A stretch of DNA of 44,672 nucleotides, taken from NCBI GenBank assembly GCA_902798965.1, contig CADBYS010000035.1, positions 1-44,672 of the forward strand, given 5' to 3'. The position numbers were made by a program, and so were the translations under genes. Shown one piece after another: positions 1 through 44,672 of the stretch. The first letter of the stretch is position 1. Every line of letters starts with the position of its first letter. A model generated the notes under the pieces. That model ran no database searches and was not told where the DNA came from. It saw nothing but the letters and a program-made list of their open reading frames with translations. This DNA is from an uncultured Bacteroidales bacterium. Lineage in GTDB: Bacteria > Bacteroidota > Bacteroidia > Bacteroidales > Paludibacteraceae.

Positions 1-53
1 TCGGTCGCATTTATGACGCGTGCGTCATCCGTGCGACCCGATTGCCGAACGCG
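1..53. repeat. Hairpin-forming dispersed repeat, copy 1
   Basis: This 53-bp stretch recurs almost unchanged at 380-432. It forms a nested dyad: GGTCGCA (3-9) pairs with TGCGACC (32-38), and inside it ATGACGC (13-19) pairs with GCGTCAT (22-28). The tail GATTGCCGAACGCG is the same in both copies. No gene overlaps it convincingly. Function unknown; it looks like a REP-type palindromic repeat. Confidence 0.75.
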
Positions 54-58
54 ATAGC

Positions 59-240
59 AATCCTTGAGGCTCTTTGTTTTGTCACGCCTTGTATTTACAG
101 TGGTTTCGTCTTGTTACGTTGGATTCGTCTTGTTACGTTGGTTTCGTCTTGTTACGTTGGATTCGTCTTGTTACGTTGGTTTCGTCTTGTTACGTTGGTT
201 TCGTCTTGTTTACGTTGGATTCGTCTTGTTTACGTTGTTC
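59..240. repeat. Composite repeat with 19-bp minisatellite
   Basis: A lead segment (about 59-93, containing CTTTGTTTTGTCACGCCTTG) is followed by a tandem array in which CGTCTT starts at 107, 126, 145, 164, 183, 202 and 222, so the period is 19 bp (once 20). The same lead segment and a 19-bp array occur in reverse orientation at about 27159-27302. The open frames through the array are low-complexity and not credible genes. Confidence 0.85.
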
Positions 241-262
241 ACCCTCCCTCCCGCCCTTCAAT

Positions 263-303
263 GGGGTCCCCAAAGAGCGCTAACGTAGTGCTCTCTTTGG
301 GGA
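263..303. repeat. GGGGTCCCC-type palindromic element
   Basis: GGGGTCCCC (263-271) is followed by a strong dyad, CCCCAAAGAG pairing with CTCTTTGGGG, and then GAGAGC. A related dyad lies at 27064-27098. It belongs with the elements at 725, 26219, 41657, 42026, 42534 and 42706. It could also act as a bidirectional terminator, but no gene ends nearby. Confidence 0.6.
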
Positions 304-379
304 GAGCATGGAGAAAGCAATTGACTTTTGCTTTCGAACGGAAGGAGCAGCGGGGAGCGTCGCTCCGACATAGATAGCA

Positions 380-433
380 TCGGTCGCTTTTATGACGCGT
401 GCGTCATCCGTGCGACCCGATTGCCGAACGCGA
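380..433. repeat. Hairpin-forming dispersed repeat, copy 2
   Basis: This is the second copy of the element at 1-53, with about one difference in the first stem. The inner ATGACGC/GCGTCAT dyad and the GATTGCCGAACGCG tail are unchanged. Confidence 0.75.
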
Positions 434-869
434 CACCCGCCCACCCACCCACAATGGTTTCTTGCATTGATTTCAGTCCATTACCTCCGGTGGCATTGTT
501 CTTTGTTGTTTTTTAGGTGTATATTGGGGTGTCCTGTGCTCGCGATTTCATGAGCGAGTCTATTTTGTTCATTCCCCCTGCATGTCATGCAGGTGTCCAT
601 CGTCTTTTCTTTGTTGCGTTCTGATTGTATTTGAACAATGGCTTTGCAGATTCGCCGATATCGTGCACTTTGCGATCATTTTTGAGCGCAGTATATGCTA
701 TGCTGTCTTGCTCTCGGTGCGCCCGGGGACCCAACAATCAACGTGCAGTGGGGTGTCCTTTCCACCGAACCGTATTTTGCATCTCGGTCACATTTTGTAA
801 CCTCTAATCGCCTTTCCCGTTAATTTTTCCGCTTTTCTCTTCCTTTTTGCAAAAATATTCACCTCCCTC
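434..869. other. Gene-free stretch upstream of the PUL regulator
   Basis: No credible gene is visible. It holds a perfect dyad (CCTGCATG 577-584, CATGCAGG 586-593), a weaker dyad (CTCGC/GCGAG, about 540-558), and a GGGGACCC...GGGGTGTCC element at 725-758. Short open frames here have no family resemblance and no promoter. Confidence 0.6.
725..758. repeat. GGGGTCCCC-type element
   Basis: The element begins GGGGACCC and ends GGGGTGTCC. Its interior (ACAATCAACGTG, then AGT) is shared with the element at 26219-26250, so these two intergenic copies are the closest pair in the family. Confidence 0.6.
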
Positions 870-900
870 TTGCATATTTGTATTTTTTTTTGTACCTTTG
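870..900 (+). promoter_or_regulatory. Bacteroides-type promoter of the PUL regulator
   Basis: TTG (870-872), then 20 bases, then TACCTTTG (893-900). This matches the Bacteroidota sigma-factor consensus (TTTG or TTG, 19-21 bases, TAnnTTTG). The start codon follows at 942. Confidence 0.7.
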
Positions 901-941
901 TAGGCTTTTATTTTTTGTCGTTGTCGCAATAGCTGTTTACC

Positions 942-2516
942 ATGAAAAAAATGAGATGTACTTATATTTTCCTCCTGCCCTTTTTAGTCATGATGGGAGC
1001 GTGTCAAAAGCAAGATACGGCTCTGTGTGAGTTAGATTACTTAATTGAAGGGCGTTATGCCATACATGCTCATCACCAAAACGACTTGGATTCGTTGTGT
1101 CGGATGCCGATGGAGCAGTTGAACGACCGAGACCGTTTTGAGCTTTACGGGCAGATATTTGACCGCTACCGTGCGTTCAATATTGATTCGCAACTTGTAT
1201 ATGCAGACAAACGTCTGGCTCTATCTCGAAGCATGGATGACGCGTTTTATCGGGAAGCGGCGCAGATGAATATGTCGGAAGTGATGATGCGTTTAGGTAT
1301 GTATCATGATGCTATTCAATATCTTGATTCATCGTCAGCAAAAGGAGTGATAGATGTGTTGTATCCGTATTATTACAATCTTCGTCGCACGCTATACGGA
1401 TTGATGGCTGATTTTGCTATATCTGAGGCCCAGCAGACTTCCTATCTCTCTCTTAAGCGGCTTTATACCGACTCGTTGATGCAGGTGCAAGAGCCCGGTT
1501 CGTTCTATCAAGAGGTAGTGCATGCCGACGGGCTATGTGCGGAGGGGCAGTACACCGAGGCTCTTGAATTGCTGAGCCGATATGAATCTCAACACTCTAT
1601 CAGTGCAGACCAGCAGGCGATCTGTGCTATCACCAAGGCACAGATATACCATAAGCTGGGCATGACAGATCAAGAGAAAGAGCAGCTGATCATCTCAGCT
1701 TGCAGCGATATGCAGGCTGCAATCCGGGAGTATATATCTCTGCGTGAGTTGGCATTACTATTATATCACTCAGGTGATATTGAAAATGCTTACCGCTATA
1801 TGCGTTGTGCCATTGAGGATGCCAAGGCCGGCTGTGCTCGCGGCCGAACTATTGAGTTGGGCATGCTTTATCCTATTATTGAGAGCGCCTACCAGCGGCA
1901 TGAACAGGTTCACCACCGACTGCTGATAGGATTTATGAGTAGTATAGTGCTTGTAGCCGCATTGCTGGCGGTGTTCCTGCTGTACAATGCCCGTCAGCGC
2001 AGGCGGTTGGCATCGCTGAACAAACAATTGCAGGTGACTTACTCCGAATTAAAGGAAAGTGACCAGATTAAAGCCATGTATGTCGGTCGGTATATGGAGA
2101 TGTCGTCGCTGCTGATTGACCGCTTCGACTCGTGGCGCAAAGCATTGAATCAGCAATTCAAGAACAACGAGATAGCCAAGGTGCAACAGGAACTGGCTTC
2201 GCACCATTTTACTCAAGAACAGTTGGCGACCTTCTATCGCAATTTCGACGAGGCGTTCCTCAATATCTTTCCCAACTTCATTAACGATGTCAAGCAGTTG
2301 CTGGTGGATGGCACAGAGTTCCGCATCAAGTCGGGCGAACAACTCAATACGGACCTGCGTGTACTATGTTGTATCCGTTTGGGAATTACTGACAGCGCTA
2401 AGATAGCATCGTTCCTGCGCTACTCTTTATCTACTATATTTAATGCTCGCACGCGTATGCGAAATCTGGCTAAAGGGGATAGGGATAGTTTCGAAAAGAA
2501 GGTCGCAATGCTCTAA
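942..2516 (+). CDS. Membrane-anchored PUL regulator, DUF6377-like
   Basis: A 524-residue protein with a lipoprotein-like signal ending MMGAC near residue 21, a helical tetratricopeptide-like sensor region (about 30-310), one membrane span (about 326-347, followed by RQRRR), a coiled coil, and a C-terminal domain. The end (LRVLCCIRLGITDSAKIASF, then a basic helix with NARTRMRN) resembles the C-terminus of DUF6377-type proteins that sit before SusC/SusD pairs in Bacteroides and are thought to act as inner-membrane regulators. Inferred role: sensing an alpha-glucan oligosaccharide or envelope state and controlling the susC promoter downstream. It has its own promoter at 870-900 and a terminator over its stop codon, so it is transcribed apart from the PUL. 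DNA binding by the last domain is inferred from its helix-turn-helix look. The family call is fairly sure; the ligand is unknown. Confidence 0.8.
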   Translation: MKKMRCTYIFLLPFLVMMGACQKQDTALCELDYLIEGRYAIHAHHQNDLDSLCRMPMEQLNDRDRFELYGQIFDRYRAFNIDSQLVYADKRLALSRSMDDAFYREAAQMNMSEVMMRLGMYHDAIQYLDSSSAKGVIDVLYPYYYNLRRTLYGLMADFAISEAQQTSYLSLKRLYTDSLMQVQEPGSFYQEVVHADGLCAEGQYTEALELLSRYESQHSISADQQAICAITKAQIYHKLGMTDQEKEQLIISACSDMQAAIREYISLRELALLLYHSGDIENAYRYMRCAIEDAKAGCARGRTIELGMLYPIIESAYQRHEQVHHRLLIGFMSSIVLVAALLAVFLLYNARQRRRLASLNKQLQVTYSELKESDQIKAMYVGRYMEMSSLLIDRFDSWRKALNQQFKNNEIAKVQQELASHHFTQEQLATFYRNFDEAFLNIFPNFINDVKQLLVDGTEFRIKSGEQLNTDLRVLCCIRLGITDSAKIASFLRYSLSTIFNARTRMRNLAKGDRDSFEKKVAML

Positions 2517-2528
2517 AGCGGCCTTTTT
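2499..2528 (+). terminator. Intrinsic terminator after the regulator
   Basis: AAGGTCGC (2499-2506) pairs, with one G-U, with GCGGCCTT (2518-2525), followed by Ts. The stem spans the stop codon at 2514-2516. Confidence 0.6.
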
Positions 2529-2542
2529 GCTATGTTTGGTTC

Positions 2543-2672
2543 ACTACTTTTTTCTTGCGGCGGGCTAACTCATTCGTACATGAAAATCAGCAAAATGTGG
2601 GTTTTGTACATGCAAAATCCACTACTTTTTGCGTGCACGCTATTGCGTATTTGAAAAAAAGTAGTAACTTTG
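2543..2672 (+). promoter_or_regulatory. susC promoter with repeated ACTACTTTTT sites
   Basis: The promoter is TTG (2643-2645), 19 bases, TAACTTTG (2665-2672). ACTACTTTTT occurs directly at 2543 and 2621, and inverted (AAAAAGTAGT) at 2656-2665, where it touches the -7 box. GTACATG also occurs twice (about 2576 and 2606). The layout suggests an operator read by a regulator, perhaps the product of 942. Confidence 0.55.
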
Positions 2673-2721
2673 CATCGTTTTTGGAAAACAGATATCATAA
2701 AAAATTAACAATCCGATACGT

Positions 2722-5694
2722 ATGAAGAGTATTCGATTTTTCTCCATTCTAAGCATTCTGCTATGTATCGTCTTGTCGGTCCGGGCGCAGGTTAGTGGCG
2801 TTGTTGTGGATAACACAGGTGAGCCGCTAATCGGTGTGAACGTTATGGTTAAAGGTACGACCATAGGAACGATTACAGATTTTGACGGCAATTTTGCCAT
2901 TGATGTAGCCCCTCCGGCTACGATTGTAGTCAGTTACATGGGCTATGACACGAAAGAGTTGGAAGTTGTTGGCAGCGAACCTGTCAACATCACTCTTACA
3001 GAAAGTACCGAACTCTTGGAAGAGGTGGTTGTAATCGGTTACGGCGTACAGAAAAAGAGTGACTTGACTGGTAGTATCGCTCAGGTTAGCGACAAGGATC
3101 TGCAGAAGCAACCGTCACCATCGCTTGGTGCTGCTTTGGAAGGGCGTGCTGCCGGTCTGCAGGTTACCGGTTCCGGTGCACCGGGTAGCAATGTGAGCCT
3201 GAACATTCGTGGTATTGGCAGTATCAACAACTCCGAACCGCTGATTGTGATTGACGGTGTACCAACTGATGTTCCGCTAAACATGATCAACATGGATGAT
3301 GTTGCCAGTGTGGATGTACTCAAAGATGCCTCGGCTACGGCTATATATGGTTCGCGCGGTGCGTATGGTGTAGTAATCATCACCACCAAGAAAGGTAGCA
3401 ACGAGAAGGGACACATCAGCTTGAAAGCCTCGTTCGGTTTTGACCAGATTCAGCGAACATTACCATTGCTCAAGGCCTATCAGTTTGCCTCGCTGCACAA
3501 TGAGATGATGGCTGCTGCCGGTCAGCCGCAGAACCCTGCGTTTGCCGACCCGACCGCTTTGGGCGATGGTACGGATTGGATGAGCGAACTTTATCAGTTT
3601 GCTCCCACGCAGAACTACGCCATCAGCTATAGCGGTGGTACAGAGAAGAGCAACTTCTACGTATCCGGCGCATATTTTGATCAGAAAGGTATCATTAAGA
3701 CCACTGATTACAAGCGTATTACCTTGCAGTTCAACCATGACACCAAACTGTTTGACTGGTTGCGTTTCGGGCACAAGTTAAGTCTGAACCACGACATCAA
3801 AGCGCAGGGCAACTATGACATACAGAACACCATGCGTGCCCTGCCTACACAACCCATCAAGAACGAAGACGGCTCATGGGCAGGACCGGTCGGCCTGGCA
3901 ATGTACGTAGGTGACATAGCTAACCCTATCGGCAAGATGATGGAGAACAGCAGTCAGACCAAGGGTTATAATCTGTTAGGTAACATCTACGCCGAGATTA
4001 CTCCTATTGACTGGCTCATCTTTCGAACAACGTTTGGCATGCAAATGTTGTTCTGGGATTCCGAAGGATGGACTCCGCAATATGACTGGCAGCCCATTGC
4101 TCAGCCGGAGTCGGAGCGTAGCCGTAGTTTCAACAAGAGCATTACATGGCTGTGGGATAATACGTTGACTTTCAACAAGACGATTAACCAACACTCCATT
4201 ACGGCTATGATCGGTTCGTCAATGCAGGCGAATACCTACGAGTTTATGAATGGCGCTGTACAGGGCTTCATCTCTCAGACCGCCAGCCAGCTTAGTAACG
4301 GTCTGTTGGAACCGACCATAGGCGGCAACCGCAGCCAATGGTCATTGCTCTCGTTCATGGCGCGCGCCACGTACGGGTACGCGAACCGATATATGATTAC
4401 CGCTACGGTGCGTGCCGACGGTTCAAGCCGTTTTGCAAAAAAGAACCGTTGGGGCGTGTTCCCTTCCGTAGCTGCAGCATGGAGAATAAGTGAGGAGCAG
4501 TGGTTCGAAAAATCGTTCTGGCTCACCGATCTCAAGTTACGTGCCGGTTACGGCCAGACGGGTAACCAAGCCAGTGTCGGCAACTATGCTTATGCCAGCC
4601 AATTGCAGACCGTACAGTACGTGTTCGGTGACAAGCAGGTTCCCGGACTTGCTCCATGGGTGCTGCCTAACCCGAATGTGCGCTGGGAGACTGTGGAACA
4701 ATACAATATTGGCTTAGACTTGTCGCTGTTTGACCAGCGCCTGCATGCGACTGTCGATTACTACATCAAGAATACAAATGATATGCTCGTGCCGATGTCT
4801 GTACCAATCAGCAGCGGTTATTCCGATGAAGCAGTGCCAAATATCAATGCGGGAAGGATGCGTAACTCCGGTGTGGAGGTCAGCCTGAACAGCATGAATA
4901 TTAAGAATAGCAATTTCACATGGACTACTACGGTGAACTTTGCCTACAACCGCAACCGCATCCTGTCACTCAATGGTGATGTGCCGATGTACTTTGGATG
5001 CAATATCCATAAGGTTGGCTACCCGGTTGCCGCATTCTATGGTTATGTGACAGACGGCATTTTCCAGTCACAAGCCGAGATTGACGCACATGCCGTGCAA
5101 ACCATCGGTAGCGATGCATACACCAGCACCCAGCCGGGGGATATACGATTCAAGGATCTTAACAACGACGGTGTTATCAATGAGGATGACCGTACGGTCC
5201 TTGGCTCGCCTACACCGGCATGGACGTTCTCGATGAGCAATAGTTTTGATTTCTACGGAGTTAGCATCGAAGTGTATCTGCAAGGCGCAGCCGGTAACAA
5301 GATTTACAATGGCAACCGTTCCACCCTTGAGGCGATGTCCGTAGCCCAGAACCAGATGACTACGGTGCTCGACCGCTGGCGTCCGGATAACACCAACACT
5401 ACCGTGCCGCGTGCAGTGTTCAGTGATCCGAACAAGAACAATCGGGTCAGTGACCGATTCCTTGAATCGGGTGATTACCTGCGACTCAAGAGCATTACTG
5501 TAAGTTATACGCTGCCCAAGCAATATACCAAGAAAGCCCTCATGGACGAGGTGCGTTTCTCTATATCAGGTCAGAACCTCTACACGCTCACACGCTACAC
5601 AGGTCTTGATCCGGAAGTCGGAGGCAGCGGTATTGACAGCAATGTTTATCCTCTCACGCGTAACTTCACCTTCGGACTTAATATCACCTTCTAA
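2722..5694 (+). CDS. susC: SusC-family TonB-dependent outer-membrane transporter
   Basis: A 990-residue SusC-type receptor that imports oligosaccharides across the outer membrane using TonB energy, with the SusD lid encoded next to it. Residues 1-22 are a signal peptide (ending SVRA). Residues about 24-97 are the carboxypeptidase-regulatory-like domain (SGVVVDNTGEPLIGVNVMVK). A plug domain follows, with the signature EEVVVIGYGVQKKSDLTGSI near 95-115 and LNIRGIGSINNSEPLIVIDG near 165-185. The remainder is the barrel, ending in phenylalanine (ITF). Length is normal for the family. The SusD gene starts directly after the stop codon. The nearby GH66 and GH97 genes suggest an alpha-1,6-glucan ligand; specificity cannot be read from this protein alone. 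Confidence 0.96.
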   Translation: MKSIRFFSILSILLCIVLSVRAQVSGVVVDNTGEPLIGVNVMVKGTTIGTITDFDGNFAIDVAPPATIVVSYMGYDTKELEVVGSEPVNITLTESTELLEEVVVIGYGVQKKSDLTGSIAQVSDKDLQKQPSPSLGAALEGRAAGLQVTGSGAPGSNVSLNIRGIGSINNSEPLIVIDGVPTDVPLNMINMDDVASVDVLKDASATAIYGSRGAYGVVIITTKKGSNEKGHISLKASFGFDQIQRTLPLLKAYQFASLHNEMMAAAGQPQNPAFADPTALGDGTDWMSELYQFAPTQNYAISYSGGTEKSNFYVSGAYFDQKGIIKTTDYKRITLQFNHDTKLFDWLRFGHKLSLNHDIKAQGNYDIQNTMRALPTQPIKNEDGSWAGPVGLAMYVGDIANPIGKMMENSSQTKGYNLLGNIYAEITPIDWLIFRTTFGMQMLFWDSEGWTPQYDWQPIAQPESERSRSFNKSITWLWDNTLTFNKTINQHSITAMIGSSMQANTYEFMNGAVQGFISQTASQLSNGLLEPTIGGNRSQWSLLSFMARATYGYANRYMITATVRADGSSRFAKKNRWGVFPSVAAAWRISEEQWFEKSFWLTDLKLRAGYGQTGNQASVGNYAYASQLQTVQYVFGDKQVPGLAPWVLPNPNVRWETVEQYNIGLDLSLFDQRLHATVDYYIKNTNDMLVPMSVPISSGYSDEAVPNINAGRMRNSGVEVSLNSMNIKNSNFTWTTTVNFAYNRNRILSLNGDVPMYFGCNIHKVGYPVAAFYGYVTDGIFQSQAEIDAHAVQTIGSDAYTSTQPGDIRFKDLNNDGVINEDDRTVLGSPTPAWTFSMSNSFDFYGVSIEVYLQGAAGNKIYNGNRSTLEAMSVAQNQMTTVLDRWRPDNTNTTVPRAVFSDPNKNNRVSDRFLESGDYLRLKSITVSYTLPKQYTKKALMDEVRFSISGQNLYTLTRYTGLDPEVGGSGIDSNVYPLTRNFTFGLNITF

Positions 5695-7239
5695 ATGGAT
5701 ACGGTTATGAGAAAGAATATATCTAACAGCCCGAAGGGCGGTCTAACAACAAAGTGGTCATACAGGCTATTTATAGCCGGTCTGACAGCGTTAGCGCTCA
5801 CATCCTGCAACTTCCTTGAGCGTCAACCATGGGATTCGGTGGATACCACCAACGGGTTCCAGACCGAAGCGGATGCCGAGGCGGCTGTCAATGCCTGCTA
5901 TCAGCCATTGCAATGGGCGAAGTTGTACAACATGCGTATCTGGACGCTGGATATTATTGCCAACGAAAGCGTGGTGGGTGCAGGCGGTGGCTCGGACGGC
6001 TTGGAGACGGTTGAAATGGCTAACTTCATTGCCACAGCCGACAACTTCGCCGCACTTGATCTCTGGCGCGGACCTTCACCGGGAATATTGCGTTGTAACT
6101 TCGTGTTGAAAGAGGTGCCCTCAATGCAGATAGAGAACGATCTTAAGAATCGCATGCTCGGTGAGGCACATTTCTTGCGCGCACATTACTATTTCATATT
6201 GGTTCGTTTGTTCGGTGGTGTACCGATGCCTACCGAGCCGCTCACATCTGACAGCAACCTGAAGATGCCTCGTGCCTCGGTTGATGAAGTGTATGCGCTG
6301 ATTATTTCTGATTTACAGGAGGCTATAGCCCGTCTGCCGCAACGTAGCGCCTACGGCACAAAGAACGTTGGGCGTGCTAGCAAAGAAGCCGCCATGGTAG
6401 AACTGGCACGTGTCTATCTGACCTATCAGCCTGATGTTGCCAAGTACAACGAGGTGGTAAGGATCTGCGAAGAGATAACATCCATGGGCTACCAGTTAGC
6501 TGCCGACTATGCCGACAACTTCAATCCCGCCAAGCAGAATGGGGTAGAGTCAATCTTCGAGATTCAGTATTACGGCAAGACGAATCACGACTTCTGGTCC
6601 AACGAGAACCAGGCTTCGTGGATCAGTCCGTTCCAAGGGCCGCGTAACTCAGGTATGGCGGCCGGTTGCTACGGCTGGAACCAGCCTACACCTGAGTTCG
6701 CCGGTCAGTACGAACCCGGCGACCTGAGGAAGGATAAGACACTGTTCTATGCCGGATGTCCGACATTTGACGGCTATACCTATTCAAGCAGTTACTCCAC
6801 GACAGGCTATAATGTCCGCAAGTTCCTGCTCACAAAAACGCAGTCGCCGGACTACAACACCAGTAACCAGAACTGGGTAGTTACCCGTTATGCGGATGTA
6901 CTGCTCATGCAGGCGGAAGCGCTCAACGAACTCGGACGTACCACCGAAGCCGAAGCACCGCTCTATCAGGTGCGCAAACGTGCAGGCCTCAGCAACCGCA
7001 GCCAAGTGGAAGGCCTGTCGCAAGCGCAGATGCGCGACAAGATCATCCATGAACGACGTATCGAACTTGCCTTTGAGGGGCACCGTTGGTTCGACATGAT
7101 CCGTTATCCGAATAACTATGCACTTAACTTCCTGCACTCCATCGGCAAAACCAATGCTACATCCAAGCATCTGCTCTTCCCCATACCCATGCAGGAGATT
7201 GAGGCAAACGAATTATTAACCCAAAATCCCGGCTACTAA
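5695..7239 (+). CDS. susD: SusD-family glycan-binding lipoprotein
   Basis: A 514-residue SusD/RagB-type lipoprotein that caps the SusC barrel and binds the glycan at the cell surface. The lipobox is LALTSC with Cys at about residue 38, so the mature protein begins CNFLERQPWD. Helical TPR-type segments include GEAHFLRAHYYFILVRLFGG (about 155-175) and SKEAAMVELARVYL. The C-terminal RYADVLLMQAEALNELG and HERRIELAFEGHRWFDMIRY stretches are hallmarks of the family. The first ATG abuts the susC stop; a second in-frame ATG at 5707 (MRKNIS) gives a more ordinary signal peptide and may be the true start. It is co-transcribed with susC, and the next gene overlaps it by one base. Confidence 0.95.
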   Translation: MDTVMRKNISNSPKGGLTTKWSYRLFIAGLTALALTSCNFLERQPWDSVDTTNGFQTEADAEAAVNACYQPLQWAKLYNMRIWTLDIIANESVVGAGGGSDGLETVEMANFIATADNFAALDLWRGPSPGILRCNFVLKEVPSMQIENDLKNRMLGEAHFLRAHYYFILVRLFGGVPMPTEPLTSDSNLKMPRASVDEVYALIISDLQEAIARLPQRSAYGTKNVGRASKEAAMVELARVYLTYQPDVAKYNEVVRICEEITSMGYQLAADYADNFNPAKQNGVESIFEIQYYGKTNHDFWSNENQASWISPFQGPRNSGMAAGCYGWNQPTPEFAGQYEPGDLRKDKTLFYAGCPTFDGYTYSSSYSTTGYNVRKFLLTKTQSPDYNTSNQNWVVTRYADVLLMQAEALNELGRTTEAEAPLYQVRKRAGLSNRSQVEGLSQAQMRDKIIHERRIELAFEGHRWFDMIRYPNNYALNFLHSIGKTNATSKHLLFPIPMQEIEANELLTQNPGY

Positions 7240-8366
7240 TGAAAACGACGAAATATATACTCTGTTTCCTGTCGTTTGCGCTTTGCGCACTGACAGCATG
7301 CGAGCAACCGGTAGATGATCCCAAGCGTGATGAGGCACTTATTCTTACCTCTTCTGCCGATACCATCATCTGCAAACCGCAGTTAGCCGGTCAGGCTGCT
7401 CTGCAACTCACGTGGACTGCTGGCACGAACAACGGTACAGGCTCGGCTATAGCTTATACGATAGATATCGACAAGGCGGGTAACGCCTTTGCCTCAGGAC
7501 TCCAACTGCTTATAGGCCGCACCATGGACCGCACCATAGTGTTCAGCCATGATATGTTGGCAGATACGCTCAAGCAGGCATTTGCCGACATACAGGAGGA
7601 GCAGTTCTATACCTTTGAGATGCGCGTACGCGCCAAGGTGGTCAAGACGGGCGACGAACAGGTTTCACCGGTTATCAAGCTCGTCCTCAAACTCAAAACA
7701 CCCGTACCGGAGTTATACCTCATCGGCGATGCCACACCGAATGGATGGTCGCTTGAGCGGGCTACAAGCATGCTCATTGATTATGACGATCCTGGTCACT
7801 ACACATGGAGCGGACCAATGTATCAAGGCGAGTTCAAACTACTCACCTCCACCGAGAGTTGGCTGCCGTGTTATGTTAGTGACGAGACGGATCCTAAAGT
7901 GATGCACTATCGCGAGAACGAAGAGGACTACCCCGACTTCAAATGGCAGATTCCATACTCCGGTAATTACACCATTGAGGTGGACACCCGATCGCTGAAC
8001 ATGGTTATCATCTCGCTTAGCGAGCCGCCGGTAGAGGAGACGTACAGCCATATCTATATGATTGGTGATGCTACTCCTGGCGGTTGGAGTTGGGATGAAG
8101 TCACCGAGCTCTCGCATCCAGAGGTGGACATCTTCACCTACGAGGGCCCGCTCAATGCCGGGCAGATTAAGTTCCCCACCGAGATCAAACACGACTGGTC
8201 GGGCGAGATGATCTATGCCCCCACGCCCGATTGCGCTCCTGCGGAGAACGGCAGTTACGACATCCACACGGGTGACCCCGACAACAAGTGGCTCATCCCG
8301 TCTGCCGGCAACTGGAGCATAACGATTGATATCAAGAACAACACCATCTCATTCAGCGCCTTATGA
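7239..8366 (+). CDS. susE: SusE-like surface glycan-binding lipoprotein
   Basis: A 375-residue lipoprotein (lipobox LTAC, Cys near residue 21). It has an N-terminal SusE-type Ig-like region (about 30-155, including ALQLTWTAGTNNGTGSAIAY) and two starch-binding-type modules, each opening with a Y(L/M)IGDATPxGW motif, at about 163-265 and 270-375. SusE and SusF proteins hold glycan at the surface without cutting it. The start codon shares one base with the susD stop, and the end overlaps the next gene by four bases (ATGA), which points to translational coupling. The first module is very like the modules fused to the second GH66 enzyme at 10647, so the ligand is probably the same glucan. Confidence 0.88.
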   Translation: MKTTKYILCFLSFALCALTACEQPVDDPKRDEALILTSSADTIICKPQLAGQAALQLTWTAGTNNGTGSAIAYTIDIDKAGNAFASGLQLLIGRTMDRTIVFSHDMLADTLKQAFADIQEEQFYTFEMRVRAKVVKTGDEQVSPVIKLVLKLKTPVPELYLIGDATPNGWSLERATSMLIDYDDPGHYTWSGPMYQGEFKLLTSTESWLPCYVSDETDPKVMHYRENEEDYPDFKWQIPYSGNYTIEVDTRSLNMVIISLSEPPVEETYSHIYMIGDATPGGWSWDEVTELSHPEVDIFTYEGPLNAGQIKFPTEIKHDWSGEMIYAPTPDCAPAENGSYDIHTGDPDNKWLIPSAGNWSITIDIKNNTISFSAL

Positions 8367-10150
8367 TGAAAACAATGTATCATACACTACTCGTCATGCT
8401 GTTTGTTGCGGCATCAGCATGTAATATTATTGCGCCGGAGCATGATCCGATCACGTATGGTGAAACGTATATTGCTAACCAGCTCAGTATAGACAAGGCT
8501 TGTTATAAGCCGGGCGATGCGGTGCAATTCACCATCAACAGTCTGCCCGCAGGTGATGTCAAGGTGCGCTATCAGCACTTGGGTAAGACCCTTGAGGAAA
8601 AGCCCGTAACTGCCACAAGCTGGTCATGGACTGCACCTGCCGAGGATTACCAGGGATATATGGCGGAACTCCACGCTACGGTCAATGGCAAAGATACCGT
8701 CTATGCCGCTATCGGTATTGATGTATCCTCCGACCCCAAACGTTTCCCACGCAACGGATTCCTGTCAACCTATGGCAGTATGTCCGTTCGTGAGATTGAG
8801 TCTGTCATAAGTGACCTCAACCGCTATCACATCAACTACGTGCAGTTCCAGGACTGGCACTGGAAGCATCATCACCCGCTGGGTGGCAGTGCTGTGCAGC
8901 CGATGGATGTGTGGACGGACATCATCTCCCGCAACTGCTATCGCTCCTCCGTACAGGGGTATATTGATGCGGCGCATCGTCGCGGGATGTACACCCTGTT
9001 CTATAACCTCGGCTACGGGGCGTTGGAGGACTTTGAGACCGATGGCGTTAGCCGCGAGTGGATGCTCTATACCGACAAACTTCACCGTAACCTCGACTAC
9101 CATCCGCTGGGGTCGCCGTTTAAGAGTTCAATCTATCTGGTCAACACCCACAACGCGGCTTGGCGTACGTTCCTCTCCGAGCGCAACGACGAGGTGTATG
9201 CCGTCTTCCCCTTCGATGGCTGGCAGATCGACCAGCTCGGAGTGCGTCCGACTGCTGTATATGACTACAACGGCACACCGGTTGATCTGGCAAGCTCGTT
9301 CGGCTCATTTATCACCTTCATGAAAGAGCAACAACCCGCCAAACGCCTCGTAATGAACGCTGTAGGTCAATATGGTCAGCAAGGTCAGATAGCACCTGCA
9401 CCCGTGGACTTCTGCTACACCGAGGTGTGGGAGCATAGCAATACCAACGGATATGCCATCTTCTCGGACATCATAACGAATAATGCTTTGTGGTCTAACG
9501 GCAAGCAGACCGTTCTTGCCGCGTACCTCAACTACGACAAAGGTCTGAAAGGTCGCGGATGGTTCAATACGCCTGGCATCATCATGGCTACGGCTGCGGC
9601 TACAGCGTGGGGCGGTACGATCCTGCAGATGGGTGAGCACATGCTGTGCAACGAGTATTTCCCCGACGACAACCTTGCCATGACCGGTGAACTCAAGCGG
9701 GCGATGATTGCCTATTACGACTTTACTGTCGCTTACGAGAACCTGCTACGTCCCGATGTTCCTGCCGCAGGCATCAACAGCGACTGGTACGGCGTGGATG
9801 TGACCTGTACGGACGGCAAGTGCGTATTCAACCAGTGGGCACCTGTTAGCGAACAGGTCGCTACGGTCGGCCGTCATGTGGGGAGCCGCGATGTCATTCA
9901 CTTGCTATCCTACCGCAATGCCACGCATCTTGACTGGTGCGATACGGATGGTGACCAAGGCGCACAGACGATGCTACGCGACATAGCTGTATCCGTTGAC
10001 TTGAGCAGCAAGCCCGAACGAGTATGGCTGGCCTCACCCGACTGGCAGCAGGGCGCGGCTGTCGAACCAGAATGGGAGTATACAGCCGGTAAGCTTACAC
10101 TCACCGTACCTGCACTGCAATATTGGACGATGATTGTGGTGGAGAAGTAG
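8363..10150 (+). CDS. GH66 endo-dextranase lipoprotein
   Basis: A 595-residue glycoside hydrolase family 66 protein. GH66 contains endo-dextranases and cycloisomaltooligosaccharide glucanotransferases. A lipobox (ASAC, Cys near residue 20) places it on the outer membrane. Residues about 35-120 form an Ig-like domain before the catalytic barrel. The likely nucleophile is Asp290 in FDGWQIDQLG and the acid/base Glu354 in FCYTEVWEHS; the 64-residue spacing resembles characterised GH66 enzymes. NRYHINYVQFQDWHWKHHHP is another family block. It overlaps susE by four bases. Dextran PULs of this layout (GH66 beside SusCD) are known in Bacteroides thetaiotaomicron. Endo-hydrolysis of alpha-1,6 linkages is expected; cyclising activity is not excluded. 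It is paralogous to the gene at 10647. Confidence 0.9.
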   Translation: MMKTMYHTLLVMLFVAASACNIIAPEHDPITYGETYIANQLSIDKACYKPGDAVQFTINSLPAGDVKVRYQHLGKTLEEKPVTATSWSWTAPAEDYQGYMAELHATVNGKDTVYAAIGIDVSSDPKRFPRNGFLSTYGSMSVREIESVISDLNRYHINYVQFQDWHWKHHHPLGGSAVQPMDVWTDIISRNCYRSSVQGYIDAAHRRGMYTLFYNLGYGALEDFETDGVSREWMLYTDKLHRNLDYHPLGSPFKSSIYLVNTHNAAWRTFLSERNDEVYAVFPFDGWQIDQLGVRPTAVYDYNGTPVDLASSFGSFITFMKEQQPAKRLVMNAVGQYGQQGQIAPAPVDFCYTEVWEHSNTNGYAIFSDIITNNALWSNGKQTVLAAYLNYDKGLKGRGWFNTPGIIMATAAATAWGGTILQMGEHMLCNEYFPDDNLAMTGELKRAMIAYYDFTVAYENLLRPDVPAAGINSDWYGVDVTCTDGKCVFNQWAPVSEQVATVGRHVGSRDVIHLLSYRNATHLDWCDTDGDQGAQTMLRDIAVSVDLSSKPERVWLASPDWQQGAAVEPEWEYTAGKLTLTVPALQYWTMIVVEK

Positions 10151-10165
10151 CCAAAAGACAAAAGC

Positions 10166-10645
10166 ATGATGAAACGTTTTTTTCTCATAGTAGGTCTGTT
10201 CGTGGCGGTGTTAGCCGGCGCACAATCTAATCTGGTGATTGTGCCGTTGTCCGGCTCCGAGCGCGCCTATGCGATACAGCTGATCGGAAAAATCCGCTTC
10301 GAGGATCGCTCAGCCTGCCTCTATGACAAGCAAGGCGAGCAGTTGGGATGCACGCCTACACGCGAGATAAGGAAAATCGTTTTCAGCGACCAATCCGAGA
10401 TTCCCACGGGCTTCGACAAGCTGTTTGCGTCTGCCATCGAGGTGTATCCCAATCCTACGCAGTCGCAATTGGTCGTGCAAGGGATAGAGGCGCAACAAGT
10501 AGTACGAGTCTTCTCCATGCAGGGGCAATTGCTCATCACTGCTGTCGCCGATGCTAACACCGCAACAGTGAATGTAAGCGGGCTGCAGACAGGCAGTTAT
10601 CTGCTGCAAGTGGGAGCAGAAATAGTTAAATTTATCAAGCAATAA
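10166..10645 (+). CDS. Small secreted protein with type IX sorting domain
   Basis: A 159-residue protein with a signal peptide (1-19, ending LAGA), a short domain of a kind common in Bacteroidales secreted proteins (LVIVPLSGSERAYAIQLIGK, then REIRKIVFSD), and a C-terminal type IX secretion sorting domain (about 88-159: VYPNPTQSQLVVQG, VRVFSMQGQLL, GLQTGSYLLQVG, ending FIKQ). So it should be exported by the Por system and attached or released at the surface. It carries almost nothing except the sorting domain, which is odd; it may be a remnant of a larger enzyme or a real mini-protein. It lies between the two GH66 genes, 15 bases after the first and one base before the second. Confidence 0.8.
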   Translation: MMKRFFLIVGLFVAVLAGAQSNLVIVPLSGSERAYAIQLIGKIRFEDRSACLYDKQGEQLGCTPTREIRKIVFSDQSEIPTGFDKLFASAIEVYPNPTQSQLVVQGIEAQQVVRVFSMQGQLLITAVADANTATVNVSGLQTGSYLLQVGAEIVKFIKQ

Positions 10646-10646
10646 G

Positions 10647-15387
<4,741 letters not shown>

Positions 15388-15427
15388 CGGAATAAAATTA
15401 GTATTAACCATATAAAATTAAATCATT

Positions 15428-16366
15428 ATGAAAAAGTTTACTGTTTTAGCTATTGCTATTCTCTGCTCGTTCACTATGTGGGCAGATCAGAACTGGGAGG
15501 CAGTTCACATGTTTGTTGTTCCCCAAGCATTGTGGGAGGAGTGGTCGGACAATTACACCCTCAAAGTTGCGCTCAAGCGCTGGAATGGGGATGATGCTGA
15601 TGACAACAACTGGGATACGTATGTGTTCCGTAAGTCCGATGCAGTGTACGATGGCAAAGCCGTATATTTCGGCGATGTATGGATCTGCTACGGCGGTTTT
15701 GCCCAGATGGCGTTTGACGCCTATGATGGCGAGAACAAAGCGTTTGATTCATATGTCTTCTGGCCTTCTGAGACGGAGGATGGCCATTGGATTGCCAAAG
15801 CCGACTTTGAGAACAAAGTGTTCTACGGTTGGAATTCAGAGTTCTTGGCAGACTTCCCCTTCATCAGCAGTACTGCCGGCAACCGTATATGGTTCGACAA
15901 CACCAATTCGCAATGGGAGAATGTATATGTTCGTATCGGTCGCGATGCGCTTACCGGTGCAGGTAACTATGCCGCTACATGGCCGATGACGCAATTGGCA
16001 GGAACAAACTTGTGGTATGTGGATGCCGAGGCGTGGGATAATGCCCTCGTCTGGACCATCACCGATACCAATGACAACAATGGCGACGAGCATAGCGTCT
16101 ATGACATACCAAACGGTGCTAATCGTCTGTATTTCTTTAACTACTCGATTGCGGAAGATATATACTATATAGCTGATGGCGAGGCTGCACAAGGTACTGA
16201 TGGAATAGGTGTGAACTACTGGGCAAGCCATCGTGAGACAGAAAGCATTCCTACGGGCATCCAAACCAACCTGCTGAACCAAAGCGTTAGCAAGATGCTC
16301 CGTGATGGCCAACTCGTTATCATCCGTGACGGCGTACAACTTAATGTATTAGGACAACAGTTCTAA
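15428..16366 (+). CDS. Tryptophan-rich secreted protein, paralogue A
   Basis: A 312-residue protein with a signal peptide (1-19, ending MWA) and a mature region rich in Trp, Tyr and Asp (NWEAVHMFVVP, DVWICYGGFAQMAFDAYDG, ATWPMTQLAGTNLWYVDAEA). The latter part resembles carbohydrate-binding modules of the CBM25/26 sort, but this is an impression, not a family match. The tail (KMLRDGQLVIIRDGVQLNVL) has the shape of a short C-terminal signal common in Bacteroidales secreted proteins. The next gene is its longer paralogue; a stretch of about 95 bases from 15803 is nearly identical to the one from 16840, which suggests recent duplication or gene conversion. Position in the PUL suggests glucan binding at the surface. 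Confidence 0.75.
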   Translation: MKKFTVLAIAILCSFTMWADQNWEAVHMFVVPQALWEEWSDNYTLKVALKRWNGDDADDNNWDTYVFRKSDAVYDGKAVYFGDVWICYGGFAQMAFDAYDGENKAFDSYVFWPSETEDGHWIAKADFENKVFYGWNSEFLADFPFISSTAGNRIWFDNTNSQWENVYVRIGRDALTGAGNYAATWPMTQLAGTNLWYVDAEAWDNALVWTITDTNDNNGDEHSVYDIPNGANRLYFFNYSIAEDIYYIADGEAAQGTDGIGVNYWASHRETESIPTGIQTNLLNQSVSKMLRDGQLVIIRDGVQLNVLGQQF

Positions 16367-16376
16367 TTCTATCAGT

Positions 16377-16400
16377 CCTGTGGCATTGGTTTGCCGCAGG
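16377..16400 (+). terminator. Intercistronic hairpin
   Basis: CCTGTGGCA (16377-16385) pairs, with one G-U, with TGCCGCAGG (16392-16400). No T run follows, so it is more likely an attenuator or mRNA-stability hairpin than a full terminator. Confidence 0.4.
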
Positions 16401-16446
16401 ATTACTAACAACAGCCGGTAACTGATAAACAAAAAAATATAATACA

Positions 16447-17874
16447 ATGAAAGACTTTAGTTTTAAGATTTATGCCGTCCTCGCGCTCCTGCTAACCATA
16501 GGAGTAGGGCGGATGAATGCCGATCAGAACTGGGAAGCCGTTCACATGTTTGTCGTTCCCGAAGCCTTATGGGCAGAGTGGTCGGATAGTTACACCCTCA
16601 AAGTATCGCTCAAGCGATGGAATGGAAGTGACGAAGACAGCGGCAACTGGGATACCTATACGTTCTATAAGTGCGATGCCGTGTATGATAACAAAGCCGT
16701 ATATTTTGGCGATGTATGGATCTGCTACGGCGGTTTTGCCCAGATGGCGTTTGAAGCCTATGATGGGGATACCAAAGAACTTACCTATACCTTCTGGCCA
16801 CCGGAGACAAGTGCAACCGACCATTGGATTGAAAAAGACGACTTTGAGAACAAAGTGTTCTACGGTTGGAATTCAGACTTCTTGGCAGACTTCCCCTTCA
16901 TCAGCAGTACTGCCGGCAACCGTATATGGTTCGATAACTCCGATGCCCAATGGGAGCATGTATATGTGCGTATCGGTCGCGACGCACTCACCGGAGCCGG
17001 CGATTATGCCGCTACATGGCCGATGACGCAATTGGCAGGAACAAACTTGTGGTATGTGGATTCTGAGGATTGGAGCAATGCCCTCGTCTGGACCATCACC
17101 GATTACAATGGTAATAATGGTGATTACAGCGTCTATAACATGCCCTCAGGTACGAATCGCTTGTATTTCTGCAATTATTCGATCACGGAAAAGGTGCTCT
17201 ATCTCGCTGACGGCAATGCTGCACAAGGCACGGACGGAATAGGGGTGAACTATTGGGCAAACCATAATGTACCGTTCTACACCCGTGATGGTCTGACTCC
17301 GGGTAACTATGGCACGGTATGCCTTCCGATGGCTTCGCCTCAGTTCGCAGGAGCGGAGTTCTACCGCGTGGCTGGTAAGGAGCTGGAGAATAGCGCACCG
17401 AAAGATATCGTTATCGAGAGTGTGGATGCCATCAACGCCGGTGTTCCTTATCTCTTCCAAGCTACAGCCGAGATCATGGTGCTGTATAATGAGGGAGAAG
17501 CCGCTACGGAACCCGATAACAGTCAATCGAACGGACTAATCGGTTCCTTTGAAATACGGGACATTGATGATGAAGAGTATAACTACATACTGCATGACAA
17601 CCAGTTGTATCAGGTCAATCACTCCAAGGTGGGTGCGTACCGCGCCTACTTCGATCTGTCGGAAATGAGCGTCTTTGACCCTGCTGCTCCCGCGCCTGCA
17701 CCGCAACGCCGTATGGGCATCAACCGCCCGAGCATGCCGACGGCAGTGGAGAATGCCGCCGCAGACGCTGTTTCTACGCGTAAGGTGCTCCGCAATGGCC
17801 ATCTGTATATCGAGCGCGACGGACGCATCTATACCATTCAAGGGCAATCAGCTACTTTGCCGATACATAAATAA
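16447..17874 (+). CDS. Tryptophan-rich secreted protein, paralogue B
   Basis: A 475-residue protein. Residues 1-25 form a signal peptide, and about 26-270 match the neighbour at 15428 closely (NWEAVHMFVVPEALWAEWSD; NRIWFDNSDAQWEHVYVRIG). It then carries an extra beta-rich domain (from about 273: FYTRDGLTPGNYGTVCLPMA) of a kind seen near the ends of large Bacteroidales surface proteins; a similar stretch (MWYSLCLPFTVSAVKVWDED) occurs in the protein at 18059. The tail (KVLRNGHLYIERDGRIYTIQ) is a short C-terminal sorting-like motif. Function is not known; glucan binding is inferred from its place and its aromatic content. Confidence 0.75.
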   Translation: MKDFSFKIYAVLALLLTIGVGRMNADQNWEAVHMFVVPEALWAEWSDSYTLKVSLKRWNGSDEDSGNWDTYTFYKCDAVYDNKAVYFGDVWICYGGFAQMAFEAYDGDTKELTYTFWPPETSATDHWIEKDDFENKVFYGWNSDFLADFPFISSTAGNRIWFDNSDAQWEHVYVRIGRDALTGAGDYAATWPMTQLAGTNLWYVDSEDWSNALVWTITDYNGNNGDYSVYNMPSGTNRLYFCNYSITEKVLYLADGNAAQGTDGIGVNYWANHNVPFYTRDGLTPGNYGTVCLPMASPQFAGAEFYRVAGKELENSAPKDIVIESVDAINAGVPYLFQATAEIMVLYNEGEAATEPDNSQSNGLIGSFEIRDIDDEEYNYILHDNQLYQVNHSKVGAYRAYFDLSEMSVFDPAAPAPAPQRRMGINRPSMPTAVENAAADAVSTRKVLRNGHLYIERDGRIYTIQGQSATLPIHK

Positions 17875-17901
17875 ACAGTTAAACTCTAAGTGGATAATAT
17901 T

Positions 17902-18033
17902 ATGAAAAACTACATTCAACCGCAAACGGATTATATGCTTTGCACATCCATGAGTGCCGTATGTACGGTTTCCGAACCCTTGGGTATAAACATCGGCTCG
18001 CAAATCCCCGAAACAGGCGTTGTCGGCGATTAA
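17902..18033 (+). CDS. 43-residue peptide, two cysteines
   Basis: ATG at 17902 opens a 43-codon frame (MKNYIQPQTDYMLCTSM, then SAVCTVSEP, ending GVVGD). It has no signal peptide. Short proteins that begin M-K-x-Y-x-x-P-x-T and continue with a Gly/Asp-rich tail are frequent in Bacteroidales just before genes for large surface proteins, and this one lies 25 bases before such a gene. The reading frame fills the whole gap between two coding sequences. The role is unknown; it may be a leader peptide or a small secreted factor. Confidence 0.55.
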   Translation: MKNYIQPQTDYMLCTSMSAVCTVSEPLGINIGSQIPETGVVGD

Positions 18034-18058
18034 GCGATATGTAACTTATTACGAGACT

Positions 18059-21000
18059 ATGAAAAACAGAATCAATAGATTTAAGAGTACTTGTTACAAC
18101 AGAATCAAGTTCGTCATATTGATAAGCATGCTATGTCCTCTCACCATCGGTCAGATGTGGGCTGGCACGAAGCGTATATATTGCGAATACTCAGCTGTAA
18201 GTAGTTGGTGGGGTAATGATGGCAGAACGGCGACACCTTATATATATGCATGGGGTGGTGGAAAAGCTGCCAAAAAATATACAATGGTAGCTACGGGAAT
18301 CTCCAATCTTGTGAGGTGCGATATAGATGACTACCATACCGATTTGTTGTTTTATAGGTCGTCAAGCGAAGACGGAGATTGGGACAATCAGACCACAGAT
18401 ATCGCAATTAATTCAGATAACCGATGGAGTATTTTGGATAGTGAAACAGAGGGCAAAAAAAATGTAGGAAGCAACCAACGTTATGCTCCCGGTACGGCTA
18501 TTGACGGATTGGTGGATATTAAGAATCCGCATAACCAGATGTTCACCAATGGCGAGTATTCCGTCACTTTGGAGGCGCATAAGACCTATGAGTTCAAGAT
18601 TTTGGAAACATCCACCTTGTACGGCTTAAATGATCTTATCGCTACAAGTTCTATTTCGAACCAAACGCTCAATACCAGTGGTTATCAAGTGCGTTTGTGT
18701 ACAGCAGGCACTGGTACATATACGTTTGCTTATAATACCACTAATCACCAGCTCTCTATAACGTATCCGGAAGCATTGCACCCTTCCATTGATTATTGCT
18801 ATGTGATTGATTACAGCTGGAGCCCTTCTGCCAATTTGCACCTATGGGATGGTACCAGTACCAAAGTGGCTGAATGGGATGGTAGTAGTACTGTAGCAGG
18901 AAGTACCTGGCCGGGTGCTGCATTGTCGAACAAAACCACTATTGGCGGGCAATCATATTTCTACATTGCCCCGGGTGAGTTTGATTATTTCATGGTTAGT
19001 AAGAATGGACATGAAACTGATAGAACAGGTGAGGTGCAACCATCCGATGGTTATAGTAAACGTCGTTATTACAATGGTTCTACTTGGATATGGGATACCT
19101 TCACTGTTCGTATTCAATTGGAGAACGAGGACGCAACAAGTGCCGGTACAGAGTACCAGGATATAGCCTTTAACTCCGGTGTCCTATCGGATATTACATG
19201 CCCTACGAAGACGCACTACGATTTCCAGGGCTATTATACCGAAGATGGTGGTACGGGTACGCAAGTCATTGACAAAGACGGTCATTGGATTGCTTCCGTT
19301 ACGGATTATACGGATGCCAGCAAGCATTGGATCCATGCCGGTATGTCAACTACCATCTATGCCAAGTGGACGGAACATGAATATACGATTACTACCGCTG
19401 TTTCCCCTGCCGGAGCAGGATCGGTTAGCTGCGGCTCTTCTACTACAGCCAAGTTTGTCACCGCATCGGGAGACATCACCGCTACCGCTAATGACGGCTG
19501 GGTATTCAAAGAGTGGCAGTTCTCGAAGACGGATGAGGTCTATGATGCGTATGCTGCAGATGATTATAATTCATATAGCAACCCCGTTCATATCAATGCA
19601 GTACATAACGGAACCCTCACAGCTGTCTTTGAACCAAGATACTATCTGGTTGGTAAGATTTGGGATGATACCGCTGACGGAGGTATGCCGGGGTGGAGTA
19701 ATTATAACAAGCCTTTCAAGGTAGTTACTACCAGTCCTGTTTTGGATACATGCAAACTGACGTTGAGTACAAACAAGACCTTCTATATCATGGTGCGAGA
19801 TAAGGCGGATGGATATAGCTATGGTAAGGAAGATTCTCACCTTGGAGATGGAGATGCCTTGTCGTTCACAGACAAAGATAACAAAGTTTTGTTCTATTCC
19901 AACGGTGGTACGGAATATACCTTCAAGATTACAGATGTAGATGGTTCCGGTCGTCCGACGGTATCTGTCGAGCGTCCGCACCAAGTATATTTTGGAACCG
20001 GTTATGCCGGAATAGATAATTTAAGCTCCGTTATAAGCGGAACCACAGGTGGTACGCTGGCTGTAACAACAAGCGCAGGTTCTCTATCTAATGAGGACTG
20101 GGTAACTTATGGAACAAATGTGACCTATACACCGTCTGCAGCAACAGGATATACCTTCGAGGGTTTCTACACTTCCGACGCATACTCGTCGCGCTTTACG
20201 CAGGACAACCCTTGGGTTCACTACAACATAAACGGCGATGACCATGTATATGCGAAATTCGAAGAGAAATCCACCTCTGTCACCCTTGCTAATGATGGGA
20301 ACGGACATGTAACCATAGGGGGCAATACAGAAACGAGCACCACTTGCGGTGTGACGACCACCCGTGAATTGACAGCCGTTCCGAATGACGGCTATATGTT
20401 CAGCAGTTGGACAAAAACCTCCGGCGATGATATTACGATCTCAAGTACATCCACCAACCCAACCACCCTTAGAGGACAAGGAGTAGGCGCTACCTCCGGT
20501 CAAATGGTTACCGCTAACTTTACCTATCGCTGGGCATTATCGGCTCAATCTGACGGCTGGGGCTCTTCTGAATTTATAATCGGTAATATCGCTACCGTTT
20601 CTGGTGATGTAGTCGGTTATGTAGATATATCGTTGGCAGCCAATACGAACTATCAGTTCACGATGAAAGACCTGCTGACCAATGATATTTACAAGAATGG
20701 ATCCGACAAGGTATATTATATGACTAACGGCAATAGTTCTGATTGGGCTTTTGCTACAGATAAGAATTACAACTGCGGTATCACAACAGCAGGTAAAGGC
20801 ACATATCGCTTTACATGGAATGTCACCGACAAGACCATGACTGTCACCTATCCGGATTCCTACCAAGTCAACTATGGAGCGTCCGTAGGCGGTAGTGTAT
20901 CGGTAGTGGATGATGACAGTAATGCCGTCCCTAATGGCGGATATGTACGCAGCGGAGGCTCTGTCACCTATACGGCAACGCCGAATACCGGCTATACCTT

Positions 21001-22009
21001 TGTAGGATGGTGCGTTAATGATTCCTATGGCGATCCATTCACGACCTATAATCCATGGACCAATAGTAGTGTAGCAGCTACGTCCAATGCCTACGCCAAA
21101 TTCAAGTCAACCAACTTCGTCATCTATCGCTCCGGCGACAAGGATGATGACCCGCGTGCCGCATTGGATGATGTAGAGTCTTATGGCGGCGGCACAATCA
21201 GCCAAGCCATCGAATTTCGTATGAAAGTACGTGATCTGGATATGTGGTACAGTCTCTGTCTGCCGTTCACAGTAAGCGCAGTCAAGGTGTGGGATGAGGA
21301 CGATGGTGCATACTATGGCATCGAACCGTACTATCGTGAAAAGGTTGGTGATCAGATACATGGCGGACACTATATCATCCGTACGCCGAGGCAAACAACA
21401 AATCTGCCGATTGCTGAATTCGGCGATTGGCGCGATCCGATAAGTCCGACTGGTTATGTGCCAACAAAAGATGCCCCTTACATCATCCAATGGCATAACT
21501 CGTATTTCTTGAACAAATATGTGTCCTTCTTTGGTGCAACCGGTCAAACAATTCCTACATCCTTTAGCGCCGGTACTGTCCCGAGTTCGAACGATGTGAT
21601 CAATGTATGTACCAACAACTCGATGACAACAGGTTCAGTGGCTGGTGCTTACATGCTTGAAAGCGATTATGGCAATGGCGCGTGGTTGCGCTTGGATAAT
21701 GCTGTTGAGTCACGACCTATACCTCCGTTCGAGTGCTATCTGCTTGTCAATAATCCCACTCGAGCACGTTACATGGCTATTCGTCCGGGCATGACCGCTG
21801 CAGATACGCCTACAGGCTGGGACGATGTCGTCAATTCAGAAATCAAGACGCACATAATCGTTTATTCGATTAGCGGTGTCTGCGTAACGCAGTATAGCAA
21901 CTGCTCAATCAACGAAGCCGGACAACGGCTCAGTGAATCCTATGGCGAGGGATTGTATATCCTGCGCGCTGACAACGAGAGTGTTAAACTAATGGTAGGA
22001 GGAAAGTAA
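18059..22009 (+). CDS. Giant surface protein with InlB-type repeats
   Basis: The start is taken at 18059 (MKNRINRFKS), 13 codons inside the longest frame, because it begins a normal basic-plus-hydrophobic signal peptide; this gives 1316 residues. Near 246-338 is a segment resembling starch-binding modules of the CBM26 kind (SPSANLHLWDGTSTKVAEWD, WPGAALS). Three stretches resemble Listeria-Bacteroides (InlB B-type) repeats, near 350-430, 664-737 and 938-1020, each with a GYxFxGxxxxD core and a YAKF or YAKW end. A C-terminal domain (about 1262-1316: IIVYSISGVCVTQYSNCSIN, EGLYILRADNESVKLMVGGK) looks like a type IX sorting domain. So it should be displayed on the cell surface, probably as a glucan-binding scaffold. 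It has no visible catalytic domain. Confidence 0.8.
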   Translation: MKNRINRFKSTCYNRIKFVILISMLCPLTIGQMWAGTKRIYCEYSAVSSWWGNDGRTATPYIYAWGGGKAAKKYTMVATGISNLVRCDIDDYHTDLLFYRSSSEDGDWDNQTTDIAINSDNRWSILDSETEGKKNVGSNQRYAPGTAIDGLVDIKNPHNQMFTNGEYSVTLEAHKTYEFKILETSTLYGLNDLIATSSISNQTLNTSGYQVRLCTAGTGTYTFAYNTTNHQLSITYPEALHPSIDYCYVIDYSWSPSANLHLWDGTSTKVAEWDGSSTVAGSTWPGAALSNKTTIGGQSYFYIAPGEFDYFMVSKNGHETDRTGEVQPSDGYSKRRYYNGSTWIWDTFTVRIQLENEDATSAGTEYQDIAFNSGVLSDITCPTKTHYDFQGYYTEDGGTGTQVIDKDGHWIASVTDYTDASKHWIHAGMSTTIYAKWTEHEYTITTAVSPAGAGSVSCGSSTTAKFVTASGDITATANDGWVFKEWQFSKTDEVYDAYAADDYNSYSNPVHINAVHNGTLTAVFEPRYYLVGKIWDDTADGGMPGWSNYNKPFKVVTTSPVLDTCKLTLSTNKTFYIMVRDKADGYSYGKEDSHLGDGDALSFTDKDNKVLFYSNGGTEYTFKITDVDGSGRPTVSVERPHQVYFGTGYAGIDNLSSVISGTTGGTLAVTTSAGSLSNEDWVTYGTNVTYTPSAATGYTFEGFYTSDAYSSRFTQDNPWVHYNINGDDHVYAKFEEKSTSVTLANDGNGHVTIGGNTETSTTCGVTTTRELTAVPNDGYMFSSWTKTSGDDITISSTSTNPTTLRGQGVGATSGQMVTANFTYRWALSAQSDGWGSSEFIIGNIATVSGDVVGYVDISLAANTNYQFTMKDLLTNDIYKNGSDKVYYMTNGNSSDWAFATDKNYNCGITTAGKGTYRFTWNVTDKTMTVTYPDSYQVNYGASVGGSVSVVDDDSNAVPNGGYVRSGGSVTYTATPNTGYTFVGWCVNDSYGDPFTTYNPWTNSSVAATSNAYAKFKSTNFVIYRSGDKDDDPRAALDDVESYGGGTISQAIEFRMKVRDLDMWYSLCLPFTVSAVKVWDEDDGAYYGIEPYYREKVGDQIHGGHYIIRTPRQTTNLPIAEFGDWRDPISPTGYVPTKDAPYIIQWHNSYFLNKYVSFFGATGQTIPTSFSAGTVPSSNDVINVCTNNSMTTGSVAGAYMLESDYGNGAWLRLDNAVESRPIPPFECYLLVNNPTRARYMAIRPGMTAADTPTGWDDVVNSEIKTHIIVYSISGVCVTQYSNCSINEAGQRLSESYGEGLYILRADNESVKLMVGGK

Positions 22010-22010
22010 G

Positions 22011-22388
22011 ATGAAACGAATGATCACTATACTGATTTGCTCCTTAGCTATCAATCTGTTTGCAGTGAACTTTACACCGTTTGTCGAACTGGCGAATGTT
22101 CCCTTGGCTAAAATGCAGTCGGTCAACAATGCATCTTTTATGTCCTCTGGAAGCACCTATGCTTCGACCATCTATGAGGTCGAATCGTCAACTCAGGAAG
22201 CAACCGGACGCTCCATACGCAAAGCACCTCCCGTAAAGGATGATGGTACGCATGATCCCAATAACCCGCAGTTTGCCCCCATAGGCGATGCTGTACTTCC
22301 GCTGCTCGCGTTAGCAATACTCTATGCGGCTTTCCTGTTCCTGCACTTTAGGCGCAGGCAGACTTGCCGTATTACTCAAGCAGAATAA
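22011..22388 (+). CDS. Small membrane protein with C-terminal anchor
   Basis: A 125-residue protein starting two bases after the previous stop. It has a signal peptide (1-18), a polar middle with RSIRKAPPVKDDG, and near the C-terminus PIGDAVLPLLALAILYAAFL followed by FLHFRRRQ, that is a membrane span with a basic stop-transfer. The signal, linker, span and basic tail recall C-terminally anchored and trimmed surface proteins, though no known sorting motif is certain. It ends the PUL transcript, as a terminator spans its stop codon. Function unknown. Confidence 0.7.
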   Translation: MKRMITILICSLAINLFAVNFTPFVELANVPLAKMQSVNNASFMSSGSTYASTIYEVESSTQEATGRSIRKAPPVKDDGTHDPNNPQFAPIGDAVLPLLALAILYAAFLFLHFRRRQTCRITQAE

Positions 22389-22398
22389 GTTATTCTGC
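22380..22398 (+). terminator. Hairpin terminating the PUL transcript
   Basis: GCAGAATAA (22380-22388) pairs perfectly with TTATTCTGC (22390-22398) around a single base; the stop codon lies in the stem. A second, G+C-rich hairpin follows at 22418-22445 (CCCCCGCTGCTC with GAGTAGCGGGGG, one G-U). Confidence 0.6.
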
Positions 22399-22450
22399 GT
22401 TCTCACTGTATTTTGTTCCCCCGCTGCTCGTGTGAGTAGCGGGGGGGCCC

Positions 22451-22515
22451 GTAAGTATGCACGGTGGCTTAGACCCGACCGGCACGTTGCCGGCTGTTTT
22501 CCCGTGCATACTTAC
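22451..22515 (+). promoter_or_regulatory. Nested inverted repeat abutting a start codon
   Basis: GTAAGTATGCACGG (22451-22464) is the exact reverse complement of 22502-22515, and the loop holds a second perfect hairpin (CCGGCA 22479-22484, TGCCGG 22488-22493). The right arm ends one base before the ATG at 22516, so folding of the transcript would hide the initiation region of that gene. Confidence 0.6.
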
Positions 22516-22734
22516 ATGACTACATACAATTATTTGCTCAACAAAAAATCTTCTGGAGAACTGAGCATTCTCTTCCAATTGGGACTTCCCGTACAATTCA
22601 CCTTCCAAATGCGAATCTATTCCTACCACCTTGAACATCCGAACCTAAGCCAATGGCAGATGGCACTACAATTTGATTGTAGCAAAAGCACCATCCACCG
22701 AGCGTATCTAACTATGGAACAGGTCGTTGTCTAA
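22516..22734 (+). CDS. Small helix-turn-helix protein
   Basis: A 72-residue protein (MTTYNYLLNKKSSGELSILF). The end (HPNLSQWQMALQFDCSKSTI, then HRAYLTMEQ) has the length and residue pattern of a helix-turn-helix with a recognition helix CSKSTIHRAY, so DNA binding is inferred. A longer frame upstream would run through the inverted repeat and the end of the previous gene; the ATG at 22516 is preferred because the protein-like sequence begins there. It is bounded by the inverted repeat before it and a perfect terminator overlapping its stop, so it is a single-gene transcript. It could be the regulator of the small-gene island. Confidence 0.6.
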   Translation: MTTYNYLLNKKSSGELSILFQLGLPVQFTFQMRIYSYHLEHPNLSQWQMALQFDCSKSTIHRAYLTMEQVVV

Positions 22735-22746
22735 CAACGACCTTTT
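22721..22746 (+). terminator. Strong intrinsic terminator
   Basis: AGGTCGTTGT (22721-22730) and ACAACGACCT (22734-22743) form a perfect 10-bp stem with a 3-base loop, followed by Ts to 22746. The stop codon TAA (22732-22734) lies in the loop. Confidence 0.85.
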
Positions 22747-22787
22747 TCGTTCCAAAATTCTGGGTCACTTTTCTCGAATATTTTCCG

Positions 22788-22828
22788 TACCTTTGCATTG
22801 TTTTTCGAAAACAAGGCTGGCGCCAGCC
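22788..22828 (+). promoter_or_regulatory. Promoter and palindrome before the HNH gene
   Basis: TACCTTTG (22788-22795) is a Bacteroides-type -7 box. A perfect 14-bp palindrome, GGCTGGCGCCAGCC (22815-22828), lies about 20 bases downstream, in the expected leader or operator position. No clear -33 box is seen. The leader then has repeated TTAAC units (TTAACAGCTTAACGGC), also seen before the gene at 24887. Confidence 0.55.
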
Positions 22829-22877
22829 ACATGTTTAACAAATTAACAGCTTAACGGCTTAACAATTTAACAAAGTT

Positions 22878-23318
22878 ATGGCAAACAAATCTTTTAATCT
22901 TCATCCGCAGCAATTATCCCTTGCTGATGGCACAGAACTCCGTTTGTGTCCGCTTGACCATACACACGGCAAGCCCCTCTATTGCTCCGCCGACGGGCGG
23001 TTCTTTAACCACAAAGGCAGGGAACTCCGCCCATCCGTTTTGCGTCAACGCACGTGGCGTTCGCATAACGGCATAAGCGGCTCGCACTATCCCTCCATGC
23101 GGCAGTATGGCAACTGCCACATTCTCATCGCCCTCACATGGATAGGCCCGCGCCCTGAGGGATACGAGTGTCACCATCGCAACGGTGACATGTACGACAA
23201 CCGCGCCTCCAACCTCATCTGGCTCTCCCGTGATGACCATCGCCGCTACGACGCAGCTCTCCGCGCCGCCCTCCGCCGTGGTCTCAACCTCGCCGGCGAT
23301 GTCTATGAGGGTGACTGA
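22878..23318 (+). CDS. HNH endonuclease, HNH_3 type
   Basis: A 146-residue protein. Near 101-125 it has the HNH pattern (YECHHRNGDMYDNRASNLIW, then SRDDH), with the His pair, the Asn-Gly-Asp and the N-x-x-S/N-L block of HNH homing-type nucleases found in phages and mobile elements. The upstream part contains a small beta domain (LYCSADGRFFNHKGRELRP) like the recognition domain in such proteins. No zinc-binding Cys pairs are seen. It probably nicks or cuts DNA. Codons are strongly C-ending, unlike the defence genes at 31-37 kb. The structured RNA at 23406 lies downstream of it. Confidence 0.85.
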   Translation: MANKSFNLHPQQLSLADGTELRLCPLDHTHGKPLYCSADGRFFNHKGRELRPSVLRQRTWRSHNGISGSHYPSMRQYGNCHILIALTWIGPRPEGYECHHRNGDMYDNRASNLIWLSRDDHRRYDAALRAALRRGLNLAGDVYEGD

Positions 23319-23329
23319 ACAATGTGTTT

Positions 23330-23362
23330 TTGGATAATTTTGGGTAATTTTTGACCGAAATC
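23330..23362 (+). repeat. AT-rich leader repeat, copy 1
   Basis: TTTTTGG, TAATTTTGG and TAATTTTTGAC occur in this order here and again at about 26768-26803. Here it precedes the structured RNA; there it precedes the small lipoprotein gene. TTTTTGAC may supply a -33 element, with TTCTTTG as a weak -7 box at about 23388. Confidence 0.4.
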
Positions 23363-23405
23363 TATCCATTATAATGTGTTCTTTGTAAGTTTTTTATGTT
23401 TATTT

Positions 23406-23537
23406 CTGATGTTGTCTGTTACTCGGAGAGTTATGGATTTGGCTGCTGCGGCACACGTCAAATTTATTTGAAAGGGTGACGTAGCAGACAAAGACATAGG
23501 TCCGGTACGGACAACAGACAACATCAGGGTTTATTTA
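23406..23537 (+). ncRNA. Putative structured RNA, copy 1
   Basis: An outer stem (23406-23420 with 23513-23527, 15 perfect pairs) encloses 92 bases. Directly after the 5' arm is CGGAGAGT (23424-23431). An inner stem ACGTC/GACGT (23455-23459, 23478-23482) is followed by TAGCAG (23482-23487). A 5-bp hairpin, GTCCG-GTA-CGGAC (23500-23512), abuts the 3' arm, which is followed by GGTTTATTTA (23528-23537). The same order of stems and the same unpaired words occur at 27869-27998 with different bases in the stems. It ends 75 bases before the gene at 23613, so it could also be a leader element, but copy 2 is not next to a plus-strand gene. Confidence 0.65.
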
Positions 23538-23612
23538 GGTTTATTTTCTAATAAAACCATCGTATTAGATTTTAATTGTCTTTAATTGTTGACTTAATAA
23601 ATTCATTGAAAT

Positions 23613-24053
23613 ATGAAAGCTATAGAATTAACCCAGGCGTTAATTAACGCCAACGATGTAACCATCACCAAAGTTGATGCCCTGGTAGAGACCAGTGTCC
23701 TCAAGCAGCTCATCGAGTCATGCAAAGCCCGCATCGAGCACCTCGAACCCGAAGCCAAGATCCTCGCCGAAAAAGCCCTCTCCGAGCTGGGCGAGAACTC
23801 CGGCAAGTTCGAGCACGCAGGCCACAACTACACCCTCGATCTCGCCCTCGTCTTCGACATCATCGGCAAACCCCAGAAGTACACCATGCCCGAGGGCGTC
23901 GAGTACCGCCGCATGGCTGCCGAGAAGGCTGAGTACCAGCGCCAAGCCGCCAAACTCACCCCAAAGATGAAAACCATCATGGACGACTTCCCCAAGGACC
24001 ATCCCAACATCATCCCCGATGCCATCACTCGCACCCTCAAGTGTTTGGATTGA
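23613..24053 (+). CDS. Hypothetical protein, helical
   Basis: A 146-residue protein of no recognised family. It is largely helical and charged, with a likely coiled coil at about 28-65 (VLKQLIESCKARIEHLEPEA) and a second helical region (YRRMAAEKAEYQRQAAKL). The look is that of a phage or mobile-element accessory protein. The leader is AT-rich and follows the structured RNA. Codon use is strongly C-biased from about residue 25 onward. No catalytic motif is visible, and function is unknown. Confidence 0.7.
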   Translation: MKAIELTQALINANDVTITKVDALVETSVLKQLIESCKARIEHLEPEAKILAEKALSELGENSGKFEHAGHNYTLDLALVFDIIGKPQKYTMPEGVEYRRMAAEKAEYQRQAAKLTPKMKTIMDDFPKDHPNIIPDAITRTLKCLD

Positions 24054-24079
24054 TTTATAGCTATTTGGAGTTGTGGCAT

Positions 24080-24269
24080 GTTCCCTTTTGCATCTCAAAG
24101 GGAACAAGCCGGACACCAATAGGAGAGGACGTGCCCTGCGTTGTTTAGATTCTTCCATTGCGCCGGATACTATCCGGCTCAACGCAGAGCGTTGCAGTGG
24201 GCTCGCGGTGTCCTGTTTAACGACATGTCTCCACCCTTTTAAGGGGGCCGGGGGGTAGTCGTAAAACAG
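24080..24269 (+). ncRNA. Densely structured intergenic region, possible RNA
   Basis: Between the genes at 23613 and 24475 lies a series of nested stems: GTTCCCTTT (24080-24088) with AAAGGGAAC (24097-24105); GGACACC (24111-24117) with GGTGTCC (24207-24213); inside it CTGCGTTG (24136-24143) with CAACGCAG (24180-24187); inside that GCCGGAT (24162-24168) with ATCCGGC (24172-24178); then CTGTTTAACGAC (24213-24224) with GTCGTAAAACAG (24258-24269, one mismatch). So much perfect pairing in 190 bases is unlikely to be accidental. It may be a small RNA or a long 3' UTR structure. Confidence 0.45.
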
Positions 24270-24370
24270 GAGCACCCGAGACCACCCACAAATCCCTCTT
24301 CGAATGGCCGAACGCGAGGCATCGACCAATCTTGGGCGATCAAAGAAAAAAAGAACCAAAAAAAGAAAAT

Positions 24371-24444
24371 AAAATGGTGGTGGTGGTGAATATACCCCCT
24401 ATAATCCCCCTTACACCAACACCATCACCACCACCATTTTTTTG
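24371..24444. terminator. Long-armed terminator-like inverted repeat
   Basis: AAAATGGTGGTGGTG (24371-24385) pairs perfectly with 24426-24440, extended by a G-U and two more pairs, and the right arm runs into a T tract to 24443. The matching A-rich left edge would allow termination in both directions. It lies 30 bases before the ATG at 24475. Confidence 0.6.
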
Positions 24445-24474
24445 AACAATTAATTTTTTAACACCATCACCTTT

Positions 24475-24825
24475 ATGGAATTCGATACAATCTGGCAAGT
24501 CCTTCTTGCCAACGGCACAAGCCCCCGCCGCCAATACGAAGCGGCAGCAGCCTGGGCGCTCTACAGCCCACAGCAGCAACAGCAGATCCACGACATCATC
24601 ACTGACCGCATCCGCCAGCGCAAGTTCGTCGCTTTCATCCCCACGCAGGCGTTCATCGAGGCTTCGCGCCTCATCACTGACAACGCCCCGGTCAACTACT
24701 TCGGCAAGCCTCTCTCCCGCAGCACCACCTACTACACCGCCATCTACAACGGCACAAAAGGTCTCTACACCGCTGCCGACGTTGACCGCTACCACATGTC
24801 CAACCCGCAAAAATTTGAAATTTAG
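24475..24825 (+). CDS. Hypothetical protein
   Basis: A 116-residue protein (MEFDTIWQVLLANGTSPRRQ) of no known family. Glutamine-rich helix (WALYSPQQQQQIHDIITDRI) near 28-47; the rest is mixed (FIEASRLITDNAPVNYFGKP; YYTAIYNGTKGLYTAADVDR). No signal peptide or membrane span. It has the same C-biased codon use as its neighbours and probably belongs with them to an accessory gene set. Function unknown. Confidence 0.65.
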   Translation: MEFDTIWQVLLANGTSPRRQYEAAAAWALYSPQQQQQIHDIITDRIRQRKFVAFIPTQAFIEASRLITDNAPVNYFGKPLSRSTTYYTAIYNGTKGLYTAADVDRYHMSNPQKFEI

Positions 24826-24886
24826 GTGTTTTGTGCTCGGCGCCTTTGACGCCGAGAATGATTAACCGCTTAACAGTTTAACAATT

Positions 24887-25015
24887 ATGACCCACGAACA
24901 GTATTACGAAGAGGAAGTATTCGAAGAAGAGTACTACGAGCAAGAGGACGACCGCTGCACCTACGAGCAGCGCTGGTGGGATTACTCCTTCTACGAGGAC
25001 ACCCGCTTCCTCTGA
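24887..25015 (+). CDS. 42-residue acidic peptide
   Basis: ATG at 24887 opens a 42-codon frame dense in Glu, Asp and Tyr (MTHEQYYEEEVFEEEYYEQE, then DDRCTYEQRWWDYSFYEDT). The leader (TTAACCGCTTAACAGTTTAAC) matches the style of the leader before the HNH gene, which supports translation. The very acidic, aromatic composition resembles DNA-mimic or small phage-inhibitor proteins, but that is a guess. The next gene follows after two small hairpins. Confidence 0.5.
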   Translation: MTHEQYYEEEVFEEEYYEQEDDRCTYEQRWWDYSFYEDTRFL

Positions 25016-25037
25016 CCTCCCAAGCTCCGTCCATTCC

Positions 25038-25098
25038 GGTCGGATTGTATCCGACCCATTGTAACTATTTTGTTTATTACCATCGGATGTTATCCGAT
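25038..25098. repeat. Twin CGGAT-NNN-ATCCG hairpins
   Basis: GGTCGGAT (25038-25045) pairs with ATCCGACC (25049-25056), loop TGT; ATCGGAT (25082-25088) pairs with ATCCGAT (25092-25098), loop GTT. A third of the same form (GCCGGAT, ACT, ATCCGGC) is at 24162-24178. Confidence 0.6.
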
Positions 25099-25169
25099 AC
25101 CCCAAATTTTTATCAAACCGGCACATCTTCGACGAGGATCTTTTCCAAGACACCTGTCTCGAAATATGT

Positions 25170-25589
25170 GTGTACGCCCAGCACAACAACATCCTCAACT
25201 TCCCCGGACTCTTCATCGAGCGTTACAAAAAATTGCACAAGCGCCAAGCCCAACATCAACTCGACATCGTCCCTTACGACAACGCCCAACTCGCCGACCT
25301 CGATATCCCCGACGAGACCCAAAATGTCGAAAACATTGACCAAGACATCGATTGGTTTAACGAGCAGCGCCGCGAAGAAAACAAGGAACGCTTGCACAAA
25401 AAACTCAACTACTATTACCGTCATCCGCAGCCCTGCGAGCGTGATCATCAATGTGCCTGCCGCATCCTCCGCATGTACCTCAAAGGTAAAACTTTTCGCG
25501 AAATTGCACGCAAGATGAAACTCGACGTATCCACTGTATATAAGTACTTTAGCCGCACTGTTGAACGCTTGAAAGCCAACACCCAGTGA
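25170..25589 (+). CDS. Sigma-70-like HTH protein, start uncertain
   Basis: From the GTG at 25170 the protein has 139 residues, but protein-like sequence in this frame continues upstream to about 25104 (SNRHIFDEDLFQDTCLEICV) with no ATG. The ATG at 25087 is one frame off and meets it at a T run (25107-25111), where a -1 shift on AAATTTT would join them, giving about 167 residues. The C-terminus (about 88-136: QCACRILRMYLKGKTFREIA, then MKLDVSTVYKYFSRTVERL) is a sigma region 4-like helix-turn-helix, and the upstream part resembles sigma region 2. Such small sigma-like proteins occur in mobile elements of Bacteroidales. A one-base sequence error is the simplest alternative. Confidence 0.7.
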   Translation: MYAQHNNILNFPGLFIERYKKLHKRQAQHQLDIVPYDNAQLADLDIPDETQNVENIDQDIDWFNEQRREENKERLHKKLNYYYRHPQPCERDHQCACRILRMYLKGKTFREIARKMKLDVSTVYKYFSRTVERLKANTQ

Positions 25590-25691
25590 CATTATTATAG
25601 AGGGGCATACTTCCAAACTCCCCATCGCAATTCGTTTAATTCGCTTAATTCGTGAACCTATATTGTTCTTTGGAGTTGTTGGCAGTTGTTT

Positions 25692-25747
25692 GACCTTCCA
25701 ATCACCTTCCATTGTCCTTCCATTTCCCTTCCATTGTCCTTCCATTT
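25692..25747. repeat. CCTTCCATT direct repeats
   Basis: CCTTCCATT recurs four times, with the pair CCTTCCATTGT/CCTTCCATTT repeated, in the gap between 25589 and 25811. Nothing else is seen in this gap except the AT-rich leader of the next gene. Confidence 0.6.
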
Positions 25748-25810
25748 AGCGGTCAACAACGAGCCAACATCAAGTATAACGTTGAATTTTTAACTTTTAA
25801 ATTAACCCAT

Positions 25811-26086
25811 ATGGCAGAATGTAACCTCATCCCCGGCATCGCCTCCATCTCAGGCAAGTTAGGCAAAGTCCTTTTCAAGACCTTCACGCGCTCCGACGGC
25901 ACTTCCGTGACCCGCGTCTATCGAACCGATGCCCGTACCAAGCGCTGCTCCCCGCCATCCGAGCGCGAACTTGCCCACCGCAGCCTTTTTGGCCGTATCT
26001 GCTCCGAGGTCGCCCGCCGCCAACGCAACGGTGACACCCGCCCCAAGAAAATCATCTGGGACGAAGTCTCCCGCACCCTCCAATAG
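25811..26086 (+). CDS. Small basic protein, family of three paralogues (1)
   Basis: Start chosen at ATG 25811 (MAECNLIPGIASISGKLGKV), after an AT-rich leader; the longer frame from 25712 passes through direct repeats. The 91-residue protein has the pattern S-G-K-L, a strand ending in TRVYRTDARTKR, then a P-S-E-R-E-x-A-H-R-x-x-F block and a helix. The gene at 26297 and the minus-strand gene at 40833 share this layout (GKL or GAL, a Y/R strand, a S-x-E-x-x-x-R-x-x-F helix). Proteins of this general type are common hypotheticals in Bacteroidales and are basic, so nucleic-acid or phage-structural roles are possible. No proven function. Confidence 0.65.
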   Translation: MAECNLIPGIASISGKLGKVLFKTFTRSDGTSVTRVYRTDARTKRCSPPSERELAHRSLFGRICSEVARRQRNGDTRPKKIIWDEVSRTLQ

Positions 26087-26091
26087 CCGCT

Positions 26092-26136
26092 GTTGCTCTC
26101 GGCTCAAAATTTGAGCAACACCTGAACCTTAACTTT
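26092..26136 (+). terminator. Alternative hairpins after the small basic gene
   Basis: GTTGCTC (26092-26098) can pair with GAGCAAC (26111-26117), while GCTCAAA can pair with TTTGAGC in the same interval; the two folds exclude each other. A T tract follows around 26130. Confidence 0.45.
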
Positions 26137-26218
26137 TTTTATAAACCTAAGCCCCTCGTACGGCGCGAGGAACATTGCAATCGTACAATTGATGCAATCG
26201 TCAATAAATCGTAAATCC

Positions 26219-26250
26219 GGGGTCCCCACAATCAACGTGAAGTGGGGTGG
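26219..26250. repeat. GGGGTCCCC-type element
   Basis: GGGGTCCCC (26219-26227) to GGGGTGG (26244-26250), with an interior nearly the same as that of the element at 725. It interrupts a stretch of CAATCGT and GTCAATC repeats, as if inserted there. Confidence 0.6.
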
Positions 26251-26296
26251 CTTGTCAATCGTACAATCGTCAATCACTAAACAACGCCGAGTTATT

Positions 26297-26689
26297 ATGG
26301 CAAAAGTCGAATATGCCGACGCAATCAAAACCGTCAGTGGTGCTCTCACCAAGATTAACAAGAAGTCGCTCCACGCAGCCGACCAGAAGATGGTTCTTGC
26401 TACCCACCGCGTAGCCCCCAGCACCAGCGGCGCATGCTCCCGCCTCTACCTCCGCGGCTTGAGCGCCGTTTCCCGCTCCACCGAGCCCACCAGCGATGAG
26501 TTGGCAGCACGTACGCGATTCAGCATCGTGTCGGCGCAGGTGGCACAGCGCAAGAAGAACCTGGCGACGATGAACCAAGACCGTGAGGCGTTCGAGGCGC
26601 AGAAGAACACCCCGGGCGGCAAGAAGACCCTGGTATCCTACCTGTGGATGGTCGTTGGTGCGGCTTACGACGCTGAGCACCAAGGTTAG
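26297..26689 (+). CDS. Small basic protein, family of three paralogues (2)
   Basis: Start chosen at ATG 26297 (MAKVEYADAIKTVSGALTKI), giving 130 residues; the upstream in-frame extension runs through the GGGGTCCCC element and is rejected. It shows VSGALTKINKKS, a strand MVLATHRVAPSTS, then PTSDELAARTRFSIVSAQVA, the same S-x-E-x-x-x-R-x-x-F block as the proteins at 25811 and 40833. The C-terminal part adds a helix-rich segment ending VGAAYDAEHQG. Function unknown; its regular recurrence in one genome suggests a mobile-element or phage-derived family. Confidence 0.7.
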   Translation: MAKVEYADAIKTVSGALTKINKKSLHAADQKMVLATHRVAPSTSGACSRLYLRGLSAVSRSTEPTSDELAARTRFSIVSAQVAQRKKNLATMNQDREAFEAQKNTPGGKKTLVSYLWMVVGAAYDAEHQG

Positions 26690-26731
26690 TAAGCGATTAC
26701 ATCCCGAATCCTAACCGATTACGTCCCTGAT

Positions 26732-26749
26732 CCGGAGCGTCAGCTCCGG
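26732..26749 (+). terminator. G+C-rich hairpin after 26297 gene
   Basis: CCGGAGC (26732-26738) pairs with GCTCCGG (26743-26749), loop GTCA. It lacks a T run right after the stem. Confidence 0.45.
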
Positions 26750-26810
26750 TTCTCGGACAATCATAAATTTTTGGCTAATTTTGGATAATTTTTGACAAAA
26801 ATGCGATTCT

Positions 26811-26993
26811 ATGAAGCGATTCTTATTGACTTTATTCGTTGTGTCGTTGATAACTGCCGCTGGTGCGTTAATCACTTCTTGCAACGTCACCCGCACCGTG
26901 ACCACAAGCAGCTCCTACGTCCAACGCGGCGACACAACAGTCCTGATCCAATCAAAAACGATTGAATCCTACGACGCCAGCAAAAGGCTCTAA
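26811..26993 (+). CDS. Tiny lipoprotein
   Basis: A 60-residue lipoprotein: signal peptide with lipobox ITSC (Cys near residue 24), then NVTRTVTTSSSYVQRGDTTV and IQSKTIESYDASKRL. Very similar short lipoproteins, with the CNVTRT start and a TTVxIxxKTIExYDA tail, are common in Bacteroidales, often near mobile-element genes; function unknown. It follows the second copy of the AT-rich leader repeat (about 26768-26803). It ends the small-gene island. Confidence 0.7.
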   Translation: MKRFLLTLFVVSLITAAGALITSCNVTRTVTTSSSYVQRGDTTVLIQSKTIESYDASKRL

Positions 26994-27063
26994 CCCACAT
27001 CCGAGAGACGACTCCCACCAGCCGTCTCTCATTGTTTTCTCCCACCCGCCCACCCGGTAGAAG

Positions 27064-27098
27064 CCCCCAAAGAGCGCTATTGTCATGCACTCTTTGGG
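27064..27098. repeat. CCCCAAAGAGCGC dyad
   Basis: CCCCAAAGAG and CTCTTTGGGG form a stem around a short loop, as in the element at 263-303, with which it shares CAAAGAGCGCTA. It may be a terminator for the lipoprotein gene, or a member of the GGGGTCCCC family lacking its first half. Confidence 0.55.
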
Positions 27099-27158
27099 GA
27101 AAACGAAGACTTGTTCCTTTTTGTGTGGGCTTGTTCCTTTTTTCCTGCCAATGATCAC

Positions 27159-27302
27159 AAGACGTTCCAAAGAACCCAAGACGTTTCGAAGATTACAAGA
27201 CGTTTCGTTGAATCCAAGACGTTACGAAGATCACAAGACGTTTCGTTGAATCCAAGACGGAGTAGGGTACAAGGCGTGACAAAACAAAGAACCTCAAGGA
27301 TT
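27159..27302. repeat. Composite repeat, inverted copy with 19-bp minisatellite
   Basis: AAGACG starts at 27159, 27178, 27197, 27216, 27235 and 27254, an exact 19-bp period. It is followed by TACAAGGCGTGACAAAACAA (about 27268-27287), which is the reverse complement of the lead segment at 59-93. The whole is thus an inverted counterpart of 59-240. The open frame through it is not a credible gene. Confidence 0.8.
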
Positions 27303-27571
27303 AGTTCCTCAAGGGTTCTGAAAATGGCGGCTACCTACTCTCCCACAATGCGCAGTACCATCGGCGTTGCTGAGCTTGGTGTAGCGCGCTCCGCGCTCCC
27401 CTCCGCTGCCCCCTCACGCTGTGCTCCGCTGCCCTGCCTGCCTCCGTAGCCGTAGCCTCCGCTGCTGCCATAGCCCACTGCCTGCATTGCGCCCTGCCTG
27501 CTGCCTGCTGCGCTGGGCGGACACTGCGCGTGGCTCACCATCCCCGCGCTCACAGACTCTACTTGGGCTCG
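27279..27571. repeat. Long inverted repeat, left arm
   Basis: This arm is, with some insertions and deletions, the reverse complement of 28099-28358. Both contain CAAAACAAAGAACC near the outer end, GGCGGCTACC, a G+C-rich stretch with many CTGCC and CTCCG words, and AGACTCTACTTGGGCTCG near the inner end. Long open frames on both strands arise from its low complexity. Confidence 0.8.
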
Positions 27572-27866
27572 ATTTCATTGATTCCATTTCGTAGAACTCT
27601 TCCTATGATCCCTTTCATAGAACCATTACAAAACATTCCCTGCAATCATCATATAAACCATCCCCGTGCACGCATACACGCGAATATGCATGCGCACGCT
27701 TACATAATACACGCATACACATGCTTATACACATATACACACATACACACATCACACGCACACCTAATAATAAAGTAAAAGAATACATCTCCTACAATAA
27801 CAAAAAAAGTTGTCCGAAACTCCCTCGTCATTGTTATTATTCTCCTTCTGTTTTTTCTGTTGTATT
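27572..27866. other. Spacer of the long inverted repeat
   Basis: No gene seen. It has a microsatellite-like run of ACAC, ATAC and CATA words at about 27660-27765, then AT-rich DNA leading into the structured RNA at 27869. Confidence 0.6.
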
Positions 27867-27868
27867 GC

Positions 27869-27998
27869 TTTTGAGTGTTTCACCCGGAGAGTGGTGATAA
27901 TTGATTATAAAAACTATCCGAAAACTTGCTTTCGAGGAGTTTTTAGCAGCAATTAGCACAAGAAACGGAGTTTCAAAACACTCAAAATGGTTTATTTA
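27869..27998 (+). ncRNA. Putative structured RNA, copy 2
   Basis: The outer stem TTTTGAGTGTTT (27869-27880) pairs with AAACACTCAAAA (27976-27987) around 95 bases. CGGAGAGT follows the 5' arm (27885-27892). An inner stem AAAAACT/AGTTTTT (27909-27915, 27938-27944) caps CGAAA/TTTCG and is followed by TAGCAG (27944-27949). The hairpin GAAAC-GGA-GTTTC (27962-27974) sits one base before the 3' arm, and GGTTTATTTA is at 27989-27998. Stem sequences differ from copy 1 at 23406 while pairing and the three unpaired words are kept, which is what selection on RNA structure produces. It lies inside the long inverted repeat, with no plus-strand gene downstream. Confidence 0.65.
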
Positions 27999-28098
27999 TG
28001 TTTTGTTTCAAACAGGGACATCCGAAAAAGAATAAAGCGAACCGAATGAAACAAACGGACGAAGGAATAAAGTAGCGAAGGTTTATTTGCGAAGGTCA

Positions 28099-28358
28099 CG
28101 AGCCCAAGTAGAGTCGCAGAGCGCTGACGATGCGAGCCGACACAGCAGTGTCCGCCCAGCGCAGCAGGCAGCAGGCAGGGAGCAATGCAGGCAGTGGGCT
28201 ATGCAGCGGAGGCTACGGAGGCAGGCAGGGCAGCGGAGCACAGCGTGAGGGGGCAGCGGAGGGGAGCGCGGAGCGCGCTACACCAAGCTCAGCAACGCCG
28301 AAGGTAGCCGCCACTTTCAGAACCCTTGAGGAGCATCCTTGAGGGTTCTTTGTTTTGT
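28099..28358. repeat. Long inverted repeat, right arm
   Basis: Reverse complement of 27279-27571, about 30 bases shorter. It ends 13 bases before the end of the methyltransferase gene on the other strand. Confidence 0.8.
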
Positions 28359-28370
28359 GGCGATTGTGTT

Positions 28371-28859
28371 CTACATAGGAAATTGCTCTAATTGCAATAA
28401 TTGTTTCTTGCGGTTGAGACCATAGGCATAACCGCCTAAGGTGCCATTTGAACCGATTACTCGGTGACAAGGGATGATCAACGCGATTGGATTGTGTCCG
28501 ATGGCTTGTCCGACAGCCCGAGCAGACTTGCAATCGACCATCCGGGCTATCTCGCCGTAAGTCTTTGTCTGCCCATAGAAGATTGTGAACAGGCTCTGCC
28601 AAACACGGCGCTGGAAATCCGTTCCCTGCGGATTGAGCCGTGGCACGTTGCATGCTCGCTTGCCCGCAAAATAATCATCCAACCATTGTCGCGTTTCCGC
28701 AAAGATAGGTAATATGTCCGATACGTCTTCCTGAATGGTCTCTGAAGCTTGTCGCAGAGTCTCAGAAGTCTCCACAAACCGTAATCCGGTTAGCATTTCT
28801 CCGTCAGACTCAAGGACGATTATTCCCAACGGTGATGAATATGTAGCAGTGTAGGACAA
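28371..28859 (-). CDS. ogt: Methylated-DNA-protein-cysteine methyltransferase
   Basis: A 162-residue Ogt/MGMT-type protein that moves the methyl group from O6-methylguanine in DNA to its own cysteine, a one-shot repair reaction. The active-site motif IIPCHRVIG lies near residues 126-134, after the helix-turn-helix and arginine finger (YGEIARMVDCKSARAVGQAI). The N-terminal domain (SPLGIIVLESDGEMLTGLRF) is of the usual type. Length is normal. It starts one base after the vsr stop, so the two are co-transcribed. Both repair mispairs with thymine (O6-methylguanine:T and T:G), which may explain the pairing. Confidence 0.93.
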   Translation of the reverse strand: MSYTATYSSPLGIIVLESDGEMLTGLRFVETSETLRQASETIQEDVSDILPIFAETRQWLDDYFAGKRACNVPRLNPQGTDFQRRVWQSLFTIFYGQTKTYGEIARMVDCKSARAVGQAIGHNPIALIIPCHRVIGSNGTLGGYAYGLNRKKQLLQLEQFPM

Positions 28860-28860
28860 A

Positions 28861-29298
28861 CTATTTTATAATCTTTAAAAAGTTGTAATTCAGTGCTATT
28901 GAAACTTGTTGCATGGTGTTTTCGAGTTTGTCTTTGGTCAGGCTGCATGCCCATAATGTAATCACTTGCCAGCCGTTGGAGCGGAGTAGGGCAATGTTCC
29001 GTTGGTCACGTTGACGATTGTGTGCAATTTTGTTTTGCCAGAATTCCGTGTTGGTTTTCGGTAACACAAACTGCTTGCAGCCTTTGTGTCCATGCCAGAA
29101 GCAGCCGTTAACAAAGATAGCTGTTCTGTACTTGCGCATGACAATATCCGGTTTACCCGGTACGCTCTTGACATTTAGTCGGTAATGGTATCCGTGTGCC
29201 CACAACCATTTCCGCACCAGTATTTCCGGCTTGGTTGCCTTGCTGCGAATATGCGACATGCAGCGATGGCGTTGTTGTGGGGTTAATACATCGGGCAT
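28861..29298 (-). CDS. vsr: Very short patch repair endonuclease
   Basis: Start taken at 29298 (MPDVLTPQQRHRCMSHIRSK), the standard N-terminus, giving 145 residues; an in-frame ATG 14 codons upstream exists. Vsr nicks DNA at T:G mispairs that arise by deamination of 5-methylcytosine. The Asp of GKPDIV, and FVNGCFWHGHKGC with its His and Trp, are the catalytic block. Vsr is normally found beside a cytosine-5 DNA methyltransferase, but none is present in this window; here its partner is ogt. In Bacteroidota Vsr genes also occur as lone members of defence islands. Its promoter region is the stem-rich stretch at 29339-29413. Confidence 0.92.
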   Translation of the reverse strand: MPDVLTPQQRHRCMSHIRSKATKPEILVRKWLWAHGYHYRLNVKSVPGKPDIVMRKYRTAIFVNGCFWHGHKGCKQFVLPKTNTEFWQNKIAHNRQRDQRNIALLRSNGWQVITLWACSLTKDKLENTMQQVSIALNYNFLKIIK

Positions 29299-29338
29299 AG
29301 TCTTTGTTTTAGTGGTTGTTCGGATTTTCCGAATTACC

Positions 29339-29413
29339 ACTCAGTTCTTTTTACTTTGAACCTGTCGGAATTCCCGACAAGTTGAGTTATTCGGTTTTTC
29401 CGAACAACTGAGT
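29339..29413 (-). promoter_or_regulatory. Cloverleaf-like leader of vsr
   Basis: ACTCAGTT (29339-29346) pairs with AACTGAGT (29406-29413) and encloses two hairpins: TGTCGG/CCGACA (29363-29368, 29374-29379) and TTCGG/CCGAA (29390-29394, 29400-29404). It lies 40 bases upstream of vsr and could be an operator or an RNA leader. Confidence 0.4.
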
Positions 29414-29534
29414 TAGTAAGTATTATTTTTAAACAAACCTCCAAGCACTTGTTATCAATTCGTTTGCTTATGCGTTATTGGTGATAAATGAATCATGCGA
29501 GTTTTCCGGAATATTAAACTATCTCTCCCCCAAA

Positions 29535-29690
29535 TTTATACAAACTACGAGTCGAATGGATGTCTTTTATACAAGCTAATGAATGAGATTGTAAAATTTA
29601 TACAAGCAGAAGATAATTTATACAAGCTAATGAGAGAATATGTAAAATTTATACAAGCTAATGTCTCAGGGGGCGCAAATTTATACAAGC
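29535..29690. repeat. Iteron-like repeats, TTTATACAAGC
   Basis: TTTATACAAGC (one copy TTTATACAAAC) starts at 29535, 29566, 29597, 29617, 29648 and 29680, with gaps of 31, 31, 20, 31 and 32 bases; most copies continue CTAATG. The phase of a reading frame changes between copies, so the repeats are kept as DNA, not protein. Just after them come TGTCCCAAGTT-type repeats (29702-29734). They lie between vsr and rhuM and may bind a regulator or serve as a recombination or origin-like site. Confidence 0.75.
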
Positions 29691-29817
29691 TAAAGGGTGG
29701 ATGTCCCAAGTTGTCCTAAGTTCTGTCCCAAGTTTTTTGTCACGAGGGCAGATTATCTTTCCCATTCAATTCCTCGCAAGCAAGCGGGGATGTGCCGGCA
29801 GCTTTGTGGTGATATTC

Positions 29818-30825
29818 TCATTTTGCTCTATTTTCAATGAACTCTTCCAAAGCTAACAACTCCGCATCGGTTTGCTCGGCTTCGGCGATAGCTAAGGCTT
29901 TGCGGCGTGCGTTGAATGTCTCATAGATGGCATCCACATGTTCTTCCATCTGTTTGTTGCTGATAGATCCCGCTCCTTGCAGAACCTGTTTGCCTTGAAA
30001 ATTGAGCAACGAATCGACAGTCTCGCGCCAATAACGAAGAGTCAGGTCTTTGCGTTCTTTCACACGCAACTCGGCTGAATCAAGGAACATTGTTGTCAGC
30101 CTGTTCAGCGTGTCGATCTCGTCTTGCTGCAAGTAATTCTTAGCCGTGTATATATCACCCTTCCGAACAATGCTACCTTTCCATGACGTCAGTGCCATGT
30201 TGGGCTTGGAAGCATCTGCACGGGCTACGATAATCTCCGCAGCAGTCTGTCCGGTTACGGCATAGAGCAGTTTGTTTTGCGTTTCGGCAAAGAACATCTG
30301 GGTTGCTTTGTCAGTCTTGTCATAATCGCTGCTGAGAGCCAATAAATCGCGCACTTTCTGGTAGAACCGCTTTTCGGATGCACGTATCTCGCGTATCCGC
30401 TCTAATAGTTCATCGAAGTAGTCCGGTCGTCCGTCTGGATTCTTTAGCCGCTCGTCGTCCATCGTAAAGCCCTTGACCAGATACTCAGTCAGGTGTTGGT
30501 TGGCCCATATACGGAACTGAGTGCCACGTTTGCTGCGTACTCGGAAACCAATAGCCATAATCATCTCCAGCGAGTAGAACGTCACCTCATATTTTTTGCC
30601 ATCGTTGGCAGTAGTAAAGAATTTCTTTACAACTGAATTTGCATCTAGTTCCCTTTCGTTCAGTATATTAGCAATGTGTTGACCTATGCCTTGCTTAGAG
30701 GTGTCAAAAAGTTCTGCCAGCTGATTTTGGTTCATCCACACACTTCCGTCACGGGCATATAGCACTACGCTTGCATGACCGTCTATGGTGTTGTAGATGA
30801 TAATATTACTCTCGTTGTCTTCCAT
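29818..30825 (-). CDS. rhuM: RhuM family protein
   Basis: A 335-residue member of the RhuM (virulence protein) family, defined by the N-terminal block (SVWMNQNQLAELFDTSKQGI, then HIANILNERELDANSVVKKF) that resembles a Bro/KilA-N-type DNA-binding domain, and by YSLEMIMAIGFRVRSKRGTQ FRIWAN after it. The C-terminal half has AVTGQTAAEIIVARADASKP and a long helix ending in LLALEEFIENRAK. RhuM genes are scattered through islands and restriction loci; the biochemical role is not established. It is flanked by two similar short segments (about 29763-29800 and 31002-31035) and by the iteron-like and hairpin repeats with ACAAGC, as if brought in as a unit. Confidence 0.9.
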   Translation of the reverse strand: MEDNESNIIIYNTIDGHASVVLYARDGSVWMNQNQLAELFDTSKQGIGQHIANILNERELDANSVVKKFFTTANDGKKYEVTFYSLEMIMAIGFRVRSKRGTQFRIWANQHLTEYLVKGFTMDDERLKNPDGRPDYFDELLERIREIRASEKRFYQKVRDLLALSSDYDKTDKATQMFFAETQNKLLYAVTGQTAAEIIVARADASKPNMALTSWKGSIVRKGDIYTAKNYLQQDEIDTLNRLTTMFLDSAELRVKERKDLTLRYWRETVDSLLNFQGKQVLQGAGSISNKQMEEHVDAIYETFNARRKALAIAEAEQTDAELLALEEFIENRAK

Positions 30826-31260
30826 ATTTTGGTGTTTCTATCTTATTCCTTTTTATCCATTAGCTCGCTCCAGGTCATGAAATCCGGTTTGGTGGTTTGG
30901 GTGCTTTGGGTTGTTGTCGTTTAATCAGTTGTTTTGTTGTATAGGGTTGTGTCTTTTTTTTGTCATGGAGTATTGTTTTGTAAAAAAGACACAAGCTAAG
31001 ATTGCCATTCAATCCCCCTCAAGCATGCCGGTAGTTTCTTCCCGTGTTCTTTATGATGCGCGACACACTCGCAGCACTTTCCGTGCCTCGGGCATCCTTC
31101 CTTCGCGCATGGACAATCTATGTTGTTATGTGGACAGGACATGTTGGTTGTGTTTTTTATTAAGCATAGTAATCTATGTTATGCTTGTATCTTTTTGCTT
31201 GGATTTTTGGTAAAAAAGATACAAGCTTGGAGGGGGGGGGATTGGGATAGGGCAGGGTTA
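30826..31260. other. Gene-free stretch with twin hairpins
   Basis: Two homologous stem-loops occur: TTGTGTCTTTTTT (30947-30959) with AAAAAAGACACAA (30982-30994), and GCTTGTATCTTTTT (31183-31196) with 31213-31226. The stems differ as GTGTC/GACAC and GTATC/GATAC, a compensated change. The second could terminate minus-strand transcription after the lipoprotein gene at 31261. A 100-codon plus-strand frame here is not supported. Confidence 0.6.
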
Positions 31261-31623
31261 TTAAAGTCCTAAACTCTTCATAAAGTATGCACGCGCAGCA
31301 TCATCCCAATGACTCTGCCATTGGACGTAGTCTTTCCTATTGGCATCAGAACGAATGCTATCCACTTGAACGATGATAGGTTCTGAACTCTTACCGGATT
31401 TCCATGTGGTGTATAGAAATCCTTGCATCGGTTCTTCTGTGACATTAAGATGAATGCTATCAATGGTGATATCATCTACAAAAACCATATTTTGCAGAAG
31501 TAAAGGCAATCTTTCTTTTTCGCCTTGAATGACCGCTGCTTCTGCTTGCTCCACTGTTAACTTGTTGTTGCATGCCGTCAGCGCTACCGCCGCCACGGCT
31601 AAAAGGATAAATAGTTTTTTCAT
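31261..31623 (-). CDS. Small lipoprotein
   Basis: A 120-residue lipoprotein (lipobox ALTAC, Cys near residue 18), mature part NNKLTVEQAEAAVIQGEKER and then beta-rich sequence ending WDDAARAYFMKSLGL. It starts 10 bases after the PIWI-like gene, so it may share its transcript, but a secreted lipoprotein would not obviously serve a cytoplasmic defence system. No family recognised. Confidence 0.75.
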   Translation of the reverse strand: MKKLFILLAVAAVALTACNNKLTVEQAEAAVIQGEKERLPLLLQNMVFVDDITIDSIHLNVTEEPMQGFLYTTWKSGKSSEPIIVQVDSIRSDANRKDYVQWQSHWDDAARAYFMKSLGL

Positions 31624-31633
31624 GATTAAAAAG

Positions 31634-33607
31634 TTATTTTACTGTTATTTCGTTCCAATGTTTACTATACGATACTTCACATGCATCATCAAGATACTCC
31701 AGTAAGAATTTGAAGGGGAATGGATAGGTCATCATTTCGTTCCAACGCCCGAATCCAAATCGCAACATATCCATTATTTGCATGATTTGATTCTTTACGG
31801 CAGCATCATTCTCTCTATGAAGGATGAATATTTTTCTTACACGCGGCATTCTATCCATCTTAGTGCTTTTTAATATCTGCATGTTTTCGCTATTGGTTCC
31901 GGATATATACGAATATGCGCCATTTGGTTCACCATTGAGACCTTCTGTCTGCCACAAATGCAGACCTATGTAACCTCTCAGATATTTATGAGCCTCATCC
32001 TTTCTTTTGAAAAACGATAATGGCATATCACCATTCACAATGTCATTATAGGCTTCATCAATAAGCTGCACATCCAAGACAGGAATTTCATCCGTATCAA
32101 TAATCAAATAAACATTTCCGTCCTTCTTAAGCGCCATATAGTCTCTGGAACCATGAATCTTTTCTGGCTCAGTATAACATAGATTTTCTACAACAAATGA
32201 AGCAAAAGGCACAGGCGGTTGATTACTGGTGAAACCATAATCCTTTATTTCCATTTCTCCGTTCGAGTTCATTTGTAGAGATGCACCTATAATGCTATCG
32301 TCATGAATTTTATATCGGAAAAATTCCCATCCTTCTGCAAGATCACCAAATTGATTAGGTAGTACCCTCTTGATAATGCAATCTTTCACTAGCAATTCCA
32401 TCAATATTCTACGAGCTTCTGAAATAGAAAAGACATCTTCTTTCTCATTATTGTAGAATATCTTATGTTGTAATGCTGAACTGGAATTGGCTAACCGATA
32501 TAAAGACTTTGTGTAGTGCGTTTCTGATATCTCCTCGTCTTTTGGCTCGCATAATTTCACAACCAAGTCTCCAATGACCTGTTTCTTATGAAAGATCAGG
32601 CTGTCTAGCATGATAGACTGAAATTGCGCTTTCATCTGAGAAATTAGCACATCAGCGGCTTTCCCGAAAGGATTATCTATAAATATTGATTTCCCGGAAA
32701 GATATTCCGTTAAAAACCGCAACGTATCTTTGTCGGTCTTATATGCATCGTAATAGATAACTGAAGAATCTACAAACTCAATACGCAGGATATGAGAGTA
32801 TTTAGTATTTACAAGGTCAACTATCTGTGACAGTGCAAATAGTCGCCCATGTGAATAATCTTCTGGGTTATATGGCCAGTATGGGATGATATTATGCTTA
32901 TCGGAGAAACGTTTCTTTTGAACATATAGTGTCTCTAATGCTGGATAGTTGCCTTTTATCTCCCGAAGTATAATAGGTCGAATAGCCAAACCGGACCACC
33001 ATTGTCCATGAATATCCTCACTAACTTGGAATACACAATTCTTTTTCTTTAACTCGTCATAGTTTTTGGGGCTCGAAAAAGAAGTTGTCTTCGCTGTCAG
33101 AATTAAGAAATCGTTAACTTCGATTTTTAGACAAACAAGCTCTTTCTTGCTTTTGGGTATTAGAAAGTTCTTATCATCGCATATAAGAAGACTTCCATTA
33201 TTGTACATCAGCCTGTCTGCTTTCAATTTCCCTAATGAATTGATGGCTAACGAGGCTATGATACGTTGTTGCTGCTTGGTGGTGTAATCTTCTAAATCAT
33301 CTATCTTGAAGCGTATCTGGTCGTATTCTCTAAGGCTGTTTATAATTGCAGAAGCTTCTCCTTTTTTTACCATAATAAAAAAGCGAGTACAAGGGTAAAG
33401 AACGTCATTCCACTTGGCTCTTATTCCACAAACAGATAAAAAAGGAACATCCGCTAATTGTTCATAAGCAAGATTCTTATATTCTTTATCAAAACTGTAA
33501 TAGGAAACTACAGAATAGGAAGAGAAGAAATTCTCTTTATCATACTCAATGGATATCTTATTTGTAGTAAGAGGCCATCCTTTTATGTCGTCTAAATTGA
33601 TTTTCAC
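31634..33607 (-). CDS. Candidate PIWI-fold defence protein
   Basis: A 657-residue protein with a GTG start, five bases after the helicase gene. No signal peptide. The N-terminal 200 residues are beta-rich with no recognised fold. The C-terminus has the outline of a PIWI domain: a strand-loop segment GAYSYISGTNSEN (about 570-582), a strand VRKIFILHREN, a helix (KNQIMQIMDMLRFGFGRW), then YPFPFKFLLEYLDDA (about 625-640), comparable with the dipeptide-rich P-x-P helix that ends Argonaute and PIWI-RE proteins. The partner helicase-nuclease upstream agrees with the PIWI-RE three-gene cassette (PIWI-RE, DinG-like helicase, restriction-type nuclease) described by Burroughs and colleagues. Catalytic RNase H residues were not identified with confidence. 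The family assignment is a hypothesis; the gene itself is certain. AT-rich codon use. Confidence 0.45.
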   Translation of the reverse strand: MKINLDDIKGWPLTTNKISIEYDKENFFSSYSVVSYYSFDKEYKNLAYEQLADVPFLSVCGIRAKWNDVLYPCTRFFIMVKKGEASAIINSLREYDQIRFKIDDLEDYTTKQQQRIIASLAINSLGKLKADRLMYNNGSLLICDDKNFLIPKSKKELVCLKIEVNDFLILTAKTTSFSSPKNYDELKKKNCVFQVSEDIHGQWWSGLAIRPIILREIKGNYPALETLYVQKKRFSDKHNIIPYWPYNPEDYSHGRLFALSQIVDLVNTKYSHILRIEFVDSSVIYYDAYKTDKDTLRFLTEYLSGKSIFIDNPFGKAADVLISQMKAQFQSIMLDSLIFHKKQVIGDLVVKLCEPKDEEISETHYTKSLYRLANSSSALQHKIFYNNEKEDVFSISEARRILMELLVKDCIIKRVLPNQFGDLAEGWEFFRYKIHDDSIIGASLQMNSNGEMEIKDYGFTSNQPPVPFASFVVENLCYTEPEKIHGSRDYMALKKDGNVYLIIDTDEIPVLDVQLIDEAYNDIVNGDMPLSFFKRKDEAHKYLRGYIGLHLWQTEGLNGEPNGAYSYISGTNSENMQILKSTKMDRMPRVRKIFILHRENDAAVKNQIMQIMDMLRFGFGRWNEMMTYPFPFKFLLEYLDDACEVSYSKHWNEITVK

Positions 33608-33612
33608 AGTTC

Positions 33613-36600
33613 TTAATAAGCTTTAATGAGTTCTCTCAAAGTCTCTAATCCTTGATATACAATGTTTCCTTGTTCATCTATTAAACCGCCTATCTCATTG
33701 ATGTCATCCATTAAAGTCTCATCAATTTTAAGTATATTCACGGTAATCAGCTTGCATTTTAATCGTTCCTCCTTCTTTTTTCGCTTCTCCGATGTCGGCA
33801 AATCACCATACTTATCATTATGATCAGCATTCGGGTTCATGTTTTTGACATCGAAAGCAAGCCTATAGCTACCATCTGGATTACATAAAACGAAATCTGC
33901 TAACTCATAATCCTTTCCTTCTAAATGCTTTATCTCGTCTTGTTTGCAACCGGTATAATGATGAACTAAAGCGAGGAATGCTTCTTCTCCAATTTCACCT
34001 GTATAGTCAGTAGCTAATATCTGTGGATGAAGAATGAGACCATCTTGTGCCCAAGATGTAGCAAAACCATTACGTTCGAAATGCTCCCTTATGACCTGAT
34101 TCTTCATAAGAACATCAAGGCGTACTTTCTCAGGGGATATATAATATCCTTTCTCTTTTCCTATAGGACAAATGCGTTTGTATTGGTCACAAGCGAACCA
34201 ATAACCGCCTTTTTCGTCTCTCTTCCAATCGCCATAGCACTTCGTAATAAACGTCAAATAGCGGTCTTCCTCATCCAATTGCTCCCAATCGGAGATAACA
34301 GGCTTTGTGATAATTGCCCGTTTGTAACTCTGATTCATTCTTTGGCTGGCTAAAATATGATATGGAATATCTCCATTCGAATCGTCCTCATCATAGTCAT
34401 CATTCCAATCATCCGTGTGAGGTGTATAATAAAGGGCTAGACTACGCATCTTTTCGAGCAAACTTTGAGCATAATTAGCATCATTGCATCGCATTATTTC
34501 TTCAGCCGGTATCAATGCCTCATTATGCATAGGTCGTTCTTTTATGAAATTCGCTAATGCTTTAAATTCTTTCGTTAAAGATTTGTCTAAGTTTGATGCA
34601 TCAAAATAGGATGTCATCGTTTCATCATATAGCAAGTAAGTCGTTCGGTTCTTATTGCGTGTACGGCATAGACGTCCAACGGCTTGCTCTACGATAGTTT
34701 GTGCCCAAGCCGCTTTATCCTTTGCAATACCAGGATCTTTCTTCTCGCTGAAATAGAAGGTATTGGTCAATGCCTGATAAAGCCATCTTGCCACATCTGA
34801 TTTGGACAAGCAACCCCTCTCATAGAGCATCATCAATACCAACATGGCATTGTAGAAACTCTTTTCGAAGGTAGATTCATAACCATCTTCGCTCATCATA
34901 AGATAACCAGTCGGTGATTGGAGATATACAGCGTCCCAGTCTTTTTTTAGAGTTTCCCCTTCTGTTTCCCAATTGTCACCAGAAATATAATCGAGTTCTT
35001 CTGGAATCGTATATTGCATATTAGTTCCTGCCTTGAAACTTCCATATGCAGATACCAACATGAGTTTGGAATCTTTGTTCTGACTAAGTTCAGTAAGTAT
35101 ATCCTTTTCTACCTCATCCCAATCTTTTGATATTTTGATGTGGTTATTTATCCAATCGGTTGGTAGCTCGCCGTCTAATAAAGAAGGCATCTCTTGGAAA
35201 GAACCATCTATCAGACAGCTTAATACATGTATTTGAACCTTGTCCTTATCTCCAGTACGGTTCTGGAAGAAAATCATACTATGTATATCATCGTGTGTAA
35301 CGAACCAATGGTATGATTCAATAAATTGGAAAAGGCGGTATAACTGGAATAGAAGATTATCTATTCCGCCCTCATTCTTTTTCAGGTTTCTGACGGTTAT
35401 ACGGAACCAGTCCTCGGCAAGACCTGCATCTTGTGCCGCCTTGGAGAACATTTCTTTATATCTCTGTGGCAGTTCAAGATGATTCTCTCGTTTGTCCTCA
35501 TATTCATAACGCTCGATAGGAACCACCTCTACACGATGATCAGCTGGGTATGTCTGAACTAACAATTCATCGAATCTATTTCTGTCTTCTATGGATAACC
35601 GATGAACTTTTTCTCCAAGGATTTCTTTCAGATATACAATGTCAAAATTACTTACTACGGACCTGTTAGAGGCGGTTGCAGAACACAAGACTACAGCGGT
35701 ATTATCAAAATAAGTAAGGTTAACTAATATCTTTTCGGGAGTGTTGGCTATTTCACGACTGGATAGCCGTACGCGGTGTTGATTGTCTCTCTCATCTATT
35801 TCTTCCTGAAAGAACTGTACGCCTTGAGAATATACTGAATAGTCTGGCAACTTTATTGGTTTTGGGTCTTTGGTCTGAATTAGGTTCTTTCTGTTTGTCA
35901 TGAACTCCGTTTGTTGTTGCTCAAAATGGAATTCTGATGCAGACTCAAACCGCGAAAAGAATGTGTGAACCTCTCTCTCTAATGTGGGATAACCAAGGAA
36001 GTTACGTTCTCCGACATTATTAGTACCTATCTTATTGATTTCTTCTTGGAACTTATCTCTGCTTTTCTCCAACGCCTCTGTGATGACACTTCTAAACTGA
36101 GATTTGACAGAGGTAATATTCTTTGAAATGAGTGTCAAAAAAGTATCTAATGGAATGACGACCGAGTATTCTTCTGTCAATTGCTCTTTGTCTGTACTAT
36201 GTACCAAACTCAGATGCCGATTTCCTTTCTTATAGCATATATAGGAGTTGGTTTTATCTCCACTTTGAGATATGTTCAGCTTTATTGGACCAGAGAAAAA
36301 TACTCCACGGCGAAAAGCTTCTATGTCCTCTGGCGTTTCTAGGAAAATACTATTATATGACTTGGTCCCGCCAAATAATTTATCCCAATTGTTCTCTGTT
36401 ATGGCTTTTGCTTTATGTATGCAATCTTCCAAATGGAAACCATAATATGTATCAGAGGTGTTTTCTGGAGTTTCTAACAACGCTTTATATTGCAAGTAGC
36501 CGTTGTATCCTTTTGCAAACTTCTTATTACCCCAGATGCTGTCTATTGATTGGTCAATAATAGCATTTCGCATAGCTATTGCAGCCTGATCCGATTCGTC

Positions 36601-37371
36601 AAACAATATGAGGGTGCGTTTCCCTTTTTGTGAGAAATTGGCAATGGTTACTTTTTCATCAATGATAGGGTCAATACCATACATAGCTTTATGTACGGTC
36701 ATCAATAGAACTTTCTTGTTCTTATACTCTACTTGTGGATAAACCTCTTTTAAGTGGGGAAATAGCCTGTTTAATGTTGCAAGAGAAACTTTTTTCTGCT
36801 GCTTCGTGTGCTCTAAATGTTTCTTGAAATTCTCAAAGAAAGTGCGCACCGCTTTACGAAGATTCGCCTCACTCTCATCTATCTGTTGACGTAGATATTC
36901 GTTGTTGTTGCTTTCATATGTGTTTACCAAACCGGCAAGCCCCTCGTACGTCTTCTTAACCCAATTGTAGTTATAGCGCAAATCGGTTATTTTCGTATCC
37001 CGTCTTTTCTGCTCATCTATCTGAAAGTCCATTTCTTCTAACAAATAGGCGAAACTGGAATTCTTGATGGCTTTCATGATAACTTCGGGATTATTCTCAA
37101 TAACCAATTTATCTTTGGGCTTCAGTTTACTTTCTGGAGTATGGATAAATCGTTCGATCTCCTTATCCATTCCGGTTACCAATTTGTTTTGTACGCAGAG
37201 AATGATAATCTTATCAAAGTGCTGTGGATAGTACTCACATGTCAATTTGCCGATAGTGTATGATTTTCCTCCACCGGTAGCAATATCGCATATATGAATA
37301 CCAGGAGTAATATATTGTTCGAATATATTCTCTACATGTCGACTTAAATATAATTTGTAATTCTCTTGCAT
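33613..37371 (-). CDS. Helicase-nuclease, DinG-like SF2 with PD-(D/E)XK end
   Basis: Start taken at 37371 (MQENYKLYLSRHVENIFEQY), one base after the previous stop, giving 1252 residues. Walker A is ATGGGKS (about 31-37), the DEAD-like box is LILFDESDQ (about 255), motif V-like is AYGSFKAGTNMQY, and motif VI is QAVGRLCRTRNKN (near 893), so it is a superfamily 2 ATPase with a DinG or XPD flavour; no Fe-S cysteine cluster is evident. A large insert lies between the two helicase lobes. The C-terminus (about 1125-1215) has GEEAF, ELADFVL and LAFDVKN, with the E-D-DxK order of a PD-(D/E)XK nuclease. Inferred: unwinding coupled to cutting of invading DNA, with the 657-residue partner downstream. Much more AT-rich than the PUL. 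Confidence 0.75.
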   Translation of the reverse strand: MQENYKLYLSRHVENIFEQYITPGIHICDIATGGGKSYTIGKLTCEYYPQHFDKIIILCVQNKLVTGMDKEIERFIHTPESKLKPKDKLVIENNPEVIMKAIKNSSFAYLLEEMDFQIDEQKRRDTKITDLRYNYNWVKKTYEGLAGLVNTYESNNNEYLRQQIDESEANLRKAVRTFFENFKKHLEHTKQQKKVSLATLNRLFPHLKEVYPQVEYKNKKVLLMTVHKAMYGIDPIIDEKVTIANFSQKGKRTLILFDESDQAAIAMRNAIIDQSIDSIWGNKKFAKGYNGYLQYKALLETPENTSDTYYGFHLEDCIHKAKAITENNWDKLFGGTKSYNSIFLETPEDIEAFRRGVFFSGPIKLNISQSGDKTNSYICYKKGNRHLSLVHSTDKEQLTEEYSVVIPLDTFLTLISKNITSVKSQFRSVITEALEKSRDKFQEEINKIGTNNVGERNFLGYPTLEREVHTFFSRFESASEFHFEQQQTEFMTNRKNLIQTKDPKPIKLPDYSVYSQGVQFFQEEIDERDNQHRVRLSSREIANTPEKILVNLTYFDNTAVVLCSATASNRSVVSNFDIVYLKEILGEKVHRLSIEDRNRFDELLVQTYPADHRVEVVPIERYEYEDKRENHLELPQRYKEMFSKAAQDAGLAEDWFRITVRNLKKNEGGIDNLLFQLYRLFQFIESYHWFVTHDDIHSMIFFQNRTGDKDKVQIHVLSCLIDGSFQEMPSLLDGELPTDWINNHIKISKDWDEVEKDILTELSQNKDSKLMLVSAYGSFKAGTNMQYTIPEELDYISGDNWETEGETLKKDWDAVYLQSPTGYLMMSEDGYESTFEKSFYNAMLVLMMLYERGCLSKSDVARWLYQALTNTFYFSEKKDPGIAKDKAAWAQTIVEQAVGRLCRTRNKNRTTYLLYDETMTSYFDASNLDKSLTKEFKALANFIKERPMHNEALIPAEEIMRCNDANYAQSLLEKMRSLALYYTPHTDDWNDDYDEDDSNGDIPYHILASQRMNQSYKRAIITKPVISDWEQLDEEDRYLTFITKCYGDWKRDEKGGYWFACDQYKRICPIGKEKGYYISPEKVRLDVLMKNQVIREHFERNGFATSWAQDGLILHPQILATDYTGEIGEEAFLALVHHYTGCKQDEIKHLEGKDYELADFVLCNPDGSYRLAFDVKNMNPNADHNDKYGDLPTSEKRKKKEERLKCKLITVNILKIDETLMDDINEIGGLIDEQGNIVYQGLETLRELIKAY

Positions 37372-37372
37372 C

Positions 37373-39427
37373 TTATATCTCCTCAATTCCTAAACTCTTG
37401 AGATATTTGTATGTGCTGTTGTAAAATTCAGGAAGGCGGGTGTGGTCGTCTGGTGAGCCTTCGGGAACGCAGATGATCATGCCTTGACGTGCACGAGTGA
37501 GCAAGACACGATATGCGTTGATCAAATATGCTTGTCTATCGGGCTTTTGTATCTTATTCCACTTGTTGCCGCCATTGAATTCCATGAAATTCCATCCGTC
37601 AGGTGTATAGCGCAAGTCACCATCCCATACAACACAAGTCCAGTCAAGTTCCAAGCCTTGCACGTCAAACTCCGATGCGGCGTCTTCCAAGAATAACGAC
37701 GAACGAACGTCATTTATATCGTCCAAGAACCAGTGAACTGTATCCGGTTTGCAGCGTACATCAATAGATAATGGCTTCAGGCGATAAGCCTTGGAGGAAA
37801 CCAACAATCCGTAACGTTCATTTCCACGCGCATGTTCACGGAGCCATGCTTTTGCTTTGTCTAAGTCACGTGTCAAAGCGATTGGGTATCGGTCTGCTAT
37901 AGAAGCATACACTTTGCACACATTTTCCGCATCGCCATCGAGCAGGTAATGTACCATATTCGACAAACTCTCCGCACGGAAACTGCGCATTGACACCGCC
38001 AAATGCAAATCTTCGGAATAAGTGACTTTGGAATTATTCGCAAGCAATTCGCTCACTTGTCCTTCTGCATATTCTTTTGCAGTCAATTGGCTGGAGATAT
38101 ACACATGCCAATCGGGGAAAGTTTCATTAAGTGCACGTATCCATTCGCCAATACCGGCTTCGCCTGTGTTGATTTCCTGTCCGCCTCCAACCAGACAAAC
38201 GATAACAGCCCAATCCTTGCGTTGGTCAAGCGACCAGATCAAGAACTCTCCTTCCGACATCGGGAAGTTAGCAAAGCCTTTCTTGCGATTCAGCCATGCG
38301 GCAATGTGCTCTTTGTCCCATGAGCGTTGCGCCTCATCGAAAATAGCGATATTCTCTACTTCTCCGTATCCTGCTTGCTCATCCTTCAACTCCTTCGTCG
38401 GATCAATTTCCAGTGCGCCATTTATCACCTTCACTTTGTTGAGCATGTTGTCGCGGTAACGGTGAATAATCTGGATAAAACGTTTAACTTCGCGTTCTGC
38501 CTCTTTCTTGGTAATCTTGTTACCCTTTGCTTTCTCCTGCGCTTGTTTGTCTCGTGTCAGGGCTTCAGTCAGAACTTGTACTAACGGCCCATTTCCCGAC
38601 AAATAAACTGCCAAATCATGCCCTTCTTCCTGTTGCACGGCCACATTCAAGCCCACGAGTGTTTTGCCTGCGCCTGGTACACCTGTTACAAAGCAGATGC
38701 TCTTGCCTTTGCGGGCTTTCGTCTCACGAATCACCTGTTGCACATAGCGGGTTGTGGTATCCAATTGTGCGCCTTCTGATTCATGCTTTGTAATCTCCTC
38801 TACGCTATGATTGAGATAGAGCGAACGAGCCGCTTCTATGATGGTCGGCGTCGGTGCATAACGGCTACGCGACCAATCTTCTAAGGCGACAGAATATATT
38901 TTAGAGGGTAGATTATCCGACAGAACCATACGGAGAATATCGCTAAGATGATGAGCGTCTGTCAATAACGGTTCATAAACGCCATCATCGTAATGCGAGA
39001 GTTGGCAAATCGTAGAATACTTATCGCTTTCAGTGGCTACCAAGATAGGGACAATTAAACGGTCTGCACTTCCTTGGTGGAAATTCTTTAGGTCAAGCGC
39101 ATAGTCCAACACTTGGTCAACATCCGCATGATTGTATTCTTCCTCTCCCGCCTTGAACTCAATTACAAACACGCGTTCACGCAATAGTACTACTACATCA
39201 ATACGCTTGCCCAATCGCGGAATAGTGTATTCAAAAATGATTTGCGCTTGCTCGTTCGAATAAGGTGCAAGTACATCTTTCATAATCGTTATTTCTTGCT
39301 CCCACGCAAACTTCTGCGTCGAGGCCGTATCCATCTCATCAGCACGTGACATCTTGCCGAAGATAGCATCTGTATCTTCAGTCAAGAATGACTTTACGTC
39401 CGATTGATAGAAATAACGATTTATCAT
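37373..39427 (-). CDS. DUF2075 nuclease-helicase
   Basis: A 684-residue protein. The N-terminus has a PD-(D/E)XK-like nuclease (RIDVVVLLRERVFVIEFKAG, about 75-95). Then comes a DUF2075-type helicase (AAA/Schlafen group 3-like): Walker A GVPGAGKT (about 246-253), DEAQ box IAIFDEAQRSW (near 365), VCLVGGGQEINTGEAGIGEW, FDVQGLELDWTCVVWDGDL and the C-terminal RVLLTRARQGMIICVPEG. Such proteins are frequent in bacterial defence loci and are taken to act on DNA. Its stop precedes the next gene's start by one base, so it is probably translated together with the helicase-nuclease. Confidence 0.88.
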   Translation of the reverse strand: MINRYFYQSDVKSFLTEDTDAIFGKMSRADEMDTASTQKFAWEQEITIMKDVLAPYSNEQAQIIFEYTIPRLGKRIDVVVLLRERVFVIEFKAGEEEYNHADVDQVLDYALDLKNFHQGSADRLIVPILVATESDKYSTICQLSHYDDGVYEPLLTDAHHLSDILRMVLSDNLPSKIYSVALEDWSRSRYAPTPTIIEAARSLYLNHSVEEITKHESEGAQLDTTTRYVQQVIRETKARKGKSICFVTGVPGAGKTLVGLNVAVQQEEGHDLAVYLSGNGPLVQVLTEALTRDKQAQEKAKGNKITKKEAEREVKRFIQIIHRYRDNMLNKVKVINGALEIDPTKELKDEQAGYGEVENIAIFDEAQRSWDKEHIAAWLNRKKGFANFPMSEGEFLIWSLDQRKDWAVIVCLVGGGQEINTGEAGIGEWIRALNETFPDWHVYISSQLTAKEYAEGQVSELLANNSKVTYSEDLHLAVSMRSFRAESLSNMVHYLLDGDAENVCKVYASIADRYPIALTRDLDKAKAWLREHARGNERYGLLVSSKAYRLKPLSIDVRCKPDTVHWFLDDINDVRSSLFLEDAASEFDVQGLELDWTCVVWDGDLRYTPDGWNFMEFNGGNKWNKIQKPDRQAYLINAYRVLLTRARQGMIICVPEGSPDDHTRLPEFYNSTYKYLKSLGIEEI

Positions 39428-39495
39428 GATATTGTCTTTGTTTCTCTTGCTTTTGTTGGTGGCGTTGCAGGGGCATTACCTATGCGGAACGGGGT

Positions 39496-39546
39496 AATCA
39501 CGTATCCTACCTTACCTTATATATACTATGTATATATCCCGTGATT
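39496..39546. repeat. Nested dyad between yhcG-like and DUF2075 genes
   Basis: AATCACG (39496-39502) pairs with CGTGATT (39540-39546) and encloses ATATATAC (39519-39526) with GTATATAT (39530-39537), loop TAT. It lies in the 123-base gap, the only sizeable gap in this run of genes, and may be a promoter operator or an mRNA processing site. Confidence 0.5.
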
Positions 39547-39550
39547 TTGA

Positions 39551-40615
39551 TTATTGTTTTTCATTCTCTATAGGCATATTCTCCCTTGCTGCCTCGATGG
39601 ATTTTTGCAATTGGCGAAGGAGAACTTCCTTCGATGGCAATTCGGTGAGATACTTCGCAACACGGATTCCGGACTTGTCTAATTGCAGCAAACTGATCTG
39701 CTCGTCACTTCCTTCCGTGCAGAGTAACAATCCAAGCGGCGTTTCTTCGCCCGGTTGCATCTCGTATTTTTCCAACCAACGCAGGTACAATTCCATCTGT
39801 CCTTTGTACTGCGCTTTGAAGCTGCCGAGTTTGAGGTCAACAGCAATCAGACGATGGAGCTTGCGATGATAGAAAAGCAAGTCGAGATAGTAATCCTCGC
39901 CATCGATAATCATTCGTTTCTGACGCTCCACGAACGAGAAGCCGACGCCCAACTCCATGATAAACTGCTCCATGTGCACTATCAGGCTATCTTCCAGCGA
40001 TTTCTCCGAGTACATGCCTTTGAGACCAGTGAACTCAAGGAAATACGGGCTCTTGAAAACCATATCCGGCGTCATGACATCATTATCGCGCAAGTTGGCT
40101 AATTCCGATTTGATCAGTTCTTCCGGCTTCGTTGCAATAGCGGTGCGCTCAAAGAGCATGCCATCGATCTTTTCGCGCAACTTATTACGCCCCCATCTCT
40201 CTGTAGCTGCCATCGTTAAGTAGAACTCGCGTTGAAGTGGTTCTTTTAAGGGCAAAACCTCAATAAAGTGGCTCCAAGATAATTTGGTCGCAAGTTGCGC
40301 GACAATTTGGGAATCAGGCATCAAACGTGCAAATTGCATCATTCTGCGGATACTTTTCTCATCAAATCCCTTCGTTCCGTACTCCTCTTGCAATTGTCGC
40401 GCCACCTGCGCGACAATTTGCTTGCCATACTCAGCACGCTCATAATTAAGAACATCGCGGTTAATGCGATTGCCAATATTCCAGTTCATCATCGTAACCT
40501 CATAATTGGCAGTTGCTGCTACGTGTGAACGAGCAGAGTCGATGATCTGCCGCAAGTCATTGATGAGTTCTGTATGTACTAATCCTTTTTGTGTTACTGT
40601 CTCTATATCTGCCAT
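39551..40615 (-). CDS. YhcG-like PDDEXK nuclease, DUF1016
   Basis: A 354-residue YhcG family protein. The DUF1016 N-terminal domain is visible as helical HVAATANYEVTMMNWNIGNR and YGKQIVAQVARQLQEEYGTK with FDEKSIRRMMQFARLMPDSQ. The C-terminal nuclease domain has FVERQKRMIIDGEDYYLDLL and FYHRKLHRLIAVDLKLG, with the D...DLK of the PD-(D/E)XK fold (near 243-262). The family is widespread in restriction and defence loci; action on DNA is inferred from the fold. It is the first gene of the minus-strand run and has a clear promoter at 40683-40714. Confidence 0.92.
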   Translation of the reverse strand: MADIETVTQKGLVHTELINDLRQIIDSARSHVAATANYEVTMMNWNIGNRINRDVLNYERAEYGKQIVAQVARQLQEEYGTKGFDEKSIRRMMQFARLMPDSQIVAQLATKLSWSHFIEVLPLKEPLQREFYLTMAATERWGRNKLREKIDGMLFERTAIATKPEELIKSELANLRDNDVMTPDMVFKSPYFLEFTGLKGMYSEKSLEDSLIVHMEQFIMELGVGFSFVERQKRMIIDGEDYYLDLLFYHRKLHRLIAVDLKLGSFKAQYKGQMELYLRWLEKYEMQPGEETPLGLLLCTEGSDEQISLLQLDKSGIRVAKYLTELPSKEVLLRQLQKSIEAARENMPIENEKQ

Positions 40616-40682
40616 AATCTTATTTTCCTGTTAATTGAGTCATGGAGTTTGTACACAATACAGCATTTTACAAAATCGCCTA

Positions 40683-40714
40683 CAAAGTTACAAAAAAAAA
40701 TCCATATATGCAAA
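40683..40714 (-). promoter_or_regulatory. Promoter of the defence gene run
   Basis: Read on the minus strand: TTTG (40714-40711), 20 bases, TAACTTTG (40690-40683). This is a textbook Bacteroides promoter, 68 bases upstream of the YhcG-like gene. Confidence 0.8.
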
Positions 40715-40832
40715 TATTTTTGCATAATTTGTGAGAAATGGGGAGAAATATCGCAAGAATGCAACGGAAATGGAGCAGAAAGGTGGCATAGATTGCCCAT
40801 ATATGGTCGATGCTTACATGAGGCGGCGAGGG

Positions 40833-41168
40833 CTACTGTGGGGATTTGAGGGAGGCGATGATGAAACCACGGAGGGTGGAGTAGTAACGGGCGGAAGAAG
40901 AGGAGCGGTAGTGCTTGCGGTAGGAGGCGTAACGTCGCTCCCATTCGGTGCGCTGGGCGGGATCGTTGAGGATGACAGAGGCTTGCTTGACAGCCATGCC
41001 GAACGTGGAGCGGGTTTGGGCTTGTTCAGCGGAAGCCGTGCCACGGAACGGGTTGTCGAACGCATAGGCGTGGGTGCGGCCGTTGCGGGTGCGGAAAACG
41101 ATGCGGTCATCGCGTTTGAGTTTGCCTTGAAAAGATTCAAAGGCGATGTTGGGTTCTACATGTGCCAT
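40833..41168 (-). CDS. Small basic protein, family of three paralogues (3)
   Basis: A 111-residue protein (MAHVEPNIAFESFQGKLKRD). It shows GKL, strand IVFRTRNGRTHAYAF, NPFRG, then TASAEQAQTRSTFGMAVKQA, the S-x-E-x-x-x-R-x-x-F block shared with the plus-strand genes at 25811 and 26297. The C-terminal part is rich in Arg, Ser and Tyr (YASYRKHYRSSSSARYYSTL). It has its own promoter and a repeat-rich leader. A 152-codon frame on the opposite strand is a shadow of it. Function unknown. Confidence 0.7.
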   Translation of the reverse strand: MAHVEPNIAFESFQGKLKRDDRIVFRTRNGRTHAYAFDNPFRGTASAEQAQTRSTFGMAVKQASVILNDPAQRTEWERRYASYRKHYRSSSSARYYSTLRGFIIASLKSPQ

Positions 41169-41250
41169 GTTGTTTGCGGTTTTGTCTGATCAGCCAAGCA
41201 TGGCTGATGCTATGATGTGGTTAGTTTGTCCGATGCTTCTGATATGCTTA

Positions 41251-41294
41251 ATCCTACGTATATCCTACGTATATCCTACGTGTATCGTACGTAA
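41251..41294 (-). promoter_or_regulatory. 11-bp tandem repeats in the leader
   Basis: ATCCTACGTAT recurs with an 11-bp period at 41251, 41262, 41273 and 41284 (the last two ending TGT and ATCGTACGTAA). TACGTA palindromes recur at helical-turn spacing. They lie between the promoter at 41338-41369 and the gene ending at 41168, as operators often do. Confidence 0.55.
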
Positions 41295-41337
41295 AAAGTA
41301 CGAGGATAATACGACGGGATAGTGACGAAATATCGTG

Positions 41338-41369
41338 CAAAGGTACGAAAAAAAACGGATATATGCAAA
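41338..41369 (-). promoter_or_regulatory. Promoter of the 41168 gene
   Basis: Read on the minus strand: TTTG (41369-41366), 20 bases, TACCTTTG (41345-41338). Confidence 0.75.
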
Positions 41370-41396
41370 CAAAAACGCCAAAAATGGCGTTTTTGT
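41369..41396 (-). terminator. Perfect terminator after the beta-barrel gene
   Basis: ACAAAAACGCCA (41369-41380) and TGGCGTTTTTGT (41385-41396) form a 12-bp perfect stem with a 4-base loop. It ends minus-strand transcription, and its outer edge merges with the -33 box of the next promoter. Confidence 0.75.
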
Positions 41397-41656
41397 GCTA
41401 TAAAAAGAGCTGACATTCTTATTTTGTGCTACTCAAGATACCATTTTCTTTATCCTCGTTGTTGATTCGCTTGCCGGAATCGCGGCGCTGCGTACCGAAA
41501 TCGAGGTTGCAATGGAAGTTGAGAATGAGCATCTGGCGGAAGTCGCGCATCTCCGCGTGCTGCGTGTTCGGAGCAAGGGCAGACAGGTCTTTGGTCTCGA
41601 TGCTATAGCCCTTGACCGAGAAGGGGTTCATCAGCATTGCGCGGAAGCCCCATGCT

Positions 41657-41699
41657 GACACCCCATGCGAAACAGTGCCTTGGTTTCTGTGGGGACCCC
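41657..41699 (-). repeat. GGGGTCCCC-type element inside coding sequence
   Basis: On the minus strand GGGGTCCCC to GGGGTGTC, 43 bases, with a GAAAC/GTTTC inner dyad. It encodes an extra loop (GPHRNQGTVSHGVS) between barrel strands, without breaking the frame. Confidence 0.7.
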
Positions 41700-42025
41700 G
41701 TAAGTCGGCATTGTAACCGACACCGATATGGTGGTAGAACTCGCCGTACTCCAGCGTTTCGCCCCAGAGGTTGTTGCTGCGCGTGGTCACCTCGCCGAAG
41801 AACTGCCAGCCGTTGTACATGCCCATGAAACTGGCGCGGATACCCGGGTTAAAGTGCTTGTGCGTGTAGGAATTGCCAAGCGAGACGTAGTAATTGGCGA
41901 ATGGTGCGACCGTGAAGATCAGTTTGTTTTGCAGCAAGCGCACCTGCACACTCGGAGCCACTTGCAGACGATGGAAACCGCGGTGGTTGGCGTAGGTGCG
42001 TATCGCGTATGATTGACCGTCAATT

Positions 42026-42061
42026 GACACCCCATTCGACAGGTTTGTCTTTGGGGACCCC
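42026..42061 (-). repeat. GGGGTCCCC-type element inside coding sequence
   Basis: On the minus strand GGGGTCCCC to GGGGTGTC, 36 bases, with a GACA/TGTC inner dyad. It encodes GSPKTNLSNGVS, in frame, between YEQLI and DGQSYAIRTY. Confidence 0.7.
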
Positions 42062-42533
42062 GTTATCAGTTGCTCGTACGTCTCGTCCATGATCGGTTTG
42101 TGGTCGTACGAGTAGTTCGCCCAAAGGTTCAGATTGACGTATTTGGACTGCCACGAAAGCTGCATCTCATTGGCAACGAACATAACCGGCTTCAAGTCCG
42201 GATTACCTTGCCGAATCTGGTATTTGTCAATCTGTTGTGCCACGTCCGACATCGCCGAAAGGGACGGTTGGTAACCGGACACGTAGCCTTTGTATTTCCA
42301 ATACCAACCTTTGCCAAAATCGTAGCTCATGGTCAGTTGCGGACGGGCAATCCAGTTCGACGATTTCTGTCCGCCTTGCTCGATATACGTGTGCATAGCA
42401 CCGATACCCACAGCGTACGAAAACTGCTTGACGCGCTGCTGCACTTCCGCAAAAGCGTAGGTCACTGCCGAGATAGGTATTCTCGACCCATTGCTGATTG
42501 TGCCGCACACCGACCGTCAAACCGATGTTATTC

Positions 42534-42568
42534 GGGGTCCCCGAAGAACTTTGTTCGCGCGGGGTGAG
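42534..42568. repeat. GGGGTCCCC-type element inside coding sequence
   Basis: GGGGTCCCC (42534-42542) to GGGGTGAGG, with GAAC-TTT-GTTC as inner dyad, in the opposite orientation to the other two in this gene. On the coding strand it reads TPREQSSSGTPNN. Confidence 0.6.
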
Positions 42569-42705
42569 GGACCAATCTTTCTCGTAGATGGCTTCACCGA
42601 TGAGCGAGTATTTGTTACCGCGCACACGAGAGGTCACATCCGTTCGTCGGAGGCGACGATCAACGATTAAGTTGCTTTGCAACAAATGTGGTTGTCGTGC
42701 CTCCT

Positions 42706-42740
42706 CCTCTCCCCAAAAATTAAAATTTTCGGGGGCCCCA
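42706..42740 (-). repeat. GGGGCCCCC-type element beside the duplication
   Basis: On the minus strand ATGGGGCCCCC, an AT-rich dyad (GAAAATTTT and AATTTTTGGGG), then GAGAG, the same frame as the element at 263. Its edge abuts the 23-bp tandem duplication, so it may have caused it. Confidence 0.5.
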
Positions 42741-42780
42741 TTTAGTGAGTCCGTCTCGCCCCATTTAGTGAGTCCGTCTC
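42735..42780. repeat. 23-bp tandem duplication
   Basis: 42735-42757 and 42758-42780 are identical (each begins GCCCCATTTAG and ends CCGTCTC). Twenty-three is not a multiple of three, so gain or loss of one copy changes the reading frame of the beta-barrel gene. Confidence 0.9.
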
Positions 42781-43805
42781 GCCGAGCGGCAACTGCTCAA
42801 AACGGCGGTCGTTGCTGCTATTGATATACGTGCCCACCACGTCGAAATACAGATGGTTGTCGTCCGGCAGGTTGTGCTCGTAGTAGATGTCCAATGACGG
42901 CGAAATGGACTTGCTGCTTTCGTGGTCGTGGATGGCAAAACTGTCCGTGCCCTGGTATAGATACGTGTCTCGATTGCTTTGTGCGTACGGGGTAAAGTTT
43001 ATATTATCACGCAGCGAGATCTGCAACATATTTTTCTCGCCGTTCGTCCAGTTGTAAGTCAAACCGATGTTCATCGGATTCATTTTGAAACGTGTCGGTT
43101 CGCCCACTTCGCGATTCTCGATTGTGTCCGTACTGAAATTGTACGTCTCTGAATTTGTGCGCGTCCAATAAACGTCACGCGGCGAGTAGTGCGTCATAAG
43201 GCTGAACGACGATTTGCCGAAGTTCACCTTGCCCGCCAGATGATATTCGCCCCAACCGGGCATGGTCACGCCGTTAGAAGCGTTGAGCATCAGATTACCA
43301 CCCGTGTCGCGGTGCTTGACGATGTAGTTAATGACCGCCGCCGCGCCGTTATAGCGCACACCCGGCTGGTCGTGATACTCGATACGGATGACATCTTTCG
43401 GGTTAATCGCCATGACCTCGGAATTGCTTGCCTCGATGCCGTTGATACGCAACTGAACGTCTTGGTTTGCAAGGGTCTTGACCGTGTTGTCCGCAGGGTT
43501 CACCACAATACGCGGAATCTGCAAGTTCTGGAGCAGCGACATGCCGTCGTGCGAGGCTTTGCGCTGCTCGCGGTTGGGTAGGAGGACTTGTTTGTCTACT
43601 TTTTGGATGACGCTCTGTGCTTCTACCGTCACTTCTGCTAATCTGAACATGGTTGTGTCCAACCGTAAGGTGTCATTACTTGCGCTCTGCGCCATGCTGC
43701 TCATTGCACATGTCAGCGCAAATGAGACTACGAAAATTCTTGCTTTCTTAGCCACAAGGGCACGATTAATTTCATTTTTCATATTATTATATTTATAAGG
43801 TGATA

Positions 43806-44198
43806 CTATCGTTCGCCGCCGAAGACACCATGCGGAAAGATGTCTCTCAGCATGAGCAGATCATCGGATTTGACCCATTCCGCCTTGCCGTCGTAACTGC
43901 AATCGACGATTCTGTCGCAATGTTCGGTCATCAGCAGATGAAGGATGCGTTGGTCGAGATTGCCATTCGCTTTGCGGAATGTGTACTTAACCGCCACATA
44001 CTTACATGTTTGCTCGCCCCACTCACGCAGACATTTGCGCTGAATACCATTGACAAAAATCAGTTTCTCACCTTCTTGCAGTCCACCGCCTTTGATGTAG
44101 CAATGTGCCGCAATGTGGATGTTCCACTTCTCACTTCCGGGCATACACCCTATTAACATTTTGGATAACATTTGCCTGTTTTGCCAGCCGAACGTCAT
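43806..44198 (-). CDS. Hypothetical protein upstream of the beta-barrel gene
   Basis: A 130-residue protein (MTFGWQNRQMLSKMLIGCMP). No signal peptide is evident, and no family is recognised; it has several Cys (CLREWGEQTC) and a mixed fold (EKLIFVNGIQRKCLREW; AVKYTFRKANGNLDQRILHL). It lies 23 bases before the beta-barrel gene and about 26 bases after a good promoter, so the two form an operon. An internal ATG at residue 10 is possible. Confidence 0.6.
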   Translation of the reverse strand: MTFGWQNRQMLSKMLIGCMPGSEKWNIHIAAHCYIKGGGLQEGEKLIFVNGIQRKCLREWGEQTCKYVAVKYTFRKANGNLDQRILHLLMTEHCDRIVDCSYDGKAEWVKSDDLLMLRDIFPHGVFGGER

Positions 44199-44223
44199 GA
44201 TTTTTCGGCTTGGAAAATCACTG

Positions 44224-44256
44224 CAAAGTTACAACAAAAAGTATATTATATGCAAA
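44224..44256 (-). promoter_or_regulatory. Promoter of the 44198 gene
   Basis: Read on the minus strand: TTTG (44256-44253), 21 bases, TAACTTTG (44231-44224). Confidence 0.75.
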
Positions 44257-44349
44257 TTTTTCGATTTATATTTGCTTGTTATAATAAGCTGAAAAACAGC
44301 AATCTTCCAAAAAATAATTTTATATTGGACAATTTTGGCTTTATATAGA

Positions 44350-44381
44350 TTTGCAAAAGTCAATTTTTTTTTGTAACTTTG
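44350..44381 (+). promoter_or_regulatory. Promoter of the last gene
   Basis: TTTG (44350-44353), 20 bases, TAACTTTG (44374-44381). It is divergent from the promoter at 44224-44256. Confidence 0.8.
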
Positions 44382-44409
44382 CAGTGTTTTTTGAAAAATA
44401 GCATCGAAA

Positions 44410-44672
44410 ATGAGTATAGCGAAATTTGGATGGTTTAGCATTCTCGGAATGGCTCTTTGCCTCATGGCGAGCTGCAGTGTGCGGCGGGATAGGGAACGGA
44501 TTGATACTGCGGAAGAGTTATTATATAGCAGCAGGGATACCGCAGAGTTGCTGATGCGGCAAGTGGAGCGTCCTGAACGGTTGGACGATGAGCATTTGGC
44601 TAAGTATTGGTTCGTTATTTGCGACCTACATGCCAATTCCATGCAATCGCTGTCCGAGGATTCCATGATTTG
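44410..44672 (+). CDS. Lipoprotein regulator, N-terminal part only
   Basis: ATG at 44410 opens a frame that runs off the window (87 complete codons). It begins MSIAKFGWFSILGMALCLMA, lipobox ASC near residue 22, then helical TAEELLYSSRDTAELLMRQV. The start resembles tetratricopeptide lipoproteins and membrane regulators of Bacteroidales that open with a lipid anchor and a row of E-L-L helices, perhaps the same class as the regulator at 942. Its strong promoter is at 44350-44381. Confidence 0.65.
   Translation, partial: MSIAKFGWFSILGMALCLMASCSVRRDRERIDTAEELLYSSRDTAELLMRQVERPERLDDEHLAKYWFVICDLHANSMQSLSEDSMI

What the first reader, a model, noticed from the sequence alone, without database searches (positions are those of the whole stretch)
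23406..27998. Two copies of an apparently new structured RNA
23406-23537 and 27869-27998 share one plan: outer stem of 12-15 perfect pairs; CGGAGAGT after the 5' arm; an inner stem followed by TAGCAG; a 5-bp hairpin with a 3-base loop abutting the 3' arm; then GGTTTATTTA. The outer loop is 92 and 95 bases. Stems differ in sequence (GTCCG/CGGAC against GAAAC/GTTTC; ACGTC/GACGT against AAAAACT/AGTTTTT) but keep pairing, while the unpaired words are identical. That is the mark of RNA covariation. I do not recognise it as a known Bacteroidota RNA class.
Basis: seen in the sequence. Interest (0 to 1): 0.82.

Follow-up and report, generated by a model that had tools for sequence, protein, structure and literature searches.

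The report
Cloverleaf ends of a mobile DNA
The two folded sequences are not a stand-alone RNA but most likely the ends of a small jumping DNA element, scattered about forty times in this gut bacterium, whose larger versions carry a gene for an uncharacterised DNA-cutting enzyme.

Summary
Both places fold into one plan: an outer stem around three hairpins, close to a perfect four-way junction. In 93 homologues all 48 pairs show two-sided changes (covariation score 0.741; at most 0.118 when slid). Rfam has no match.

"Two copies of an RNA" is too narrow. The draft genome has 41 copies; 23 of 37 same-genus genomes have some. They look like ends of a mobile element. Listed neighbours within 400 nt face outward in 21 of 23 cases. 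An orthologous intergenic site lacks the element. All 3 outward pairs spaced 400-1500 nt enclose the same gene, a GxxExxY PD-(D/E)XK nuclease with a Cas4-like fold. Elsewhere in the class GxxExxY genes are often bracketed by other repeats: 14 of 30, against 3 of 28 for a toxin-gene control.

GNA triloops, two-base tips and better recovery with DNA than RNA folding parameters favour a single-stranded DNA fold. The Y1/RAYT profile finds nothing in this genome. I propose a REPIN-like element mobilised by GxxExxY. Mobility is well supported; the nuclease's role is inferred from position; DNA over RNA is favoured, not shown.

The parts
23338..23405 (+). copy 1: remnant of the element's centre, right half; no left-end hairpin found beside it
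   Evidence: 23338-23555 is 87% identical to the centre and right end of the element in L070
23406..23527 (+). copy 1: right-end cloverleaf, type A
23406..23420 (+). copy 1 P1 5' arm, 15 bp with 23513-23527
23421..23431 (+). copy 1 P2 hairpin ACTC-GGA-GAGT
23432..23498 (+). copy 1 P3 long arm with tip TCAAATTTATTTGA
23500..23512 (+). copy 1 P4 hairpin GTCCG-GTA-CGGAC
23513..23527 (+). copy 1 P1 3' arm
23528..23548 (+). copy 1 outer AT-rich word GGTTTATTTAGGTTTATTTTC; true terminus not fixed
27868..27988 (+). copy 2: right-end cloverleaf, type C, solo
27869..27880 (+). copy 2 P1 5' arm, 12 bp with 27976-27987
27882..27892 (+). copy 2 P2 hairpin ACCC-GGA-GAGT (one C/A mismatch)
27893..27960 (+). 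copy 2 P3 long arm (approximate limits)
27962..27974 (+). copy 2 P4 hairpin GAAAC-GGA-GTTTC
27976..27987 (+). copy 2 P1 3' arm
27989..28009 (+). copy 2 outer AT-rich word GGTTTATTTATGTTTTGTTTC

Best explanation
The two sites are right ends of a dispersed, two-ended mobile element of a Paludibacteraceae-related gut Bacteroidales lineage. Each end is a strand-specific cloverleaf of about 123 nt (P1 enclosing P2, P3, P4, usually 0/0/1/0 unpaired bases at the junction) between AT-rich words. A complete small element is left-end hairpin, 40-300 bp centre, right-end hairpin, with the hairpins facing outward. A full-size element has a GxxExxY PD-(D/E)XK nuclease gene in the centre. Shown by computation: the fold, its covariation, dispersal, outward pairing, one empty orthologous site, and the gene between some pairs. 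Inferred: that the fold acts as single-stranded DNA, formed for example during lagging-strand synthesis; that GxxExxY recognises and cuts it; and that this moves the small copies in trans, as RAYT is thought to do for REPINs.
For: Fold: 48 of 48 pairs with two-sided changes in 93 rows, 91.9% of cells paired, slid controls <=47.3%. Dispersal: 41 copies in the own draft genome; 0 to 45 rows per genome within the genus. Pairing: of the rows I listed (its list was cut), neighbours within 400 nt are outward (-,+) in 21 of 23 cases and (+,+) in 2; from 400 to 1500 nt orientations are mixed 6/6/6/3 (p 3e-11, but rows are not all independent: the L173 pair is the orthologue of a G001 pair). Empty site: between the same two genes G000 has about 400 nt where G007 has about 46 nt. 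Gene: the 3 outward pairs spaced 400-1500 nt (G000 C2, G000 C13, G029 C26) all enclose GxxExxY. In 25 genus genomes there are 20 GxxExxY genes; 6 have a clear hairpin within 300 nt on at least one side and 1 a weak one, among them a 40%-identical version, L078, with a partial right hairpin. Beyond the genus: flanks of 30 GxxExxY genes from 30 class genomes share a repeat at score >=50 in 14 of 30, against 0 of 240 cross-locus pairs, 0 of 56 same-locus pairs and 3 of 28 ParE toxin genes (two rows dropped). One such repeat, CACAGAGNNCACAGAG, occurs in 26 of 77 genomes with GxxExxY and 1 of 42 without (p 5e-5, kinship not corrected). DNA: P2 loops GNA in 75 of 93, P4 loops GNA in 54 of 93, at least 80 of 93 P3 tips are four bases whose outer two can pair; DNA parameters recover more supported pairs than RNA parameters (mean 0.945 v 0.888; 52 rows better v 17). 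One strand matters: G/T 140 v A/C 28 among helix cells, one mismatch column left out. Nuclease: AF2 pLDDT 93.9; best PDB match 4ic1 (SSO0001; a Cas4, recalled), E 4e-5; PDDEXK_3 in 27 of 27; D83, E93, K95 invariant in 27.
Against: No target-site duplication or exact terminus could be fixed. G002 and G006 have 18 hairpin rows each but no GxxExxY hit (90% and 84% complete). G366, outside the genus, has 3 cloverleaf hits but no GxxExxY. Of 20 GxxExxY genes in the genus 13 have no detected hairpin beside them. Many copies are solo. 16 of 30 GxxExxY flanks do not reach score 50. Right ends sit non-randomly before gene starts (within 250 nt: 12 starts v 5 ends, 9 farther) and left ends at gene ends (10 v 2, 3 other), which could mean a function in transcripts. 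G/T over A/C also fits RNA, and the model-fitted alignment favours G/U. The tRNA control of the folding test is small and ambiguous (9 tRNAs: RNA 0.725, DNA 0.603; 4 rows better each way).
Confidence: 0.55

Rival explanations
1. A mobile 5'-UTR or leader RNA: the hairpin is transcribed and controls the gene behind it; the spread of copies is secondary.
For: Many right ends lie in sense direction a few tens of nt before a gene start. The fold is strand-specific. Strong covariation.
Against: The genes behind it look unrelated (most were not run against a library). Left ends lie against gene ends. Loops are mostly GNA triloops and DNA parameters fit better. No Rfam family.
Confidence: 0.2
2. A MITE family moved by an unrelated transposase; GxxExxY is only a passenger.
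For: Most copies carry no gene; some copy-rich genomes lack GxxExxY.
Against: All 3 listed outward pairs spaced 400-1500 nt enclose GxxExxY, and a 40%-identical version in L078 has a hairpin on one side and a partial one on the other. GxxExxY genes across the class tend to be bracketed by repeats of other sequences. Y1_Tnp is absent from G000 and from 33 of 37 genus genomes. Other transposase families were not searched.
Confidence: 0.2
3. REP/REPIN-RAYT or an IS200/IS605 derivative in the strict sense (Y1 HUH enzyme acting on hairpin ends).
For: Same logic: palindromes in inverted doublets, a small nuclease gene flanked by them, miniature copies in extragenic space (abstracts of PMC3116915 and PMC6006769).
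Against: PF01797 finds 0 matches in G000 and in the copy-rich G001, G002, G006, G018, G029, G035; only 3 of the 23 hairpin-positive genus genomes have any. The companion's fold is PD-(D/E)XK.
Confidence: 0.04

Closest known systems
REPIN / RAYT (TnpA-REP, 'REPtron')
   Same: Dispersed extragenic palindromes, doublets as inverted repeats, a small companion nuclease gene flanked by the palindromes, miniature copies
   Different: Companion is GxxExxY (PD-(D/E)XK), not a Y1 HUH enzyme; the end is a cloverleaf of about 123 nt with a four-way junction, not a 20-40-nt palindrome
IS200/IS605 family
   Same: Secondary structures near both ends, strand-specific fold, one small enzyme
   Different: No Y1 transposase found; ends face outward as inverted copies; the fold is much larger
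MITEs
   Same: Small non-autonomous two-ended elements, high copy number, intergenic
   Different: No classical transposase partner identified (only Y1 was searched); no target duplication resolved; the end regions are structured and covary rather than being plain inverted repeats
GxxExxY proteins (TIGR04256 / PF13366 PDDEXK_3)
   Same: The gene inside full-size elements is a clear member
   Different: The word GxxExxY is in only 2 papers of the library; the one passage I read (PMC8934634) names it beside a reverse transcriptase where cas4 was expected, not as part of a mobile element

Membership tests
Any Rfam 15 RNA family | score above the family's gathering threshold | tested here: not met
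   0 hits over the window; of 10 rows up to E=5 on six loci none covers a hairpin
REP/RAYT and IS200/IS605 | Y1_Tnp (PF01797) enzyme in the genome | tested here: not met
   0 in G000; 4 of 37 genus genomes have a match
REPIN-like organisation (works like, not membership) | palindromes in inverted doublets plus a companion nuclease gene flanked by them | tested here: met
   21 of 23 close neighbours outward; GxxExxY between hairpins
MITE / transposon | empty orthologous sites | tested here: met
   G007 lacks about 350 nt present in G000 between the same genes; at a second site L119, L122 and L123 have a much shorter spacer but no alignable edge
MITE / transposon | target-site duplication and exact termini | tested here: inconclusive
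   shared k-mers beside 16 elements: mean 3.19 v 2.52 for mismatched pairs
GxxExxY / PD-(D/E)XK | profile match above cut-off, PD-(D/E)XK residues and fold | tested here: met
   TIGR04256 105 bits v cut-off 35; PF13366 27 of 27; D83/E93/K95 invariant; Cas4-type structural match
GxxExxY as mobilising nuclease | cuts the element's ends | not testable with these tools
   needs biochemistry
Functional RNA | transcribed and acting as RNA | not testable with these tools
   no expression data available

The most novel reading that the evidence does not exclude
GxxExxY proteins, present in 77 of 119 sampled class genomes, are the mobilising nucleases of a class of repeat elements parallel to REPIN-RAYT: each works on its own palindromic repeats, and the Paludibacteraceae version has evolved ends that fold as single-stranded DNA into a Holliday-junction-like cloverleaf, cut by a PD-(D/E)XK enzyme of Cas4/lambda-exonuclease type.
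Probability: 0.38. Interest if true: 0.9.

Novelty: new variant of a known kind. Interest (0 to 1): 0.72.

Why it matters
It would give a role to a widespread uncharacterised nuclease family (GxxExxY), explain some palindromic repeats of Bacteroidia, and add a transposition-like system that uses none of the HUH, DDE, serine or tyrosine enzymes. It also warns that strong covariation in intergenic DNA can mark single-stranded DNA folds, not only RNA; loop types and DNA folding parameters may help to tell them apart.

Tried and rejected
Known RNA family: rejected. tRNA or tmRNA: none in the window. RAYT/Y1 partner: disfavoured.

Restriction to one genus: not absolute. R2 over 295 order genomes (2 of them of this genus) also hit 4 of 293 others: G201, G315, G366 (3 copies) and G442. 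L191, L193 and L194 lie directly behind tRNA genes and fold to a similar four-armed plan. The candidates scored there were capped at about 11 per genome, so copy numbers and absences are soft. I cannot say whether these are relatives or convergent palindromes.

Link to 23S rRNA intervening sequences: considered from memory; a search for GxxExxY with 'intervening sequence' listed no paper holding GxxExxY among the 15 shown. Target-site duplications: inconclusive. Promoter in the centre: looked for by eye only, not established.

GxxExxY flank statistic: windows of 450 nt; four loci (L144, L150, L153, L159) used a default gene span. The 30 loci are the best-scoring one for each of 30 genomes, not a random draw. 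In the ParE control the printed count is 4 of 29 at >=50 and 6 of 29 at >=34; L230 (score 900) is an artefact of a contig edge, so I count 3 of 28 and 5 of 28; L224 was dropped for a short flank. GxxExxY was 21 of 30 at >=34. The Mann-Whitney p (2e-5) includes the artefact row, which works against the claim.

Literature: searches listed no paper that joins GxxExxY or PDDEXK_3 with mobile repeats; that covers the open-access library only, by words. Searches were for GNA loops and RAYT. One search was left unused.
Full report
OBSERVATION. The three words in order occur twice in the window and in 0 of 100 shuffles. Both fold better than shuffles, copy 2 less clearly with RNA parameters (z -2.89, 1 of 200 as good) than with DNA parameters (z -5.93). 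CGGAGAGT and TAGCAG are mostly in helices rather than unpaired.

FOLD. A hand-read structure on three copies gave 25 of 48 pairs with two-sided changes, against 2 to 6 when slid. A covariance model from these (R1) found more copies. On 93 sequences (A11, aligned to the model and so leaning towards its structure) 48 of 48 pairs change on both sides, 91.9% of 4403 cells are paired, and the score is 0.741 against at most 0.118 slid. Parts: P1 about 15 bp; P2 about 4 bp with a GNA loop; P3 long, with TGNTA/TAGCA around a usual A/G mismatch (63 of 93 rows unpaired at that step) and a tip such as AAGTTTACTT or AAGCTCGCTT; P4 5 bp with a 3-base loop. Junction bases: P1/P2 none in 64 of 93, P2/P3 none in 92, P3/P4 one in 79, P4/P1 none in 81. 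This is close to a perfect four-way junction.

DISPERSAL. The own genome (2.85 Mb, 51 contigs) holds 41 copies after removing 7 antisense duplicates and 5 fragments or weak rows from 53 rows. Several touch contig ends, so more may be lost in assembly. 23 of 37 genus genomes and 0 of 24 genomes of other families had R1 matches at E<=0.01. Named hits are Paludibacteraceae or uncultured Bacteroidales genomes from metagenomes, some from deer, sheep and goat. With R2, 4 of 293 order-wide genomes outside the genus gave weaker hits.

TWO-ENDED ELEMENT. Listed copies within 400 nt face outward in 21 of 23 cases. By sequence they fall into a left-end type and right-end types A and C (a rough split by motif). 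Copy 1 is type A and keeps the right half of a centre; copy 2 is a solo type C. Between a peptidase-like and a recG-like gene (named by eye, not searched), G000 has the two-ended element, G001 a single hairpin of type C, G007 only about 46 nt. The outer words read outward as GTTTATTTTC or close to it at the ends examined; exact termini and target duplications are not resolved, and some subfamilies stay alike for a further 20 nt or so.

COMPANION GENE. The 3 listed outward pairs spaced 400-1500 nt, in L066, L065 and L063, each enclose a ~146-aa GxxExxY protein; L078 has one with a full left and a partial right hairpin (the L063 and L078 proteins were identified by alignment, and by Pfam). Of 20 GxxExxY genes in 25 genus genomes, 6 have a clear neighbour hairpin, 1 a weak one and 13 none. 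The protein is PD-(D/E)XK, predicted at pLDDT 93.9, nearest to SSO0001 (E 4e-5) and more weakly to lambda exonuclease (E 0.012). GxxExxY is in 77 of 119 class genomes. Flank repeats: 14 of 30 at score >=50 v 0 of 240, 0 of 56 and 3 of 28 in three controls. In the loci I read, these flanks hold palindromic, inverted or direct repeats with different sequences in different genomes. CACAGAGNNCACAGAG: 26 of 77 v 1 of 42 genomes.

DNA OR RNA. GNA triloops (75 of 93 in P2, 54 of 93 in P4) are known to make very stable DNA minihairpins (Yoshizawa 1997: title seen in a reference list; content recalled). At least 80 of 93 P3 tips (TTTA, CTCG, TTCA, CTTG and the like) have outer bases that can pair, leaving two-base loops, which DNA tolerates (recalled). 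DNA parameters form P2 in 86 and P4 in 88 of 93 rows, RNA parameters in 69 and 71. The control with tRNAs is small and ambiguous: 9 tRNAs, higher mean with RNA parameters but 4 rows better each way. G/T 140 v A/C 28 suggests that one strand matters; the alignment's model favours G/U, so part of this may be bias.

MECHANISM. I think most likely that the ends fold on one DNA strand, that GxxExxY recognises the junction or loops and nicks there, and that copies spread in trans. All steps after the fold are inference. The orientation towards genes is the main fact that this does not explain; it may reflect selection against insertions that silence genes, or a leader function.

KNOWN THINGS. It works like REPIN-RAYT (abstract of PMC3116915; abstract of PMC6006769; two passages of PMC3733652) but is not a member, because the Y1 enzyme is missing. 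Verdict: a new variant of a known kind, with a possible wider class behind it.

Noticed in passing
window 27306-27571 and 28099-28332: Copy 2 lies between two inverted arms; the longest block is 96 nt at 99% complementarity. Their outer parts look by eye like a 5S rRNA 3' end plus terminator, but Rfam shows no 5S up to E 1. Could be rRNA debris, a palindromic insertion or an assembly fault.
   Followed up: partly
L191 (1501-1625), L193 (476-603), L194 (1501-1608): In three other Bacteroidales families, cloverleaf palindromes of a similar plan sit directly behind tRNA-Cys, tRNA-Pro and tRNA-Ser genes.
   Followed up: partly
L192 and L196 (G366): Cloverleaf copies with the tip AAAGCTTGCTTT in a genome without a GxxExxY hit.
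   Followed up: partly
L085 and L090, flanks of the GxxExxY gene: Tandem arrays of palindromic units on both sides of GxxExxY genes in other lineages.
   Followed up: partly
window 27139-27259: Array with a 19-nt step, built on CAAGACGTTTCG.
   Followed up: no
window 22878-23318: HNH endonuclease gene just upstream of copy 1, matching phage families.
   Followed up: no
window 23327-23361 and 26768-26802: AT-rich intergenic motif TTTTTGGNTAATTTTGGNTAATTTTTGAC repeated before genes; possibly a promoter motif.
   Followed up: no
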